Of a stretch of 64,000 bases of DNA, positions 1 to 64,000 are shown one piece after another. The DNA lies in the NCBI GenBank assembly GCA_025998875.1, contig AP024675.1, positions 1,523,549 through 1,587,548 of the forward strand. Reading direction: 5' to 3'. This DNA comes from Bacteroidota bacterium (GTDB lineage: Bacteria; Bacteroidota; Rhodothermia; JANXDC01). A program made the position numbers and the translations under genes. Each line of letters begins with the position of its first letter. The stretch's first letter is position 1. Under the pieces are notes generated by a model. The model ran no database searches. It saw nothing but the letters and a program-made list of their open reading frames with translations, and was not told the DNA's origin.

Positions 1-609
1 CGGCATCTCAACGATGTCCCCGTGATTCTGTGGAATCAGCGCTGGCAGTATGACAAAAATCCAGATGCTTTCTGGGGATTGATCAACCGGCTTTTTGACG
101 CCGGCTTGAAGTTCCGGCTCATCCTGGCCGGGCAGCATTTTGAATACCAGCCGGAAGGCTTTGAACTGGCCTGGCGCCGATACGGGGATCGCATCCTGCA
201 TTATGGATACGTGGAGGATTTTGCCGAGTACTCCCGGTTACTGCATCGATCCGATGTGATCCTCTCAACGGCCCGCCATGAGTTCTTCGGGGTGGCCGTC
301 TGGGAGGCGGTCTACTGCGGAGCACACCCCGTTTTGCCAAACCGGCTGACGTATCCGGAGATTTTGCCGCACCGTCTGCATCGGCCCCTGTTGCATGCCC
401 CGGTGCTGTACGAGACCGAAGAGGAAGCCTTCCAAATCGTGTCGGGGATGCTGCGCGGAGAAGAGCGGCCCTTGCCGCGCGCTACCTTGCAGGAGGCGTT
501 GCGCGCCTTCGACTGGTCGGAACGAATACGGGAATTTGATACGTTGCTCGAGGAAGTAGCATCGCAAAGAGCCGCGGTGTCTTATGAAGGAGACATGGAG
601 CGTCTTTGA
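1..609 (+). CDS. tRNA-queuosine mannosyltransferase-like glycosyltransferase (DUF3524/GTDC1 family), C-terminal part
   Basis: The gene enters the window already open, so only the last 202 residues are seen. They carry the two best blocks of the GTDC1/QTMAN family: ILWNQRWQYDKNP near the visible start, and RHEFFGVAVWEAV followed by PNRLTYPEI, which form the GT-B nucleotide-sugar half. In animals this family mannosylates queuosine at the wobble base of tRNA-Asp; bacterial members are known by sequence but less studied. A GTG at 22 could be mistaken for a start, but the frame is open from base 1 and the conserved block lies right there, so the true start is upstream of the window. The stop overlaps the next gene by 26 bases. 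Family membership is clear; tRNA as the substrate is inferred. Confidence 0.85.
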   Translation, partial: RHLNDVPVILWNQRWQYDKNPDAFWGLINRLFDAGLKFRLILAGQHFEYQPEGFELAWRRYGDRILHYGYVEDFAEYSRLLHRSDVILSTARHEFFGVAVWEAVYCGAHPVLPNRLTYPEILPHRLHRPLLHAPVLYETEEEAFQIVSGMLRGEERPLPRATLQEALRAFDWSERIREFDTLLEEVASQRAAVSYEGDMERL

Positions 610-1105
610 GTACGACCAGTTGCAGTACCGGATCCGCCAGCGTGTGCACCTGCTTCTGTGGGGCTTTGCCGTGGCCACAGCGGCGACTGTGGTGATGGGG
701 CTCAGTAGCTCGCTGTTGATCGGAGATCTGTTCCCTACGGTGCTCTTCTTCGGGGGGGGATGGCTGGTGCTGCTTGCCCTGGTGAGCATGCTTTTGGTGC
801 GCATGCAGCGCAGAGTCTGGTGCGTGCAGATCTCGCCGGAGGCGATTGTGGGCTACGATTACGCGCGGCGCAAAACGCGCATCGACTGGCTCTATGCGGA
901 GCGCGTTGATCTGGATCAACGGGGCATTCGCATTCGCAACAGTCGGGGGCGGGATATCGAGATTCCGGCCGATTTCGATCGCTTTCCGGAAGTCGGCGAG
1001 CTCGTTTTCCGGTATGCGGAAAGGTATCAGGTGCCCCTCTACATTGAGGGGCGTGCCTGGCATGAGTTGACCATCGAGAAGATCTACGAGGATCTTGCCC
1101 GATAA
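584..1105 (+). CDS. small membrane protein with two helices and a PH-like cytoplasmic domain
   Basis: A 173-residue protein. Residues about 22-45 and 50-72 are two hydrophobic helices joined by a very short loop, followed by basic RMQRRV and a soluble domain of alternating short strands (about 80-150) ending in a helix. This layout resembles bacterial PH-like (bPH) membrane proteins, but I do not recognise a specific family. The start overlaps the end of the upstream glycosyltransferase by 26 bases, which suggests translational coupling, and recA begins 24 bases after the stop. No catalytic motif is visible. Function unknown. Confidence 0.75.
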   Translation: MKETWSVFEYDQLQYRIRQRVHLLLWGFAVATAATVVMGLSSSLLIGDLFPTVLFFGGGWLVLLALVSMLLVRMQRRVWCVQISPEAIVGYDYARRKTRIDWLYAERVDLDQRGIRIRNSRGRDIEIPADFDRFPEVGELVFRYAERYQVPLYIEGRAWHELTIEKIYEDLAR

Positions 1106-1129
1106 CCAGAACAGAGAGGGGTAGTCCGC

Positions 1130-2191
1130 ATGGAAACACGTACACGGCCCGATGAGCAGCGCCTGCGCGCTTTGCAGATGGCCATCGGGCAGATCGAGAA
1201 GCAATATGGAAAAGGCACCATCATGCGCCTGGGTGACCGGGCCGTCGAGCAGGTCGAGGTGATCTCCACCGGCTCTCTGGGGCTGGATGCGGCCCTCGGG
1301 GTGGGGGGACTGCCGCGGGGGCGTATCGTGGAGATCTTTGGTCCGGAGTCGAGCGGGAAGACCACCCTGGCCCTGCATGTGATCGCTGAGGCGCAGAAGC
1401 AGGGAGGGATTGCGGCGCTTATCGACGCGGAGCACGCCTTTGATGTGCGCTACGCCCGTCAGCTCGGGGTGGATACGGAGAACCTGCTTGTCTCCCAGCC
1501 CGACACGGGAGAGCAGGCCCTTGAGATCGCCGACGCGCTTGTGCGCAGCGGGGCCATCGACGTGCTCGTGGTCGATTCCGTAGCCGCGCTCGTGCCCAAA
1601 GCCGAGATCGAGGGCGAAATGGGCGACAGTCACGTGGGCCTGCAGGCGCGCCTGATGAGCCAGGCCCTGCGCAAGCTGACCGGGGTGATCAGCCGAACCC
1701 GCTGCGTGGCCATTTTCATCAATCAGCTGCGCGAGAAGATCGGGGTTATGTTCGGCAACCCGGAAACGACCCCGGGCGGGCGCGCCCTGCGTTTTTACGC
1801 CTCCGTGCGTCTGGACATCCGGCGCATCGGCAGCGTCAAAAGCGGCAATGAGGAAATCGGCAGTCGTGTTCGGGTCAAAGTGGTCAAAAACAAGGTGGCC
1901 CCCCCGTTCCGTCAGGCCGAGTTCGACATCATCTTCGGGGAGGGAATTGCGCACTATAACGAGCTGATCGATCTGGCCGTGGCCTATAACATCATCCAGA
2001 AAAGCGGTTCCTGGTACGCCTGGGGGGAGGCGAAGCTCGGCCAGGGAGTACAGGCGGTTCGGGCTTACCTGCAGGAAAATCCCGAGGCCTACGAGAAGAT
2101 CCTGAGCGCGGTTAAGCAGGCCCTCTTTGATCAGAACCGGCAATCCGGTCCGATACGGGCCAGCCTGGCCTCCGTGGAACCCGAAGCGTAA
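1130..2191 (+). CDS. recA: recombinase RecA
   Basis: A 353-residue RecA, the normal length. It forms the ATP-dependent nucleoprotein filament for homologous recombination and SOS co-protease activity. Visible hallmarks are the N-terminal [13 protein letters not shown] segment, Walker [11 protein letters not shown] at about residues 66-75, Walker [11 protein letters not shown], the L1/L2 region around [20 protein letters not shown], and the C-terminal domain with [15 protein letters not shown]. It is followed directly by recX: the recA stop TAA abuts the recX ATG. No obvious SOS box was seen in the 24-base gap upstream, so its promoter may lie further up. Confidence 0.98.
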
Positions 2192-2824
2192 ATGCATCAG
2201 CTTCCCGCAGGCCGCATCACGCGCATAGAACCCGGTCGTCGGCCGGGCTATGTGCGTGTGTACGTGGAAGATCGGCTCATAGGCAGCTTCGCCGAAGCAG
2301 TCTGGATCTCTTCGGGTCTGCAGACAGGGGAGGTGGTTTCCCCCGAAGCCTGGGAAGCGCTACAGCGGGCCGAGGCTGAACACCGGGCCATCACCTACGC
2401 GTTGCGCTTGCTGGCCGTACGGGCCCGAAGCGAGGATGAACTCCGCCGGGCTCTGCTCCGGAAGCAGCTGCCCGCTTCCGTTGTGTCCTCCGTGCTGGAT
2501 CGGCTGCGGGCCTGGGGATATGTCGATGACCGGGCTTTCGCCCGCCAGTGGGTGGCCGAGCGTGCGGGGCGTCGAGGCCTTCGAGCGCTCGCCTACGAGC
2601 TCCAACAAAAAGGGCTGGAGCCGGAGTTGATACGTCAGGTCCTGGCCGAAGCGGAAGATCCCGCCCGGGAGTACGCATCCGCTCTGGCCCTGGCAAAGCG
2701 CCGGTGGGAAGAGCGGTTGCCGCCCCAGAAGCGGAGACGCCGCATCATCGGGCTTCTGGCCCGACGTGGGTTCTCCTGGGAGATCATCGAGGCCGTCTTG
2801 CGCGCACTGGAATCGGAAACATGA
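2192..2824 (+). CDS. recX: RecA regulator RecX
   Basis: A 210-residue protein encoded immediately after recA with no spacer, the classic recX position. It has an N-terminal strand-rich extension (residues 1-60) and then the three-helix RecX repeats: the ALRLLAVRARSEDELRRALLRK block, LDRLRAWGYVDDRAFARQWV, and a final REYASALALAKRRWE segment. RecX modulates RecA filament growth. Its stop overlaps the start of the next gene in an ATGA junction, so all three genes are probably co-translated. Confidence 0.93.
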   Translation: MHQLPAGRITRIEPGRRPGYVRVYVEDRLIGSFAEAVWISSGLQTGEVVSPEAWEALQRAEAEHRAITYALRLLAVRARSEDELRRALLRKQLPASVVSSVLDRLRAWGYVDDRAFARQWVAERAGRRGLRALAYELQQKGLEPELIRQVLAEAEDPAREYASALALAKRRWEERLPPQKRRRRIIGLLARRGFSWEIIEAVLRALESET

Positions 2825-3918
2825 CCGCAACAGCCCCCAAGGATCGGTGGTGGACGTTGTTCAAACGGGCCTTGCTCCTCGGCCTTGCCGGCCTCATCGC
2901 CTATTTTTACTCGACCCTCCTGTTCTATACCGCGCTTTCGGCCCTGCTCGCCTATCTGCTTCATCCCCTGGTGAGTCGGATAGAAGCCCTAGGGCTGAGG
3001 CGAAGCGTGGCCTCGGTCCTGGTGTTCGTCGTTTTTCTGGGTACCCTGCTGCTGCTTGTGCTCACCGTGTTGCCCTCCATAGCCGTCCAGTTTGTGGAGC
3101 TTTTTGAGCTGCTCTCTCTGGATACGATCCGGAGCGCCATGCAGACGGTGGAGGACTACCTCCGCAGACGCCTACCCCTGGAACCCGGCTTTCTGACCAC
3201 CACGGTGGTGGAGGCGCTTCAGACGCTCTTCAGCCGGGAAACCGTCACCCGCCTCGTAAGTGGTACGCTGGGGATCCTGTCTAATGTCGTTATGGGCCTG
3301 CTGGTGGTCCCGTTTCTTGTGTTCTTCTTCCTCAAGGATGGCCCGTACCTGTACCGGTATCTGTTGCGTCTGGTCCCCAACGCGTATTTCGAGATGACCG
3401 TCAGCACCCTGCATAAGATCCGACTCCAGATGGGGCGATACCTGCGCGGGGTACTGCTCGAGTCCTTTCTTGTGGCCACGCTGGCCGCTCTGCTGCTCAC
3501 GTTTGTGGGGCTGGAATACGCTTTGGCGGTGGGGGTACTGGCTGGTGTGGCGAACGTCGTGCCCTATGTGGGGCCTCTGCTGGGATACCTAATAGGGGTA
3601 GCCGTGGGCGTACTGCAGACGGGGGATCTTTCTCTGACCTTACCCGTACTGGGGTCGCTTGTTTCCGTGCAGATCGTCGATAACGTGATCCTGCAGCCGT
3701 GGATTTATTCCCGCACCGCGCAGCTTCACCCCGCGGTGGTGCTGTTGGCCATTTTCGCCGCCGCGCAGCTGGCGGGGGTTATTGGGATGCTTCTGGCCGT
3801 GCCCACGATCACCGTAGCGCGCATCATCTACCGGGAAGTGCGCACCACCCGGCCACAGTATGGCGCCTTCCGGGTTGAGCACCTGGAGCTGGAGGCTCAG
3901 CTCTCCTCCCGATCCTGA
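2821..3918 (+). CDS. AI-2E family transporter (PerM/TqsA-like membrane protein)
   Basis: A 365-residue integral membrane protein with about eight hydrophobic segments and the long soluble loop (about 70-130) after the third helix that is typical of the AI-2E exporter family. The conserved C-terminal block GVANVVPYVGPLLG followed by QIVDNVILQPWIYS is present. The frame is open from 2548, but the ATG at 2821 that overlaps the recX stop starts right at the cytoplasmic helix, so I use that. The family includes an autoinducer-2 exporter and Na+/H+ antiporters; the substrate here cannot be told. The 3' end overlaps the convergent epimerase gene by 22 bases. Confidence 0.9.
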   Translation: MTATAPKDRWWTLFKRALLLGLAGLIAYFYSTLLFYTALSALLAYLLHPLVSRIEALGLRRSVASVLVFVVFLGTLLLLVLTVLPSIAVQFVELFELLSLDTIRSAMQTVEDYLRRRLPLEPGFLTTTVVEALQTLFSRETVTRLVSGTLGILSNVVMGLLVVPFLVFFFLKDGPYLYRYLLRLVPNAYFEMTVSTLHKIRLQMGRYLRGVLLESFLVATLAALLLTFVGLEYALAVGVLAGVANVVPYVGPLLGYLIGVAVGVLQTGDLSLTLPVLGSLVSVQIVDNVILQPWIYSRTAQLHPAVVLLAIFAAAQLAGVIGMLLAVPTITVARIIYREVRTTRPQYGAFRVEHLELEAQLSSRS

Positions 3919-4304
3919 CAGACTTCCACGAGAACCCCATTGGCCGATCGGGGATGGAAGAAGCCCACCCACTTGTTATCGGCCCCGGGGCGGGGTTCTT
4001 CATGCAGGGGCGCAAAGCCCTTCTCGCCCAGGGCGATGAGCGCCTGGCGCACGTCATCCACGGCGAAGGCGAGATGATGAATGCCCTCTCCGCGGCGCTC
4101 CAGGAAGCGGGCGATAGGGGAATCCGGTCGGGTGGCCTCGAGAAGTTCGATTTTCACCGCGCCTACCCGAAAAAAGGCGGTGCGTACCCCCTCGGAGGGC
4201 ACTTCCTCGATCTTGTAGCAGGGAACCCCCAGCAGGCGCTCCCAGCGCGGGATGGCCTCTTGAAGGGACCGGACAGCGATCCCGATGTGTTCCAGCGCGC
4301 GCAT
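3897..4304 (-). CDS. mce: methylmalonyl-CoA epimerase
   Basis: A 135-residue VOC-fold protein. It interconverts (2S)- and (2R)-methylmalonyl-CoA between propionyl-CoA carboxylase and methylmalonyl-CoA mutase, in propionate, odd-chain fatty acid and branched amino acid breakdown. The two VOC modules are visible: EHIGIAVRSLQEAI at the N-terminus with the first metal-binding His, GEGIHHLAFAVDDV in the middle with the second, and VLVEVCQD at the end with the metal-binding Glu. Length and motif order match the family. The 3' end overlaps the AI-2E gene tail to tail. A perfect 7-bp-stem hairpin sits just upstream of the start. Confidence 0.93.
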   Translation of the reverse strand: MRALEHIGIAVRSLQEAIPRWERLLGVPCYKIEEVPSEGVRTAFFRVGAVKIELLEATRPDSPIARFLERRGEGIHHLAFAVDDVRQALIALGEKGFAPLHEEPRPGADNKWVGFFHPRSANGVLVEVCQDREES

Positions 4305-4352
4305 ATACCCCCCGCCCGAGCGCTCTCGGGCATCGTTCGGCTTCTATAAGGG

Positions 4353-4372
4353 CCCCTGCCCTTCGGGAGGGG
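4353..4372 (-). other. stable hairpin between the cold shock gene and mce
   Basis: CCCCT/AGGGG and CCC/GGG arms form a compact stem with one bulged base and a three-base loop, placed 19 bases after the cold shock gene's stop. On the minus strand it is not followed by a T-run, so it is either a weak terminator or an mRNA 3'-end stabiliser. Confidence 0.5.
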
Positions 4373-4391
4373 GATCAAAAGGGCTGTCCTC

Positions 4392-4604
4392 TCAGGAGGA
4401 GAGCCGCTCGACGTTCGTCGCCTGTAGTCCCTTCGGACCCCGGGTGATCTCGAAGCTCACGCGCTCGCCTTCCTTGAGCCCCTCGCCGAAGCGTAGGCCT
4501 TGCACCTGGGTCCGATGCACAAAGACGTCCTGCGGGTGATCATCGGGCTTGATGAAGCCGTAGCCCTTCTCCCGGTTGAACCACTTGACCGTTCCGGTCG
4601 CCAT
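4392..4604 (-). CDS. cold shock domain protein (CspA family)
   Basis: A 70-residue single cold shock domain. It opens [18 protein letters not shown], which contains RNP1 (KGYGFI), and has RNP2-like VFVHRT at about 27-32; the C-terminus is the usual KGLQATNV strand. Such proteins bind single-stranded RNA and DNA as chaperones. It is transcribed away from the M24 peptidase gene, leaving a shared 232-base upstream region; AAGGAGT just before the ATG is the ribosome site. No TAnnTTTG promoter was recognised on its side. Confidence 0.95.
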
Positions 4605-4836
4605 GACACGAACTCCTTAACTTTACTGGCTCCAGGCCCGTCCTCCGACGGGTACGTCGCGGGGCGACCATAGGGCTGAGGAAACCGGGAGGACACCCGC
4701 TTCGGGCCCTGCGGATCCGGGTAACCGGAGCACGGGGAAAGGTAATGTCCGCTCCGTCCAGGCGCAAGCCCCTGACTTGCGCTTGGCGGTTTTCTGTGCG
4801 CATGTTCCTGTTGGCAATAAGGAGGAGCCGCACAGC

Positions 4837-6174
4837 ATGCGAGGTGTGGTTTGTGTCCTTTTTGTGCTGAGTGGGATCGCTTCGACCCCTGCACAGGACC
4901 TGAACCTTCCCCCCTTGCGGGTACAGCAGGAGATCCAGCTCGGCTGGTTGAAAACACGCTTGGAGGAGGTGCTCCCCCGACTCATGCGGGAGCGCCAGGT
5001 GGACATGTGGCTGGTGATCTGTCGGGAGTACAACGAGGATCCCGTCTTCTTCTCCCTTGTCGCCCCCACCACATTTGCCGCTCGTCGGAGGACGATTTAC
5101 GTCTTCTACGACCGGGGGCCGGAAAAAGGCGTGGAACGTCTGGCGCTGGGGGGAGGAGATCAGGGTGGGCTCTATCAGGTGTATCGGGATCCGGAGGTGG
5201 AAGGGCGGGAGCTGTGGGGGCAGGGGCAGTGGGCCCTGTTGCGCAAGCTCATTGAGGAGCGCCAACCCCGGCGCATTGCGGTGAATATATCTCCTACGCA
5301 CGCTTTTTCCGACGGACTCACCGTGGGCGAATACGAACAGCTTCTGCAGGCGCTCGGTCCGGAATGGACGGCGCGCCTGGTGCGCGAAGAGCGCCTGGCA
5401 TTAGATTACATCGCCGAACGCGTCCCGGGCATGCTGGACTGGTATCGGCGGATCATGCAGATCGCTCATGAGCTCATCCGGCGTGCTTTTTCCCACGAGG
5501 TCATCACCCCGGGGTTGACCACCACGGAAGACGTGGTCTGGTGGCTACGCCAGCAGCTGGCCGACCGGGGCCTACAGACCTGGTTTCATCCCACCGTACG
5601 TGTCCAACGCATGGGCGGGCAAGACCCCCGCATGCTCAACCCCTCGGGGCCGGTCGTGATCCAGCGCGGGGATGTGCTGCATGTGGATTTCGGCATTCGG
5701 GCCATGGGGCTGGCCACGGACACCCAGCACATGGGCTATGTGCTGCGCGAAGGGGAAAGCCAGCCCCCCGCCGGGATTCAGCGGGCGCTGGCGATCGCCA
5801 ATCGCCTGCAGGACATCGTCATGGAGGAGCTTAAGCCCGGTCTGACGGGCAATCAGGTCTTGCTCAACGCGCTACGCCGGATGCGCGCCGAGGGAATCCA
5901 GGGCGCTATATACTCCCATCCCATCGGCGATCACGGGCATGGGGCCGGACCCCTGATCGGGCTCTGGGATCGTCAGGAGCCCATTCCGGGTCGGGGCGAT
6001 GTGGAGGTGCGTCCCAATACGTGGTTTTCCATCGAACTCGCCGTACGTGTGCCCATCCCGGAGTGGAACGGACAGGAACTCTGGGTGGGGTTGGAAGAAG
6101 ATGCGGCCATCGGGCCCGATGGGAAGACGTTCTGGGTGCTCACGCGGCAGAGTCGCTATCATCTGGTGCGATAG
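4837..6174 (+). CDS. secreted M24 family metallopeptidase (Xaa-Pro aminopeptidase-like)
   Basis: A 445-residue protein with a signal peptide (MRGVVCVLFVLSGIASTPAQ) and the pita-bread fold of the M24 family. Metal ligands are visible at D284 (HVDFG), D295 (ATDTQH), a His in the GDHGHGAGP block, and two Glu near SIELAV and LEEDAAI. The N-terminal half (residues 20-170) is a creatinase-like domain with WLVICREYNEDP. Start at 4837: the frame is open from 4777, but GGAGGA at 4821 and the signal peptide fix the ATG. It probably trims peptides in the periplasm. The next gene, a recombinase, starts only three bases after the stop, an odd partner. Confidence 0.88.
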   Translation: MRGVVCVLFVLSGIASTPAQDLNLPPLRVQQEIQLGWLKTRLEEVLPRLMRERQVDMWLVICREYNEDPVFFSLVAPTTFAARRRTIYVFYDRGPEKGVERLALGGGDQGGLYQVYRDPEVEGRELWGQGQWALLRKLIEERQPRRIAVNISPTHAFSDGLTVGEYEQLLQALGPEWTARLVREERLALDYIAERVPGMLDWYRRIMQIAHELIRRAFSHEVITPGLTTTEDVVWWLRQQLADRGLQTWFHPTVRVQRMGGQDPRMLNPSGPVVIQRGDVLHVDFGIRAMGLATDTQHMGYVLREGESQPPAGIQRALAIANRLQDIVMEELKPGLTGNQVLLNALRRMRAEGIQGAIYSHPIGDHGHGAGPLIGLWDRQEPIPGRGDVEVRPNTWFSIELAVRVPIPEWNGQELWVGLEEDAAIGPDGKTFWVLTRQSRYHLVR

Positions 6175-6177
6175 GGT

Positions 6178-7119
6178 ATGCTGCAGTTCACCAACCGAGA
6201 ACTGGACCTCTATCTGGAGCGCTTCGAGCGGGAATATCTGGCCGAAACCAGTCCGGAAACGCGGGGAACCTATCGGCGCGCGTTGAACACTTTTCGGCAC
6301 TGGTTCGCCCGGCAAAAGGGGGAGTTCCGATTCCGGGAATCGGATGTGGAGCGCTATCGTCAGTACCTGACCCAGACGCGGAGGCTGGCTGATGTGTCTG
6401 TTTCCACCTACCTGACCGCCCTGCGTCGGTTCTGCCAGTATTTGGTGCAGAGCGGCTTGCTTGCCGAAAACCCGGCCCGGCGCGTGCGGGGCAACCGACG
6501 TCCCAGCGAGCATAGGCGCCGGTATCTGGAGCCCGAAGAGCTCCAACGGCTCCTGGCCCTGATCCCGGATGAGGGCCTGATGGGGAAGCGGGACCGAGCG
6601 CTGGTGGGGCTGATGGCCTTCTCCGGTATGACGGAAATTGAGATCTCCCGAGCCCTGCTGGCGGATCTGGAACGGCATGCCGATCTGTGGTGGGTGCGCA
6701 CGCAACCCAAAGGCTATCAGGAGAAAACCGCCGTAGTGGAGCTGCATCCCCGGAGTGTGCAGTTGCTGGCGGCTTTTCTGGAGGCCTGGTCCAGGCAACA
6801 GCCTCTGGAGCTGCACTGGGGGCTCATCCCCGGTCTGGGCCCTCGAAACCGGTTCGGCCCCATTAACCCCAGAGCCCTCCGCAAACGCGTCGAAGAATAT
6901 CTCAAGCAGGCCGACCTGGCTGGTCCGGGCCGCACGCCGCACAGCCTGGTCTACACGGCCGTGCGGATCTGGCTAGAGGATCTGCTTCGGCAGCGGGGCA
7001 AACCCGTCCCGGATGCGGAGGTAATCGAAGCCCTCAAAGCGCTCGTGCATCGCCGCATGCACCATCAGACCATCGATACCACGCTCGTATATCTGCGCCA
7101 GATAGGGATCGGGATCTGA
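6178..7119 (+). CDS. tyrosine recombinase/integrase family protein lacking both catalytic arginines
   Basis: A 313-residue protein with the XerC/D layout: an N-terminal SAM-like core-binding domain (about 8-100) and a C-terminal catalytic-type domain (about 115-313). The nucleophile region TIDTTLVYLR is present with Tyr305, as are His255, His295 and a Lys at 178 in QPKGYQ. Both active-site arginines are missing: the usual G-L-R motif reads GMT (Thr152), and H-x-x-R reads HSLV (Val258). Strand transfer should therefore be impaired. The ATG lies three bases after the M24 peptidase stop, so the pair is probably translated together. No attachment sites or cargo genes are visible, so this looks like a domesticated chromosomal gene, possibly only a DNA-binding protein. 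Confidence 0.82.
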   Translation: MLQFTNRELDLYLERFEREYLAETSPETRGTYRRALNTFRHWFARQKGEFRFRESDVERYRQYLTQTRRLADVSVSTYLTALRRFCQYLVQSGLLAENPARRVRGNRRPSEHRRRYLEPEELQRLLALIPDEGLMGKRDRALVGLMAFSGMTEIEISRALLADLERHADLWWVRTQPKGYQEKTAVVELHPRSVQLLAAFLEAWSRQQPLELHWGLIPGLGPRNRFGPINPRALRKRVEEYLKQADLAGPGRTPHSLVYTAVRIWLEDLLRQRGKPVPDAEVIEALKALVHRRMHHQTIDTTLVYLRQIGIGI

Positions 7120-7211
7120 GCTGTCCTGTTGTGCGTTTCCGGACGCGCGGACCGGAAAGCCCCTCAAGCCCGCTTTTCGCGGTATTCGGTACGATTTTCG
7201 GGGAAGGCGAA

Positions 7212-8054
7212 ATGATCATTGAAGAACGCGCGCCGGCCAAGATCAACGTGGGCCTGCATGTACTGCGCCGCCGTCCCGATGGGTACCACGACATAGACAC
7301 CGTGCTGGTGCCAGTGGCCTGGGAGGACCGCCTGCTGCTTGAGGCCCCGGCCGAAGAAGTCCATTTCACGTGCACGGACCCGGGCCTCGAGGGGGCACAT
7401 AACCTCTGCCTGCGGGCGCTGGAGCTGGTACAGCGGGCAGGTCGATGGTCGGGCGGGCTGCGGATACGGCTGGAAAAACACCTGCCCTACGGAGCGGGAC
7501 TGGGCGGGGGATCCAGCGATGCGGCGGCCGTGCTCCGAGGGCTCAGGCGTCTGGGCCTTGAGGCCGCCGAAGAAGAACTGCAGGACTGGGCCGCCCAACT
7601 GGGCTCCGATGTGCCCTTTTTCCTGAAGCACCTCCCCGCGCGGGCGCGGGGGCGGGGCGAGATCCTGGAGTACTGGCCGGATCTAATCTGGCCGTTCTGG
7701 ACGGTGATCGTCTTCCCCGGGATACGGATATCCACCGCAGAAGCCTATCGGTGGGTTCAGCCGCGGGCCGAGGGCCGAGCTGATCTGGGCTTCCTGGTGC
7801 GCAGTCTGGATCCGGAGCGATGGCGCCGACAACTGCAGAACGATTTTGAGCCCGTTGTGCTGGCTCGTTTCCTCGAACTCAGAGATCTGCACCATCGCCT
7901 CTATGCGCTGGGTGCGCGCTACGTCTCCCTTTCCGGAAGCGGGTCCGCTCTCTGGGCGGTCTTCGAAACCGAAGGCGAGGCCCGCTCCGCCCTGGATGCG
8001 CTGGGCTTACGGCAGGGGATGATCAGCCCCCCCCGGTTCCGGTGGGGCCCATAA
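7212..8054 (+). CDS. ispE: 4-diphosphocytidyl-2-C-methyl-D-erythritol kinase
   Basis: A 280-residue GHMP kinase that phosphorylates CDP-methylerythritol in the MEP pathway to isoprenoid precursors. The N-terminal APAKINVGLHVLRRRPDGYHDI block and the ATP loop PYGAGLGGGSSDAAA are diagnostic, with the late SLSGSGSALWAVF glycine motif. The frame is open from 7131, but the ATG at 7212 preceded by GGGGAAGG gives the standard start right before the conserved block. It ends 58 bases before the large TPR gene, which has its own promoter. Confidence 0.96.
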   Translation: MIIEERAPAKINVGLHVLRRRPDGYHDIDTVLVPVAWEDRLLLEAPAEEVHFTCTDPGLEGAHNLCLRALELVQRAGRWSGGLRIRLEKHLPYGAGLGGGSSDAAAVLRGLRRLGLEAAEEELQDWAAQLGSDVPFFLKHLPARARGRGEILEYWPDLIWPFWTVIVFPGIRISTAEAYRWVQPRAEGRADLGFLVRSLDPERWRRQLQNDFEPVVLARFLELRDLHHRLYALGARYVSLSGSGSALWAVFETEGEARSALDALGLRQGMISPPRFRWGP

Positions 8055-8060
8055 ACGGCC

Positions 8061-8092
8061 TTGCTTTCCCAGCAGGCGGGGTGTTAGTTTAC
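8061..8092 (+). promoter_or_regulatory. Bacteroidota-type promoter of the TPR/TonB operon
   Basis: TTG at 8061-8063, 21 bases, then TAGTTTAC at 8085-8092, matching the TTG-N21-TAnnTT(T) pattern found at other gene starts in this window. It lies just after ispE and 20 bases before the ATG at 8113. Confidence 0.5.
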
Positions 8093-8112
8093 CAGTAAGC
8101 CGATCTTTTGGT

Positions 8113-11100
8113 ATGCGCAAATACGCCCTCTGCCTTATCCTTGTGGCCATACCCGTACTGCTCCGGGCGCAAGCCGATGCGGAGGAGTTGTTCCGGTGGG
8201 CTTACGAGCGGCTCACCGAACGCCAGTATCGGAACGCCTGGCTGTACTTCGAACGCTTTATCCGCGCCTATCCGGATCATCCCCTCCTTCCGGAGGCCTA
8301 TTACTATCAGGCCGAGGCCGCGCTGGGGATGGGATATCACGAGCAGGCGCTCCGGCTCTACGAGGCTTTTGTGGAGCGCTTTCCCGGCCATCCTTTTGCT
8401 GCCGAGGCGCTGCTGTTTCTGGGGCGGAGGGCCTTTGCAGAGGGCAATTATGCGCTGGCCCTGCTGTACTGGAACCAGATACCGGAGCGCGCCGTCGGGG
8501 CCTCTCTGCAGGCGCAGGTGCTGTTCTGGGTCGGAGAGGCCCAGCGGCATCTGAAGCAGCTGGGGGAAGCAGAGGCGACCTACCAGAAGATCCTCGAACG
8601 CTATCCCCGTTCGGAGTCCGCCCCCCTGGCCCTTTACACGCTGGCGGAGTTGTACATAGAACAGAATCGGCTGCTGGAGGCCCGGCGGGCGCTCGAGCGC
8701 CTGCAGCGCGACTATCCTGATCAGGTGCGGCGGGCGGATTTCGTGCTCTGGCTGGCCGAACTGCAGGCACAGACCGGGGCTTTGCAGGAACTGGTCAATA
8801 CCCTGACCCCCCGCGTAGATCGCCTGCCCGGGGAACTGGCTCCGCGCGCGCTTTACCTGCTCGGGGCGGCCTATTCGCGGCTGGGGGACCCGGCGCGCGC
8901 TTCGGTTTATTTCGAACGCCTCCTGCAAGAGCACGCCCACAGCCCGCAGGCCCGGATAGCGCACTACGAGCTGGCCTGGGCTCTGGCCGCTCAGGGGGCC
9001 TACGCACAGGCCGCCGCCTCGATGAGCGCGCTGGCCGAAAGCGGATCCGATTCTTTAGCCCGCATGGCCGCCCACTATGCGGCCGCCTTCTGGGAACGGG
9101 CCGGCCGATGGGAGCAGGCTCGGCAGGCCTACGCCAGCGCCGCCGCGCGTTTTCCCAGCGGTCCGTGGGGAGATCGTCTGCTGTTGGAGTGGGGACGTCT
9201 GGAACTTCGGCAGGATCGACCCGCGGAGGCGATACCCATCTTTCGCCGGCTCCTGGAACGCTATCCCGATTCCCCGCTCCTCATGGAGGGTCTGGAGTGG
9301 CTGGCTCGGGCGCATCTCCTATTGGGTGAGTACACGCGCGCCGCTGAGGTGCTGGAGGTGGCCGCCTCGCTGGGCACCGTACCCCTGGAAATACGCCATC
9401 GCGCCCGATTTATGAAGGCCTGGACGTTACTGCGCGGGGGCCTGTATGCACAGGCCCTAGAAGAATGCGAGCGCCTCTACAGGGAGGCGCCCACCGGACC
9501 CTGGGCCCCTGAGGCGCTTTTCTGGGCGGCTGAGGCGCATTTTCAGCTGCGCCGCCCCGATCGGGCCGCCGAGCTCTGGGGCGAGTTTCTGCGCGCCTTC
9601 TCCGCTCACCCCTACGCGCTGGCCGCTCGCTATGCTCGCGCCTGGGCGCTCTTTCAGGCGGCTCGATATCAGGAGGCGATCCCCGTCTTTCGGGACTTCC
9701 TTGCCCTGTATCGTCCCTCTGCGCGGGACCTGGTCCGATATGATCAGGATGCGCGCCTGCGGCTGGCGGATTCGTATTTCGCCCTCAAACAATACGCCGA
9801 GGCTGTTGCGGCCTACCAGGCGGTCATCGACCGCGGTGGATCCGAGGTGGATTACGCGCTTTTTCAGCAGGCCCTGGCCCGCTACTACAGCAATGCCCCC
9901 TCGGAGGCCATCCGGTTGCTGCGCCTGTTGCGGGAGCGGTATCCTCGTTCGGCCTATGTCGATGAGGCCCAGTATCAGATCGGGTGGATCTACTTCCGGC
10001 TGGGCCGCTATCAAGAGGCCGTGGCAGAATTTGAGCGGTTGCGGACGGAAAGCCCCGACAGCCCCCTGGCTCCCAGAGCGCTCTATAATATCGGGGATGC
10101 GCACTACAACGCCGGCCGCCTCGAGCAAGCCATCGCCGCCTATGAGGCGCTGGTACAGCAGTATCCCCAGCACCCTCTGGTCGTAGAGGCCCTCTCCAGC
10201 GCCCAGTATGCCTACGAGGCGCTGGGTCGGCCCGAAGAGGGAGAAACGCTGCTGGAGCGCTTCGCCGCGCAGCGGCCGGGGGATCCCCTGGTGGAAGAGT
10301 TGCGCTACCGGCTGGGAGAGCTCCGGCTGCAGGCAGGGCGATATGAGGACGCCGTGCGGGCTCTGGAACGCTTCGTGCAGACGGCACACTCCAGCCCGCG
10401 TTTGCCGGAGGCGTACTACAATCTGGGGTTTGCCTATCGGCAGTTGGGGCGCCTGGAGCAGGCCATCGCCATCTGGCAGCGTCTGGTGAGCGATTTTCCC
10501 CAGTCGGACAGGCGTCGGGATGCGCTGCGTCAGCTCGGGGAAGTGTATCTGGAAACAGATCGCCCCAGACAGGCCATCGGTGCTTTTCAGCTCTGGGAGC
10601 AGTCCGCGCCTACGGCCGAGGAACGGCTCTGGGCCGCCATTGGCCAGGCGCAAGCCTATCTGGAGCTGGGTAATCCCGCGCAGGCCGAAGGGGTTCTGCG
10701 GCGCACCCTGAACCGGGCAAGAGCCGAGGAACAGGTGACCCTGCAGGCCGAACTCACCTTGGCCCGTGCCCTGGAAGCGCTGGGCCAGACGCAGGAAGCC
10801 GAACGGCTCTACATCAAAGTGGCCAGTTCCGGCTATACGGAGCTCGCCGCGGAGGCGCAGTTCCGCCTGGGGCTGTTGTACAGGCGGCTGGGGCGTCTGA
10901 CACAGGCCGTGGACGTGCTGGAACGCGTGGCGGTGGCTTTCCCGGGGGAGCTGGAATGGGTCGTGCAGGCGCGCCTGGAGCAGGCCCGCATCCTGCGGGA
11001 TATTGGCAACCGGCTTCAGGCCATCCGATTATACGAGTCCATCCTGCGCGACTACCCCGGCACCCAGGCGGCGCTGGAGGCCGCGCGGGAACTGGCCGCC

Positions 11101-11130
11101 CTGCGGGGTCAGGGTTCCCCGAGGAGGTAG
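8113..11130 (+). CDS. large exported tetratricopeptide repeat protein
   Basis: A 1005-residue protein with a signal peptide (MRKYALCLILVAIPVLLRAQ) and otherwise almost nothing but TPR-type helical hairpins, recognisable by repeated blocks such as ALRLYEAFVERFPGHPF, AIPIFRRLLERYPDSPL and AIAIWQRLVSDFPQSD. I count well over twenty units of about 34-38 residues. Repeats of this kind are found in BamD/YbgF-like periplasmic scaffolds. It is the first gene of a likely operon that continues with an outer-membrane barrel, a SPOR protein and ExbB-ExbD-TonB, so a scaffolding role in the cell envelope is likely. No enzymatic motif is present. Confidence 0.9.
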   Translation: MRKYALCLILVAIPVLLRAQADAEELFRWAYERLTERQYRNAWLYFERFIRAYPDHPLLPEAYYYQAEAALGMGYHEQALRLYEAFVERFPGHPFAAEALLFLGRRAFAEGNYALALLYWNQIPERAVGASLQAQVLFWVGEAQRHLKQLGEAEATYQKILERYPRSESAPLALYTLAELYIEQNRLLEARRALERLQRDYPDQVRRADFVLWLAELQAQTGALQELVNTLTPRVDRLPGELAPRALYLLGAAYSRLGDPARASVYFERLLQEHAHSPQARIAHYELAWALAAQGAYAQAAASMSALAESGSDSLARMAAHYAAAFWERAGRWEQARQAYASAAARFPSGPWGDRLLLEWGRLELRQDRPAEAIPIFRRLLERYPDSPLLMEGLEWLARAHLLLGEYTRAAEVLEVAASLGTVPLEIRHRARFMKAWTLLRGGLYAQALEECERLYREAPTGPWAPEALFWAAEAHFQLRRPDRAAELWGEFLRAFSAHPYALAARYARAWALFQAARYQEAIPVFRDFLALYRPSARDLVRYDQDARLRLADSYFALKQYAEAVAAYQAVIDRGGSEVDYALFQQALARYYSNAPSEAIRLLRLLRERYPRSAYVDEAQYQIGWIYFRLGRYQEAVAEFERLRTESPDSPLAPRALYNIGDAHYNAGRLEQAIAAYEALVQQYPQHPLVVEALSSAQYAYEALGRPEEGETLLERFAAQRPGDPLVEELRYRLGELRLQAGRYEDAVRALERFVQTAHSSPRLPEAYYNLGFAYRQLGRLEQAIAIWQRLVSDFPQSDRRRDALRQLGEVYLETDRPRQAIGAFQLWEQSAPTAEERLWAAIGQAQAYLELGNPAQAEGVLRRTLNRARAEEQVTLQAELTLARALEALGQTQEAERLYIKVASSGYTELAAEAQFRLGLLYRRLGRLTQAVDVLERVAVAFPGELEWVVQARLEQARILRDIGNRLQAIRLYESILRDYPGTQAALEAARELAALRGQGSPRR

Positions 11131-11131
11131 C

Positions 11132-12901
11132 ATGCGTATCGGATTGTTCATCGGCGGGATCGGCTTGCTGTTGCCCGCTTCTCTGGGGGCGCAAGGGGCG
11201 CAGCCGGATACCACCCGGTTGCCGGAGCTTACGCCCCGCGCTGTGGAGGTCAGGGGAGAGCTCCGCATCGAACTGCCCTCCCTGGCCCGACAGCCCCTGA
11301 CGGGATTTGATCTGGTGCCGCGCCGCCTGCAGCTGGATACGGTGCGGGGACCCTGGCTGGAGCGCCTAGGTTTGCCCTGGGAGATCGCCGCTGTATCCGT
11401 ACAGCGACCTCAGCCGCGCCCGCTGCGAGCGCGCCTTCTGGAAGAACCCGCCTGGATGCGGCTACAGGCTGGATACGGACGCTTCGTCAGCCCGGAGCTT
11501 GAACTTGAACTAGCCCCTTCCGGGCAGATAGCATCCGCATTGTCCGGATCGTTCCGCTACGGGCACCGTTCCTCACAGGGTCATCTTGAGCGTGCCGCCT
11601 TTCGTCGCGACGAGCTGGGTTTTGTGCTGTTTGCCTTCCCCCGAGGCTCTCTGCTGGGTTCCCCCTGGACGGCAGGAGTGGAGCTGGGGGGAAGCGACTA
11701 TGGCTATCACCTCTACGGCGTGCCCCGGATCGAGGTACCGCGTCGTCTGCGCACGCTCCAGGGGCGTCTGCAGGCCCGCTCGCGGGAAGCTCGCGGCCCG
11801 GGATTCGATATGGAGCTTGTGTGGCGGGCTGATCGGGCTCATCTGGACACCCTGCTGGATCGACCTGACTGGGTAGCGGATTCCGCTTTTCGGGCCCCAA
11901 GCTCCTGGCGTCTGGGGGGCAGTCAGGCGCGTTTTGCCGCCCGGATCGGGCACCGAGGGCGCACCGTCGCCCTGGAGATGGGCCTGCGCTATGAACATGT
12001 ACGAGCCTCGCGGTGGATACAGGAGCCAGAACGCGATGCCTCCGGATGGCTTGCCGGTATCCGTCTGCTGGGCGCCTATCGCATCACCCCTGCCTGGGAG
12101 GCGGAGCTGGGATTGTCCTGGAACCGGTTTCGGGGGCTGGATGATTCCCTCTCCGGCGAACAGCTCAGCCCCTACCTCCGGTTGAGCTGGCGGCCAGGGG
12201 CGCGCATCATGCTATGGGCGCGCGGGCAGGGAGATGTCGAACTGGAGGCGGGCCCGGGATCGCTCCTGAACCGCTACCCCTACGTAGATCCTCGGGGTCG
12301 GCAAACCGTGGCGCGCATCCCCCTTCGGGTCGATGTGGGTCTGGATGTCTACCTCGGGGGCGCGCTGCGCGCGCATGGTCGTTTTCTGTGGGCCCGATGG
12401 CGGCAGTGGAGCTATCCGGAGTTGCTCGCGCCCGGTCGGTTTGCCATAGCGCATCTGCCCGAGGTGTACCAACGCTACGGAGAGCTTACCCTGACCCTCA
12501 GACCTTTGAGCGGACCCTGGGCCCAGCTTACGGGTCGATACGAGTGGACGCGTCGAGGGGAGGGCCTATCGGTTCCCTATCTGCCCAGATGGCATGCCCG
12601 AGCCGAACTGGGATACGCCTTCCCGACCGGGGTGGTGTTCTCCGCTCAGATGCGCTACGAAGGGGCTCGCTCCGGAGGCAGGGTGGAGCTGGCCTCCCCC
12701 CTGCAGACCTCGCCTCTGCCCGAGATACGGCGTTCGCTGGCTCCTTATCTTCGGATGGACGTGCGCCTTTTGGCTCGTCTGAGCCGCCAGGCCGGTATCT
12801 ACGTGCAGCTTGAGAATCTGCTCAACCGGACATACTATATCTGGGATTTTTATCCCGAACGACCCCTGGACGGGCGTCTGGGGTTGTGGTTGCGCTGGTA
12901 G
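11132..12901 (+). CDS. outer membrane beta-barrel protein (TonB-receptor-like barrel)
   Basis: A 589-residue exported protein: signal peptide MRIGLFIGGIGLLLPASLGAQG, then repeated amphipathic strands with many aromatic ends, finishing in a C-terminal aromatic strand (LGLWLRW), the usual outer-membrane insertion signal. The final VQLENLLNRTYYIWDFYP is like the end of TonB-dependent receptors, but I see no clear plug domain; only about 90 residues precede the barrel. The ATG is one base after the TPR gene's stop with GAGGAGG at 11121, so the two are translated together. Frames open further upstream, but the signal peptide fixes the start. The transported ligand is unknown. Confidence 0.82.
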   Translation: MRIGLFIGGIGLLLPASLGAQGAQPDTTRLPELTPRAVEVRGELRIELPSLARQPLTGFDLVPRRLQLDTVRGPWLERLGLPWEIAAVSVQRPQPRPLRARLLEEPAWMRLQAGYGRFVSPELELELAPSGQIASALSGSFRYGHRSSQGHLERAAFRRDELGFVLFAFPRGSLLGSPWTAGVELGGSDYGYHLYGVPRIEVPRRLRTLQGRLQARSREARGPGFDMELVWRADRAHLDTLLDRPDWVADSAFRAPSSWRLGGSQARFAARIGHRGRTVALEMGLRYEHVRASRWIQEPERDASGWLAGIRLLGAYRITPAWEAELGLSWNRFRGLDDSLSGEQLSPYLRLSWRPGARIMLWARGQGDVELEAGPGSLLNRYPYVDPRGRQTVARIPLRVDVGLDVYLGGALRAHGRFLWARWRQWSYPELLAPGRFAIAHLPEVYQRYGELTLTLRPLSGPWAQLTGRYEWTRRGEGLSVPYLPRWHARAELGYAFPTGVVFSAQMRYEGARSGGRVELASPLQTSPLPEIRRSLAPYLRMDVRLLARLSRQAGIYVQLENLLNRTYYIWDFYPERPLDGRLGLWLRW

Positions 12902-12915
12902 AAAGGGCATGCGCT

Positions 12916-13125
12916 ATGCATAGCTGGCCCGAACAGTTCGATGCAATCGCGGCGGTGGCCATCCGCCGGGCCCTTCTGGAGCGTATGGCCGTGCGCCTGC
13001 CCGGCTGGGGCCGACTCCGGGTTGTGCATTATCGCAGCCGGCGCGAACCGGGGCCGGATGGCAAGGTGTACATCTTTCCCCCGGAGGACCGCGTGGTGTT
13101 CGAAGCCGAAGAATCGGAGGCCTGA
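12916..13125 (+). CDS. small HU-like domain protein (HU-CCDC81 type)
   Basis: A 69-residue protein. The middle reads VRLPGWGRLRVVHY, then PGPDGKVYIFPP and VVFEAEE, which resembles the glycine-bearing arm and final strand of HU-like domains found at the N-termini of Bacteroidota SPOR proteins (the HU-CCDC81 bacterial domains). It ends three bases before the SPOR gene that itself starts with a second domain of the same kind, so the pair looks like one protein split in two. Start: the ATG at 12916, 14 bases after the barrel gene. The domain call is by pattern only. Confidence 0.6.
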   Translation: MHSWPEQFDAIAAVAIRRALLERMAVRLPGWGRLRVVHYRSRREPGPDGKVYIFPPEDRVVFEAEESEA

Positions 13126-13128
13126 GGC

Positions 13129-14235
13129 GTGCACGAAGAGCGCTGGATAGCGCACCTGGCTGATCTGCTGGGTGCGGACGTGTCGGAGGCGCGTGCCTGG
13201 CTGCAGGCGCGCCTGAATGCTCTCAAGGGTGAGCTCGAAGAGGCCGGACAGGCCATCTGGCCCGGAGTGGGACGTTTCTTCCGCCTGCCAGATGGGCGGA
13301 TCGGCTTTGAGCCGGAGGAGGAACTGGCCCGGGCGGTCAATGAGCGCTATGAGGGGCTGGTGCCCATACTGGCGCCGGATTCCTGGGAGGAGCCGGAGGA
13401 AGAAGGGGAGCTGGAGGAAGAGGGGGAAGCGGAAGAGGTTGTGGTCAAGGAAAAAGAAGCGCCGACAGAGGAAACAGGGGTAGAGAACTCCTCCGGGCCG
13501 GAGGAGCAGAGCCCCGGATGGGGGCAAAACGTAGTGGAGCCTGAAGAACCCCCGCAACCCGTACTCCCGACAGAGGAGGAGTATACCCCTATTTCCTGGG
13601 AGCCCACCCCCTCCCCGGAGCCACCGTTTCGCCCCAAGCCCCGACCCGCAGAACCTCGCCCCCCCTCTGCTCTTGTCAATCCAGAACGGATTCGATCGCG
13701 GCCCCGAAGCGCCGTCCCGATGTTATGGTTGCTGGGTGTCTTGTTTGTGGCGGGCGTTGCGGCGGTTGTGTGGTATTTCCGGCGGGAGTATTACGGGCTG
13801 GGTCCGGAATTAGCCTCATCGCCGGTGCCTTCCCAGCCTCAGCGGGCCATGGAGCTCTTTTCCCCGGATACGACGGCGCAAACCAGCGGGCCGGATACCC
13901 TGCAGGTAACGGCGGAGGCCCCGGCCGTCCCCGCTCCAGTCCCTGCTCCTGCTTCCGGACCTGCGTGGTGGCGACAGCCCGTGAATCCCGATCAGGAGGG
14001 ATGGACGCTCGTGCTGGCCTCCTGGCCTACGGAGCCAGAGGCGCGGGCCGATCAGGAACAGCTGCGCACCTACGGGGTTGAGGCCACTGTGGTGCCGGCT
14101 CAAACCCCGATCGGCCGGCGTTTTCGTCTCGTCGTGGGGCAGTTTCCTAGCCGCCAAGAGGCCGAAGCCCAGCGGGAGGAACTGGCCCGTCGGCTGGGGC
14201 GTCCGGACGTGTGGGTGTTGCGCTTAACCCGGTAA
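13129..14235 (+). CDS. SPOR domain envelope protein with HU-like N-terminus
   Basis: A 368-residue protein starting at GTG 13129. Residues 1-80 form a small domain (WPGVGRFFRLPDGRIGFEPEE, then NERYEGLVPI) similar to the second HU-CCDC81 domain of Bacteroidota SPOR proteins. Next come about 100 residues rich in Glu and Pro, one transmembrane helix (AVPMLWLLGVLFVAGVAAVV, about 200-220), a Pro/Ala linker, and a C-terminal SPOR domain (about 288-368, WTLVLASWPTEPEA to FRLVVGQFPSRQEAEA). SPOR domains bind denuded peptidoglycan at septa, so a division or wall role is expected, with the HU-like part in the cytoplasm. Confidence 0.83.
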   Translation: MHEERWIAHLADLLGADVSEARAWLQARLNALKGELEEAGQAIWPGVGRFFRLPDGRIGFEPEEELARAVNERYEGLVPILAPDSWEEPEEEGELEEEGEAEEVVVKEKEAPTEETGVENSSGPEEQSPGWGQNVVEPEEPPQPVLPTEEEYTPISWEPTPSPEPPFRPKPRPAEPRPPSALVNPERIRSRPRSAVPMLWLLGVLFVAGVAAVVWYFRREYYGLGPELASSPVPSQPQRAMELFSPDTTAQTSGPDTLQVTAEAPAVPAPVPAPASGPAWWRQPVNPDQEGWTLVLASWPTEPEARADQEQLRTYGVEATVVPAQTPIGRRFRLVVGQFPSRQEAEAQREELARRLGRPDVWVLRLTR

Positions 14236-14255
14236 ACGAGGAGGATAACGGTATC

Positions 14256-14978
14256 GTGTGCGCGTTCTGGCAGGTTGCCCCGCTTAATCCAGTCGATACG
14301 ATGGTCCAGCTTCCTTCGTCGGTGCCGATGGAGCAGACCATGACCTTATGGGAGATGCTGCTCAAAGGCGGCTGGCTCATGATCCCGATTGTGCTCTGCT
14401 CCCTGCTGGCCGTTTTCGTGATCCTCGAGCGGTGGTTGGTACTGCGGCGAGCGCGTATGGAGGTGCAACCCTTTCTGCGGCAGATTCAGGCTCTCCTGCA
14501 GGCCGGGGATGTGGCCCAGGCGATCGCCCTTTGCGAGGAGGTGGATCGGCCCATCGCCCGCATGCTCCGGCGTGGTCTGGAGCGGCTCGGCCGACCCATC
14601 GAAGACATCGAGGAGGCCATTCAGCAGGCTGGCAAACAGGAGGCCTTCGCCCTGGAAAGGCGGCTCGATCTGCTGGCCTCCATTTCCGGTATCGCGCCCC
14701 TGCTGGGATTTCTGGGTACGGTAACGGGTATGATCGAGGCTTTTCAGCAGATTCAGGCTCTGCAGGGCAACGTCAACCCCAGTGTGCTGGCCGGAGGGAT
14801 ATGGGAGGCGCTCATCACCACGGCCGCGGGGCTGGCCGTGGGCATTCCCGCCTACGCCTTTTATAACTACCTCAACAGCCGGGTCAACCGCATGGTCTTC
14901 GAGCTTGAAGAAGCGGCCACCCGTTTTCTGGATCTGCTTGAAGAGCCTGTTCGTCCACCGAGCGTACGCCCGCTATAA
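14256..14978 (+). CDS. exbB: ExbB/TolQ-type proton channel subunit
   Basis: A 240-residue MotA/TolQ/ExbB family protein with three membrane helices: about 35-60 (MIPIVLCSLLAVFVILERW), then the signature block ISGIAPLLGFLGTVTGMIEAF and AALITTAAGLAVGIPAYAF-like helices near the end. With ExbD it uses the proton gradient to energise TonB. Start: I use GTG 14256, because GAGGAGG lies at 14238-14244; later ATGs at 14301, 14328 and 14340 have no ribosome site, although the protein would still be complete from them. Followed closely by exbD and tonB. Confidence 0.9.
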   Translation: MCAFWQVAPLNPVDTMVQLPSSVPMEQTMTLWEMLLKGGWLMIPIVLCSLLAVFVILERWLVLRRARMEVQPFLRQIQALLQAGDVAQAIALCEEVDRPIARMLRRGLERLGRPIEDIEEAIQQAGKQEAFALERRLDLLASISGIAPLLGFLGTVTGMIEAFQQIQALQGNVNPSVLAGGIWEALITTAAGLAVGIPAYAFYNYLNSRVNRMVFELEEAATRFLDLLEEPVRPPSVRPL

Positions 14979-14991
14979 AGGAGCTACTGCG

Positions 14992-15402
14992 ATGGCCCGC
15001 CTGGAAATCGCCCGACGCCGCCCCCCGTTGTCGACTTTTACCCTGGCTTCCATGACCGATATCGTATTGCTGCTGCTCATTTTCTTTCTGCTCACTTCCT
15101 CCTTTGTGACCCAGTTCGGCATCCGCGTCAACGTGCCCCGGGCCGAAGCGGGTCCTATTGAGGAGGGACAGTATGTGACCGTCACGCTCACCGGTGAGGG
15201 GCGTCTGTACGTCGACGGCGAGCCGGTAGAGCGCGATGCCTTGGGGGCCCGGCTTCTGGCCGTTCGGGAACAACTGGCCAGGCCGCTGGTGGTGCTTCAG
15301 GCCGATCGAAGGGCCACCATGGAGGATGCCGTCTGGGTGATGAGCCTGGCCCGTTCGCTGGACATGGGGATCTGGATTGCAACCGAGCCGGAGGAGCGCT
15401 GA
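14992..15402 (+). CDS. exbD: ExbD/TolR-type biopolymer transport protein
   Basis: A 136-residue protein with one N-terminal helix and a periplasmic domain. The key membrane Asp is in the SMTDIVLLLLIFFLLTSSF segment at about residue 23, as in ExbD/TolR. The C-terminal half (LYVDGEPVERDALG, LVVLQADRRATMEDAV) is the usual periplasmic domain. The ATG at 14992 follows AGGAGCT. The frame is open from 14782 inside exbB, but the family start is at 14992. Its stop overlaps the tonB start by one base (TGATG). Confidence 0.93.
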   Translation: MARLEIARRRPPLSTFTLASMTDIVLLLLIFFLLTSSFVTQFGIRVNVPRAEAGPIEEGQYVTVTLTGEGRLYVDGEPVERDALGARLLAVREQLARPLVVLQADRRATMEDAVWVMSLARSLDMGIWIATEPEER

Positions 15403-16187
15403 TGCGGAACCGGGAGGAGCGCATCGCACTCGCCGGAAGCCTGCTCTTGCACGCGGTTCTGGCCCTGTTGTTCTGGGTCGTGGTGGTGCGCTCTGAGCCC
15501 GTCCCGATGGGGCTTCTAGAGGTGGATTTTGGCCCCCTGCGCGAGGGAAGGCCGGTTCGGGCGGCGCTCAGGCCCGAATCCGGCCCGGAGATCCCCCAGG
15601 AAGTCAACCCGGAACTTCGTCACAGCCCGCATGTCGAGCCCGAAGCGCGGGTTCCGGCTCCTGAGCCTCCTGCCCGGCCCGTAGAGGCGCCCCAGCGGGT
15701 GCCTGCGGAGACCCCGGAGCGAATACGCACACCTCGAGCATCCGAAGTGCGGCCGGAGCGGCCAAGCCCGGAGCCCGCCCGCACTCCCGCTCCGAGTGCG
15801 GCCCCTTCCGGTCAGAGTCCGGAACAGAGGCCCGCAGGCGGCAGCCCCGAGGGAACAGGCAGGGCCGAAGAGGGGACGCCGGGAACGGGGTTTGACCGGG
15901 ACCGCTCGGCGCCGTTTGCCTTGAGCTGGGAGGGCAATCTGACGCGCAGCATTCTCCGCCAGCGGCTTCCCGCATATCCGATTCAAATCGAGGCCGAAAT
16001 CCGTATTCGCTTTACCGTCGACCCGCAGGGACGGGTGATCAGCATGATCCCCCTGCAGAAAGGCCCCCCGGAGTTGGAGCGCGCGGCCATGGAGGCGCTC
16101 CGGGAATGGCGGTTCAACCCTCTGCCTCCGCATGTGCCCCAGCTGCCCCAGACAGGGGTGATCACCTTCCGGTTTCGTCTGCAGTAG
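15402..16187 (+). CDS. tonB: TonB-family energy transducer
   Basis: A 261-residue protein with one N-terminal membrane helix (LAGSLLLHAVLALLFWVVVV), a long Pro/Arg/Glu-rich spacer (about 45-165) and a C-terminal TonB domain (about 175-261) with IRIRFTVDPQGRVIS and ALREWRFNPLP. It links ExbB-ExbD in the inner membrane to TonB-dependent receptors in the outer membrane; two such receptors are encoded at 34.9-40.6 kb. Whether it is a TonB or TolA-like partner cannot be settled by sequence alone, but the C-terminal motif favours TonB. Confidence 0.88.
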   Translation: MRNREERIALAGSLLLHAVLALLFWVVVVRSEPVPMGLLEVDFGPLREGRPVRAALRPESGPEIPQEVNPELRHSPHVEPEARVPAPEPPARPVEAPQRVPAETPERIRTPRASEVRPERPSPEPARTPAPSAAPSGQSPEQRPAGGSPEGTGRAEEGTPGTGFDRDRSAPFALSWEGNLTRSILRQRLPAYPIQIEAEIRIRFTVDPQGRVISMIPLQKGPPELERAAMEALREWRFNPLPPHVPQLPQTGVITFRFRLQ

Positions 16188-16196
16188 GAGGAAGCG

Positions 16197-16541
16197 ATGG
16201 CGGAGACGATCTTTTCGCGAATCATACGCAAAGAGGTGCCAGCCCAGATTGTCTACGAAGACGAGCGCGTGGTGGCCTTCCGGGATATTCACCCCCAGGC
16301 CCCCGTGCACATCTTGATCGTGCCCCGTGAACCCATTGCCACGGTCAATGACTTGCGGCCGGAACACGCAGAGCTGGTGGGTCACATGGTCCTGGTCGCC
16401 CGAGAGCTGGCCCATCGGGAGGGGGTCGCCGATCGGGGATATCGGCTTGTGCTCAACTGCAATCCGGAGGGAGGGCAGTCCGTCTACCACCTCCACCTAC
16501 ATCTGTTAGGCGGACGCCCCATGGGCTGGCCCCCCGGGTAG
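16197..16541 (+). CDS. HIT family protein (HINT-like nucleoside phosphoramidase)
   Basis: A 114-residue histidine triad protein: [27 protein letters not shown] at the N-terminus, [10 protein letters not shown] in the middle, and the catalytic triad in [11 protein letters not shown] at the end. The family hydrolyses nucleoside 5'-phosphoramidates and related AMP conjugates. It is the last gene of the operon that begins at 8113, nine bases after tonB, and ends one base from the convergent DUF1611 gene. Confidence 0.95.
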
Positions 16542-16542
16542 C

Positions 16543-17616
16543 TCAGCACACGCCCGTCGGTACGGGGCGAGGTACCGGGGTCTGTAGGATCGCCTCCAGC
16601 AGCCGGTCGGCTCCGTATCGAACGGCATCCGTCGTAGGCAATCCGGTTTCCCGCTCTGTCTCCTCGATCACGCGCCGGGCTTCTTCCTCCGACATGCCCC
16701 AGGTGTTGAGCCCGATCCCCACCACGCGGGCGGGACGGAAAGGGGCCATGAGGGCTTCGTAGAGGTGGATGTAGGTCGACAGGGGCTGGATGGGCCAGTC
16801 CGTGTACTTGTGGCACCGCCGTCCGGGCTGATGGCAGAGGATCATGTGCGAGGGCATACTTCCGTGCAGCAGGCCCAGGGTGACGCCCGAATAGCCGGCG
16901 TGCAAGATCCCACCCTGGCCCTCGACAAACACGATGTCTTTACCCGGCGCCTCTTCCAGGATAAGCGCCTCCATGGCGCCGGCCATGAAGTCGCTCACCA
17001 CCGCATCGATGGCGATCCCGAAGCCGGCGATCATGATCCCCGTCTGGCCCGTGGCGATGAGGGCCGAACGCAGGCCTCGGGCCTGGGCGGCCCGGTGCAG
17101 TTCCAGCGTCACGGTCATTTTGCCCAGGGAGCAATCGCTGCCCACGGTGAGTACGACGGGCACGGAGACCTCGCGCGCCACGCGTCCGGACCCGACAGGC
17201 AGGTGGGCGGGGGGTTTGCGGGTATCCCAGATCCGCACTCCGTAGCGGGTAGCCAGCTCCCGGAATTCGGGCATATCCCCCAGGTGCACATGCAGGCCGT
17301 GGATGATGTGCAGGCCGCTTTGGATGGCCTCCCGGATCGTATCCAGCATCTCCGCCGTGGGCTCGCCCCCTTTGCCCGCTGTGCCGATGAGCAGGCTGTC
17401 GGGTCCATAAGCCAGCGCCTCCTGCAGCGATCGGACGACGGGGATCTCGTATCCCGGCCCCAGCACCTCGGAGGCGAAACGGCATCGAGAGGTACTATCC
17501 AGGATCGCCACCACGCGCTTGTTGCCGTATCGGATCACCCCATTGCCCGTCTTGCAGCTATAGGCGTCGAAATGCCCCTCGCAGTAGATTACGGGACGTT
17601 CGAATGGAACCGACAT
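16543..17616 (-). CDS. DUF1611 family P-loop protein (DgcN-like)
   Basis: A 357-residue protein. The C-terminal domain contains a P-loop-type motif GSDCSLGKMTVTLEL at about 158-172, then ATGQTGIMIAGFG and FVEGQGGILHAGYSGVTLGLLHG, which mark the DUF1611 family. Members such as DgcN act with the racemase DgcA in D-glutamate catabolism, probably by acylating the substrate; no dgcA is seen nearby. AGAGGAAG precedes the ATG at 17616. It is transcribed after the PIG-L deacetylase gene, 22 bases downstream, so they are likely one operon. Confidence 0.85.
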   Translation of the reverse strand: MSVPFERPVIYCEGHFDAYSCKTGNGVIRYGNKRVVAILDSTSRCRFASEVLGPGYEIPVVRSLQEALAYGPDSLLIGTAGKGGEPTAEMLDTIREAIQSGLHIIHGLHVHLGDMPEFRELATRYGVRIWDTRKPPAHLPVGSGRVAREVSVPVVLTVGSDCSLGKMTVTLELHRAAQARGLRSALIATGQTGIMIAGFGIAIDAVVSDFMAGAMEALILEEAPGKDIVFVEGQGGILHAGYSGVTLGLLHGSMPSHMILCHQPGRRCHKYTDWPIQPLSTYIHLYEALMAPFRPARVVGIGLNTWGMSEEEARRVIEETERETGLPTTDAVRYGADRLLEAILQTPVPRPVPTGVC

Positions 17617-17638
17617 GGCTACTTCCTCTGCGCTTGAT

Positions 17639-19834
17639 TTAGCGGTACAGGGGATAGGCCAGCATGTTCACCAGCGCCCGGAGCGCGCCTGGATGATAAC
17701 GCTCCCATTGCCGATACCAGGCAAGCGAGGTGTAAAGATAACTCCCTTTCCCGTAGGCGGCAATGAGCAGACCGCTGCGCAGCGGTTCTTCTCCGGTATC
17801 GGCCATCTGGAGCAGCTCCAGGTAGAGGGAAGAATACGGGTACGGAAAATACAGACCGCGTTCCTGGACCCAGTCCTGCCATGTTTCCGGGCCCAGCGGG
17901 TATGGACTTCTAAGGAGCGGATGGCCGGGTCGGAGTACCTCCACCGGGGCGTCCTCTTCGCTTACGCGCCGCGTCGAGAGCGTAAGCGGATAGGGGGGCC
18001 AGGGCTTGCCGTTCCACTCCGGCGGGCGCTGGTAGAGCACCACTACATGGCCGCCCTGACGGACGTAGTCCAGGATGCGCTCGTTATAGCGGCTCAGTTC
18101 CGGGCGGTGGTAATAGGCGCGCACCCCGATGAGCAGGCTCGTATATCGGCTCAGCTCCCCTCGGGCCAGCATGGTCGAGTCCAGTACGTCGAAACGTGCC
18201 CGAATAGCCCGCAGTGCGCGCTCCGTCCCCTGCTCCAGACCGGGAATCCAGCCCACGCGCACCGTCTGGGGCAGCGCGATATTGTAGCGGCGGGCCCGCA
18301 GCAGGAGGGTATCCGTCTGCCCTTCAACCCAGATCCGAAAGGCGTATTCCCCCTCGGGCCACGGTGCCCAGCGCCGCAGGGAGACCTCAAGGGGGTGGAT
18401 CCTGCCGGGCTCCAGCCCGCCAACAGAGACCTGCAGGGTGTCGTCCCGGCCCACCGGCTTGATGATTAACCGGGCCAGAGCGGGGAGTGGATCCGGGACC
18501 TCCAGGGCAAGACGCAGTTGCGGATTGGGCTCGGTGAGCCACTGCCAGGCATGGGCCCGCAGGATGAGCGGAGGGGCGATGGCCACCGGAATCCGGCCGC
18601 GCACCCAGTACGGCGGTTGATCTGTCGCGACGGCAGGTCGAATCTCGTAGTGCAAGGGCCGGTACACCGGATCCGGATAGGCGTACTGGTATCGCTCCAA
18701 GGGATAGGTGAGCGGGGCATCGGAGGGCAGGATGACGGATAACTCGAGCTGGCCCGTGGCGGGAAAAGCCCAGCGCCCCAGTTCGCGCTCCCCGCAGTAG
18801 AGGCGCAGCACGGGGTTGGGCATGGACAGCCGCTGTACGAAAAAGCGCAGGCGCACGCTCCGGCCCGGGGTGAGCAGGGAATCTTCAGGCTGGACCCACA
18901 GACGCGTACCCATACGGGCCAGGGCTAGAGCGTTTTCCGCTTCTTTTCGCTCCTCCTCGGTGAAATCCCGTTTGAGCCCCGAGAACAGATCCTCTCTTCC
19001 GGGGCGAGAGCCGTCCACAGACCACAACAGCCGGTAGTAGGTTCGCTCCAGCCGCAGGGAGTCGGCTAGGCGGGGCATGTCCTGACTGGCGTGCTGGCGC
19101 AGGGCCTCTCGGGCTATGTCGGCAAAGGAGCGGCCCGTTACAGGGTCCCGGTCCCCGACCGGGACGGCCACGTCGAATCCTTCGGCGGGGTCGGATACGC
19201 GTACGAAGAGCCTTTTTACCTGCCACGGCCTGCCCAGCTCGGAGTTATAGCTAGAGTCCGCGGCCAGGGGGATGGCTTCCCAGAGGGCCAGAGCAGCGGC
19301 TTGGTGATGGCCATGCTGTCGTCGCGGGCCTGTGGTGAGGGTGTCATGGTGGGTGATGATCACATCGGGTCGGAAGCGGCGGATCGCCTCCACGAGCCGT
19401 TCTACGACGCGCTCACGTCCCCCCCAGCGGGCGAAGGTTTCCTGAGCGGTTTTGGCATAGCCGAAGTCGGGGAAATTCAAAAAGTAGGGCACCGTGCCGA
19501 GGATCGCGGCGGCGCGCTCCGTTTCGCGCGAGCGCAGCGCCCCGAGGGCTTCATATAGCTCCGGACCTATAGCGTTCTGTCCCCCCTCGCCGCGGGTAAG
19601 GTATACCGTATAGGTGCGCATCCCTCTGCCGTGGCGATAGTAAGCAAGCGTAAAGCCGTCCTCGTCATCCGGATGGGCGGCCAGGCACAGGAGCACCCGC
19701 GCCTCACGAGCGCTGAGGGAGGCCAGCCTTTCCTCGAGGTTCGAGCCGGGGTCGGTGCAGGAGGAGGCGATAATTGCAAAGAAAAGTAGCCCGATGCGAG
19801 ATGCTGAAATGGATATGTTGCGGGTATCTCGCAT
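17639..19834 (-). CDS. PIG-L/LmbE family deacetylase lipoprotein
   Basis: A 731-residue exported protein. After an N-terminal hydrophobic segment ending in ASSC, a probable lipobox, comes an LmbE-type deacetylase domain (about 45-250) with the zinc motif AAHPDDEDG, RGEGGQN, and HHDTLTTGPRRQHGHHQ. The C-terminal two-thirds have beta-rich segments and a final ThuA-like block (GHVVVLYQRPPEWN). This architecture is common in Bacteroidota. The family removes acetyl groups from GlcNAc-type substrates. The frame is open to 19918, but the ATG at 19834 starts just before the signal sequence. A promoter for the divergent M42 gene overlaps its 5' end. Confidence 0.87.
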   Translation of the reverse strand: MRDTRNISISASRIGLLFFAIIASSCTDPGSNLEERLASLSAREARVLLCLAAHPDDEDGFTLAYYRHGRGMRTYTVYLTRGEGGQNAIGPELYEALGALRSRETERAAAILGTVPYFLNFPDFGYAKTAQETFARWGGRERVVERLVEAIRRFRPDVIITHHDTLTTGPRRQHGHHQAAALALWEAIPLAADSSYNSELGRPWQVKRLFVRVSDPAEGFDVAVPVGDRDPVTGRSFADIAREALRQHASQDMPRLADSLRLERTYYRLLWSVDGSRPGREDLFSGLKRDFTEEERKEAENALALARMGTRLWVQPEDSLLTPGRSVRLRFFVQRLSMPNPVLRLYCGERELGRWAFPATGQLELSVILPSDAPLTYPLERYQYAYPDPVYRPLHYEIRPAVATDQPPYWVRGRIPVAIAPPLILRAHAWQWLTEPNPQLRLALEVPDPLPALARLIIKPVGRDDTLQVSVGGLEPGRIHPLEVSLRRWAPWPEGEYAFRIWVEGQTDTLLLRARRYNIALPQTVRVGWIPGLEQGTERALRAIRARFDVLDSTMLARGELSRYTSLLIGVRAYYHRPELSRYNERILDYVRQGGHVVVLYQRPPEWNGKPWPPYPLTLSTRRVSEEDAPVEVLRPGHPLLRSPYPLGPETWQDWVQERGLYFPYPYSSLYLELLQMADTGEEPLRSGLLIAAYGKGSYLYTSLAWYRQWERYHPGALRALVNMLAYPLYR

Positions 19835-19849
19835 AGTCGGATAACTTCG
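19818..19849 (+). promoter_or_regulatory. Bacteroidota-type promoter of the M42 peptidase gene
   Basis: TTG at 19818-19820, exactly 21 bases, then TAACTTCG at 19842-19849, 32 bases before the ATG at 19881. It overlaps the first codons of the divergent deacetylase gene. Confidence 0.45.
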
Positions 19850-19880
19850 CTCACTTGCGGGGATGTGTGGGAGCCCTTTC

Positions 19881-20957
19881 ATGCTGCACGAACGCACGCG
19901 GAAATATCTCGAGGCCATTCTGAAGACAGCAACCCCTTCGGGGTTCGAGCAGGAAGGCCAGCGGCGCTGGATGGAGTTCGTTCGGCCCTGGGCCGACGAG
20001 GTGCAAACGGATGCCTACGGCAACGCCTGGGCCATACGGCAAGGCTCCAGTTCCGAGGGGCCGTGTCTGCTGATCGAGGCGCATATCGATGAGATCGGCC
20101 TCATGGTCCGTTATATCGACGAGCAGGGGTTCCTGTGGGTGAGCCGGATCGGGGGGTCGGATCGGGCGCTGGCCCGTTCCCGACGCGTATACGTGCTCAC
20201 CGAGCAGGGTCCTGTGCCCGGGATCGTGGGCCATACGGCCATCCACCTGCGCGAGAGCCGGGAGGAGAGCATACCGAAGTGGCAGGAGGTCTACATCGAC
20301 GTGGGGGCGACGAGCCGCGAGGAGGTAGCCCAGAAGGGCATTCGCGTCGGGCATCCCATCGTGTACGCCGATGAGCCCTGGTTCTGGGGCGAAGAGCTGA
20401 TCATCGGCAGGGCTGTAGACAACCGTATCGGCGGGGCTGTGCTGGGCGAGCTGCTGCGTCGGCTGGCGGAGGCGCCGCAGCGACCCGCGGCCACGGTCAT
20501 CGCCGCCAGCGCCGTACAGGAAGAAGTGGGGGGGAACGGCGCGCGCATGATCGGCTACCGGCTCCGGCCCGATGTGGCTGTGGTCATCGATGTGACCCAT
20601 GCGACCGATACGCCGGGTATCGACCGCAAGCAGCACGGGGATGTGCGCCTGGGCAAAGGGCCTACCCTTTCTCATGGGGCGGTAAACCATCCCGCGGTGG
20701 TGCGCAGGCTGCTGGAGGCGGCCGAGCGCGCCGGCGTCCCTATACAGCATGAGGCGCTGAGTCTGACCACGGGTACGGATACGGATGATATCTTCGACCA
20801 GCGAGGAGGTATTCCGAGCGCGCTGCTTTCCATCCCCATGCGGTACATGCACTCCACGGTCGAGACCGTACACGTGGCCGATGTGGAGGGCGCGGTCCGG
20901 GTGCTGGAATCCTTCATCCAGGCCCTGGCCCCGGGAGAACGCTTCTCCGTGCTCTGA
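19881..20957 (+). CDS. M42 family metallopeptidase (glutamyl aminopeptidase/endoglucanase-type)
   Basis: A 358-residue cytosolic aminopeptidase. Di-metal site residues are visible: LIEAHIDEIGLMV (first His/Asp), GRAVDNRIGG (bridging Asp), SAVQEEVGGNGA (catalytic and binding Glu), VIDVTHATDTPG (Asp) and MRYMHSTVETV (last His). M42 enzymes form tetrahedral dodecamers that cleave N-terminal residues. Start at 19881: GGGAG lies at 19869-19873, and an in-frame ATG at 19863 would add six residues without improving the match. It runs opposite the deacetylase gene. Confidence 0.95.
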   Translation: MLHERTRKYLEAILKTATPSGFEQEGQRRWMEFVRPWADEVQTDAYGNAWAIRQGSSSEGPCLLIEAHIDEIGLMVRYIDEQGFLWVSRIGGSDRALARSRRVYVLTEQGPVPGIVGHTAIHLRESREESIPKWQEVYIDVGATSREEVAQKGIRVGHPIVYADEPWFWGEELIIGRAVDNRIGGAVLGELLRRLAEAPQRPAATVIAASAVQEEVGGNGARMIGYRLRPDVAVVIDVTHATDTPGIDRKQHGDVRLGKGPTLSHGAVNHPAVVRRLLEAAERAGVPIQHEALSLTTGTDTDDIFDQRGGIPSALLSIPMRYMHSTVETVHVADVEGAVRVLESFIQALAPGERFSVL

Positions 20958-22523
<1,566 letters not shown>

Positions 22524-22533
22524 GGGAAAGATC

Positions 22534-22947
22534 ATGGCAAAGACTTTCCACCTGGAAATTCTCACCCCGGAGCGGGTGCTCTTCAGCGGTGAGGTGCTTT
22601 CGTTGAAAGCGCCCGGCGTGCTGGGGCAGTTTCAGCTACTGGCCCAGCACGCCCCCCTGGTAGCGCAGATCGATATCGGGGTGCTGGAGGTCGTTTTCCC
22701 CAACGGGTTGCGGCGGTATTTTGCCACCAGCGGGGGATTCGTCGAGGTCAAGGCCAACAGGGCTGTTGTGCTGGCCGAAGCGGCAGAAGCAGCAGAAGAA
22801 ATCGATATCCCGAGAGCCCAGGCCGCCCTGCAACGCGCTCAGCAACGCCTCCGGGAGCCCAACTGGGACCGTGCCCGAGCGGAGGCCGCGCTCAAGCGGG
22901 CACAGAATCGGCTCCAGGTGGCGGCACGCTACGGAGAAGCCGGTTGA
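22534..22947 (+). CDS. atpC: F0F1 ATP synthase subunit epsilon
   Basis: A 137-residue epsilon subunit: N-terminal beta sandwich with FHLEILTPERVLFSGEV, then LGQFQLLAQHAPLVAQI and FATSGGFVEVKANRAVVLAEAAE, and the C-terminal helical hairpin RAQAALQRAQQRL/RAEAALKRAQNRL. It connects the central stalk and regulates ATP hydrolysis. Ten bases after atpD, co-transcribed with it. Confidence 0.95.
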   Translation: MAKTFHLEILTPERVLFSGEVLSLKAPGVLGQFQLLAQHAPLVAQIDIGVLEVVFPNGLRRYFATSGGFVEVKANRAVVLAEAAEAAEEIDIPRAQAALQRAQQRLREPNWDRARAEAALKRAQNRLQVAARYGEAG

Positions 22948-23042
22948 TTGCCAGCAGCCCGATGAAAAGTGGGGCCGTTTTTCCTGCGATCGCAGAGGGG
23001 CCCGCTCTTTGCTCTGGCCGGGATCGAGCCCATGAGGAAAAC

Positions 23043-23384
23043 ATGCCCGAGCGGAGCGAGCTACTGGATGCTTATCTGGCCCGTCTTGCCCGGGAGCACG
23101 GCTGGCTGTGGTGTGTGCTCTACGAACACGGGCGGGGTGTGCTCGGCCTCTACCATATTTTCGAGGACTATGAACGGCCCGAGGAACGGTTGCAGAAGAT
23201 CATGGGACGTTCCCTCTTCGGCGCCGCTCGAGAGCTCACGCTCAAGGCCCGGCTTTTCGCCATTACACCCCAGATCGAGCTCTTTTACGTTCTCCCCTCG
23301 GAGTTGCCCGAAGAGCTCGATCCCCATCAGGTGAGCAAAGACATCTGCCTGATGCTTTCGTTAAGGAGCCTGGATTCGGGCTGA
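23043..23384 (+). CDS. unrecognised small soluble protein
   Basis: A 113-residue protein that I do not recognise. It is mixed alpha/beta: an N-terminal helix (ERSELLDAYLARLAREHG), a hydrophobic strand WLWCVLYEHGRGVLGLYHIF, a helix (RPEERLQKIMG), and strand RLFAITPQIELFYVLPSEL. No signal peptide or membrane helix. GAGGAAAAC precedes the ATG at 23043; the frame is open from 22944. It follows atpC by 95 bases and may be read through from the atpDC promoter. No function can be assigned. Confidence 0.65.
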   Translation: MPERSELLDAYLARLAREHGWLWCVLYEHGRGVLGLYHIFEDYERPEERLQKIMGRSLFGAARELTLKARLFAITPQIELFYVLPSELPEELDPHQVSKDICLMLSLRSLDSG

Positions 23385-23395
23385 GGGGATCTGAG

Positions 23396-23427
23396 TTGGC
23401 AAAAATCGGCTTTTCTGCGTATCTTTG
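23396..23427 (+). promoter_or_regulatory. Bacteroidota-type promoter of glgA
   Basis: TTG at 23396-23398, 21 bases, then a perfect TATCTTTG at 23420-23427, ending 37 bases before the ATG. Confidence 0.65.
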
Positions 23428-23464
23428 TCCCTGAATCCGAAAAGGCGTTCTTTCCTGGGGGCGT

Positions 23465-24265
23465 ATGAGCAAGTCGTTGCGTGTACTGTTTGCGGCCGGG
23501 GAGATGAGTCCGTTTGCCCGGCTCACCGATGCGGCCGATCTGATTCGTTCGCTTCCCGAAGCCCTTCAGCTCCAAGGCCACGAAATCCGCATTATGCTGC
23601 CGAAGTATGGCTTCATCAGCGACCGCCGCAACCGGTTGCATGAGGTCATTCGGCTCTCTGCCATCGAAGTTCCGGTGGGCGATCGGGTGGAACTGCTGAA
23701 AGTCAAGGTGGCCTCGATTCCCAGCGCCCGCCTTCAGGTTTATTTTCTCGACAACGAGCGCTACTTCAAGCGCCGGGGCATTGTGAGCGATGAGCAGACC
23801 GGGGAGCCGTTTCCGGACAACGACGAGCGGGCCATATTCTTCTCCCGTGGAGTGCTGGAGACCATCCGCCGTCTGGGCTGGCATCCGGACATCATCCACT
23901 GCCATGACTGGATGGCCAGCCTCATTCCCGTGTATCTGAAGACGATCTATCGCAACGATCCCCTCTTTGCCAACACGAAAACCCTCTACACGGTCCATAA
24001 TCTGAACCTGCCCACCCAGTTTCCCAAGCAGGTGATATTGCCCAAAATCGGGCTGCCGGAAGAGGAGCTCGAGCGCCTTCAGCTGGCACAGAACGGACAC
24101 GTGGATCTACTGCACAGCGGCCTGCTGTACGCCGATGTGGTCTCCATTACGGCCCCCCATGTAGATCCGGCCACGTTGCCCACAGACCGGGCCATTCGCA
24201 TTGAGGGACCCATCGAGCGTATGGTGGATACCTACGCGGAGCTGTACCGCAAGCTTGTGTCGTAA
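23465..24265 (+). CDS. glgA: glycogen/starch synthase, N-terminal GT5 domain only
   Basis: A 266-residue protein that covers only the N-terminal Rossmann domain of GT5 glycogen synthase: RVLFAAGEMSPFA at the start, HEIRIMLPKYGFI, DIIHCHDWMASLIPVYLK and TLYTVHNLN. The whole C-terminal ADP-glucose-binding half is absent, and the usual KTGGLADV glucan/ADP-glucose loop reads ARLTDAADLI. Short versions of this kind are typical of Bacteroidota and are annotated as glycogen synthase, but activity is doubtful. The position before a DUF4270-like gene is also the usual Bacteroidota order. Confidence 0.85.
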   Translation: MSKSLRVLFAAGEMSPFARLTDAADLIRSLPEALQLQGHEIRIMLPKYGFISDRRNRLHEVIRLSAIEVPVGDRVELLKVKVASIPSARLQVYFLDNERYFKRRGIVSDEQTGEPFPDNDERAIFFSRGVLETIRRLGWHPDIIHCHDWMASLIPVYLKTIYRNDPLFANTKTLYTVHNLNLPTQFPKQVILPKIGLPEEELERLQLAQNGHVDLLHSGLLYADVVSITAPHVDPATLPTDRAIRIEGPIERMVDTYAELYRKLVS

Positions 24266-24366
24266 CCCTGTCGTAAAAGATAGGGCAGAAGCCGGATCCG
24301 GACTGGCATTTCTCGGTCTGGTTGCGTTGATTTGCGTCACCTGAGCACTGAGAGGAGAAATCGCCT

Positions 24367-25527
24367 TTGCGCCCGACGCGCTCCGGCATGTGGTGGCTGC
24401 TGGGGTTTTCGATTCTCTGCGGCTGTAACGTGGTCAACGATACGGGGGCTTCTCTGCAGTCGGGATCGGAGCGGCTGAGTCCTCAGGTGCAGGTCTTGCC
24501 CCTAGAATCCATGCGGTCTGTTTCCGCTCGCCCCCTTACGGGGCAGGCCTCTGCGCTTCTGGTGGGGCAGGTGGACCACCCGTTGATCGGCGCCCTGCAG
24601 GCCGAGGCCTATGTGATCCCGGAATATCCCTCTGTGGTTTTGCCCAATCTGGCCGACTATGAGGTACAGGCCGAGCTGCACCTAATCCGACAGGCCGTCT
24701 ACGGGGACACGACCGCTCCCCTGCGCCTGCGCGTACGCCTGATCACCCAGAGCTGGACCGATGCCCGATTCCCGGCCGATACCACGTTGCCCACCGGAGA
24801 GGTACTGGGGCTCTCGGAGCCCTTCCGGGCGCGCGATAGCCTTGTTCGCATCCCGCTCGGCCGGAGCTGGACGGATCTGTTTCGGTCCGCGGTGGGTAGC
24901 GAGGCGGACTTCAGCAGCCGGATACATGGTTTTGTGCTGGAACCCGTGGAGGGGCGGGCCGCAGTGGGCTTCGATGGGGCCCGCTCTTATGTGCGTATCT
25001 GGTACCGCCGAGAGGGGGTGCGGGATTCCGTATCGCTGGCTCTGAAGAGCCGGGCCAACGCGGTGCGACGGCTCACAACGGCGCCCTCTGCTGTGGTGGT
25101 GCAGGGAGGGGTAGGTAATCGGGCCCTGGTATCCTTCGCCCTCCAGTTGCCGGCCCAGGCCGCCGTGCACCGGGCTGTGCTCTGGCTCTATGCCCAGCCC
25201 GCGGTGCCGGATCCGGGTTCCGTCTGGGAGCCTGTTGAGCAGCTGTCCCTGTATACAAGCACGGAAACAGGAGAGCCCGATCGATTGCTGGCCACGGGGC
25301 GCTATCGGACTTCGGAGGGAGGATATGCCTTCTCCAGTCCGGTGTTCTCCAACTACGTGCAGGAGCTGGTTCTGGGCAAAACCCCGAGCCGGCCGCTGAT
25401 TGTGATGGCGGCCTCGGAGAAAAACACGTTGAGCTGGGTTGTGCTGCGCAATCCGGGATCGAGCGAACCAAAACCCCGCCTGGAGGTGTTCTGGACCTCT
25501 CCGCCGGGCATGGCAACGGAGCGCTAA
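24367..25527 (+). CDS. DUF4270-like exported lipoprotein
   Basis: A 386-residue lipoprotein: signal sequence MWWLLGFSILCGC ends in a good lipobox (LCGC). The rest is beta-rich with no enzyme motif. In Bacteroidota a DUF4270 lipoprotein regularly follows the short glycogen synthase gene, and this protein has the same size and general pattern (repeated strand blocks around a RARDSLVRIPLG segment), so I assign it by synteny and pattern. Start: TTG at 24367 has GAGGAG at 24352-24357; the ATG at 24388 is an alternative that keeps the lipobox. Confidence 0.65.
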   Translation: MRPTRSGMWWLLGFSILCGCNVVNDTGASLQSGSERLSPQVQVLPLESMRSVSARPLTGQASALLVGQVDHPLIGALQAEAYVIPEYPSVVLPNLADYEVQAELHLIRQAVYGDTTAPLRLRVRLITQSWTDARFPADTTLPTGEVLGLSEPFRARDSLVRIPLGRSWTDLFRSAVGSEADFSSRIHGFVLEPVEGRAAVGFDGARSYVRIWYRREGVRDSVSLALKSRANAVRRLTTAPSAVVVQGGVGNRALVSFALQLPAQAAVHRAVLWLYAQPAVPDPGSVWEPVEQLSLYTSTETGEPDRLLATGRYRTSEGGYAFSSPVFSNYVQELVLGKTPSRPLIVMAASEKNTLSWVVLRNPGSSEPKPRLEVFWTSPPGMATER

Positions 25528-25530
25528 GGC

Positions 25531-26799
25531 ATGCGATCTGTGTGGGCGATCGGCCTGTTGTGCATCGGCTGCACCTCGCTGTGGGCGCAGGCGGGCCGCA
25601 GTGGTTCGGTGTATTCCCGCTTCGGGATCGGCGATCTCTGGATACCCGCCTCCGGGGCCTCGTCCGCGATGGGCTACAGCGGACTGGCCAGCGTATCGCA
25701 GCGAGACTGGAACTTTATGTTGCCCGCCTCTTGGGCGGAGCTGCCGTTCATGCGGGCCAGTGCTCGTCTGTACCTGCAGGGTTGGCAGTATAGCTCCGAG
25801 ATCCAGAGCGCGCGCTTGCTGTCGGGTAGTATAGCCGAGGTCGCCCTCGGTTTTCCCGTGGGAAAACGGCTGGGGTTCGGTTTCGGTTTCTGGCCTTACA
25901 GTCAGGTCGGCTACCGTATTCGGCAGAGCGGTCAGGTGCAGGAACAGGCTTATACGGTCCGGGCGGAGGGCGAAGGGGGGCTCCATCAGCTCACGTTGGG
26001 CGCCGGACTGGGTCTGGGGCATGGCCTCAGTCTGGGATTGGGCCTTGTACGCTGGATGGGGGCCATTAGCCGGGAATGGACCGTGCAGTTCACTCAGGAC
26101 AGCGTGGCTTCGTTTCTCGATAGCCGATACCGGCGCTACAGCCGATATGCGGGCTGGGGGGGAGCGGTGTCCGTACTCTACGTGCATCGCTCTCCGGATC
26201 GGCGCGGACCGGTGTGGTCTTTCGCCCTGCAGTGGACAAGCCCCAGCCGTCTGCAGGGATACCGGAACTGGATGCTCCAGTACGGTCAGCTGAGCAGCAA
26301 CCTGTTGACTACCGATACCCTGGAGGTCCCCCGTACGGGGAGGCTGGACATACCGGCTCGCTGGTCTGTGGGCCTGGCCTGGCATCGGGGCGAACGCCTG
26401 GGCGCGCAGCTGGAGTTTGCCTACCAGCCCTGGAGCCGATTTCAGAGCACATTGCCCGTAGAACTGGACAGTCCCCGTGACGGCTGGCGTCTGGGCCTGG
26501 GGGGATTCGTTGTTCCGGACCCCGAGAACTTGACCGGATATCTGCAGCGTATTATATACCGTGCCGGGGTGCTTTATGAGCAGACTCCTTTACTCCTGCG
26601 GCATCGCCCCATCAATCGATGGGGGATTACCTTCGGTCTGGGGTTGCCTACACGGGACCCGCGGATTTCCGTCGACATCAACATGGAGATTGGCCAACGC
26701 GGTACCGTGGCCGCCGGTTTGGTACGAGAATGGCAATACCGTCTGAGCGTTACGCTCAACTATGCGGAACGCTGGTTTGTCCGCCGCCGCCTGGAATAA
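25531..26799 (+). CDS. outer membrane beta-barrel protein, family not fixed
   Basis: A 422-residue protein with signal peptide MRSVWAIGLLCIGCTSLWAQ and then GSVYSRFGIGDLW, a start common to Bacteroidota barrel proteins of the FadL/PorV-like type. Strands with glycine/aromatic alternation run through (RLGFGFGFWPYSQVGYRI, GLGLGHGLSLGLGLV, ...) to a final RLSVTLNYAERWFVRRRLE. It starts three bases after the DUF4270-like gene and is followed by a TPR protein, a tight three-gene operon. It may act in export or secretion, but that is inference. Confidence 0.72.
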   Translation: MRSVWAIGLLCIGCTSLWAQAGRSGSVYSRFGIGDLWIPASGASSAMGYSGLASVSQRDWNFMLPASWAELPFMRASARLYLQGWQYSSEIQSARLLSGSIAEVALGFPVGKRLGFGFGFWPYSQVGYRIRQSGQVQEQAYTVRAEGEGGLHQLTLGAGLGLGHGLSLGLGLVRWMGAISREWTVQFTQDSVASFLDSRYRRYSRYAGWGGAVSVLYVHRSPDRRGPVWSFALQWTSPSRLQGYRNWMLQYGQLSSNLLTTDTLEVPRTGRLDIPARWSVGLAWHRGERLGAQLEFAYQPWSRFQSTLPVELDSPRDGWRLGLGGFVVPDPENLTGYLQRIIYRAGVLYEQTPLLLRHRPINRWGITFGLGLPTRDPRISVDINMEIGQRGTVAAGLVREWQYRLSVTLNYAERWFVRRRLE

Positions 26800-26819
26800 A
26801 CAGGGAGAGCTTGATCGTC

Positions 26820-28115
26820 ATGAAGAGCGTCGCGTTCGGCTTCATACTCACCGGGTTGCTGAGCTACTCCGTATTCGCCCAGGCCCAGGTGCCCAATGAT
26901 CCAGAGGCGCTGACGCAGTACAGCCTCTACTACGAGTACTACAAGAACAAGGACTACGCAAGCGCCCTGCCCTACATCCGCTGGATGTTGCAGAACCGCC
27001 CCGTATTTCGCATCTCGCCCTCCACCCCGGCGGATCGAAACTGGGAGCGGGCTGTGGAGATCTACGAGGGCGTGGCCGCCCTGCAGCAGGACGGGGCAAA
27101 AAAGAAGGCCTATCTCGATTCGGCGCTGGCGCTACACGATCGGGTAATCGAGGTGATGAAGCAGCACCAGGTGGCCGACTTCGATGAGGCGCGCTGGTAT
27201 CTCATGAAGGGGGCTTTCCTGCAGCGCCATGCGGAACAGTATCCGGATCGGCAGGGCGAGGTGCTGGAGCTGTACCTGAAGGGCTTCCGTATGGCCCCGG
27301 ATCGCACCCCGCCGTATTACCCCACCTACATCGCGGCCGAACTGGTGCGGCAGGGACGGATGGAGGAGGCCCTGGCCTTCATGGATGAAGCCGAACCCTA
27401 TTACAAAGACAACGCGGAGGTCAAGAATTACTTCGATCAGCTGCGGGATCAGCTGCTGCGTCGGCCCGAAGATCGGGTGGCGTTCGTAGAGCGCAAGTTC
27501 TCCGAGAACCCCCAGAATGTGGATCTGGCCAAGGAGCTCTTCGAACTCTACCGCCAGCTGGGCATGCGGGACAAACAGCGCGAGTTGGGCCGTAAACTGC
27601 TTGGCATGGAGCCTTCGGCCAAGCTCTACATCATGCTCGGACAACTGGAGCTGGAAGACGGCAACTACACCCAGGCCCTGCAGTATTACGAAAAGGCGCT
27701 CTCCCTCAATCCCGATTCGGAGACGCGCAAGGTCGTCTACTACAACATGGCGCTGGCTTATCAGAATATGGGCAGACTCCCCATGGCGCGCACCTATGCC
27801 CGAAGGGCCCTCGAGGCGGATCCCGATTGGGGAGAACCCTATCTGCTGATCGCCACCCTCTACGCTACGGCGGTGCAGAACTGCGGTAAGTTCGAGCGCG
27901 AAGACCGGGCCGTCTACTGGCTGGTAGACGACTATCTGGAGCGGGCCAAGCGAGATCCTAGCGTGGCCGCGCGCGCCAGCCAGCTACAGGCCCAGTACCG
28001 GCGTTACTTCCCCACGGCCGAGGATAAGTTTTTCAAGGGCTGGAAGGATGGGGAGCGCTATCTGATCAACTACGGCTGTTATGAGTGGATTAGTGAGGCA
28101 ACGACCATCCGGTAG
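26820..28115 (+). CDS. exported tetratricopeptide repeat protein
   Basis: A 431-residue TPR protein with a signal peptide (MKSVAFGFILTGLLSYSVFAQAQ). TPR-like pairs include ALTQYSLYYEYYKNKDYASALPYIRWML, LYIMLGQLELEDGNYTQALQYYEKALSLNPDSETRKVVYYNMALAYQNMGRLPMARTYARRALEADP split over several segments here. The last 70 residues (CGKFEREDRAVYWLVDDYLERA) resemble Bacteroidota TPR proteins of unknown role. It is third in the DUF4270-like/barrel/TPR operon and is followed by a strong terminator. Confidence 0.85.
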   Translation: MKSVAFGFILTGLLSYSVFAQAQVPNDPEALTQYSLYYEYYKNKDYASALPYIRWMLQNRPVFRISPSTPADRNWERAVEIYEGVAALQQDGAKKKAYLDSALALHDRVIEVMKQHQVADFDEARWYLMKGAFLQRHAEQYPDRQGEVLELYLKGFRMAPDRTPPYYPTYIAAELVRQGRMEEALAFMDEAEPYYKDNAEVKNYFDQLRDQLLRRPEDRVAFVERKFSENPQNVDLAKELFELYRQLGMRDKQRELGRKLLGMEPSAKLYIMLGQLELEDGNYTQALQYYEKALSLNPDSETRKVVYYNMALAYQNMGRLPMARTYARRALEADPDWGEPYLLIATLYATAVQNCGKFEREDRAVYWLVDDYLERAKRDPSVAARASQLQAQYRRYFPTAEDKFFKGWKDGERYLINYGCYEWISEATTIR

Positions 28116-28140
28116 AGGAAAAGAGCTGAACTGCTCAAGG

Positions 28141-28178
28141 GGGCGGATCCGGAGCTTGCCGGGTTCGCCCTGTTTTTA
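28141..28178 (+). terminator. Rho-independent terminator after the DUF4270/barrel/TPR operon
   Basis: A 12-bp stem (28141-28152 with 28159-28170, with two G-T pairs) and six-base loop, followed by TGTTTTTATT. It lies 25 bases after the TPR gene's stop. Confidence 0.8.
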
Positions 28179-28207
28179 TTAACGTTCAGGCAAAAGGCAC
28201 TATCAAG

Positions 28208-31200
28208 ATGCCATCGCGGGCGATTCTCCACGGTCCCGCTCAAGCCTGGGCAGAACGGCTCCATCGTTTGCGGGCGCGCTATTACATGCGCTCAGCCCTC
28301 GTGGGCCTGTTGTATGCGCTTCAGGGGGCGGGTCTGCTGCTTTTGCTGGCCACGCTGATCGAGCTGCTGTGGTGGTCCCCTCCGCTGGCGCGGCAGGCCT
28401 TCTGGGTGCTTTTTGCGGCCCTGCTGGCCGGGTGGCTGGCCTATGGCGTGGCTTTGCCCCTGTTGCGTCGGGCAGGAGTACTGGAGGCCGTCTCGCTGGA
28501 AGAGGTCGCCGGCTGGATCGTTCGCGCCCGTCCGGAAGCGGGGTATCGCCTCCTGAGTCTGATCCAGCTCGGCCGCCGCGTGCCCGAAGGGGCTTCTGGG
28601 ACCCTCTGGGAACGGGCGCTTGAGCAACTCGATGGACAGCTGCGCGGCTTCGATCCCGAAAAGGCGGCATACCGGCCTGTCCCCTCGAAATACACGCTGG
28701 GTGCCCTTGTTCCGTGGTTGCTCTACGGGCTTCTGATGGTCGGTGGCCCGGAATCCTTCCAACAGGCGGGGTATCGGCTCTGGGATCCTTTTACGCGCTT
28801 TGAACGCCCTCAGCCGTTTCGCTGGATCGTGCATCCCGGGGATGTGGAGCTGGTTCGAGGCGCCTCACTGGAGATCATGGCCCGCGCGGAAGGCCATTTC
28901 TGGCCCCGGCGGGCTGTGCTCGAGATGCGCGCTCTCGGAATCGTACGTCCGGATACCGTTCTGCTGCGCGCCGATTCGACGGGACGCTTCCGCTATACAC
29001 TCCCCGATGTGCGCGCCCCGCTGGCCTATCGGATCTCGGCCGAGGGGGTGCAGAGCCCCTGGTTTGCCGTCACCGTTGTAGAGCGTCCCCTGGTGCGCCA
29101 GCTTTTCGTGCGCCTGCTTTTCCCCGCTTATCTGCAGCTGCCCCCGCGCGCCCTGGCCCCGAACGTGGGGGAGATCCTCGCCCCCCGGGGCACGCAGGTG
29201 CTGCTCGAGGCCCAGGTCAATAAACCTGTCCAGCGCGCGGAGGTGCGTTTTGCCTCGGGCCGTGTGTTGCCGCTTCGCCTCGAGGGGACCCGCCTTATAG
29301 GGCGCTTTGCCGTCGCAGAAGAAGATGTGTACTGGATCTGGGCCCAGGACGAAAAGGGGCTTTCCACCCTGGACCCGATCCAATATCGCATCACGCCCAT
29401 TGCGGATGAACCTCCCTGGATCGGCTTGCTGGAGCCGGACCCGGATTTCCGGCTCACCGAGGCGCTGCAGGTGCCCATGAGGATCCGTATCGCGGACGAT
29501 GTGGGCTTTTCGGATTTGCGGCTCTATTATCGGCGCAGCCAGTCGGCTTACGGACCGGCGGACTCCCTCTGGCAGGTCGTCGAACTGCCCATCCAGAAAC
29601 CCAAACCCACCACGCAAGAGCTCGCCTGGACGTGGGACCTTCAGCCTCTGGGTTTGGTTCCGGGAGATGAGGTGGAGTACTACCTGGAGGTGCGGGATAA
29701 CGACGAGGTATCCGGACCCAAGAGGGCGCGCACCGGACTTTTTCGGGCCCGCTTTCCCACGCTGGAAGAGCGTTTTGCCGCCATGGAGGCCGCCGGGCAA
29801 AGCCTGGAGCAGGCCCTGGAGGATCTGCTCTCCCGGGCTCAGCAGTTCGGTCAGGCCTATCAGAGTTTTCAGCAGGAACTGCGCCGAAAAGCCGAGCCCA
29901 CTTGGGAGGATGAGCGCCGCCTCGAACAGCTGCGTCAGGAGCAGCAGGCCATTGAGGAGGAAGCCGCCCGGATCGCCGAGCAGGTGGCCGAGATGAGCCG
30001 GGATGCGCAGGAGAACCGACTCCTCTCTGCGGAGACGCTGCAGCGGCTGCGCCAGCTCGAGCAGACCCTGCGGGAAATCCAGGATCCCGCCTTCCAGGAG
30101 GCCCTGCGCCAGCTGCAGGAGGCCATGCAGCGACTTTCCCTGCCCCAGATAGGGCAGTGGCTCGATCGGATCCAGATCAACGAATCTGAGCTCCGGCGCA
30201 TGCTGGAGCGCACCCTTGAGCTCCTGCGTCAGGCTCAGCTGCTCGGTCGGCTCGATGAGCTCCAGCGCCGGGCCGAAGAGCTGGCGCGCACGGAAGCAGA
30301 ACTGCGTCAGCGGGCCGCCGAGCTCGATCCCCGCAATACAGAAGCCCGTCAGCAGTTGGGCCTTAGCCAGGAGCAGGCCGCAGAGCGGGCCGAAACCCTC
30401 GCCCGGGAACTGGAACAGCTCCAGGAGCGTCTGCGCGAGTTGCGCCGGAATCGGGCCGCCGAACAGGTAGAACGCGAACGTCAGGGCCTGGAGCAGACCC
30501 CTTCGCAAATGCGCCAGAATGCCGGCGAGCTCCGAGAGGGCGATCTGCGCCGGGCGGGAGAACAGCTTGAACAGTTCCAGCAACAGTTCAATGCGCTCGC
30601 CGAGCAGATGCGTGCGCTCAGCCAGTCCCTGCAGGCCCAGCAACAGCAGATCAATGCCGCCGCGCTCAGGCGGGCGCTGGAGGAAACGCTCGCCCTCTCC
30701 GAACAGCAGGAGGCGCTGCGACGCAGTTTTACGCCGAACACGGAATCCATGAACCTGCTGCGCACCCGGGCCCGGGAGCAGGAACAGATCCGCCGCAGTT
30801 TCACGCGCCTGCGCGATACCCTGAGCGCGCTCTCTCGCCGTGTGCCCGAGATGAACGAGACCATACTGCAGCGCTCCCGTGAAGCGCTCGAGCATATGCA
30901 GCGGGCTACAGAGGCGCTCTCTGACCTGCGGGCTATGGAGGCGATCGGATATCAACGCGGGGCGATGAAGGGGCTTAACGACCTGGCCCTGCTATTGGCC
31001 GATGCGCTCAGCCAGGTGCAGGCCGGTGCACAGGCCGGCATGATGAGCCTATCGCAGCTGACCGAAGAGCTCCGACGTATGGCCGAACAGCAGGCCCGAC
31101 TGAATGAGCAGATTCAGGAGATGTTGAATAGAATGCAGTCCTCCGGACGGCTACCCGTGGACCTGCAGCAGCGGCTCGAACAGATGGCCCTCCAGCAGGA

Positions 31201-31639
31201 GATGATCCGTAGACAACTGGAGCAGCTCGCCCGCCAGGAACAGCGCGCCGGCGCGCGCCGCGTGCTCGGCGATCTAGAGCAAATCGCCCGTCAGATGCAG
31301 GAGACCATCGGCGAGCTCCTGGAAAAGCAGTTGGGCCCCACCACGGTTCGGCGTCAGCAGCAGATCCTGCAGCGTCTGCTGGACGCGCAGCGTTCCATTC
31401 GCGAGCGTGATGAGGAGCCCCGGCGCCAGGCCCGAACGGCCCAGACCCCGGATCGGGACAGCCCGGCACCCCTGCGGCTTGAAGAGCTCCGAAGCCGGCT
31501 CGAAAGGGATCTGATGCGCGCCCTCGAAGCAGGCTACGCACCGGATTACGAGGCGCTCATCCGGCGCTACTTTGAGCTGCTGCAGAAACAGAACGGCCGG
31601 CCCGGCGAACCGGCCTCGGAAGGGGTACGTCCACGGTAA
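28208..31639 (+). CDS. DUF4175-like membrane protein with very long coiled coil
   Basis: A 1143-residue protein. It has two N-terminal helices (about 35-58 and 65-85), a third near 160-175, a beta-rich region to about 500 and then about 600 residues of near-continuous helical heptads rich in Gln, Glu, Arg, Leu and Ala (RQQLGLSQEQAAERAETL, QQQINAAALRRAL, ...). This matches the DUF4175 family of Bacteroidota. Its role is unknown. It has its own gene space: a terminator before it and a convergent DUF302 gene after it, 18 bases away. Confidence 0.82.
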   Translation: MPSRAILHGPAQAWAERLHRLRARYYMRSALVGLLYALQGAGLLLLLATLIELLWWSPPLARQAFWVLFAALLAGWLAYGVALPLLRRAGVLEAVSLEEVAGWIVRARPEAGYRLLSLIQLGRRVPEGASGTLWERALEQLDGQLRGFDPEKAAYRPVPSKYTLGALVPWLLYGLLMVGGPESFQQAGYRLWDPFTRFERPQPFRWIVHPGDVELVRGASLEIMARAEGHFWPRRAVLEMRALGIVRPDTVLLRADSTGRFRYTLPDVRAPLAYRISAEGVQSPWFAVTVVERPLVRQLFVRLLFPAYLQLPPRALAPNVGEILAPRGTQVLLEAQVNKPVQRAEVRFASGRVLPLRLEGTRLIGRFAVAEEDVYWIWAQDEKGLSTLDPIQYRITPIADEPPWIGLLEPDPDFRLTEALQVPMRIRIADDVGFSDLRLYYRRSQSAYGPADSLWQVVELPIQKPKPTTQELAWTWDLQPLGLVPGDEVEYYLEVRDNDEVSGPKRARTGLFRARFPTLEERFAAMEAAGQSLEQALEDLLSRAQQFGQAYQSFQQELRRKAEPTWEDERRLEQLRQEQQAIEEEAARIAEQVAEMSRDAQENRLLSAETLQRLRQLEQTLREIQDPAFQEALRQLQEAMQRLSLPQIGQWLDRIQINESELRRMLERTLELLRQAQLLGRLDELQRRAEELARTEAELRQRAAELDPRNTEARQQLGLSQEQAAERAETLARELEQLQERLRELRRNRAAEQVERERQGLEQTPSQMRQNAGELREGDLRRAGEQLEQFQQQFNALAEQMRALSQSLQAQQQQINAAALRRALEETLALSEQQEALRRSFTPNTESMNLLRTRAREQEQIRRSFTRLRDTLSALSRRVPEMNETILQRSREALEHMQRATEALSDLRAMEAIGYQRGAMKGLNDLALLLADALSQVQAGAQAGMMSLSQLTEELRRMAEQQARLNEQIQEMLNRMQSSGRLPVDLQQRLEQMALQQEMIRRQLEQLARQEQRAGARRVLGDLEQIARQMQETIGELLEKQLGPTTVRRQQQILQRLLDAQRSIRERDEEPRRQARTAQTPDRDSPAPLRLEELRSRLERDLMRALEAGYAPDYEALIRRYFELLQKQNGRPGEPASEGVRPR

Positions 31640-31657
31640 AAGGCCCTTCCTTCAGGC

Positions 31658-32065
31658 TCAGAGAGCAGCAAGCACCCGCTCCAGGCGCGCGCGCACCTCG
31701 CGGGCTATCTCCTCCACAGCGGGGTTGTGAACAACCTCCATCATGGTGCGCGGTTCGACGGCGGCCACCGTAACCTGCCCGTTCTGCTCGTAGACCACCA
31801 CGTTGCAGGGCAGCAGCAGACCTAGGTCGAACTCGGCCTGCAGAGCTCGGTAGGCCAGGGGGGGATTGCAGGCGCCCAGGATCACATACGGGGGGAAATC
31901 CGCTACGCCGAGTTTTTTGTGCAGGGTGGCGCGCACGTCAATCTCCGTCAGCACCCCGAAGCCTTCCTGGGCCAGAGCGGATCGGGTGCGGTCGAGCGCT
32001 TCTTGGAAAGAATACGGCACGGTGCGTTTGATGCCGTATCGGGTGGAGAGATCCAGCTCCCTCAT
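31658..32065 (-). CDS. DUF302 domain protein
   Basis: A 135-residue protein of the DUF302 family, with the start YGIKRTVPYSFQEALDRTRSALAQEGFGVLTEIDVRA split as two blocks, KLGVADFPPYVILGACNPPLAYRAL and LLLPCNVVVYEQNGQVTV, typical of the fold. The conserved Cys pair region GACNP/LLPCN is there. Its biochemical role is unknown; many members lie near redox or metal genes. It is the last of four genes on the minus strand starting with an ECF sigma factor, and overlaps the DUF1858 gene by four bases. Confidence 0.9.
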   Translation of the reverse strand: MRELDLSTRYGIKRTVPYSFQEALDRTRSALAQEGFGVLTEIDVRATLHKKLGVADFPPYVILGACNPPLAYRALQAEFDLGLLLPCNVVVYEQNGQVTVAAVEPRTMMEVVHNPAVEEIAREVRARLERVLAAL

Positions 32066-32277
32066 GCCGAGTCCTCCGCTTTTGGGTCAACGATCTCATT
32101 CAACCGGGACAGCAGGGGGCCCAGATCGACCCCTCGGGAGGTGGCCACCTCTTCGAGCGTGCCCCAGATGGGCTCGCCGCAGACCACACAGACGATCCCG
32201 TAGTCCATCAATACGGACACAAGCTCGGGATATCGGGCCACGATTTCCTCAATGGGGGTTTCCGGCCGAATCTTCAT
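32062..32277 (-). CDS. DUF1858 domain protein with CxxC motif
   Basis: A 71-residue protein fully covered by a DUF1858 domain: MKIRPETPIEEIVARYPELVSVLMDYG and CVVCGEPIWGTLEEVATSRG. Families of this kind carry a conserved Cys pair near the middle and are found with redox proteins such as hybrid-cluster proteins. The start at 32277 is preceded by GGAG; the frame is open to 32331 but that would run deep into the preceding gene. It overlaps the zinc-finger gene by 29 bases and the DUF302 gene by four. Confidence 0.85.
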   Translation of the reverse strand: MKIRPETPIEEIVARYPELVSVLMDYGIVCVVCGEPIWGTLEEVATSRGVDLGPLLSRLNEIVDPKAEDSA

Positions 32278-32494
32278 GACCGAGCTCCAGTATGGCCAGC
32301 AGGCGCTGGCATAGTTCCGCAGGTGCCTCATGGCGCAGGGTGCGATAGAGGCGAATCGTCTCGCGGAGCGAGTTCAAATAAGCGCGGCACTCCGGACAGG
32401 CCTCCAGATGTTCCCGCAGTCGGGCGCACTCCGGCCGGGAGAGCGCCTCTTCGAAATGCTCACAGAGCTGTTCGATGTACTGCCGGCAGCCCAT
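32249..32494 (-). CDS. zinc-finger anti-sigma factor
   Basis: An 81-residue protein with the zf-HC2-type pattern: H29, C33, C36 (HLEACPEC) with earlier Cys at 3, 11 and 23. Such short proteins bind the sigma factor encoded directly upstream and release it on zinc or thiol changes. It has no membrane helix, so it is a soluble ZAS-type anti-sigma. It starts three bases after the sigma factor gene and overlaps DUF1858 downstream. Confidence 0.85.
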   Translation of the reverse strand: MGCRQYIEQLCEHFEEALSRPECARLREHLEACPECRAYLNSLRETIRLYRTLRHEAPAELCQRLLAILELGHEDSAGNPH

Positions 32495-32497
32495 AAG

Positions 32498-33085
32498 CTA
32501 GGTCCTCTCCTTCAGGTAGGCCTCCAGCCGATTGCGCACATGCGCCCGGGCACGCTTGAGCCGTCCTTTGGCGGCCCACTCCGTCTGTCCCGTCATGGCG
32601 GCCACTTCTCCAATCGGGATATCCTCCACATCTCGAAGCAGGAACACCAGACGGGTCAGCGGGGGCAGTTCGGCAAGCCAGCGGTCCAGATGTTCCCTCA
32701 GCTCTGTGGTCAGCATCCGATCCAGGGGCGTTTCTCCGCCCTGAGCTCGGGTATGCACCTCCTGCGCCAGCCCCTCCGGAGGTTCTTCCAGGGAGACCGT
32801 CTTCAGGCGCCTTCGCCTCAGGCGCATGAGCGCCGTATTCGTGGCGATACGATACAGCCACGTATAGAGACTGGAGCGCCCGTCAAATCGGGGGAGCCCC
32901 CGATAGGCCTGCAGGAAAACCTCCTGGAGCGCGTCCTCGGTCTCCGTGCGGTTGCGCAGCATCCGGTACAGCAGATCATAGAGCCGGTGCTGATACCGAA
33001 GCACAAGCTCGCGGAAAGCTTCTCGCTCCCCGGCCTGTAGCCGGAGTAGAAGCTCCTTTTCCTCTGTGTGGGTCATGAGATGCAC
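32498..33085 (-). CDS. ECF RNA polymerase sigma factor
   Basis: A 195-residue ECF sigma factor. Region 2 shows ELVLRYQHRLYDLLYRMLRN, EDALQEVFLQAYRGLPRFDGR and LYTWLYRIATN; region 4 has LPPLTRLVFLLRDVEDIPIGEVAAMTG and KGRLKRARAHVRNRL. GTG at 33085 has GGGGA spaced five bases upstream; ATG at 33076 is an alternative. It heads a tight operon with a zinc-finger anti-sigma, DUF1858 and DUF302, a redox-looking set. Inverted CCGGA arms, 13 bases apart, lie about 20-45 bases upstream, possibly part of its control. Confidence 0.93.
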   Translation of the reverse strand: MHLMTHTEEKELLLRLQAGEREAFRELVLRYQHRLYDLLYRMLRNRTETEDALQEVFLQAYRGLPRFDGRSSLYTWLYRIATNTALMRLRRRRLKTVSLEEPPEGLAQEVHTRAQGGETPLDRMLTTELREHLDRWLAELPPLTRLVFLLRDVEDIPIGEVAAMTGQTEWAAKGRLKRARAHVRNRLEAYLKERT

Positions 33086-33146
33086 CCGGTCCCCGAAAAT
33101 GTCAGCTCACCGGACAATATAATGCCTTCCGGGCTGGGCCCGTACG

Positions 33147-33482
33147 CTAAAAGCGCAGCGCTTTCTGGAGCCGAACAGCCCGCACATCGGGGTTGTCAAG
33201 GTATCGGCTACAGGTAACCGCCTTTCCGGACTCGATCGCCGGGGTGGAGATCACCACCTGCCCGATGCGGCGGTTCTGGCTGTCGAAGAGGGAAAAAACC
33301 AGCTGGACCTTCGAGATGGGATAGGAATTCGGGTTGACGATGCGGCACTCCAGGTACCGTTCCCCGGATCGCGTCTCTACCAGACGGATGTCGCTGACTT
33401 GCAGGGCGGGATCGGCCTCCTTCCCACATGCCCAGCTCAACATCAGCCACAGGGTCAGTAGCCCGCTCCACCAACAGCGCAT
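33147..33482 (-). CDS. small exported protein, FxLYD-like
   Basis: A 111-residue protein with a signal sequence ending in WACG, so probably a lipoprotein. The mature part has the pattern of a small immunoglobulin-like FxLYD domain: ECRIVNPNSYPISKVQLVFSLFD, then IGQVVISTPAIESGKAVTC. I do not know its role. It stands 61 bases upstream of the ECF sigma gene, same strand, and could be read through into it. Signal and domain are pattern-based. Confidence 0.65.
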   Translation of the reverse strand: MRCWWSGLLTLWLMLSWACGKEADPALQVSDIRLVETRSGERYLECRIVNPNSYPISKVQLVFSLFDSQNRRIGQVVISTPAIESGKAVTCSRYLDNPDVRAVRLQKALRF

Positions 33483-33590
33483 AAGCCCCTCGGATTTCTA
33501 AAAAGCGCCTCTACTAAACCGAGGCTTTCCCCGCTCTGTTCCGGCTGGCATGCCTCGGGCCTGGGGGGACACGTCTTCGGGAAGTTCGCA

Positions 33591-33622
33591 TTGCAATTGC
33601 CCGCCCGTTTTCTGTAGCTTGC
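33591..33622 (+). promoter_or_regulatory. Bacteroidota-type promoter of the glutaryl-CoA dehydrogenase gene
   Basis: TTG at 33591-33593, 21 bases, then TAGCTTGC at 33615-33622, 24 bases before the ATG at 33647. Confidence 0.45.
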
Positions 33623-33646
33623 CCGAAAACAGGAGGACAGAGATAT

Positions 33647-34840
33647 ATGGCCCAGCAAGCTGTCGCCACGCGTCCTTTCACCGGCGTGGATTACTATCAG
33701 CTCGATGCCTTGCTCAGCGAAGAGGAGCGCATGATTCGCGATACGGTGCGGGAGTGGATCTCTGAGCGCGTGGTGCCCATTATTGATCAATACGCGCAGG
33801 AGGCGCGCTTTCCCCTGCACCTCATCCCCGAGATGGCCCAGCTGGGTATTCTGGGCGCCAATCTGCCCGAAGAGTACGGCTGCGCCGGGCTCAATAGCGT
33901 CGCCTACGGGCTCATTATGCAGGAGCTGGAGCGGGGGGATTCGGCCATCCGCAGCTTTGCTTCTGTGCAGGGCTCGCTGGTGATGTATCCCATCTTCCGC
34001 TACGGATCCGAGGAGCAGAAACGCTACTGGTTGCCCAGGCTGGCCCGCGGTGAGGCGATCGGCTGTTTTGGACTTACAGAACCGGATTACGGGTCCAACC
34101 CGGGCGGGATGATCACGCGCGCCCGACGCGAGGGCAACTCCTGGGTGCTCAACGGGGCCAAGATGTGGATCACCAACGGCTCTATTGCCGATGTGGCCGT
34201 GGTCTGGGCTAAGGACGAGGAGGGCCAGATTCGGGGTTTTCTTGTCGAAAAGGGCACGCCGGGTTTTTCCGCCCCGGAGATGAAAAACAAATGGTCCCTG
34301 CGCGCCTCCGTGACCAGCGAGCTCATCTTCGAAGACTGCCGCATTCCCCTGGAGAACGAGCTTCCCCATGCTCGGGGCCTGAAGGCGCCGCTTTCCTGCC
34401 TGACCCAGGCCCGATATGGGATCGCCTGGGGCGCCATTGGAGCGGCGATGGACTGCTACGATGTGGCCCTGCGCTATGCGCGGGAGCGTATCCAGTTCGA
34501 TCGCCCCATCGCCAGCTTCCAGCTTATCCAGGAGAAGCTGGTCTTCATGCTCACGGAGATCACCAAAGCACAGCTGCTGGCTTGGCGTCTGGGGCGCATG
34601 AAGGATGAGGGCACCATGTCCCATACCCACGTCTCGTTGGCCAAGCGCAACAACGTGGCCATGGCGCTGGAGGTAGCCCGTACCGCCCGGCAGATTCTGG
34701 GCGCCAACGGGATCATGGGTGAGTATCCGATCATGCGCCACATGATGAACCTGGAGTCCGTGATCACATACGAGGGCACGCACGAGATCCACACGCTCAT
34801 CCTCGGGGAGGATATTACGGGCATACCGGCTTTCAAGTGA
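33647..34840 (+). CDS. gcdH: acyl-CoA dehydrogenase, glutaryl-CoA dehydrogenase type
   Basis: A 397-residue FAD enzyme. The C-terminal catalytic base lies in TYEGTHEIHTLILG and the substrate-binding arginine in RSFASVQGSLVMYPIF, the two marks that separate glutaryl-CoA dehydrogenase from other acyl-CoA dehydrogenases. IGCFGLTEPDYGSNPGGM and GAKMWITNGSIADV build the FAD site. It converts glutaryl-CoA to crotonyl-CoA in lysine and tryptophan breakdown. GAGGAC lies upstream of ATG 33647. It has its own promoter and a strong terminator after it, so it is probably monocistronic. Confidence 0.9.
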   Translation: MAQQAVATRPFTGVDYYQLDALLSEEERMIRDTVREWISERVVPIIDQYAQEARFPLHLIPEMAQLGILGANLPEEYGCAGLNSVAYGLIMQELERGDSAIRSFASVQGSLVMYPIFRYGSEEQKRYWLPRLARGEAIGCFGLTEPDYGSNPGGMITRARREGNSWVLNGAKMWITNGSIADVAVVWAKDEEGQIRGFLVEKGTPGFSAPEMKNKWSLRASVTSELIFEDCRIPLENELPHARGLKAPLSCLTQARYGIAWGAIGAAMDCYDVALRYARERIQFDRPIASFQLIQEKLVFMLTEITKAQLLAWRLGRMKDEGTMSHTHVSLAKRNNVAMALEVARTARQILGANGIMGEYPIMRHMMNLESVITYEGTHEIHTLILGEDITGIPAFK

Positions 34841-34850
34841 TCCCATCGCA

Positions 34851-34882
34851 AAAGAGGCCGGGACAAAGTTCCCGGCCTCTTT
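34851..34882. terminator. bidirectional Rho-independent terminator
   Basis: A perfect 13-bp stem (34851-34863 with 34870-34882) whose outer base pairs are A-T on one side and T-A on the other, between convergent gcdH and the receptor gene. It can serve both strands. Confidence 0.85.
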
Positions 34883-34938
34883 GTACGGTCCTCCGCCTCT
34901 ATGAACGCCCTCAGGGCGAGGGATCGGTCCGGATATGC

Positions 34939-37089
34939 TCAAAAGCTCCACGTTAACCCAAGCTGGGCTGTGCGCGGGCTTCCGACCAGGATACCGCGCG
35001 TGCGGTCTGCGATGTAGAGCGTGTTGGCAAGGTTCTTGACCGCCGCCTTCAGTACAAGGCCCCGAATCGGGGTGCGGTATTCGGCCGATAGGTTCCAGAG
35101 CGTGTAGGCTGGAAGCAGCCCCTGGCGCCCGTTGGGGGTGGGTTCGACCGTATTGAGATCATCGGCGAACTGCTCACTGACATGCCCGCAGACCAACCCC
35201 AGGTTCAGGCCGGCGAGCTCAACCCAGAGACCGGCCTCCAGGAGATGTTCGGGCGCATAGGGCAGGCGGTTGCCCGTGATGCGTACGCTGCGATCCAGTA
35301 TGCTGTAGCGCTCCCCCTCATAGCGGGCGATGGGCAGGTATGTGTACGATAGGTGCGCGCTCAGGGGACGCAGAAGAGGGCTCAGGAAGGCGCCCGATGC
35401 GCGAGCGGAAAGCTCCAGCCCCTGGTGGAGCGTCTGACCCGCGTTCGTGAGCACGCTCGTTACCCCTCCGGCAAGCGAAGCGGGGATAATCTGATTGGCA
35501 AACGAGAGCCGGAAGGCTGTAAGCTCCACCTGCAGGCGCTCCTCATCGGTGTAGCGAAGGCCCAGCTCCGCATTCCAGCTCATCTCCGCATCGAGCTCCG
35601 TGCTGAGCCCATCGTTTCCGATCGCATCCTCTACCCGAGGGGGAGCAAAACCCCGATGCAGGCCGGCAAACAGCGTCCAGCGCGTCGAGGGGGAATAGGC
35701 GATGCCCGCCCCGGGGATGAGGCCCAGGATCCGAGTACGACCCGAGACGCCCAGCCCCTCCATGGCCAGATTGTTCACCCGTCGGTAGTGGATCAGCTCC
35801 AGGCGCGTTCCCAGGCTGATTGTCCAGTCGGACCAGCGTATGCGGTCCTGCAGGAAGGCCGAATAGGCTCGCGTATAGCGGTCGTTATCCTCCACGATCG
35901 CACCCGTGCGCGCCGTGGGCGCTCGGCCGCGGATCTGGTAGCGGTGCTGGAATTCCTGATGATAGCGGATTCCGAAGTCCACTTCGTGCTCCAGAGATCC
36001 CGTTCGTCGGCTGTGATGGAGGCGGCTCTCCAGGCCCCATACCTCGTAGTGACGCAGCCGTCCGTCGTTGCGGTTCGGCGCCAGAACGATGCGCACACCC
36101 GGGTAGTTGCCCGGATCGGCGGAATTGTCCTCTACAACCCACTGGCCGTTGCGCCACACAAGCGTGCCCTGCCGCCACCAGTGCCGGTCGATGACGTATC
36201 CGTACGCGTTGCCGAGCAAGAACCAGCGGCGGCCGAGGAGCTGCTCGTAGGCCATATGAGCCCCAAAGCGCTTGAAGCGGAAGTTGTCGTCCTTGAACGG
36301 ATTCTGATACGGGTTCTCTTCGAACTGCGCCTGGGTCAGACCCGGATAGGTGACCTGCGAATTTTCGTCATAGGCGTTCAGCTTGAGCATGAGCCGACCG
36401 GAGGAGCTCAGGCCTTGCAGGAGCTTGGCCGTGAGATCCGTGACCCGGCTGAAGGTGTGATCCCGATTGAGCTGGCCTCGTTTGTGCATGAGGTCCAGCA
36501 CCCATCCGCCCTGTCCCTCCCGACGCGTGCCCTGATAGGTCAGATGCACGTTGCCGTATGCGCGTGTGCCCCCACTCAGACGCAGCTGTCCGCCCGCTCG
36601 GCCCCGGGGGATCGGGGTAAGATAGTTGATCACTCCGCCGATCGTCTGAGGGCCATAGAGGATCTGTCCGGCGCCCTTGAGCACCTCTACGGCGCTGAAG
36701 CGCTCCACAGGAGGATGGTAGTAGGAGGCGGGATCCCCATACGGGGCCAGAGTGAAAGGCACACCGTCTTCCAGCAACAACACCTTGGTGCTGCGCGTAG
36801 GGGGCAGGCCTCGCACCCCGATGTTGGGCCGTAACCCGAAACCCTCCTCCGGACGCACATACAGGCCGGGAACGGTACGCAACACCTCTTCGATGCTGCG
36901 CGGCTGCAGGCGCTCAAGGAGCAGGCCCGAAATCCGAACACCGGATCCCGGAATGAGCCGCAGGCTGTGCTCGGCATCCCCGAGAACGGTCACCGCCGGC
37001 AGGACGAGGCCCGGATAGGCTGGCCGGGGGATCGTATCCTCCAGGCAGAAAGAGGCGGCTATCAGGTAGAGGGCAAGCCATGTTCCCAT
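34939..37089 (-). CDS. TonB-dependent outer membrane receptor, FecA/siderophore type
   Basis: A 716-residue receptor. A plug domain (about 45-170) shows SIEEVLRTVPGLYVRPEEG, NIGVRGLPPTRSTKVLLLEDGVPF and VEVLKGAGQILYGPQTIGGVINYLTP split over blocks; the barrel runs to the aromatic end (LGLTWSF). Placement and plug type resemble ferric dicitrate/siderophore receptors. Start: ATG 37089, with AAGGAG at 37098-37103; a GTG at 37092 is next to it. A perfect 8-bp palindrome covers the region right after its promoter, implying metal-responsive control. TonB-ExbBD at 14-16 kb could energise it. Confidence 0.92.
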   Translation of the reverse strand: MGTWLALYLIAASFCLEDTIPRPAYPGLVLPAVTVLGDAEHSLRLIPGSGVRISGLLLERLQPRSIEEVLRTVPGLYVRPEEGFGLRPNIGVRGLPPTRSTKVLLLEDGVPFTLAPYGDPASYYHPPVERFSAVEVLKGAGQILYGPQTIGGVINYLTPIPRGRAGGQLRLSGGTRAYGNVHLTYQGTRREGQGGWVLDLMHKRGQLNRDHTFSRVTDLTAKLLQGLSSSGRLMLKLNAYDENSQVTYPGLTQAQFEENPYQNPFKDDNFRFKRFGAHMAYEQLLGRRWFLLGNAYGYVIDRHWWRQGTLVWRNGQWVVEDNSADPGNYPGVRIVLAPNRNDGRLRHYEVWGLESRLHHSRRTGSLEHEVDFGIRYHQEFQHRYQIRGRAPTARTGAIVEDNDRYTRAYSAFLQDRIRWSDWTISLGTRLELIHYRRVNNLAMEGLGVSGRTRILGLIPGAGIAYSPSTRWTLFAGLHRGFAPPRVEDAIGNDGLSTELDAEMSWNAELGLRYTDEERLQVELTAFRLSFANQIIPASLAGGVTSVLTNAGQTLHQGLELSARASGAFLSPLLRPLSAHLSYTYLPIARYEGERYSILDRSVRITGNRLPYAPEHLLEAGLWVELAGLNLGLVCGHVSEQFADDLNTVEPTPNGRQGLLPAYTLWNLSAEYRTPIRGLVLKAAVKNLANTLYIADRTRGILVGSPRTAQLGLTWSF

Positions 37090-37103
37090 CACCTTTTCTC
37101 CTT

Positions 37104-37124
37104 AATTTAGACTCAATCTAAATT
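37104..37124 (-). promoter_or_regulatory. palindromic operator upstream of the FecA-type receptor
   Basis: Arms AATTTAGA and TCTAAATT form a perfect 8-bp inverted repeat separated by CTCAA. It lies just downstream of the -7 element and just upstream of the ribosome site. The AT-rich TTTAGA half-site recalls DtxR/MntR-type metal repressor boxes rather than Fur, but the binding protein is not encoded here. Confidence 0.65.
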
Positions 37125-37131
37125 GTGGCCA

Positions 37132-37162
37132 CAAAAATATGCCCCTGAGGGCACGCGTGCAA
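37132..37162 (-). promoter_or_regulatory. Bacteroidota-type promoter of the FecA-type receptor
   Basis: On the minus strand TTG (37162-37160), 20 bases, then TATTTTTG (37139-37132). Transcription should start near 37127, so the adjacent palindrome covers about +3 to +23. Confidence 0.55.
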
Positions 37163-37369
37163 GCCCGTGGGGTTTTTTTCGGCAGGGATCATGGTCTCGG
37201 CTGTTGGGCGGAGACAGGTCGTTGGCCCCCTCTGGCATCCCTGGGTTTGGCCGTTGTAGCTTCCGGCGGTGGCGGGTTTTCGGGCCGGTTCTGTCTGTTT
37301 TTAACAGGCGGGGCATCAAGGTCTCCGAATCAGACGCCTCCGGCTCTCTGTAAGGCAGCGAGGCAGAAA

Positions 37370-37786
37370 ATGTCCGAGACATGGCCGCATCTGTACAGGC
37401 TTCGGGTCCGGTCTTATGATCTGGACGCGCTGGGGCATGCCAACAACGGCGCCTATGTGCGGTGGCTAGAGGAGGCGCGTGTGGCGTTTCTGGAGGAGCG
37501 GGGCTGGTCTTTTTCCGGAGCCCGTCAGGAAGGTGCTCTGCCCGTGGTGGCCCGTCTGGAGGTCGATTTCCGGGCGGAGGTGGGCTATCCTGAAGAGCTC
37601 CTCATCGCTACCCGAATCGGAGGCCTGGGAAGGAGCAGTCTGAGGCTGGAGCATGAGATCCGGCGCGCTTCCGATGGCGTGCTGGCCGCCCAGGCGGCCG
37701 TGGTGCTCGTCTGGGTGGATGTGGCCAGTCGTCGTCCCCGGCCTCTGCCCGATGCGCTCCGGCATCTGCTACAAGAACTTGCCTGA
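37370..37786 (+). CDS. acyl-CoA thioesterase of the 4HBT hotdog family
   Basis: A 138-residue hotdog-fold protein. The active-site helix region LDALGHANNGAYVRWLEEARVAFL matches the 4-hydroxybenzoyl-CoA thioesterase pattern (D at the start, then GHxNN and the long helix), followed by VVARLEVDFRAEVGYPEEL and AAQAAVVLVWVD. It hydrolyses an acyl-CoA; the substrate cannot be told. The frame is open from 37139, but ATG 37370 begins the family length. The preceding 245 bases contain no other gene apart from the receptor promoter at their start. Confidence 0.87.
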   Translation: MSETWPHLYRLRVRSYDLDALGHANNGAYVRWLEEARVAFLEERGWSFSGARQEGALPVVARLEVDFRAEVGYPEELLIATRIGGLGRSSLRLEHEIRRASDGVLAAQAAVVLVWVDVASRRPRPLPDALRHLLQELA

Positions 37787-37809
37787 GAAGTAACTGGGGT
37801 GTAGGTTAG
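37779..37809 (+). promoter_or_regulatory. likely promoter of the Oar-like receptor
   Basis: TTG at 37779-37781 (inside the thioesterase stop region), 20 bases, then TAGGTTAG at 37802-37809, 26 bases before the ATG at 37836. Confidence 0.4.
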
Positions 37810-37835
37810 GACACTTCAAAGGAGGAGGTATCCCC

Positions 37836-40646
37836 ATGCGCGCTATCGGACTGTGGGGCTTTGTGTGTATGCTGCCCCTATGGGTTTATGCTCAGACTAC
37901 TACGATAACCCTAGAAGGGCGTGTGCTCTCCCACACAGGGCAACCCCTTGCGGGTGCGGAGGTGCTCGTTGTCTACAAGGAAACGGGTCAGCAGCGCGGA
38001 GCGGTGACGGACGCTGAGGGGCGCTACCGCATCCTCGGTCTTGTGCCCGGGCTCTATGATGTGACGGCGCGATATCTGGGCTACCGGTCTTCGACCCGTA
38101 CGGACGTGCAGCTCGTTGTGGGCCAACGCGCCACGTTGACCTTCACGCTGTTTCCAGAGGCTATTCAGGTTCAGGCGGTGGAGGTCGTTGCCGAACGAGC
38201 CGGATCGTTTGAAATCCAGCGAATGGATGTATCTATACCCGTTTTACGGCAGGAGATCTTGAGTCTGCCTCTGGATACGCGCAATACGATGAATCTGGCC
38301 GCTATAGCACCCGGTATCCGTAGCTATGCTACCATTGGCGGACGTTCCCTGCCCTCGGCTGGGGCTGTCCCCGATCTGCGTTTTATTAACCTGTACGTGG
38401 ATGGTTCGGAGTGGAAGAGCCTTTTTAACGGCAATATTGTGGGGATTCCCCAGACCGGATCCCCTCTGCCCCCAGAGGCGCTGCAGGAATTTCGGGTCTA
38501 TCTGAACACGTATGATGCCGAATATGCTCGTGGGGGGGCCTACATTATCAGTGCCGTAACGCGCCGGGGCACGAACACCCTGGAGGGGTCGGCTTTTGTG
38601 TATTATCAGAACAAGGCGCTTCAAGACATCAACGCCTATCAGCGGGACCTTGAGGCTCAGGGACGTTTCAGACGGCCGGATTTCTACAATCGTCAGCAGG
38701 TGGGGTTCAATCTCCGGGGGGCGCTACGGCAAGATCGACTCTTTTTTGCGCTCAACTATGAGCTTGGTCGCACGATTAATGCTGTCGAGGTCAGTCCGGG
38801 CCGGCCCGCCTACAACCCGGATTTATGGAAAGCCTATGCGGGGTGGTTCCCCTCCCCGTTTTACAATCACACCGGTGTGCTCCGCCTCACCTATCTGCCC
38901 AATACCCGACACACGGTCGATGCTACCTGGGCCACGCGCTATCATGAGAACGAATCCTTCTTCGGCGGCACTGTAGCTCGGGATGCGGGGCTAAAGGCTC
39001 GATACTTCATCAATTCCGTGCAACTGCGCGATACCTGGATCCCGCGGCCTGATTTTATGAACGAGCTTACGTTCCACTTCCTGTCTTGGTATCACAACGA
39101 ATCCCCCCTGGTGCCTGGTCCCACGCTCCAGTATCCAAGCCTGCTGTTGCGGGGGCGCAACAATCTCTTCCCGCTCATCATCCTGGAGCAGTACTTCCGG
39201 ATCACGAACAAGGCCACGTATACGCTACAGCACAGCACGGGTTTGCATGCCCTTAAGGGGGGGATAGAGCTAACCCGCGTCGTCTCCGAGCCGTATCGGA
39301 CGGCGTTTCAGGATGGGTTCTTTGTGTTCGCCACAGATACCAGCCGGTTGCCCCGGCAAGCCACGATCGCGGTTGGGTATACGGATCCCCATTCCGATAA
39401 GGACGCACGTGTGCGCCAGACCGGATGGGTCATCGGGGGTTATGTGAACGATCAGTGGCAGCCTACCTCGAGGCTGACACTCAATCTTGGTCTGCGGTAT
39501 GACGCAGATCTGCATACGCTCAATCAGGGTTTCCGGGCCCCCTGGGCGGATGATCCGGAGCTGCTGGCCAAAATCCCGCAATACCTGAACACGGGGGATC
39601 GGAAAAATGATCTCGATAACCTCTCTCCGCGTCTTTCCTTTTCCTGGGACGTGTGGGGTACGGGCCGAACATTTCTGCGTGGAGGGTGGGGGATCCTCTA
39701 TGATCGTGTGCCCAACTTCATGGCCTTCAACGAAAAGCAGGCCGCAACATGGCGTACGTACACGTTTCTCAATCCGGGTACGATGGATGTAGCGCTCTTA
39801 AGGCAACGCGTTCTGCAGGGACAAGCCACCGCGGGGACGTTGTCGATTACGGTGATCAAGGATCGCATGCGCACGCCCCAAATCCGACAGCTCTCCGTGG
39901 GGGTTGGACATCAGGTGAGCCCGGAGCTGGTGCTCAACCTGGATTACACCGATCAGCGGGCCCAGAACCTCTACGTGCAGCTCAACTTAAATCCGATCAA
40001 GCCCAGCACCCGCACGCGGCGTCTTACGAGCCGGTATGGAGATATCCTGGCCTGGGATGATTTCGGCCGCGCCCGATACCGGGCGCTGGTGGCCAGCCTG
40101 ACGTATCAGAGTCGCTTGGTGCGGGGGAATGTGGCCTATACACTGGCCTGGGCCGAATCGGACTTTGACGGAGTCACGCCACCGGCTTATCCAGAGCGGA
40201 GCGCTTATCAACTACAGCGGATGGCCGGCGAGGAGCGCCACCGGCTTGTTCTCTCCGGCATAGCTCGTCTCCCCTACGGGTTTCAGCTTTCCGGTATTGT
40301 GACCCTGGCCAGTCCCCGGCCTTTTGGTGTCGTTGACGGGCGGGATTTGAACGACAACAACACCCTCGTGGATGATTGGCCCGGTGGGGTGCGCACCATG
40401 ATGCCGCCCTCGGAGTGGGCGTACTGGTACCGGACCGTGGACGTGCGCCTGAGCTGGTCGACGGCCCTGCAGCGGGCGCGCTTAACCGTGAGCGCCGAGG
40501 TTTTTAACCTCTTTAACTGGACAAACTATTCGGGCTTTTTCGGCACCCGCTTTGACCAGCAGGGCAATCCGCTGGCCAGCTTCGGCCAGCCCAACGGGAC
40601 CTTCGCCCCCCGGCAGGGGCAGTTCGGTCTGCGCGTGGAATTCTGA
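37836..40646 (+). CDS. Oar-like TonB-dependent receptor with carboxypeptidase-regulatory-like domain
   Basis: A 936-residue outer membrane protein. After a signal peptide (MRAIGLWGFVCMLPLWVYAQ) comes an Ig-like carboxypeptidase-regulatory domain (about 25-110, LEGRVLSHTGQPLAGAEV, GRYRILGLVPGLYDVTARYLGY), then a plug-like segment (PPEALQEFRVYLNTYDAEYARGGAYIISAVTRRGTNTLEGSAFVYYQN split in two blocks) and a barrel to the C-terminus (FGLRVEF). The EARYGRGGG-like step and this order are typical of Oar receptors, which take up peptides or proteins. It is followed by a terminator. Confidence 0.93.
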   Translation: MRAIGLWGFVCMLPLWVYAQTTTITLEGRVLSHTGQPLAGAEVLVVYKETGQQRGAVTDAEGRYRILGLVPGLYDVTARYLGYRSSTRTDVQLVVGQRATLTFTLFPEAIQVQAVEVVAERAGSFEIQRMDVSIPVLRQEILSLPLDTRNTMNLAAIAPGIRSYATIGGRSLPSAGAVPDLRFINLYVDGSEWKSLFNGNIVGIPQTGSPLPPEALQEFRVYLNTYDAEYARGGAYIISAVTRRGTNTLEGSAFVYYQNKALQDINAYQRDLEAQGRFRRPDFYNRQQVGFNLRGALRQDRLFFALNYELGRTINAVEVSPGRPAYNPDLWKAYAGWFPSPFYNHTGVLRLTYLPNTRHTVDATWATRYHENESFFGGTVARDAGLKARYFINSVQLRDTWIPRPDFMNELTFHFLSWYHNESPLVPGPTLQYPSLLLRGRNNLFPLIILEQYFRITNKATYTLQHSTGLHALKGGIELTRVVSEPYRTAFQDGFFVFATDTSRLPRQATIAVGYTDPHSDKDARVRQTGWVIGGYVNDQWQPTSRLTLNLGLRYDADLHTLNQGFRAPWADDPELLAKIPQYLNTGDRKNDLDNLSPRLSFSWDVWGTGRTFLRGGWGILYDRVPNFMAFNEKQAATWRTYTFLNPGTMDVALLRQRVLQGQATAGTLSITVIKDRMRTPQIRQLSVGVGHQVSPELVLNLDYTDQRAQNLYVQLNLNPIKPSTRTRRLTSRYGDILAWDDFGRARYRALVASLTYQSRLVRGNVAYTLAWAESDFDGVTPPAYPERSAYQLQRMAGEERHRLVLSGIARLPYGFQLSGIVTLASPRPFGVVDGRDLNDNNTLVDDWPGGVRTMMPPSEWAYWYRTVDVRLSWSTALQRARLTVSAEVFNLFNWTNYSGFFGTRFDQQGNPLASFGQPNGTFAPRQGQFGLRVEF

Positions 40647-40665
40647 GCAGTCCTGCAGAAACAGC

Positions 40666-40692
40666 AAAGCCCCCGCCTCCGGGGGCTTTTTT
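40666..40692 (+). terminator. Rho-independent terminator after the Oar-like receptor
   Basis: A 9-bp stem (AAAGCCCCC/GGGGGCTTT), six-base loop, then a run of six T. Confidence 0.85.
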
Positions 40693-40696
40693 CGTG

Positions 40697-40718
40697 AAAA
40701 AAGCCGCCTTTTGGCGGC
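40697..40718 (-). terminator. Rho-independent terminator of tRNA-Leu (minus strand)
   Basis: GCCGCC/GGCGGC arms with a TTTT loop (40703-40718); on the minus strand the stem is followed by TTTTTT (complement of 40697-40702). It begins seven bases after the tRNA end. Confidence 0.75.
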
Positions 40719-40724
40719 CCCGGG

Positions 40725-40808
40725 TGCCCAGGAGAGGACTCGAACCTCCACGGGCTTTCGCCCACTACACCCTGAATGTAGCGCGTCTACCAATTCCGCC
40801 ACCTGGGC
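40725..40808 (-). tRNA. tRNA-Leu (anticodon CAG)
   Basis: 84 bases, minus strand. Acceptor arms GCCCAGG and CCTGGGC with discriminator A; D-arm TGGCGGAATTGGTAGACGC; anticodon stem CTACA/TGTAG with loop TTCAGGG giving CAG; a long variable arm (GGGC/GCCC); T-loop GGTTCGAGTCC. The long variable arm and A73 mark it as leucine. The 3' CCA is not encoded. A terminator follows directly. Confidence 0.97.
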
Positions 40809-40924
40809 ACGGCGAGCACAAACATACAAAATCCCCCCGGGGCTGTCAAGGGGGCCGACTCCTGATTGCCTGACAGGCAGGCAGAATCGTATACTGCCCC
40901 GGGGAACACGGAGGAGCCTAGCCT

Positions 40925-41416
40925 ATGCCGCGTGGGCGGAAAGCGGTCATTTCGTGGCGGGATGATCTGCAGACGCTCAGAAGCCTGTTTCGTAACGAGC
41001 GGGATGCAGACATCCGGGCGCGCCTGCAGGCGCTCATGCTCCTGCGCCAGGGACGCACGCTCACGGAGGTGGCCCAGACCGTGGGCGTGCATTACCGGAC
41101 CCTGCAACGCTGGGTGGACTGGTATCGCAACGGGGGGCTGGAAGAGGTCCGCCAGCGCCGCCAGGGAGGAGGGCGGGGTCGGCCGCCGCTGTTGACCGAC
41201 GCGCAGCGAGAGGAGCTCATCCAGCAGGCCCGCCGGCATGGATTCGCCTCCTGGAAGGAGGCCGCCGCCTGGGTAGAGTGGCGTTTCGGGGTGCGCTACA
41301 CGTACTGGGGCATGCGATCCCTGTTTCGGCGATACCGTCTGCGCCTGCGGCGCTCCTCTCCCTGGCACTCGGTCATGCTTCAGGTATCCGAGCAGGAGGC
41401 TACGTCCAGCGGCTGA
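40925..41416 (+). CDS. orphan helix-turn-helix protein like the N-terminal half of IS630-type transposases
   Basis: A 163-residue protein with two HTH units: RARLQALMLLRQGRTLTEVAQTVGVHYRTLQRWVDWY (about 34-70, in segments) and a winged-helix-like one (about 95-145, ending with MRSLFRRYRLRLRR). This is the DNA-binding front of IS630-family transposases, but the DDE catalytic half is missing: the frame closes shortly after. I found no terminal inverted repeats or target duplication. GGAGGA precedes the ATG. Either a decayed insertion or a domesticated regulator. The 3' end overlaps rpe tail to tail. Confidence 0.75.
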   Translation: MPRGRKAVISWRDDLQTLRSLFRNERDADIRARLQALMLLRQGRTLTEVAQTVGVHYRTLQRWVDWYRNGGLEEVRQRRQGGGRGRPPLLTDAQREELIQQARRHGFASWKEAAAWVEWRFGVRYTYWGMRSLFRRYRLRLRRSSPWHSVMLQVSEQEATSSG

Positions 41417-42083
41417 AGGCCCGTTCCGCCGCCTGGCGGAGCGCGCCCACGGCCCCGGCCGGATCCGGATGGGCGAAGATGCCGTGCCCGGCCACGAGCA
41501 CCTCGGCGCCCGCCTCCACCAGATGGGCGGCGTTGTGCGTATTTACCCCTCCATCGATGATGATGGTGGGATTGACCCCGAGGGAACGGCACAGCTCCCG
41601 CAGCCGGCGCAGTCGGTCATAGGTGCGGGGCAGCAGTTGCTGGCCCCCGAAGCCCGGATCGACAGACATGAGGATAACGGCATCCACCTCGGGCAGGATC
41701 TCCTCGAGCGCCCACAGCGGGGTGGCCGGATTGATCGCCACCCCGGCACGCACCTCTAGCTCCCGGATACGGGCGATCGTGCGGTGCAGGTGCGGACAGA
41801 CCTCCACGTGCACGTGCAGCTGAAAGGCCCCTGCCCGGGCGAAAGCCTCCAGGTAGGCATCCGGATTTTCGATCATCAGATGCACATCCAGGGGCAGAGA
41901 GGTGCTGCGCCGCAGGGCCTCGATCACCAGAGGGCCAAAGGAAAGGTTGGGCACGAAGTGCCCGTCCATGATGTCGCAGTGAATCCAATCGGCGCCTCCG
42001 GCCTCCACCAGGCTTACCTGTTCGGCCAGGCGGGCAAAATCCGCGCTCAGAATGGAGGGGGCAATACGCACCCTATGTGCCAT
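41400..42083 (-). CDS. rpe: ribulose-phosphate 3-epimerase
   Basis: A 227-residue TIM-barrel enzyme interconverting ribulose 5-phosphate and xylulose 5-phosphate. IAPSILSADFARL, WIHCDIMDGHFVPNLSFGP, LDVHLMIENPD, ILMSVDPGFGGQ and IIDGGVN are the family blocks with the catalytic Asp pair and metal-binding His. It overlaps the upstream PASTA gene by 11 bases and is the last of three minus-strand genes. Confidence 0.97.
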   Translation of the reverse strand: MAHRVRIAPSILSADFARLAEQVSLVEAGGADWIHCDIMDGHFVPNLSFGPLVIEALRRSTSLPLDVHLMIENPDAYLEAFARAGAFQLHVHVEVCPHLHRTIARIRELEVRAGVAINPATPLWALEEILPEVDAVILMSVDPGFGGQQLLPRTYDRLRRLRELCRSLGVNPTIIIDGGVNTHNAAHLVEAGAEVLVAGHGIFAHPDPAGAVGALRQAAERAFSRWT

Positions 42084-42834
42084 CGCGACTGCGCTCCTGC
42101 GAACGAGGTCGGGAGATGATCAAGGTGACCTCCGCCCCCTCCAGCAACGTCTCGCCCGCAGGGGGAAGCTGGCGCAGAACCGTATTCGGGGGCAGGGAGG
42201 GGTTTTCTTCGAAGCTGATCAGGCCCACCCGAAGGCCTGCGCCCTGCAGGACCTGAGTGGCCTCGGTCAGGTCCATTCCCGTCACATCGGGCACGACCAC
42301 GGTGCTGTCCCCAAGTCCACTGCTGACGATCAGGTTTACAGGCGATCCCCGGGGCACGCGGCTGAAAGGGGGAGGGGATTGATCGATGACCGTATTGCGA
42401 AAGGGGGAGTTGACGTAGGTGATCTCCCCTACCGAAAGGCCGTAGTTTTCGATCTGCAGGCGGGCGTTGCGCAGGGAGACGCCCTTCAGGTTGGGCACGG
42501 TGGCCATGGGCATCTCGCCGCTGTTGACCGTCAGGTACACCCGGCGTCCCGGCTTGACCTCCGCACCCGGAGCGGGGTTTTGGCTCAGCACCTGCTCGCG
42601 GGGAAATTCCGGATTGTAGCGTATCTCGATGAGCTCGGCTCGTAGCCCGTACTGGCGCAGTTTGCGGACCGCTTCCTCGGCCGAAAGGCCCATAACCGAG
42701 GGTACGCGCACAATAGCCCGTTGCCGCGTATACCAGGGCATGAGCACGTTGTCCAGGAGCAGGAGAAAGAGCAGTCCCCCCAGCCCAAAGGCGAGCCCTT
42801 TTTTCCACGGTATCTGGGCAATCCAGCGCTTCAT
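42073..42834 (-). CDS. membrane-anchored PASTA domain protein
   Basis: A 253-residue protein: one N-terminal helix (LAFGLGGLLFLLLLDNVLMPW, about 14-33), then three PASTA repeats at about 43-108, 112-175 and 178-245, each beginning with a VPxVxGLSxxEAxxxL-like block and containing the NPAPGAEV/SPPPFSRV/LPPAGETL step. PASTA domains bind peptidoglycan fragments in kinases and penicillin-binding proteins, but here there is no enzyme domain. It overlaps rpe by 11 bases and the glycosyltransferase by four. Confidence 0.9.
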   Translation of the reverse strand: MKRWIAQIPWKKGLAFGLGGLLFLLLLDNVLMPWYTRQRAIVRVPSVMGLSAEEAVRKLRQYGLRAELIEIRYNPEFPREQVLSQNPAPGAEVKPGRRVYLTVNSGEMPMATVPNLKGVSLRNARLQIENYGLSVGEITYVNSPFRNTVIDQSPPPFSRVPRGSPVNLIVSSGLGDSTVVVPDVTGMDLTEATQVLQGAGLRVGLISFEENPSLPPNTVLRQLPPAGETLLEGAEVTLIISRPRSQERSRDGT

Positions 42835-44138
42835 GGTCGTTCCGTACAGGAGTCGACGGTTGAACGATCCTTTTCCCCCCGGGTTTCCACGCCCAGGCCC
42901 CGGAAGAGCGCCGCATACGCCTCGGCGGCGTGCTCGAGCTGGTAACGCGCCTCAAAGAGCGCCCGGGCCCGTGCCCCCAGGGTCGCCCGCCAGTTCGCAT
43001 CGGCGCGCAGACGACGCACGGCTTCCGCCAGAGAGGAGCTTTCTCCGTAGCCGAAGGCCAACCCACAGCCGGCTTCCTCTACGATCTGTCGCAGTTCCGA
43101 GCCCGCTTCGGCCACTACGAGCACGGGAGCGCCCACAGCCAGGGCCGAATACAATTTGGAGGGAAAGGAAAGGCCTTCGATACCGGGTCCGATCGTAACG
43201 CAGAAGACATCCCCCGCGCTCAGCGAGTACGGCAGCACGCTGCGGGGCTGATAGGGCAGAAAGCGCACGTTCTTCAACCCCCGATGCCGCACCTCGGCCT
43301 CCAGCGCGGTTCGCTTGCCCCCCTCGCCGATGAACAGTAGCAGGTAAGCCGGATCATCAGCCAGCAGGCTCATCGCGTCCAGCAGGGTATCGTATTCGTA
43401 TCCCAGCCCCAGATTGCCGGAGTAGAGCAGCACGAAATGCTTTTCCAGGCCATGCTCCCGTACAAAGGGGTTCTGGGCTCGGGGGAGGGGCCTAAGGAAA
43501 GTTCCATCGGCCCAGTTCGGAATCACGCTCGTGTGGCCCCGGGTTTCCGGGTAGCGGGCGTGCAGGAGGCGTTCTGTGGCCCGACAGAGCGCAACGGTAT
43601 GTTCTGCCGCCCCGTATGTGGACCGGTTGATGCGTTCCCATATCCGGTACAGCGGCCTGTTCCCACGCAGGGCGCCGAAGCGAACGGCCAGCTCCGGATA
43701 GACGTCGTGTAGCTGAACCACGTAGCGGTGCGGCTTGCCGAAGAGGCGCGCCAGCCGGCCGGCCCAGGCCAGAAATGGGGGATTGGTGCTGTACAGAAAA
43801 AGCATCTTCTCCTGCCGCTTCCCATCGAGCCATAGCAGGTTCCAGAGTACGGCCAGAAAAAAGGTCAGGTCATTAAGGATCCGGCCCAGCAGGCGGTCTT
43901 TCGAAAAACGCGCCGAGCGAAGACGTACAACGTGCACCCCGTCGATGGTCTCCCGGGCCGGCACACGCAGTCGACGTCCACGGGAACTGTAGGCCGGATA
44001 CCCGCACCAGACCGTTACAGAAAACCCTCGACGGACGAGCGCGCAGGCCAGCTCGAAGAGCAGCTGACCCGTTGAGGAATCGTCCGGGTAAAAATACCGG
44101 TTGACGAAAACCAACTGCCGATTTTCGATCGTAGGCAT
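42831..44138 (-). CDS. GT4-type glycosyltransferase (WcaI-like)
   Basis: A 435-residue GT-B enzyme. The N-terminal half has FVNRYFYPDDSSTGQLLFELACALVRRG and VWCGYPAYSS; the C-terminal half has VLLYSGNLGLGYEYDTLLDAM and the nucleotide-sugar block EGLSFPSKLYSALAVGAPVLVVA, with FIGEGGKR between. WcaI-like enzymes build surface polysaccharide. The start at ATG 44138 matches the family; the frame is open further up. It is first of a three-gene minus operon with PASTA and rpe, and diverges from rplU. Confidence 0.88.
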   Translation of the reverse strand: MPTIENRQLVFVNRYFYPDDSSTGQLLFELACALVRRGFSVTVWCGYPAYSSRGRRLRVPARETIDGVHVVRLRSARFSKDRLLGRILNDLTFFLAVLWNLLWLDGKRQEKMLFLYSTNPPFLAWAGRLARLFGKPHRYVVQLHDVYPELAVRFGALRGNRPLYRIWERINRSTYGAAEHTVALCRATERLLHARYPETRGHTSVIPNWADGTFLRPLPRAQNPFVREHGLEKHFVLLYSGNLGLGYEYDTLLDAMSLLADDPAYLLLFIGEGGKRTALEAEVRHRGLKNVRFLPYQPRSVLPYSLSAGDVFCVTIGPGIEGLSFPSKLYSALAVGAPVLVVAEAGSELRQIVEEAGCGLAFGYGESSSLAEAVRRLRADANWRATLGARARALFEARYQLEHAAEAYAALFRGLGVETRGEKDRSTVDSCTERP

Positions 44139-44183
44139 TGTCAGATCAAGATACAGCGTCCACGGGAGGAGGGCCAAAAGGGT

Positions 44184-44215
44184 TTGACAGGCAACGGGAT
44201 CCGGTTCTACCTTTG
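44184..44215 (+). promoter_or_regulatory. Bacteroidota-type promoter of rplU-rpmA
   Basis: TTTGACA (TTG at 44184-44186), 21 bases, then a perfect TACCTTTG at 44208-44215, 33 bases before the ATG. Confidence 0.65.
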
Positions 44216-44247
44216 CGTGCTTAGCTAGCCGCAAACAGGAGTCCGAT

Positions 44248-44562
44248 ATGTACGCTGTGGTCGATATCAAAGGACAGCAGGTAAAGGCCACGCCTTCGGC
44301 GCGGCTGCTGGTGCCCCGTCTGGGTCTGGAGCCCGGCACGGAGGTGACCTTCGAGGGCGTGTTGCTTCTGGCGCAGGAGAACGGTCAGGTACAGGTGGGC
44401 GCGCCCGTGGTCCCGGGAGCCCGGGTGCGGGCTCGCGTGTTGCGCGAATTCAGGGGGCCGAAGGTGATTGTCTTCAAAAAGCGGCGCCGCGAAGGCTACA
44501 GGGTCAAGCGTGGCCACCGGCAGTGGTATACAGAAATCGAAGTGACGGCTGTGGAGGCCTGA
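44248..44562 (+). CDS. rplU: 50S ribosomal protein L21
   Basis: A 104-residue bL21 with [14 protein letters not shown] at the start, [20 protein letters not shown]-like middle ([20 protein letters not shown]) and the [16 protein letters not shown] end. It binds 23S rRNA. AACAGGAGT is the ribosome site. Followed 11 bases later by rpmA, the usual order. Confidence 0.97.
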
Positions 44563-44573
44563 GGGAGGTAGCT

Positions 44574-44831
44574 ATGGCGCACAAAAAAGGAATGGGCAGC
44601 ACCCGCAACGGGCGGGACAGCATCAGCAAGCGGCTCGGGGTGAAGGCGTTCGGGGGACAGTTCGTCACGGCCGGAAGCATTCTGGTCCGCCAGCGGGGTA
44701 CGCGCTTTCATCCGGGCCGCAACGTGGGTCGCGGTGGCGACGATACCCTCTTTGCCCTGATCGACGGGCGCGTCCGGTTCAGTCGCGGGGCCAAGGATCG
44801 CACCTTTGTGCATGTCGATCCCGTTGTCTGA
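44574..44831 (+). CDS. rpmA: 50S ribosomal protein L27
   Basis: An 85-residue bL27: [48 protein letters not shown] in two blocks and the [10 protein letters not shown] end. It begins with MAHKK, so there is no N-terminal cleavage extension. GAGGTAG precedes ATG 44574; the frame is open further up. A terminator follows. Confidence 0.97.
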
Positions 44832-44857
44832 TGCCGATGTTGTTCTTTTTCTTCCCG

Positions 44858-44888
44858 CCCTCGGTCCAGGATGGGTCGAGGGTTTTTT
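44858..44888 (+). terminator. probable terminator after rpmA
   Basis: CCCTCG (44858-44863) and CGAGGG (44877-44882) form a six-base-pair stem with a 13-base loop followed by six T. Confidence 0.6.
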
Positions 44889-45214
44889 ATCTGTGACCGG
44901 CTTTGCTCCCCGGGCCGTGTTTCGGATCCGGCTCTGTCGGGGCTCAGAGCGTAATGGATGGCTCGCAAGAAGGCCCGCAGGGATGGGTGCGATTCGGATT
45001 GAGCGGGGTGTCTTGTGCGCAAAGCCAGAGCATTGCGGGTTTTGAGAGCTGGCGCCGATGTGCTCTCCGGGTGGGTCCGGACGTGCGCGGATGCGGCCCC
45101 ATGGGGTAGGGGCTGGAGCCGGGCGCAGTTCGATTGGCGCCCGCAGACGGTGGGCCGCGCAAAGCGTGCCGTCAGGCTCTTCGGGCCCCTCGGCAGGTCT
45201 GGGTGCAAAGCAGA
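44889..45214. other. 326-base stretch without a recognised gene
   Basis: Between the rpmA terminator and the M1 peptidase I see no convincing reading frame, promoter of the TAnnTTTG type, tRNA or other known RNA. It is GC-rich with several potential short hairpins. It must hold the M1 gene's promoter or an uncharacterised RNA. Confidence 0.4.
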
Positions 45215-47212
45215 ATGCGCTCCGGGTTTTTCGTGAAACGGGCGATCTTCTTGTGGGCAGTCCTCTGCGCTTGGCCATCCGGCGCGCAGATTGCGGCGCA
45301 AGCTCTCCGGTGGCAAGCTGGGCCGGAGGGACTCTCCTGTGCCGCCTCTCGCGGTGCCTTTGCCCTGCTGGCGCGCCCCTCCGGGATGGAGAGGACCGAT
45401 TCCTTTCGCGTTACCTACTACGGGCTGGATCTGCGCATCTACCTGGAACGTCAGGGCTATCTTGAAGGCCGGCTGTTCTTTTCGGCGCGTGTACTGCGTG
45501 GGCCCCTGCACGGGCTCTTCCTGGAGCTGGCCCCCGCTTTGGAGGTGGATTCCGTGCGGGTCGGATCCCGTCAAGCCCGGGTTGTGCGTTCTGGCCGGAC
45601 GCTCTGGATAGGGCTTCCGGAGCCCGCTCTTCAGGGAGAGCGGATTGAGGGGTTGATCGCCTATCGGGGGCAACCCACCGCGAGCGGATACGGTAGCTAT
45701 GTCTTTACCCGCGTAGACGGTCGTCCCGCGCTGTGGACACTGAGTCAGCCCTTCGGGGCCTCGGACTGGTTTCCATGCGCCAACCGGCTGGAGCAGAAGC
45801 CCGATTCGGCCGACATCCGGGTACGCTGTGAGCGGCCCTTCTGGGTCGCCTCCAATGGGCGGTTGATCTCCGTCACCCCGCATGAAGACGGCACCTGGAC
45901 TTTTCACTGGAGCACCCGTTATCCGATCGCGCATTATCTGATCTCGCTGGCCATCGGGGATTATGAGGAGCAGCTGGACTGGTACCGAACCGCCGAGCAA
46001 GACTCCATGCCCGTGGTGCATTATCTATACCGGGGGCGGTTGCAGGCTTACCGCGACGCGCTGCGCCGCACCCTGGAGATGCTCCGCGCCTTTGAGGCGC
46101 GCTTCGGCCCGTATCCGTTTCGGCGGGAGAAATACGGCCATGCCCAGTTTACCTTTTCCGGAGGCATGGAGCATCAGACCCTCTCCTCTATGGGGGGATT
46201 TTCCGAGTCCCTCATGGCCCATGAGCTGGCCCATCAGTGGTTCGGAGACCTGATCACCTGCGCCACCTGGTCGGATATCTGGCTCCATGAGGGGTTTGCC
46301 ACCTATGGGGAAGCACTCTGGCAGGAATACGCCTATGGGCCGGAGGCGTACCGGGCTTTTATCGCCAGTCGCATGGAGCGCGCCCGGCGCGCCACGGGAA
46401 GTGTGTACGTGCGCAATCCGAACTCGATTGCCGAAATCTTCGATGCCAGTCGTTCCTACGCCAAGGGGGCCGTAATCCTGCACATGCTTCGTCGCATGGT
46501 GGGGGATAGCCTCTTTTTCCGTATCCTGCGCGCCTATACGGCCGATGCGCGTCTGGCCTATGGTCTGGCCACCACAGAAGATTTTCGCCTTATCTGCGAG
46601 CAGGTTACCGGGCTGGATCTGGGTTTTTTCTTCTCCCAGTGGGTTTACGGAGAGGGGTATCCGCGTTATACGCTTCGGTGGCGCGTCCATCGGCTCGGGG
46701 GGCTGGAGTACGAGGTGCGCTGGACGGTACAGCAGGAAAACGCCCGGGGTATGGAGCCCGGGTGGTTCCGTATGCCCGTGCGGGTGCAGATACGGACCGC
46801 GCTCCAGGATACGGTTCTGGTGGTCTGGAACGAACTTCCTGCGCAGAGCTACGCGCTGCGTGTGCGGGGGGAACCTGTGGAATTGATCTGGGACGAAGGG
46901 GAGGGCGTGCTCAAGGAGCTTCAGCTGGTGCGGGAATCAGATGGGCTAATTGATTCCTTCCACCTCGAGGCCCTTTATCCCAATCCGGCCGATCGGCAGG
47001 TGTCTGTGCTTTATCGACTGCCGGAGCCCGCCCGGGTGCGCTTCTCCCTCTATGATGCTCTGGGCAGGCGCGTGCGCCTGCTGGTGGTCGGGCACCGGCC
47101 GGCCGGACCTCAGCAGGCTACCATCGCGCTGGACGGACTGGCCGCGGGTGTGTATTTTCTGGCACTTGAGGCGGGTCCGCATCGGGCACAGGTTCCCCTG
47201 ATCAAACGCTAA
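45215..47212 (+). CDS. secreted M1 aminopeptidase with type IX sorting domain
   Basis: A 665-residue protein: signal peptide, N-terminal beta domain, M1 catalytic domain with FSGGMEHQT (GAMEN loop) at about 320 and zinc motif HELAHQWFG with Glu359 in WLHEGFATYGE, and a C-terminal region about 590-665 that reads LEALYPNPADRQVSVLYRLPEPARVRFSLYD and GVYFLALEAG in parts, the type A T9SS sorting domain. It trims peptides outside the cell or on its surface after type IX export. Start: ATG 45215 begins the signal peptide; a GTG at 45233 is an alternative. YggS follows nine bases later. Confidence 0.92.
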   Translation: MRSGFFVKRAIFLWAVLCAWPSGAQIAAQALRWQAGPEGLSCAASRGAFALLARPSGMERTDSFRVTYYGLDLRIYLERQGYLEGRLFFSARVLRGPLHGLFLELAPALEVDSVRVGSRQARVVRSGRTLWIGLPEPALQGERIEGLIAYRGQPTASGYGSYVFTRVDGRPALWTLSQPFGASDWFPCANRLEQKPDSADIRVRCERPFWVASNGRLISVTPHEDGTWTFHWSTRYPIAHYLISLAIGDYEEQLDWYRTAEQDSMPVVHYLYRGRLQAYRDALRRTLEMLRAFEARFGPYPFRREKYGHAQFTFSGGMEHQTLSSMGGFSESLMAHELAHQWFGDLITCATWSDIWLHEGFATYGEALWQEYAYGPEAYRAFIASRMERARRATGSVYVRNPNSIAEIFDASRSYAKGAVILHMLRRMVGDSLFFRILRAYTADARLAYGLATTEDFRLICEQVTGLDLGFFFSQWVYGEGYPRYTLRWRVHRLGGLEYEVRWTVQQENARGMEPGWFRMPVRVQIRTALQDTVLVVWNELPAQSYALRVRGEPVELIWDEGEGVLKELQLVRESDGLIDSFHLEALYPNPADRQVSVLYRLPEPARVRFSLYDALGRRVRLLVVGHRPAGPQQATIALDGLAAGVYFLALEAGPHRAQVPLIKR

Positions 47213-47221
47213 CAGCCTCAC

Positions 47222-47926
47222 ATGGAAACGACGAGCATTCGGCTGCTCTCGGAGCGTCTGGCTGAGGTGCGGGAGCGCATCGCGCGCGTCTGCTCCCAGG
47301 TGGGGCGCCGTCCGGAGGAGGTACGCCTCATCGGGGTTACGAAAACTTATGGACCAGAGCTTATCGAGGCCGCCTTTGAGGCGGGCCTCGAAGACGTGGG
47401 GGAAAACCGGGTTCAGGAGCTAATAAGCAAACAGGCGCTCGTGCGCGCACCAGTGCGCTGGCATCTGATCGGTCATTTGCAGCGCAACAAGGTCAAGTAC
47501 GTGCTCGGTCGGGTCGTGCTCATCCACAGTCTGGACTCCGAAGCCCTGGCCCGGGAGATAGAAAAGCGTGCCGCAGACCGGGGACTGGTGGTGCCCTGTC
47601 TGGTGGAGGTGAACGTGTCGGGTGAGCCGACCAAGCACGGCGTCCGGCCCGAGGACCTGCCGCGACTGCTGGAGCTCATCTCCACGTTGCCCCATGTGCG
47701 CGTGGAGGGGCTGATGACTGTGGCCGCCTACCTGGAGCCACCTGAGGCGGTGGCCCCCCAGTTCGCCCTACTGCGCGAACTGCGGGATCGCTACGCCAGC
47801 TGGAGTTCGGAAAACATCCGCCTCCGGGAGCTTTCCATGGGCATGAGCCATGATTTCGAGGTGGCCATTCGGGAAGGGGCTACTATGGTGCGTATAGGAA
47901 CACGGCTTTTCGGCCCGCGAACATAG
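47222..47926 (+). CDS. YggS/PLPBP family pyridoxal phosphate protein
   Basis: A 234-residue PLP homeostasis protein. The PLP-binding Lys is in IGVTKTYGPEL at about residue 42, followed by VGENRVQEL, WHLIGHLQRNKVKYV and the phosphate-binding MGMSHDFEVAIREGATMVRIGT end (in blocks). It has no enzyme activity but buffers PLP. It is nine bases after the M1 gene and 11 before the next small gene. Confidence 0.96.
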   Translation: METTSIRLLSERLAEVRERIARVCSQVGRRPEEVRLIGVTKTYGPELIEAAFEAGLEDVGENRVQELISKQALVRAPVRWHLIGHLQRNKVKYVLGRVVLIHSLDSEALAREIEKRAADRGLVVPCLVEVNVSGEPTKHGVRPEDLPRLLELISTLPHVRVEGLMTVAAYLEPPEAVAPQFALLRELRDRYASWSSENIRLRELSMGMSHDFEVAIREGATMVRIGTRLFGPRT

Positions 47927-47937
47927 GAGGAGTCGGG

Positions 47938-48255
47938 ATGCAGGAGGTGCTCATTATGCTCATCGTCTTCAGCGTCCCCCTGGCCGCTATCCTGTCGGGA
48001 ACATACCTGAAGGCCCAGCGGCTACGGGCACAGGCTGGGCCGGACCCCGCGCTCAGACGACAACTGGAGGCCATGAGCCAGGCTCTGGAGCGGCTCACGG
48101 AGGAAAACGCCCGTCTGCGCCGCCGCGTCGAGAACCTGGAGACGATCGTGACCAGTTACGACTGGGATACGCTGGGCTACCGGCTCCGGGAACCCGAGGA
48201 TCCCTCGGCAGAAGAACAGGCTGCTCGGCTGGCCCGCCGCATTCTGAATCGATAA
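47938..48255 (+). CDS. small membrane protein with coiled coil, PspB-like
   Basis: A 105-residue protein: an N-terminal membrane helix (VLIMLIVFSVPLAAILSGTYL), then a coiled coil (RRQLEAMSQALERLTEENARLRRRVENLETIV split in two here) and a short acidic tail. The layout recalls PspB of the phage shock system, but no PspA or PspF is seen near it, so this is by shape only. It follows YggS by 11 bases. Confidence 0.6.
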   Translation: MQEVLIMLIVFSVPLAAILSGTYLKAQRLRAQAGPDPALRRQLEAMSQALERLTEENARLRRRVENLETIVTSYDWDTLGYRLREPEDPSAEEQAARLARRILNR

Positions 48256-48322
48256 GTTGCATTGCCGGGCGGGCACGTTGTACCTTCGCGCGTTCCGGTT
48301 TCCAGAAAAAGATCGTCTGCCT

Positions 48323-49033
48323 ATGCCCTCCAAAAGCGCCAGAAAGCCTCCGAAAGAACAAATCCGGCGAGATCGGCTCGTGGAGCTCTACGCCCGGTGG
48401 GTGGCTTTCTATCATGCTCGCCGTTCCCTTGTGCTCGGGGTGGCAGGGGGGATGGTGGTGCTCCTGGCCCTGGTGGCCGGTGGGATAGCCTACCTGAACT
48501 ACCAGAACCAGCAGGCCCACGAAGCGCTGGGACGTGTGGTGCTGTGGTTTGAGTCCGGGCAGTATCAGAAAGCGCTCGACGGGGACCGGGCGCAGGGGAT
48601 TGCGGGCCTGCCCGAGATCGCCGACCGATACCGATGGACGCAGGGGGGCAAGCTGGCCGCTTACTACGCCGGGGTGGCCTATTATGAGCTGGGCCAGTAC
48701 GAACAGGCGCGCCAGTATTTTTCCCGGTACCCCAATAACGGCACCCTGCTTGCTGCTGCGGCCCGTGCTGGAGAAGCCGCCGCCTACGAGAACCTGGGGC
48801 AGTACGCCCAGGCGGCCGCTCTGTATCTGCGGGCCGTCTCCCAGTACAAGAGCGCCCTGCTCGCTCCGGAGTATCTGGCAGGAGCGGCCCGGTGCTTTGA
48901 GTTGAGCGGCGACCTGCGGGCGGCCATGCGCACCTACGAACGCATTCGCAAGGAATACCCCGACAGCCCGCAGGCAAACGAGGCCGAGCGGCATATTATC
49001 CGACTGGAGGCGGCCCTGGCCTCCGGTGCCTAG
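48323..49033 (+). CDS. membrane-anchored TPR protein, YfgM-like
   Basis: A 236-residue protein: a basic N-terminus, one helix (VLGVAGGMVVLLALVAGGIAYL, about 42-64) and about four TPR units (GVAYYELGQYEQARQYFSRYPNN, AYENLGQYAQAAALYLRAVSQYKS, ...). This resembles YfgM, the SecYEG-linked TPR protein. ATG 48323 begins after an open frame from 48257. It is 14 bases from asnS, so probably co-transcribed. Confidence 0.75.
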   Translation: MPSKSARKPPKEQIRRDRLVELYARWVAFYHARRSLVLGVAGGMVVLLALVAGGIAYLNYQNQQAHEALGRVVLWFESGQYQKALDGDRAQGIAGLPEIADRYRWTQGGKLAAYYAGVAYYELGQYEQARQYFSRYPNNGTLLAAAARAGEAAAYENLGQYAQAAALYLRAVSQYKSALLAPEYLAGAARCFELSGDLRAAMRTYERIRKEYPDSPQANEAERHIIRLEAALASGA

Positions 49034-49047
49034 CAGGGGTCCTGGCT

Positions 49048-50583
49048 GTGTCCGATTCCTCCAGAAGCGCATCGCACACGCCCATGGTCCTTGAAGCCCG
49101 CATCGAAGAGCTCTGGCGTTTTGAAGGTCAGGAGGTTACGCTCAAAGGCTGGCTGGCGCATAAGCGCTCCAGCAAGCGCATCCATTTTCTCATCGTCCGT
49201 GACGGCTCCGGTTTCTGCCAGTGTGTGGTCTACCAGCCCGAGGTCCCGGCAGAGGTCTGGGAGCGGGCTGAGCGTATTACGCAGGAGAGCGCCCTGCAGA
49301 TCACCGGCCTGGTGCGTCGGGACGAGCGCCAGATCGGCGGCTATGAGCTGGGGGTTCGGGATCTGGAGATTGTGCACCTCACCCAGGGCTATCCCATCAC
49401 GCCCAAACCGCACGGGGTGGATTTTCTCCTGGACCGCCGGCATCTGTGGCTGCGTTCCCGTCGGCAGTGGGCGATTATGCGCATCCGGCACCAGGTTGTG
49501 CATGCCATCCATCGGTTTTTTGACGAGCGCGGTTTTCTTAAGCTCGATGCCCCCATTTTTACGGGAAACGCCGTAGAGGGCACGACCACGCTCTTCGAGA
49601 CGGATTTCTTCGGCCAGCCCGCTTATCTCTCCCAGTCTGGTCAGCTCTACGGCGAAGCCATGGCCATGGCCTTCGGGCGGATCTACACCTTCGGGCCCAC
49701 CTTCCGGGCGGAAAAGTCCAAAACGCGCCGCCATCTGGCCGAATTCTGGATGGTGGAGCCCGAGATGGCCTTTTTCGATCTAGAGATGACCATGGATCTG
49801 GCCGAAGAGCTGGTCGAATATATCGTGCAGCAGGTGCTGGCCCATCGCCGCTTCGAGCTCTCCTTGCTGGGCCGGGATCCGGAGGCGCTGGAGCGCGTAC
49901 GCCGCCCCTTTCCCCGCATTACGTACACGGAAGCGGTGGAGATCCTGCGCAGTCCGGAAACCCAGCGCATGTTGCGCGCCGATGAGGAGCGTCTGCAGGC
50001 CGAGCGTGCGGAGCTGGAGGCCGAGGCCGAGGCGCTGCGTAGCGAACGGCCTGCTGGCGAAGTGCGAAAGGGAGAGATCGAGCACCGCCTGGCCGAGATC
50101 GCCCATCGACTCTCGGAGATCGAGGAGGAACTCAAGAACATCCCCCTCTGGATGGACTCCGCCCGAAACTTCCGGTGGGGAGAGGATTTCGGCGGGGCCG
50201 ATGAGACGATCCTCTCAAGGCACTTCGATCGGCCCGTGCTGGTGCACCGCTATCCGGCGGCCGTAAAGGCTTTTTACATGAAACGCGACCCCCGCGATGA
50301 GCGCCTCGCGCTCGGGGTAGACATGCTCGCCCCGGAGGGCTATGGGGAAATCATCGGCGGAGGGCAGCGCGAGGACGATCTCGATACGCTCATCGCTCGG
50401 ATCCGAGAGCACAACCTGCCGCTCGAGGTCTACGAGTGGTATCTGGATCTGCGCCGGTACGGTTCGGTACCCCATGCGGGATTCGGGCTGGGACTGGAAC
50501 GCACGCTGGCTTGGATCTGCGGGCTCAAGCATGTGCGGGAGACCATCCCGTTCCCCCGCATGATGGGCCGGCTTTTCCCCTGA
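49048..50583 (+). CDS. asnS: asparaginyl-tRNA synthetase with an internal coiled-coil insertion
   Basis: A 511-residue class IIb synthetase that charges tRNA-Asn. An OB-fold (about 15-110) is followed by the catalytic core: motif 2 FRAEKSKTRRHLAEFWMVEPE (219-239, shown here in part) and motif 3 GFGLGLERTLAWICGL near 485-500. Between them residues about 300-366 are an extra Arg/Glu/Ala-rich helical hairpin (DEERLQAERAELEAEAEAL, HRLAEIAHRLSEIEEEL), lacking in short forms. GTG start at 49048. No other gene of the operon is visible; SIMPL begins 118 bases later. Confidence 0.94.
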   Translation: MSDSSRSASHTPMVLEARIEELWRFEGQEVTLKGWLAHKRSSKRIHFLIVRDGSGFCQCVVYQPEVPAEVWERAERITQESALQITGLVRRDERQIGGYELGVRDLEIVHLTQGYPITPKPHGVDFLLDRRHLWLRSRRQWAIMRIRHQVVHAIHRFFDERGFLKLDAPIFTGNAVEGTTTLFETDFFGQPAYLSQSGQLYGEAMAMAFGRIYTFGPTFRAEKSKTRRHLAEFWMVEPEMAFFDLEMTMDLAEELVEYIVQQVLAHRRFELSLLGRDPEALERVRRPFPRITYTEAVEILRSPETQRMLRADEERLQAERAELEAEAEALRSERPAGEVRKGEIEHRLAEIAHRLSEIEEELKNIPLWMDSARNFRWGEDFGGADETILSRHFDRPVLVHRYPAAVKAFYMKRDPRDERLALGVDMLAPEGYGEIIGGGQREDDLDTLIARIREHNLPLEVYEWYLDLRRYGSVPHAGFGLGLERTLAWICGLKHVRETIPFPRMMGRLFP

Positions 50584-50701
50584 GCGGGTCTGCTTGAGGC
50601 AAACCCGAAGATCGCCCTTCTCTGCCGGTCTTTTCCCCGCCGCGCGCGCTTCTGGCATGAAGCTTGCCCTTCTGGAGGAAAGCCAGTGAAGGAGTGCTCG
50701 C

Positions 50702-51403
50702 ATGCGAACGCTGAGTGGAATTCTGCTGAGCTGGAGTCTGGTTCTGGGTGCGTGGGCCCAGCCCTCGACATCGCGTCTGATCACGGTCAGTGGCCAGGGT
50801 GAGGTGCGCGTAAGCCCGGATGCGGTCTGGGTGCAGGTTTCCCTGGTCCACCAGGCCCCCACGGCCGAGGAGGCCTATCGGATCAATGATCAGGCGGCGG
50901 CTCGGATGCTGGAGCCCATACGTCGGATGGGCGTTGAAGGGCGCGATGTGCAGACCCGGAGCGCGCTTGTGCAACCCGTAGAGGAGTACAACCGGGAATC
51001 CGGGCGTACGGAGCTCAAGGGCTACGAGGCGCGCCGTACTATCGTCATCCTCTGGCGTCGGCCGCAGGAAGTGGGTCGGCTCTTGAGCCTGCTCATGCAG
51101 GCCGGGGTCAACCGGCTGGAGCAGGTGCAGTACGTTTTTCTCGATGAGGCGCGTGCGGCGCGGGATGAGGCGCTGCGTCGGGCCGTGGAGGACGCCCGCC
51201 GAAGGGCCGAACTGCTGGCCCGCACGCTGGGCGTGCAGATCCGCACGGTATGGCAGGTGACGGAGACCAGCCTCGCTCTCCCGGATCCCGTGCCCCTCGG
51301 GATAGCCCGGGCCACCGCGCTGGCCCGCGGGGAATCGGATACCTTTGCCCCCGGTGAGCTTCTGGTTCGCGCTCAGGTACAGGTAAGCTTTGAGATTCAG
51401 TAG
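50702..51403 (+). CDS. SIMPL (DUF541) domain periplasmic protein
   Basis: A 233-residue exported protein: signal peptide MRTLSGILLSWSLVLGAWAQ and the family pattern SRLITVSGQGEVRVSPDAVWVQVSL, KGYEARRTIVILW, then ARDEALRRAVEDARRRAELLARTLGV and the ELLVRAQVQVSFEIQ end (in segments). SIMPL proteins are periplasmic; the role is unclear, and oxidative or stress links are known in some. It is alone, with a terminator after it. Confidence 0.9.
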   Translation: MRTLSGILLSWSLVLGAWAQPSTSRLITVSGQGEVRVSPDAVWVQVSLVHQAPTAEEAYRINDQAAARMLEPIRRMGVEGRDVQTRSALVQPVEEYNRESGRTELKGYEARRTIVILWRRPQEVGRLLSLLMQAGVNRLEQVQYVFLDEARAARDEALRRAVEDARRRAELLARTLGVQIRTVWQVTETSLALPDPVPLGIARATALARGESDTFAPGELLVRAQVQVSFEIQ

Positions 51404-51443
51404 CCCCCACCTCTTCCTGCTTCGGAACCGTGTCGCAGGAGCA

Positions 51444-51477
51444 AGCCCTGGATCCCTGCCGTCCAGGGCTTCTCTTG
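51444..51477 (+). terminator. terminator after the SIMPL gene
   Basis: Perfect 9-bp stem AGCCCTGGA/TCCAGGGCT with a nine-base loop, then TCTCTTGTT. Confidence 0.7.
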
Positions 51478-51537
51478 TTACCGGATCGAGGAGAGGCTCG
51501 TCTAACGGGTGGCAACAAAGGAGAGGAGACAGCGGCT

Positions 51538-52233
51538 ATGAAAAAGCCCGTGCTCGGAGCACTGCTCATCCTCCTCGGTCTTGCGGGCTGTGACCTGCTC
51601 TCTTCCTCCAGCTCAGAAGGGGGGCTGGATCTGTACCTGACCACGGAACAGCAGACCGGATCTCTACCCAGCCTGTCCGTTGCGGATGCGGGGCAGGATC
51701 TCGGACTAGCCCATGACAGCGCGGGCCACGGACGTCGGTGGGGCCACTTCCCCTATGATTCTATTGCCTCGGCCACGATTGTAGTCCGGGAGGTGAAGGT
51801 CTACGGACGTCAGCAGCGGGGCACGAGCGTCTTTACCGGCAGTCAGCAGATCGAGCTGCTTAACATCAAAAGCGAGCTCGGTGCGCTGCTGGCTCAGGCC
51901 ACCATTGAGCCGGATACGATCCGTGCCCTGGAGCTGCGGGTTGAGCAGGGGCAGATTCAGCTCAAGAACGGACGCACCTTCACGCTCCGCGTGCCCGTTA
52001 CCGAGGGTCGGGTGCTCGTGCTCTTCCATCCCCCTCTTGTGGTCCAGGAGGGCCAGACCATCCAGATCACCCTCGAATTCAACCTGTCGCGCTCTTTTGT
52101 GGCTATTCCGGATCCGAGCACCGGTGGTATCCGGGAATTCCTCTTCAAACCGGTCATTCGTCCGGTCCGAGTCAAGACTGTGGAGGGCGTCGGTCACTTC
52201 GGTCGGGGCAGGATGGGCGGTCACGGAGGATAA
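51538..52233 (+). CDS. DUF4382-like lipoprotein
   Basis: A 231-residue lipoprotein: signal sequence ending LGLAGC, then Ser-rich linker and a beta-sandwich with SATIVVREVKVY, TGSQQIELLNIKS, ALELRVEQGQIQLKNG and VVQEGQTIQITLEFNL, the DUF4382 pattern. The Gly/His-rich tail (GRGRMGGHGG) is unusual. ATG 51538 follows GGAGAGGAG; the frame is open further up. The ECF sigma gene starts eight bases after the stop, so it is the first gene of a five-gene unit that ends at 55431. Confidence 0.75.
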   Translation: MKKPVLGALLILLGLAGCDLLSSSSSEGGLDLYLTTEQQTGSLPSLSVADAGQDLGLAHDSAGHGRRWGHFPYDSIASATIVVREVKVYGRQQRGTSVFTGSQQIELLNIKSELGALLAQATIEPDTIRALELRVEQGQIQLKNGRTFTLRVPVTEGRVLVLFHPPLVVQEGQTIQITLEFNLSRSFVAIPDPSTGGIREFLFKPVIRPVRVKTVEGVGHFGRGRMGGHGG

Positions 52234-52241
52234 GCGCTGGC

Positions 52242-52790
52242 ATGACGGGGGCCGACGAGTACCGGATCATCCGGCAGGTGCAAAACGGCGACCAGGAGGC
52301 TTATCGCCTCCTGGTCGACCGGTATAAGCGCATGGTCTTCCAGGTGGCGCTGCAGTTTGCTCCGGATGCGGATACGGCGCAGGACCTGGCTCAGGAGGCT
52401 TTCCTGCGGGCCTATGAGCATATTGGCCGGTTCCGTTTCGCCTCCAGTTTCGCCACCTGGCTCTATCAGATTGCGCTCAACGTGGGTCGGGACTATGTGC
52501 GTCGCCGTCGTCTGCACCGGAGCGAGCCCCTGGAACGCGCCGAATCCGTACCTGCCGAAACGCCGGATCCGACCCGAGAACTGGAACGCGCCGAGTTCCG
52601 CATGGCCCTGCAGCGGGCCCTGGCCCGGTTGCCGGATACCTACGCCATTCCGTTCCTGATGCGCTACGGAGAAGAGCTTTCCTACGAGGAGATGGCCCTC
52701 CGGCTTCAGGTGGCTCCTGAGGTGCTCAAGGTGCGCGTCTTCCGAGCTCGGCAGAAATTACAGCGTATGCTGACGAGGTGGATGCGATGA
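52242..52790 (+). CDS. ECF RNA polymerase sigma factor
   Basis: A 182-residue ECF sigma. Region 2: YRLLVDRYKRMVFQVALQFAPD, QDLAQEAFLRAYEHIGRFRF and FATWLYQIALNVGRDYVRRR. Region 4: LARLPDTYAIPFLMRYGEELSYEEMALRLQ and VKVRVFRARQKL (KVRVFRARQKLQRM). Its stop overlaps the ATG of the anti-sigma gene, typical of a sigma/anti-sigma pair. Eight bases follow the lipoprotein gene. Confidence 0.94.
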   Translation: MTGADEYRIIRQVQNGDQEAYRLLVDRYKRMVFQVALQFAPDADTAQDLAQEAFLRAYEHIGRFRFASSFATWLYQIALNVGRDYVRRRRLHRSEPLERAESVPAETPDPTRELERAEFRMALQRALARLPDTYAIPFLMRYGEELSYEEMALRLQVAPEVLKVRVFRARQKLQRMLTRWMR

Positions 52791-53434
52791 GATCGGATCG
52801 AATTCATGCGTTTCTGGAGGGCGTGCTCTCGGAATCCGAGGAGGCGCGGCTCTTTGAAGAGCTCAGTCGGGATCCCCACCTGCGGGACCGATTCCGGCGC
52901 GCCGTATGGATGCATCAGGCCCTGCGCATGCGCGCCCCTTTGCCGGAAGATTTCACCGAACGCGTAATGGCCGCCCTGCCCCGCCGGGTCTCTGAGCCCG
53001 GTTGGCGGGCGTGGCTGCTGCGGGGGTGGCGTGCGCTCTGGGTCCCGCGACCCATCTGGTTGCGCCCCCTCTGGGTGGGATCCGGGGTCGCGCTGATGCT
53101 GTTGGCCCTCCTGTTGGGCCTGCCGCGCTCAGGATCAACCCCCGCCGAGGTGCAGGCCGAAGCCCCCACGGTGTTGCATCGGGTTCGCCTGGCTGTTCCC
53201 ATCGGACCGGCCCGGCAGGTGGCCGTGGCGGGCACATTCAACAACTGGTCCACGGAAGCCTGGCTGCTCGAGGATCCCGATGGAGATGGGATCTGGACTG
53301 GCGAGATCCTGCTTCCGCCAGGCCGGTACGAATATATAATCGTGGTCGATGGGGAACACTGGATGCCGGATCCGACGGCCACGATGTTTGTCGAGGACGG
53401 CTTCGGGAGGCGCAATGCGGTGTTGCTCCTGTAG
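52787..53434 (+). CDS. membrane anti-sigma factor with a C-terminal glycogen-binding (CBM48-like) domain
   Basis: A 215-residue protein. Residues 1-65 are an anti-sigma-like helical segment (RIHAFLEGVLSESEEARLFEEL, HQALRMRAPLPEDFTERVMAAL); about 95-113 is one membrane helix (VGSGVALMLLALLLGL); about 130-215 is an AMPK-type/CBM48 domain (VAVAGTFNNWSTEAWLLEDP, DGIWTGEILLPPGRYEYIIVVDG, ending VLLL). With a cytoplasmic N-terminus the CBM would lie in the periplasm, suggesting that a glycan signal could release the sigma factor encoded just before. The start overlaps the sigma stop (ATGA). The sensor role is inferred. Confidence 0.83.
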   Translation: MRSDRIHAFLEGVLSESEEARLFEELSRDPHLRDRFRRAVWMHQALRMRAPLPEDFTERVMAALPRRVSEPGWRAWLLRGWRALWVPRPIWLRPLWVGSGVALMLLALLLGLPRSGSTPAEVQAEAPTVLHRVRLAVPIGPARQVAVAGTFNNWSTEAWLLEDPDGDGIWTGEILLPPGRYEYIIVVDGEHWMPDPTATMFVEDGFGRRNAVLLL

Positions 53435-54614
53435 GTATCGGGGCCTGGGAACCGTCCTGCTCTTCGCTCTGTCCCTCTCAGCACGTGGGCAGAGCCGGCT
53501 GGAAGCGCAGGGGGAGCTATGGGCGGGCGGGGCGAGCAACCGCTTTCTCCTCCCCTATGGGCTTCCGGCGTGGAACCAGACCGGCTCCGGGTATGCCGGG
53601 CTAGCCTTCGCTTTTGCCGGTGTGCGCTCCTGGAATCGGGGGGAACTGCGTCTCGGCTCCGGTCTTACCACCATGCTCTATGCGGGTCGGTGGGAACGGC
53701 TGTGGCGCACGTCGCTCGAGCTGCGAGGCACCTGGAGCCCGGAGCTCGGAGGATGGTTTTCGGCTGGCTATATCTGGAGTTCACAACCCGAACTGGGGCA
53801 TTTTGCCGCTCTGGAGGCCGGTTTACGCTGGATGCCCACCTGGCGCTGGGGGGTGGAGCTGGTTACCGGCTGGGGTTTGTTGCCCACAGTGGCCGAGCCC
53901 CGTTCCAGCCTGCGCTATGGCCTGCGCCTGCTCGGGCAACCGCATCACCGCCTACAGCTCGCTCTGGGCTGGCACGGATGGGGGGCTTTCCGGGCAGAGC
54001 CCACCACGCTGATGGAGCTCACGCTTGGAGCTCCGATCTCCCCAACCCGATTGCGCCTGGATCTGGAGCATCAGCGCTGGCCTGTGGAGCTGGTTCGGCC
54101 TTACTGGCATGGCCGGCGGCTTGTCTGGATGCGCATCCGCAACGTGGACAGCTGGACGAGCGCGCGTCTGGAGCTGGCCCGGGAGGTGTCCGCTTCTTGG
54201 GAGGTCGCCCTGCAGATGGGCCTGGCGCAATACAGGACGCGCACCCAGGCCCGCGCCGAGGCGCTCTTGGGGCTCGCTTTGCGCGCCTCGAGTCTGTTGT
54301 GGCGGCAGATTCCGCAGGGATCGGTGCGGTATGGCACCGCAAATGGCCGGGTATGCGTGGAGGTCTACTACACCGGACCGGGACGGCTGTATCTGGTCGG
54401 GGATTTCAACGGCTGGCAGGCCACAGCCCATCCGATGGAGCCGGATCGCGGTGGCTGGTGGCGTCTGTGCTTGAGCTTGCCCCCCGGGTCCTACGCCTTC
54501 AAGATCCGCTGCGAGGGCGATCCTCGCTACGTATGGCTTCCCCTTCCGAGCAATATAGAACGCATACCCGATGGGTTTGGAGGCGAAAACGGCAGGCTCT
54601 GGGTGGAGGAATGA
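53415..54614 (+). CDS. exported beta-rich (barrel-like) protein with C-terminal glycogen-binding domain
   Basis: A 399-residue protein: signal peptide (GLGTVLLFALSLSARGQ), about 280 residues of alternating strands like an outer-membrane barrel (GELRLGSGLTTMLYAG, HHRLQLALGWHGWGAF), and a C-terminal CBM48-like domain (about 310-399, GRLYLVGDFNGWQATAHPM, WRLCLSLPPGSYAFKIR). GGGAGG at 53405 supports ATG 53415, which overlaps the upstream gene by 20 bases. The pairing of a barrel with a CBM and its position after an anti-sigma with the same CBM is unusual. Outer-membrane location is inferred. Confidence 0.72.
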   Translation: MRCCSCRYRGLGTVLLFALSLSARGQSRLEAQGELWAGGASNRFLLPYGLPAWNQTGSGYAGLAFAFAGVRSWNRGELRLGSGLTTMLYAGRWERLWRTSLELRGTWSPELGGWFSAGYIWSSQPELGHFAALEAGLRWMPTWRWGVELVTGWGLLPTVAEPRSSLRYGLRLLGQPHHRLQLALGWHGWGAFRAEPTTLMELTLGAPISPTRLRLDLEHQRWPVELVRPYWHGRRLVWMRIRNVDSWTSARLELAREVSASWEVALQMGLAQYRTRTQARAEALLGLALRASSLLWRQIPQGSVRYGTANGRVCVEVYYTGPGRLYLVGDFNGWQATAHPMEPDRGGWWRLCLSLPPGSYAFKIRCEGDPRYVWLPLPSNIERIPDGFGGENGRLWVEE

Positions 54615-54618
54615 AGCT

Positions 54619-55431
54619 ATGCGAGGACGTCTGCTCCTGACCCTGTGGCTTTTTCTGGGCCTCGGCCTGAGCGCGCGGGCACAGGAGGGACCGGAGCGCT
54701 GGCGGGAACCGGCCCGTGCAGCCGGAGTGGATCCCGCCCTTGTAGAAATCCTCTGGGCGCGTGCCGCCGCCCAGCGCTGGCCGACCGAAGAGCTGGAACG
54801 ATTGATCCAGACCAGCTTGAGCCTGGAGCGGGAGGGTATGCCCGGGGAACTGCTTCTGCAGAAGGCCCTCGAGGGGATGGCCAAACAGGTGCCCCCGGAG
54901 CAGGTCCTGCGGGTGACCGAACAGCTGGCAGGCACCCTCCGGCGCGCCCACGAGCTACTGCAGGAACGGGTGCCCCGCTGGCGCGCCCGCCTGCCTGAAC
55001 TTGAAGAACGCCCGGTACGGCGGGCCTTCATTGCCGAATTGGCCTCCGGACAGGCCCAAGGGGTGCCCGTGGAGGTTCTGGCCCGCGCTCTGGAAGGCTG
55101 GATGCAGGCTCGTTCGGCTCCGAGCTGGCGTGATATGCTGGCCGCCGTGCGTATCCTGCCCGAGATGCCCGTCCCTCCGGAGCGGTCCGCCGAACTCATC
55201 CAGGCCTTTCTAGAAGCTGGCGGCAAAGGGGCAGAGCTCAACCAGATCCCCGCCGCCCTGCGTATGGCCCAGCAGCAGATGCGCCTGCCGGCGGAGGCGA
55301 TCGCCCGGATGGCCACCCAGCGCATCCGAGGCGGGCTCTCTCCCCGAGAACTGCTGGAGCACATGCGCCGGGGCGCCTTGGAACGCCCCCCTATGCAGGG
55401 CATGGGGCGACCCGGAAAGCCGAGAGGCTAA
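54619..55431 (+). CDS. exported helical protein of unknown function
   Basis: A 270-residue protein with signal peptide [22 protein letters not shown], then almost all helix with regularly spaced conserved-looking blocks ([69 protein letters not shown] in parts). I know no family. It begins four bases after the barrel-CBM gene, and ends the five-gene unit that contains the sigma factor. A partner of the barrel is possible. Confidence 0.7.
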
Positions 55432-55574
55432 TCGGAGCGGGGGATGAAAAAAATTTCCCCCGGACCTTTGCGAATTTTCCCCCTCTGCCGTCTTTTTTCC
55501 TGCCATGGAGCATGCGCAGGCCGGGGAATGTTTTTTGCCCCGCCTTCTATGCGGTTTTTTTGACGGAGACGAAC

Positions 55575-57857
55575 ATGAAGACCCTGCGCATGCGCTTCCG
55601 CTCCTGGCTTCAGGATCTGTCTTTGCGCGTTCGGATCGCCGCTACGGGGTTTGTTCTGCTGATTTTCGTCTTCTTTCTGCTCTGGCTGTACAGGGAAAGC
55701 CGCCGGATCGATGCGACACTGGACTGGGCCGTCCATAGCCAGCAGGTGATGATCCGTGCGGCGGAACTGGATGCGGCCGTTCTCAGCTTGCAGGGCGATG
55801 TGCGCCGCTACCTCCTGACCGGTCTTGCCGAAGATGCTCGCCGCCTGGCCGAGGCTCAAGCCCGTATACAGGAGCACATAGCTGCGTTGATCGAGATGAC
55901 CGCCGATAATCCGGCTCAAGGGGAGCGTCTCCGGCGGATACAGAAGCTCGTTGAGCAGTACGATCAGGAGGTGATCCGGCCCGAAATCGCATTGCGGGAG
56001 CGAATCACCCAGCTGGAAGCCGAGCGGGCCGCCATGGAGCAGCGAGGACAGGACTGGCGCTATTACGCCTATCGTCAACTGGGGCGCCAGCTGCTTCAGG
56101 CCCGCGATAGCCTGCAGAGGTTGGCTATCCAGGTCCGGGGCACAATACAGCCGGTCCGGGCCGAGATGCAGGCTTTCTGGGAAGAAGAAGAGCGTCTGGC
56201 CACCGAGCGCATCGACAACCTCCGGGGGGATCTGCTCTGGATGCGTCGGGTGCTTCTCGGAGGAGGAGGGCTGGCCGTATGCCTCGGGATCTTCCTGCTC
56301 CTGGCTGTGGCCCGCTCCATCGTGCGGCCTCTGGGCAAACTCCAGTATGCCGTAGAAGCGCTCCAGGAGGGCCGCGCAACAGATAGGGAGCTGGACTTGG
56401 AGGGGAGTAACGAACTGGCCAGGCTCGGCCGGGCCTTTCAGCAGATGGCGCGGGCCGTACGGGATGAGATCGCCCGCGCCCGGAGCGTGCAGGAGAACAT
56501 CCCGGTGGCGTTTCTGCTTGTGGATGCGCAGGGCCGGATTCAGTTCATCAACCCGCGCGCACGGGAGCTGGCCGCTCTGCAAGCAGAGCAGGCGCTCGCT
56601 CGCCCTGCCGAAGACCTCTTTGGCCACGATCTGGGGCTTTCGGAGACCCTGCGCACAGGCCAGCCCAACCCGGGCCAGCAGCTCATGCTCCGCACCCATG
56701 CGGGCGAGACCTTCCCGGCTCGTGTGATGAGCGCCCCGGTGCAGGATGCGGAAGGGAATCGGGTAGGGGCTTTTGCTGTGATCACCGACCTGCGGCAGGA
56801 GATCGCGCAACAGAAGGCCTACCTCGAAGAGCAGATTCGCCCCCTGGAGATTGCCCTGCAGGCCATTGCCTCCGGAGATCTGACCTATACGGTGGACCTG
56901 GATCCGGAGAGCGACCTCTATCGGCTCGGACAGACCATCGAGAACATGCGCCAGAGCCTGGCAGAGCTCGTCTCACGGGTCCGCGAGGCGGCTGATTCGG
57001 TGGCCTCCACGGCGGTGGAGATCTCCGCCTCTACAGAGCAGATGAGCGCCGGAGCCCAGGAGCAGTCGGCTCAGGCGCAGGAGGTGGCGGCCGCGGTGGA
57101 AGAGCTCAGCCGTTCGGCGATGGAGAGCGCGCGTCTGGCCAGAGAGACCGCCGAGGCGGGTGAAAAGGCAACCGAAGCCGCCCGGCACGGCCGCACGGTC
57201 GTGGAGGAGGTTGTGCGCGAAATCCACGTGCTTTCGGAAAACATCCGCCAGGCCGCTTCGATTGTCGAGGTGCTGGGTCGATCGGGACAGGAGATCGGCA
57301 AGATCGTGCGCACGATCGATGAGATCGCCGACCAGACGAATCTGCTCGCTCTGAACGCGGCCATTGAGGCCGCACGCGCCGGTGAGCAAGGACGAGGATT
57401 TGCCGTCGTGGCCGATGAGGTGCGCAAGCTGGCCGAACGCACCCAGGAGGCCACACGCGAGATCGCCGAGATGATCGAGCAGGTCCAGCGCCAGACTCTG
57501 GAGGCGGTCAAGGCTATGCAGGCTGGCGCGGATCAGGCCGAAGAGAGCCGCATGCTCAGCGATACCGCCGGTCGCGTGCTGGCAGAGATCGAATCCATCG
57601 TCGAGCAGGCCCGCAGGCGTATCGACGGCATCGTCGCCAGTGTGGAGCAGCACTCCGCCACCACAACGCAGATGGCGCGCAACGTGGAGGGAATCGCGCA
57701 GGTGGCGCGCGAGACGGCCTCCGGGGTGTTGCAGACCGCTCAGGCGGTGCATATGCTCAGTCAGATGGCCGAGTCCCTGCGAGAGGCCGTATCCCGGCTG
57801 CGCACCAACGAGGAGGCCCGTCTGGAGAGCGCGCTCCGGAACGGCCATGGAAACTGA
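55575..57857 (+). CDS. methyl-accepting chemotaxis protein with HAMP and PAS domains
   Basis: A 760-residue receptor: membrane helix about 20-40, extracytoplasmic helical sensor (about 45-215), second helix about 225-243, HAMP, a PAS domain (about 300-400, [28 protein letters not shown] in parts), and the methyl-accepting signalling domain with the hairpin tip [42 protein letters not shown] (given here as a landmark in pieces: [20 protein letters not shown]). ATG 55575 precedes the first helix; the frame is open from 55512. No Che genes lie nearby. Ends with a strong terminator. Confidence 0.94.
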
Positions 57858-57882
57858 CCCGCGGCGAGGACCGCTCCGTCTG

Positions 57883-57911
57883 GGCCCGGAGTCTGCGGCT
57901 CCGGGCCTTTT
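57883..57911 (+). terminator. Rho-independent terminator after the chemoreceptor gene
   Basis: Perfect 9-bp stem GGCCCGGAG/CTCCGGGCC with a seven-base loop and TTTT. Confidence 0.85.
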
Positions 57912-58069
57912 GCATACAGGCGCCTGTAGAAAACAGCCCCGTCGGCATGCCCGGCGGCTTTGGCCTACGGGACACTCGGTGTCCCCCGGGTGGCGATTCT
58001 GGCGTGCGCCGGCGAATCTTCGCTCAACGGCTGTGGACCTTCCGTCGGGTAGAGGCATAGACCAATGGC

Positions 58070-58340
58070 GGAAACACGCCGATGGCAACGGCCCACCCGG
58101 TGTCATTATCAACTACAACTGCCAGGATTACCAGTGTGAGCCTGACCTGGTGGAACGGCTGACTGCCATCGCGCAGGAGTATCTGGAGTTCGTCTATCTG
58201 GCCCCCTTCCCCAATATGACAGCCAAGATCGCCGTCACCCGCGTGGGGGCTATTGAGACATTCGACACATTCGATGAAAGCACCGAGGGGGCCATTCGAT
58301 CACGTGTCGTCGCTACAAGCGGGAACAGAACCTCAGCACA
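58070..58340 (+). pseudogene. remnant of a DUF3105 gene
   Basis: One frame reads GVIINYNCQDYQCEPDLVERL, then LEFVYLAPFPNMTAKIAVTRVGAIETFDTFDES (in two pieces), the C-terminal half of a DUF3105 domain. Upstream, the expected SGPH and LVHNLEHG parts are not found in any frame, and downstream the frame changes. There is no start or ribosome site. A decayed gene between the chemoreceptor terminator and the MBL gene; 57912-58508 holds nothing else I recognise. Confidence 0.6.
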
Positions 58341-58508
58341 GGCCGTCGCCTGCGCGCGATCCTTCACCTTCCGGTCTCCCTGGAGTACGTCTTCCCCGTG
58401 TGCCCGGAGAGTGCGGGAGTGATTTCCCGGTGGCTGTATGGGATGGCTATTGGTTTCCCTCCGGCGGCGGGAAGCCCGTCTGCGTAAGCCAGTGAGCAGG
58501 CGGGGGTA

Positions 58509-59627
58509 TCATGATTGCTGCCTTGAGGCACCTTCTTGGCGGTCCGCAGGTCCGATGTAGAGCGAACCCCCTACGGGCAGCACATGGAGCCGCGCCGTGG
58601 GCAGGCCATAGTGGCCGGCCGCTTCCATAAGCCGGCGGGGAGGTTGATCGAGCGGTTCGTCGGCCTGATCGAAGGTACCCCAGTGGATGGCCAGCATATG
58701 TTCGGCCTCCAGATCCTGAAACGCCCGCAGGGCCTCCTCCGGGTCAACGTGGACTTCTTGCATGAACCAGCGCGGCTCATAGGCCCCGATAGGCAACAGG
58801 GCCACCCTCGGAGGGCCGAGCCGTTGCCGGATGAGCCGGAAGTGGGAGCCGTATCCCGTATCCCCCCCGAAATACAGGCTGTAATCGGGCCGCCTTCGGT
58901 GCTGTACATACCAGCTTGCCCACAGATCCCGGTTCCGGTCCGTAAGCCCCCGGTTGGAGAAATGCCGGGCCGGAGTACAGAAAAGCCGCAGCGGACCCAC
59001 ATCGACATATTCCCACCAGTCCAGCTCCCGTACCCGTCGGACACCCCAGTTGCGCAGGTGCCGTCCTACGCGCAGGGGCACAAGAAACAGGGGCTCAAAA
59101 CGCCGCTCGAGTTCCAGAATAGAGGCCTTGTCGAGATGGTCATAGTGGTTGTGGGAGATAAGCACAAGGGCTATCGGTGGCAGATCTTTCGGCTTGGCGG
59201 GTAGCGCTACCTGCCGCACGGGTCCGGCGAAGGAGACCGGGCTGACGCGGCGGCTGAAGACCGGATCGGTCAGCAGCCATAGCGTATCGAGGCCTATGAG
59301 TACGGTGCTGTGGCCCAGCCAGAAAAGCCGCATGCCCTCTTCGGGGAGGCGAAACTCCTCCGGATGGATCGGCCGAAACGGGGTGGGCGGATGAGTGCGC
59401 TGGGAGAAGATTCGCCCGGCGATCCAACGCACACTGGGCCAGAAGGGGCGCGGTATAGGGGGATCCAGGTTGCGAAACGGCCCTCGACCATCGGGGGGGT
59501 GATGTTCCCTGCCGGACTCAGGGTGAGGGGCTACGGGGGGTAGAGGAGGGGCAGGCTGTTGCCCATCGGCCGCACAGCCGAGTAGTAGGCCCGTCAGGAT
59601 CAGGCTGAGCAAGAGAACGCCGAGCAT
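58509..59627 (-). CDS. MBL-fold metallohydrolase lipoprotein (NAPE-PLD/UlaG-like)
   Basis: A 372-residue lipoprotein (signal ends LLLGC). The hydrolase domain has FWLGHSTVLIGLDTLWLLTDPVF, the metal motif SHNHYDHLDKASI, FCTPARHFSNRG, FGGDTGYG and MLAIHWGTF, which together place it in the NAPE-PLD-like branch of the metallo-beta-lactamase superfamily; the order and spacing fit. Such enzymes cleave phosphodiesters of lipids. It diverges from the M14 carboxypeptidase gene, sharing 111 bases. Confidence 0.9.
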   Translation of the reverse strand: MLGVLLLSLILTGLLLGCAADGQQPAPPLPPVAPHPESGREHHPPDGRGPFRNLDPPIPRPFWPSVRWIAGRIFSQRTHPPTPFRPIHPEEFRLPEEGMRLFWLGHSTVLIGLDTLWLLTDPVFSRRVSPVSFAGPVRQVALPAKPKDLPPIALVLISHNHYDHLDKASILELERRFEPLFLVPLRVGRHLRNWGVRRVRELDWWEYVDVGPLRLFCTPARHFSNRGLTDRNRDLWASWYVQHRRRPDYSLYFGGDTGYGSHFRLIRQRLGPPRVALLPIGAYEPRWFMQEVHVDPEEALRAFQDLEAEHMLAIHWGTFDQADEPLDQPPRRLMEAAGHYGLPTARLHVLPVGGSLYIGPADRQEGASRQQS

Positions 59628-59738
59628 ATCCGTGGCTTTTCAGGAGCCGAAACGAGCTCCCCGTGCGGAGAGTTCCCGGACTTGTCTGTCCCCGTGTAGG
59701 GGTATTTTCTTCCGTCTCGATGCTACAGGAGAACGTCC

Positions 59739-61313
59739 ATGCGTCGGGTTTGCTTCTGGGCAGTTTGCCTACTTGGCTGGTTGCCTGCGCGGGCGCAGGA
59801 GCTGCGCACGGTTCCGGAACGGACCGATTATGAGGCCACCTCGCGGTATGAGGACGTGGTGGCCTTTCTGCAGGCCGTGACCCGAGGAAGTGACTTCCTG
59901 CATCTGCGCTGGCTGGATTCCACCGTCGAGGGCCGCAGGCTTCCCCTGGTGATCGCCGCCCGGGGGCTGGATCCGGATCCCCAGGCCATCGCCCGCAGCG
60001 GTCGGCTGGTTGTCTACATTCAGGGCACCATCCACGCCGGAGAGGTAGAGGGCAAAGAGGCGATCCTGGAGCTGGTGCGCGCGCTGCGCGATGGGAAGCA
60101 CGCGCACTGGCTAAATCGGCTCGTGCTCCTGTGGTTGCCCATGCTTAACGCGGATGGCAACGAGCGCATAAGCCCGAACAATCGGCCCTTTCAGCATGGC
60201 CCGGTGCGCGGTATGGGGCAGCGGCCTAATGCCCGGGGACTGGACCTGAACCGGGATCATATGAAGCTTGAGTCCCCCGAGATCCGGGCCTTTGTCTCTC
60301 TGCTCCGCCGCTATGATCCGGCTGTGACGCTGGATCTGCATACCACAAACGGCTCCTTTCACGGCTATCATCTCACCTACAGCGGACCGCTCAATCCGAA
60401 TACGGATCCGGAACTGATGCGCTGGATGCGCCAGGCGTTTTTCCCCCAGATCCAACACCGCATGGCGCAGGCCGGATTCCGTACCTATTACTACGGCAAC
60501 TTCGAACGGCGGGATGGGCAGGAAGTCTGGGCCACCTTCAGCCACGAGCCCCGGTTCAACAACAACTACGTGGGCCTGCGCAACCGCATTCCTATACTCA
60601 GCGAGGCCTATGCCTACATCCCCTTTCGGGATCGGATCGCGGTGACGGCCGCCTTCGTGCGCGCCGTGCTGGATTATCTGACCGAGCAGGCCGATCGGGT
60701 GCAGCAGCTGATCCAGCAGGCCGAACAGCATGCCATAGCGCTGGGGCGTAGCGGGCGAGATTCGCTCGGGGTGCGCTTCGCCCTTGTGCGTTCCTCGGAG
60801 CGGACCACCATTCTCAAGGGGGCCGTGCGCACCGAGGAAAACCCGTATTCCGGTCGGCCTATGTACCGCCTGGTTGAGGATTCCGTGCGCGCTGTAGAGA
60901 TGCCCGAATATCAGGCCTTCCAGGCCACGATCCGGGAGCGCCTGCCCCGAGCCTATTATCTGCCCCCCGAGGTGGCCTCTGTTGTACTTCCCCTTCTGGA
61001 GGCGCACGGAGCCCGGCTGGAACGTCTGGAGCGACCGCTTCGGCTGCGCGGAGAGCGCTTCCGGATCCTGGAGAATCGCCAGGATGATCGTCCCTTTCAG
61101 GGACATCGCCAGCGCCGGCTGGAGGGACAATGGGAACCGGCCGAACTGGAACTGCCGGCCGGAAGCTGGACGCTGCCCATGGATCAGCCCCTGGCCCGGC
61201 TTCTGTTTTATCTGCTTGAACCCCGGAGCGACGACGGCCTCCTAAACTGGAACGTGCTGGATGCTTTTCTCGAAGGGTCCGGTTACTATCCTATATGGCG
61301 GAGCTCGCCCTGA
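59739..61313 (+). CDS. secreted M14 zinc carboxypeptidase
   Basis: A 524-residue protein with a signal peptide (MRRVCFWAVCLLGWLPARAQ). Zinc ligands: HAGEVEGKEA (HxxE) at about 96-99 and the third His in LDLHTTNGSFHG. The PMLNADGNER and RGLDLNRDHMK blocks bind substrate; a Glu in the SEAYAYIPF region is the likely catalytic one. The C-terminal 150 residues (ERLPRAYYLPPE, SWTLPMDQPLARLLFYLLEPRSDDG) are an added module seen in Bacteroidota M14 proteins. It may remove C-terminal residues or act on cell-wall peptides. Confidence 0.9.
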   Translation: MRRVCFWAVCLLGWLPARAQELRTVPERTDYEATSRYEDVVAFLQAVTRGSDFLHLRWLDSTVEGRRLPLVIAARGLDPDPQAIARSGRLVVYIQGTIHAGEVEGKEAILELVRALRDGKHAHWLNRLVLLWLPMLNADGNERISPNNRPFQHGPVRGMGQRPNARGLDLNRDHMKLESPEIRAFVSLLRRYDPAVTLDLHTTNGSFHGYHLTYSGPLNPNTDPELMRWMRQAFFPQIQHRMAQAGFRTYYYGNFERRDGQEVWATFSHEPRFNNNYVGLRNRIPILSEAYAYIPFRDRIAVTAAFVRAVLDYLTEQADRVQQLIQQAEQHAIALGRSGRDSLGVRFALVRSSERTTILKGAVRTEENPYSGRPMYRLVEDSVRAVEMPEYQAFQATIRERLPRAYYLPPEVASVVLPLLEAHGARLERLERPLRLRGERFRILENRQDDRPFQGHRQRRLEGQWEPAELELPAGSWTLPMDQPLARLLFYLLEPRSDDGLLNWNVLDAFLEGSGYYPIWRSSP

Positions 61314-61325
61314 TCGTAGGAGCGG

Positions 61326-61356
61326 TTGTTTTTCTGTGTGTTCTTGTTTACGTTTA
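61326..61356 (+). promoter_or_regulatory. likely promoter of the response regulator-kinase pair
   Basis: TTG at 61326-61328, 20 bases, then TACGTTTA at 61349-61356, 31 bases before the GTG start. Confidence 0.4.
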
Positions 61357-61386
61357 GCGCATCTAGAGCTGCCTAAGGGGATTTCG

Positions 61387-61851
61387 GTGGAGCTATCCGA
61401 AACGCGCTACCGGCGTCCGATCCTCCTGGTCGAGGACAACCCGGACGATATAGAACTCACACTCCGCGCCTTCCGAAAGCGGCGTATCCTGAATCCCGTC
61501 GTCGTGCTCCGAGATGGGCAAGAGGCCCTGGAGTACCTCTTCGGCACAGGTCGGTATGCGGACCGGGAGCCCTCGGGTGTGCCCCTGGTCATACTGCTGG
61601 ATCTGAAGCTGCCCCGAGTCGATGGCCTCGAGGTACTGCGCCGCATCCGGGCCGATGAGCGCACCCGTATGCAGCCCGTGGTCATGCTGACCTCCTCTGT
61701 GGAGGAGGAGGATCTGATCGCCTCCTACCGGCTCGGGGTCAACAGCTACATCCGCAAGCCGGTTGATTTCGAGCAGTTTGTCGAAGTCGTGGGCCAGATC
61801 GGGCTGTACTGGTTGTTGCTCAATGAGCCTACGCCGGATGAGCGAATATGA
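61387..61851 (+). CDS. Rcp-like single-domain response regulator
   Basis: A 154-residue receiver domain: RRPILLVEDNPDDIELTLRAFRKR, VILLDLKLPRVDG with the phospho-Asp, VVMLTSSVEEED and YIRKPVDFEQF. The long variant with NPDD and the loop before LDLKLP is typical of Rcp1-type regulators that serve phytochrome-like or PAS kinases. GTG 61387 has AAGGGG upstream; the frame is open from 61261 without a family start. It overlaps nothing, with the kinase six bases later. Confidence 0.9.
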   Translation: MELSETRYRRPILLVEDNPDDIELTLRAFRKRRILNPVVVLRDGQEALEYLFGTGRYADREPSGVPLVILLDLKLPRVDGLEVLRRIRADERTRMQPVVMLTSSVEEEDLIASYRLGVNSYIRKPVDFEQFVEVVGQIGLYWLLLNEPTPDERI

Positions 61852-61857
61852 GAAGGG

Positions 61858-63855
61858 ATGGGCGGTCTCTATCGGTGCCCGGCTCTACAGGGGCCGGGCC
61901 TGTGGACGCCTGTAGGGTCGTGCCCCTCCGCGGATGTGCAGCATATCCGGGAGCTTGCTGCGTGCGCCATGTCTTCACCGCCTAAGGGATCCTCCGACTC
62001 TTGGCTGCGGCAGGCGGCCGTCTATGGTCAGGCCTTGTTCGAGATGCCCGAGGTCGGGATCGCCGTGCTGGACCTGGAGGGGCGTTTCCGGCAGGCGAAT
62101 AGATACCTGGCTCATCTGCTTGGCCGCGAGCCCGGGGAGCTCGAAGGCCGTTCCGTGTTGGAGATCACCCACCCCGAAGATCGGGCCGATACAGAGGCCG
62201 TGTGGGATCGCCTCCGGCAGGGAGAGCTCGAGGGCATCCGCTACGAAAAGCGTTTTCTGTGTCGGGATGGATCCGCACTCTGGGGGCTTGCGGTCTGCAG
62301 GCTTGTCAGGGGGCTTGCCGAGGAACCGTTCTGTATCAAGGTGTTTCTTGATATTTCCCCTCAAAAGGGCTTTGAGGAGCGTCTGAGGCAGTCGGAGGCC
62401 CTGTACCGATATCTGTTTGAGCACAATCCACAGGCCATGTGGATCTATGATACGCAAAGCTATCGGTTTTTAGCCGTAAACGAGGCCGCTCTGCACCGCT
62501 ACGGCTACAGCCGGGAGGAATTTCTTCAGCTTACCCTTTTCGATATCCGTCCGCCGGAAGAATGGGAGCGCCTCCGCCACTCCCTGGAGCATGGAAGTCC
62601 GGGGATAGAGGCTTCCGGTCCATGGCGGCACCGGCGTAAGGATGGCCGTTTGCTCTGGGTGCACATCACCTCGCACCCCATTGCCTGGCAGGGAAGGCCG
62701 GCCCGACTGGTTGTGGCCACCGATGTTACCGAACTGAAGGAGATAGAGGAGGCGCTTCGGGACTCCGAGGAGCGCTTTCGCACGCTGGTCGAGCACACGT
62801 CGGCGGCTGTATTCCTCTACCAGGGCGCCCACCTGGTCTATGCCAACCCGGCCTGCGCGCGCATATCCGGATATCCGATCGAGGAGCTGCTCTCCCGGCC
62901 TTTCTGGGAATTCGTCCATCCCGAGGATCGAGATCAGGTGCGGGTTCGGGGACTGGCTCGCCAGCGCCGACAGGTGGAGCCCTCACGCTATGAGCTGCGC
63001 ATCCTGCGTCCGGATGGCCAGGTGCGCTGGCTGGACTTCTCCGCCGCCCCGACGCGCTGGCGGGGCAGGCCGGCGGTCATCGCCACGGCCGTGGATATCA
63101 CGGATCGCAAAGAGGCCGAGGCGGCCCTGCTGAGGTGGAATCAGGAGCTGGAGGCGCGCGTGCGGGAGCGTACAGCCGCCCTGGAGGCCGCCCTGCGGGA
63201 GCTGGAAGCCTTCAGCTATTCTGTCTCGCACGATCTGCGGGCCCCCTTGAGGGCTATTGATGGTTTCAGTCTGGCGCTGCTGGAAGACTACGGGGATCGG
63301 CTCGAGGAGGAGGGCCGTCATTATCTGGCGCGCATACGGGCCGCGGTCCAGCGGATGGGTATGCTCATCGATGATCTGCTGCGCCTGTCCCGGGTCAGCC
63401 GATCGGAGCCGCAGCGCGTGCGGGTGCACCTTTCCGCTATAGCCAGCCAAATCGCCGAGCTTCTCCAGCAGGCCGATCCGGATCGGCGGCTGCGTTGGGA
63501 AATCGATCCGGACCTGTGGGCGGATGCCGATCCGGGTATGATGCGTGTTCTGTTGCAGAACCTTCTAGAGAACGCCTGGAAGTACACCCGATCCCGGCCC
63601 GAGGCGCACATCCGCTTCGGGGTGCTCAAGCAGGGGGAGCGGAGCGTTTATTTCGTGCAGGACAACGGGATCGGGTTTCCTCCAGATCAGGCCGAGCGCA
63701 TTTTCCAGCCTTTTACCCGGCTGGAGCCGGAATACGAGGGAACGGGCGTGGGGCTGGCCACGGCCGAACGCATTGTTCGGCGACACGGGGGGCGGATCTG
63801 GGCTGAGGGAAGGCCGGGGGAGGGAGCTGTGTTCTACTTCACCCTGGAGCCCTGA
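61858..63855 (+). CDS. PAS-PAS-PAS histidine kinase
   Basis: A 665-residue soluble kinase: three PAS domains (about 55-165, 180-290, 305-415, each ending with a conserved block such as FLDISPQKGFEERLRQSEAL and ATDVTELKEIEEAL), a HisKA region with phospho-His458 (SYSVSHDLRAPLRAIDGF) and an HATPase domain (LLENAWKYTR, DNGIGFPPDQ, GTGVGLA). No membrane helix. It is encoded right after an Rcp-like regulator, its likely partner. The start is uncertain: ATG 61858 is close to the regulator's stop; ATG 61969 would remove a low-complexity 37 residues. Confidence 0.92.
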   Translation: MGGLYRCPALQGPGLWTPVGSCPSADVQHIRELAACAMSSPPKGSSDSWLRQAAVYGQALFEMPEVGIAVLDLEGRFRQANRYLAHLLGREPGELEGRSVLEITHPEDRADTEAVWDRLRQGELEGIRYEKRFLCRDGSALWGLAVCRLVRGLAEEPFCIKVFLDISPQKGFEERLRQSEALYRYLFEHNPQAMWIYDTQSYRFLAVNEAALHRYGYSREEFLQLTLFDIRPPEEWERLRHSLEHGSPGIEASGPWRHRRKDGRLLWVHITSHPIAWQGRPARLVVATDVTELKEIEEALRDSEERFRTLVEHTSAAVFLYQGAHLVYANPACARISGYPIEELLSRPFWEFVHPEDRDQVRVRGLARQRRQVEPSRYELRILRPDGQVRWLDFSAAPTRWRGRPAVIATAVDITDRKEAEAALLRWNQELEARVRERTAALEAALRELEAFSYSVSHDLRAPLRAIDGFSLALLEDYGDRLEEEGRHYLARIRAAVQRMGMLIDDLLRLSRVSRSEPQRVRVHLSAIASQIAELLQQADPDRRLRWEIDPDLWADADPGMMRVLLQNLLENAWKYTRSRPEAHIRFGVLKQGERSVYFVQDNGIGFPPDQAERIFQPFTRLEPEYEGTGVGLATAERIVRRHGGRIWAEGRPGEGAVFYFTLEP

Positions 63856-64000
63856 TCCGGTTCTCGAGGGCCCTTCCCTGTCCGGTGTCGGTGTTCGGCG
63901 CCCCAGCCTCCACCTCCGGGCGTTTCGATGCGGATCCGATCTCCGGCTTCGGCCCAGAAGCTTATCTTGCCCGGAAGGGTGCGGGCTCGACCCCGATGGA
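63834..64000 (-). CDS. HyuB/5-oxoprolinase-type subunit, C-terminal end
   Basis: Only the last 55 residues are in the window (minus strand). They include RTLPGKISFWAEAGDRIRIET and PGGGGWGA, the conserved end of hydantoinase B/5-oxoprolinase subunits (LPxK...GDxVxIETPGGGGYG). The gene continues beyond 64000, and its 3' end overlaps the kinase gene by 22 bases. Such enzymes open 5-oxoproline or hydantoin rings with ATP. The call rests on this terminal motif. Confidence 0.75.
   Translation of the reverse strand, partial: HRGRARTLPGKISFWAEAGDRIRIETPGGGGWGAEHRHRTGKGPREPDQGSRVK

Follow-up and report, generated by a model that had tools for sequence, protein, structure and literature searches.

The SigI/RsgI systems of Clostridium thermocellum are polysaccharide-sensing sigma/anti-sigma systems (PMC4711584, PMC12203970; Kahel-Raifer 2010 and Nataf 2010, as cited in PMC6507058) in which an alternative sigma factor is held by a membrane anti-sigma factor with a carbohydrate-binding module (CBM) in its outer part. 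ECF52 and ECF53 proteins carry predicted glycoside-hydrolase or carbohydrate-binding domains (reviewed in PMC10766802), on fused sigma/anti-sigma proteins of Actinobacteria. A third arrangement, the cell-surface signaling of FecA/FecR/FecI, brings together an outer-membrane barrel, an inner-membrane anti-sigma factor, and an ECF sigma factor.

Here we analyze a five-gene operon from a Bacteroidota bacterium of the class Rhodothermia, found in a stretch of 64,000 nucleotides (GenBank assembly GCA_025998875.1, contig AP024675.1, positions 1,523,549 to 1,587,548; hereafter the window). Like SigI/RsgI, it has a probable membrane anti-sigma factor with an external CBM, but its sigma factor is of the ECF type, its CBM belongs to family 48 (CBM48), a paired outer-membrane CBM protein and a helical protein, E, stand beside it, and its regulon appears to be the module itself, whereas RsgI systems regulate cellulosome genes. 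Like ECF52/ECF53, it combines ECF signaling with predicted sugar-binding domains, but here the sigma and anti-sigma factors are separate proteins accompanied by CBM48, a predicted porin, and E. As in the Fec systems, barrel, anti-sigma factor, and sigma factor share one operon; the barrel, however, with its predicted 14 strands, is no TonB-dependent receptor bearing an STN domain. We rejected membership in SigI/RsgI, since the sigma factor matches ECF profiles only and the RsgI N-terminal domain was not found with Pfam or NCBIfam, and also FecAR-type signaling, since Pfam found no STN, TonB-dependent receptor, or FecR domain. Among described systems, the RsgI anti-sigma factors (PMC4711584, PMC12203970) and the ECF52/53 proteins (PMC10766802) come closest; neither has CBM48, this partner set, or a self-limited regulon. 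An earlier note on this DNA knew of no description of the set as a system; a literature search pairing CBM48, AMPK1_CBM, glycogen-binding, or isoamylase domains with anti-sigma factors, or DUF4382 with ECF, likewise returned no account of it, the main ECF re-classification paper lying outside that search.

Gene Content of the Operon

The operon and the signals upstream of it are as follows (window coordinates).

51443 to 51471, plus strand: intrinsic-terminator-like hairpin (11-pair stem, then a T-rich tail) at the end of the upstream SIMPL gene, separating it from the operon
51477 to 51505, plus strand: ECF-type promoter-like element GTTACC-N16-CGTCTAA, 33 to 61 bases upstream of the first gene, with 32 bases between it and the ATG (pattern match)
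51538 to 52233, plus strand: gene A, DUF4382 lipoprotein of 231 amino acids (Pfam DUF4382, 2.1e-9; lipobox LAGC)
52242 to 52790, plus strand: gene B, ECF sigma factor of 182 amino acids (Sigma70_r2, 5.2e-18, and Sigma70_r4_2, 5.6e-13, above the Pfam cut-off; TIGR02937, 3.2e-31)
52787 to 53434, plus strand: gene C, anti-sigma region (residues approximately 1 to 90), membrane helix (approximately 92 to 113), and CBM48 (approximately 134 to 215; AMPK1_CBM)
53415 to 54614, plus strand: gene D, signal peptide, predicted 14-strand porin-like barrel (27 to 297; AlphaFold, Foldseek), and C-terminal CBM48 (approximately 311 to 399; CBM_48)
54619 to 55431, plus strand: gene E, exported, predicted all-helical protein of 270 amino acids from a nameless family (AlphaFold; no Pfam or NCBIfam match)

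Reading of the open reading frames bears out the packing given in the earlier note, five genes with spacings of 8, -4, -20, and +4 bases, together with its description of an ECF operon with a membrane anti-sigma factor: B matches ECF profiles, being of ECF size (about 180 amino acids) with sigma regions 2 and 4 only, and C has one helix and a CBM48. Because the terminator-like hairpin ends the SIMPL gene, the operon needs a promoter of its own. The DUF4382 match of A scores 38.2 bits against a Pfam cut-off of 25, and the Balneolaceae counterpart scores 123 bits. Proteins D and E both begin with a hydrophobic, signal-like segment. After the operon lies a CHASE3-HAMP-PAS chemoreceptor-type gene (55512 to 57857), which occupies the same place in the sister species (L041, 7561 to 10191).

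Two CBM48 Domains and Their Contact Residues

Membrane protein C appears to hold back sigma factor B, which in turn appears to switch on its own operon. The N-terminal anti-sigma domain of C matches RseA_N (0.0085) and zf-HC2 (0.14) below the Pfam cut-offs; it carries a conserved DGELSxxE-type motif, and its gene overlaps that of B. A single hydrophobic helix at residues approximately 92 to 113 parts this region from the CBM, where the earlier note had placed one. This topology supports a periplasmic position, on the far side of the membrane, for the CBM48 of C.

The adjacent C-terminal CBM48-like domains that had been noticed in C and D both score above curated Pfam cut-offs: AMPK1_CBM in C (5e-8; 33.5 bits against 26.8) and CBM_48 in D (2.2e-7; 31.5 bits against 22.4). 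A profile for C matches AMPK beta at 1.4e-9, and the CBM48 is the best conserved portion of C across phyla. Through profile alignments, we mapped onto both domains the glucan-contact residues of AMPK beta, which we take to be W100, K126, W133, L146, and N150. Among 27 sequences of C, W100 corresponds to Trp, L146 to Phe, and N150 to Asn in all 27, W133 to Trp in 24, and K126 to Met, Gln, Ser, or Ile; the Lys contact is thus missing throughout and the second Trp in the three Desulfobacterota sequences, leaving four of the five contacts in most sequences and three in those from Desulfobacterota. In D, counted over the 41 sequences with a residue at the position, Trp (W100), Lys or Arg (K126), Trp (W133), Phe or Tyr (L146), and Asn (N150) each occur in 41 of 41. 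These domains resemble the glycogen-binding module of AMPK beta in profile and in the contact positions kept, but here the CBM48 is predicted to be tethered in the periplasm, to an anti-sigma factor and to a porin.

A second AMPK1_CBM protein is encoded elsewhere in the genome (G000:C1:6849-7061; locus L002, approximately 1427 to 1722). It is a standalone CBM48 of about 100 amino acids without a signal peptide, its gene is divergent from a GH13 gene, and similar standalone proteins are common in the class, outside the module.

Proteins D and E

AlphaFold predictions for these proteins used 42 to 44 family members. For D the model shows 14 long strands and, after them, a C-terminal beta domain (pLDDT 82). 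Its best Foldseek matches among solved structures are OmpG, a monomeric 14-strand porin (1.1e-6), and barrels like it, including CymA, a cyclodextrin porin (7.8e-6). No porin family was found in D with Pfam, and identity to the Foldseek porin matches is below 10%. The barrel postulated in the earlier note is thereby supported as an outer-membrane protein, a predicted 14-strand, OmpG/CymA-like porin, differing from those porins in its low identity to them and in its additional C-terminal CBM48. Porins of this kind have their termini on the inner side of the membrane; the CBM of D should therefore face the periplasm. In the Desulfobacterales type, D gives way to a lipoprotein of about 108 amino acids that is weakly CBM48-like (Pfam CBM48, 0.018; family profile, 3e-6 to 8e-8).

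E is predicted to be all-helical (pLDDT 91.4). It has no family match in Pfam or NCBIfam, a fold search against the PDB gave nothing better than an E-value of 0.2, and it constitutes a new protein family. A T2SSF identity was rejected: one Gemmatimonadota member falls just over the Pfam cut-off and the other members do not, as expected of a chance helical match. Variants of E occur in several lineages. Some Balneolales metagenome-assembled genomes carry it tandem-duplicated along with DUF4382 genes (L078, 5526 to 11280; L080, L083, L086); in a Desulfobacterota subtype (L196, L198, L199) a short E of about 195 amino acids lies between sigma factor and CBM anti-sigma factor; and in the Desulfobacterales loci L100 to L102, E ends in a long glycine-rich extension, and downstream of it lies the gene of a second exported, glycine-rich protein.

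Distribution of the Gene Set

When the phylum was searched with D and E, the two turned up side by side in seven genomes of the class, and the loci as read encode sigma factor, CBM anti-sigma factor, barrel-CBM protein, and E, all in the same order, although outside the window's genus the module proteins are only about 20 to 40% identical to those of the window. DUF4382 homologs are linked in 21 of 25 Rhodothermia loci. In Balneolaceae they follow E; the window's genus and the Salinibacter/Salinivenus type have them upstream. Of the 245 genomes of the class, 60 encode E; among the 55 genomes with a full-length C (at least 150 bits), 53 have it, and the other two are fragmented assemblies.

Matches to E in named genomes fall in Fodinibius, Aliifodinibius, Gracilimonas, Salinivenus, and other Balneolia, and also in Gemmatimonadetes and Desulfobacterales records, nearly all of them with the sigma and CBM anti-sigma genes alongside. 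Prevalence in phyla was counted by E, with neighborhoods checked on samples. Of 200 Gemmatimonadota genomes sampled, 119 encode E; in the loci inspected the sequence examined includes a CBM anti-sigma gene in 20 of 20 and a sigma gene in 19 of 20. For Desulfobacterota the figure is 19 of 198 sampled genomes, with a sigma match in 14 and a CBM gene in all 15 of the loci inspected, again on the sequence examined. Sigma factor, CBM48 anti-sigma factor, and E occur together in 24 to 25 of 25 Rhodothermia, 21 to 22 of 22 Gemmatimonadota, and 18 to 19 of 20 Desulfobacterota loci, most gaps falling at contig ends. Because loci were collected through E, these counts demonstrate that E comes with the sigma/anti-sigma pair; the reverse is shown only for the class. 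All 25 Rhodothermia loci, and 19 of the 22 from Gemmatimonadota, have a second, outer-membrane-anchored CBM48 beside the anti-sigma factor. The smallest loci (L164, L169, L171, L195) keep sigma factor, anti-sigma CBM, and E, with no second CBM recognized.

Comparison of these loci shows that the core of ECF sigma factor, single-helix anti-sigma factor ending in CBM48, and E recurs in at least three phyla. The earlier note had made two things tests of its proposal, a CBM48/AMPK1_CBM match of the C-terminal domains and conservation among relatives; the domains match, the gene set is conserved in related genomes, and it is kept as a unit more widely than in the Rhodothermota, reaching Gemmatimonadota and Desulfobacterota.

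A Shared Promoter Element

The element GTTACC-N16-CGTCTAA is the only match in the window at two or fewer mismatches. It is the form taken in the window's genus by a bipartite GTAACC-N15-CGTC common to related upstream regions. The element matches 26 of 38 such regions, against 0.14 expected, with a pattern fixed after part of these sequences had been viewed. Three further checks depend less on the choice of pattern. The element also lies upstream of detached DUF4382 genes in Balneolaceae. In three whole Balneolaceae genomes (G147, G077, G061), exact non-coding matches mark the sigma operon and DUF4382 genes plus one lipoprotein gene of G061, the remaining matches outside the locus sitting inside coding regions. 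Of the Desulfobacterota loci added later, the six with the CBM lipoprotein (Desulfobacterales, L186 to L191) each carry TGTAAC(C/T)-N15-CGTT before the sigma gene. Most Gemmatimonadota loci gave no match to the strict pattern, with a like element in three, and the claim of a shared promoter is therefore restricted to Bacteroidota and Desulfobacterales.

By this comparison, the operon has upstream of it the bipartite element, GTWACY-N15/16-CGTC, of a putatively autoregulated promoter. The simplest reading is that the sigma factor is autoregulated and that its regulon would extend little beyond its own locus. The G061 lipoprotein, which has IPT/Kelch-like repeats, may be a further member; the element lies 66 bases upstream of its gene (L132; G061:C4:1297415-1297439). 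In two Gemmatimonadetes loci (L097, 2379 to 3434; L098, 2460 to 3545), the first gene of the operon encodes another, helical lipoprotein, and GTTACC-N16-CGTC precedes it.

Proposed Mechanism and Alternatives

The gene set, the domain content, the likely topology, and a promoter pointing to autoregulation and a small regulon are supported by sequence comparison. We consider it somewhat better than an even bet that they form a dedicated, self-contained, autoregulated ECF module, with a periplasmic CBM48 sensor on the anti-sigma factor, an outer-membrane CBM48 partner, and E as co-factor. The remaining parts of the scheme, namely which ligand acts, in which direction the response runs, what E does, and whether proteolysis takes part, we infer as follows. 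At rest, sigma factor B would be bound by the N-terminal domain of C and so kept at the inner membrane. Signaling would begin when the CBM48 of C, in the periplasm, encounters its ligand. The most likely candidate is a soluble oligosaccharide of the glucan type, which the matching CBM48 of porin D, or of the small Desulfobacterales lipoprotein, would bring in or retain; helical E would serve in the periplasm as a co-factor dedicated to the system. C would then be inactivated, probably by regulated proteolysis, freeing B to transcribe its own operon, and little else, from the GTAACC-N15-CGTC type promoter. M50 site-2-type proteases are encoded in the genome, but since such proteases are found almost everywhere, this carries little weight. 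Surface components A, D, and E would thereby be made in larger amounts once B is free, a positive feedback acting on an apparatus for uptake or binding at the cell surface.

The earlier note had proposed periplasmic sensing of an alpha-glucan. The position of the CBM48 beyond the membrane holds up; alpha-glucan sensing is plausible, with the contacts of D for it and those missing from C, and the lack of carbohydrate-active enzymes, against. The contact residues speak for D as a binder of alpha-glucan-like chains and, with less certainty, for C as well. In the genomes examined, no glycoside hydrolase or sugar transporter was found in the operon or sharing its promoter, and the host genome has only two GH13 genes, both away from it. 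Sulfate-reducing Desulfobacterales are unlikely starch users. The absence of sugar enzymes from the locus, the small number of GH13 genes (two, both elsewhere), and the presence of the module in Desulfobacterales argue against a nutrient role.

The signal might instead be the state of the envelope, the CBM48 of C reading the CBM48 of its outer-membrane partner, or E, by protein contact rather than through sugar. The near-constant presence of that partner in Rhodothermia and Gemmatimonadota, with a small CBM48-like lipoprotein in its place in Desulfobacterales, agrees with such contact, as do a regulon that appears to be the module itself, without catabolic genes, and the retention of sigma factor, anti-sigma CBM, and E in the smallest loci. 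Those same loci lack a recognized second CBM, however, and contact alone would not need the surface-exposed sugar contacts that D keeps over 41 sequences; we regard this alternative as possible but rather unlikely, and only tentatively suggest its corollary, that the module works like RseA-type systems to keep an envelope structure at a steady level. It is doubtful, though conceivable, that the two matched CBM48 domains, one on the inner-membrane anti-sigma factor and one on the outer-membrane porin or lipoprotein, pair across the periplasm with E as adaptor. Were they to do so, and we offer this as speculation, they would represent a trans-envelope signaling class not described before, with which at least three phyla regulate only the module's own amount.

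That the CBM48 fold of C is a mere Ig-like spacer, with E regulating the anti-sigma factor and a signal unrelated to carbohydrate, seems improbable. E is indeed the most tightly linked partner and is found where D is absent, and C has lost the Lys contact and, in Desulfobacterota, the second Trp; against this reading, the CBM48 is better conserved across phyla than the rest of C, and its Trp, Phe, and Asn contacts are invariant. Chance packing of unrelated genes with coincidental CBM48-like motifs, for which we found no supporting point, has practically no probability left, being already refuted by profile scores above curated cut-offs, conservation of the set across phyla, and the common promoter element.

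The dedicated ECF module that we favor would be a compact signaling unit with its own promoter and a new protein family, present in many genomes of Gemmatimonadota, Balneolia/Rhodothermia, and Desulfobacterota. It makes testable whether bacteria outside the Clostridia use sugar-binding anti-sigma factors, and whether a glycogen-binding-type domain may report on the periplasm instead of on stored glycogen.
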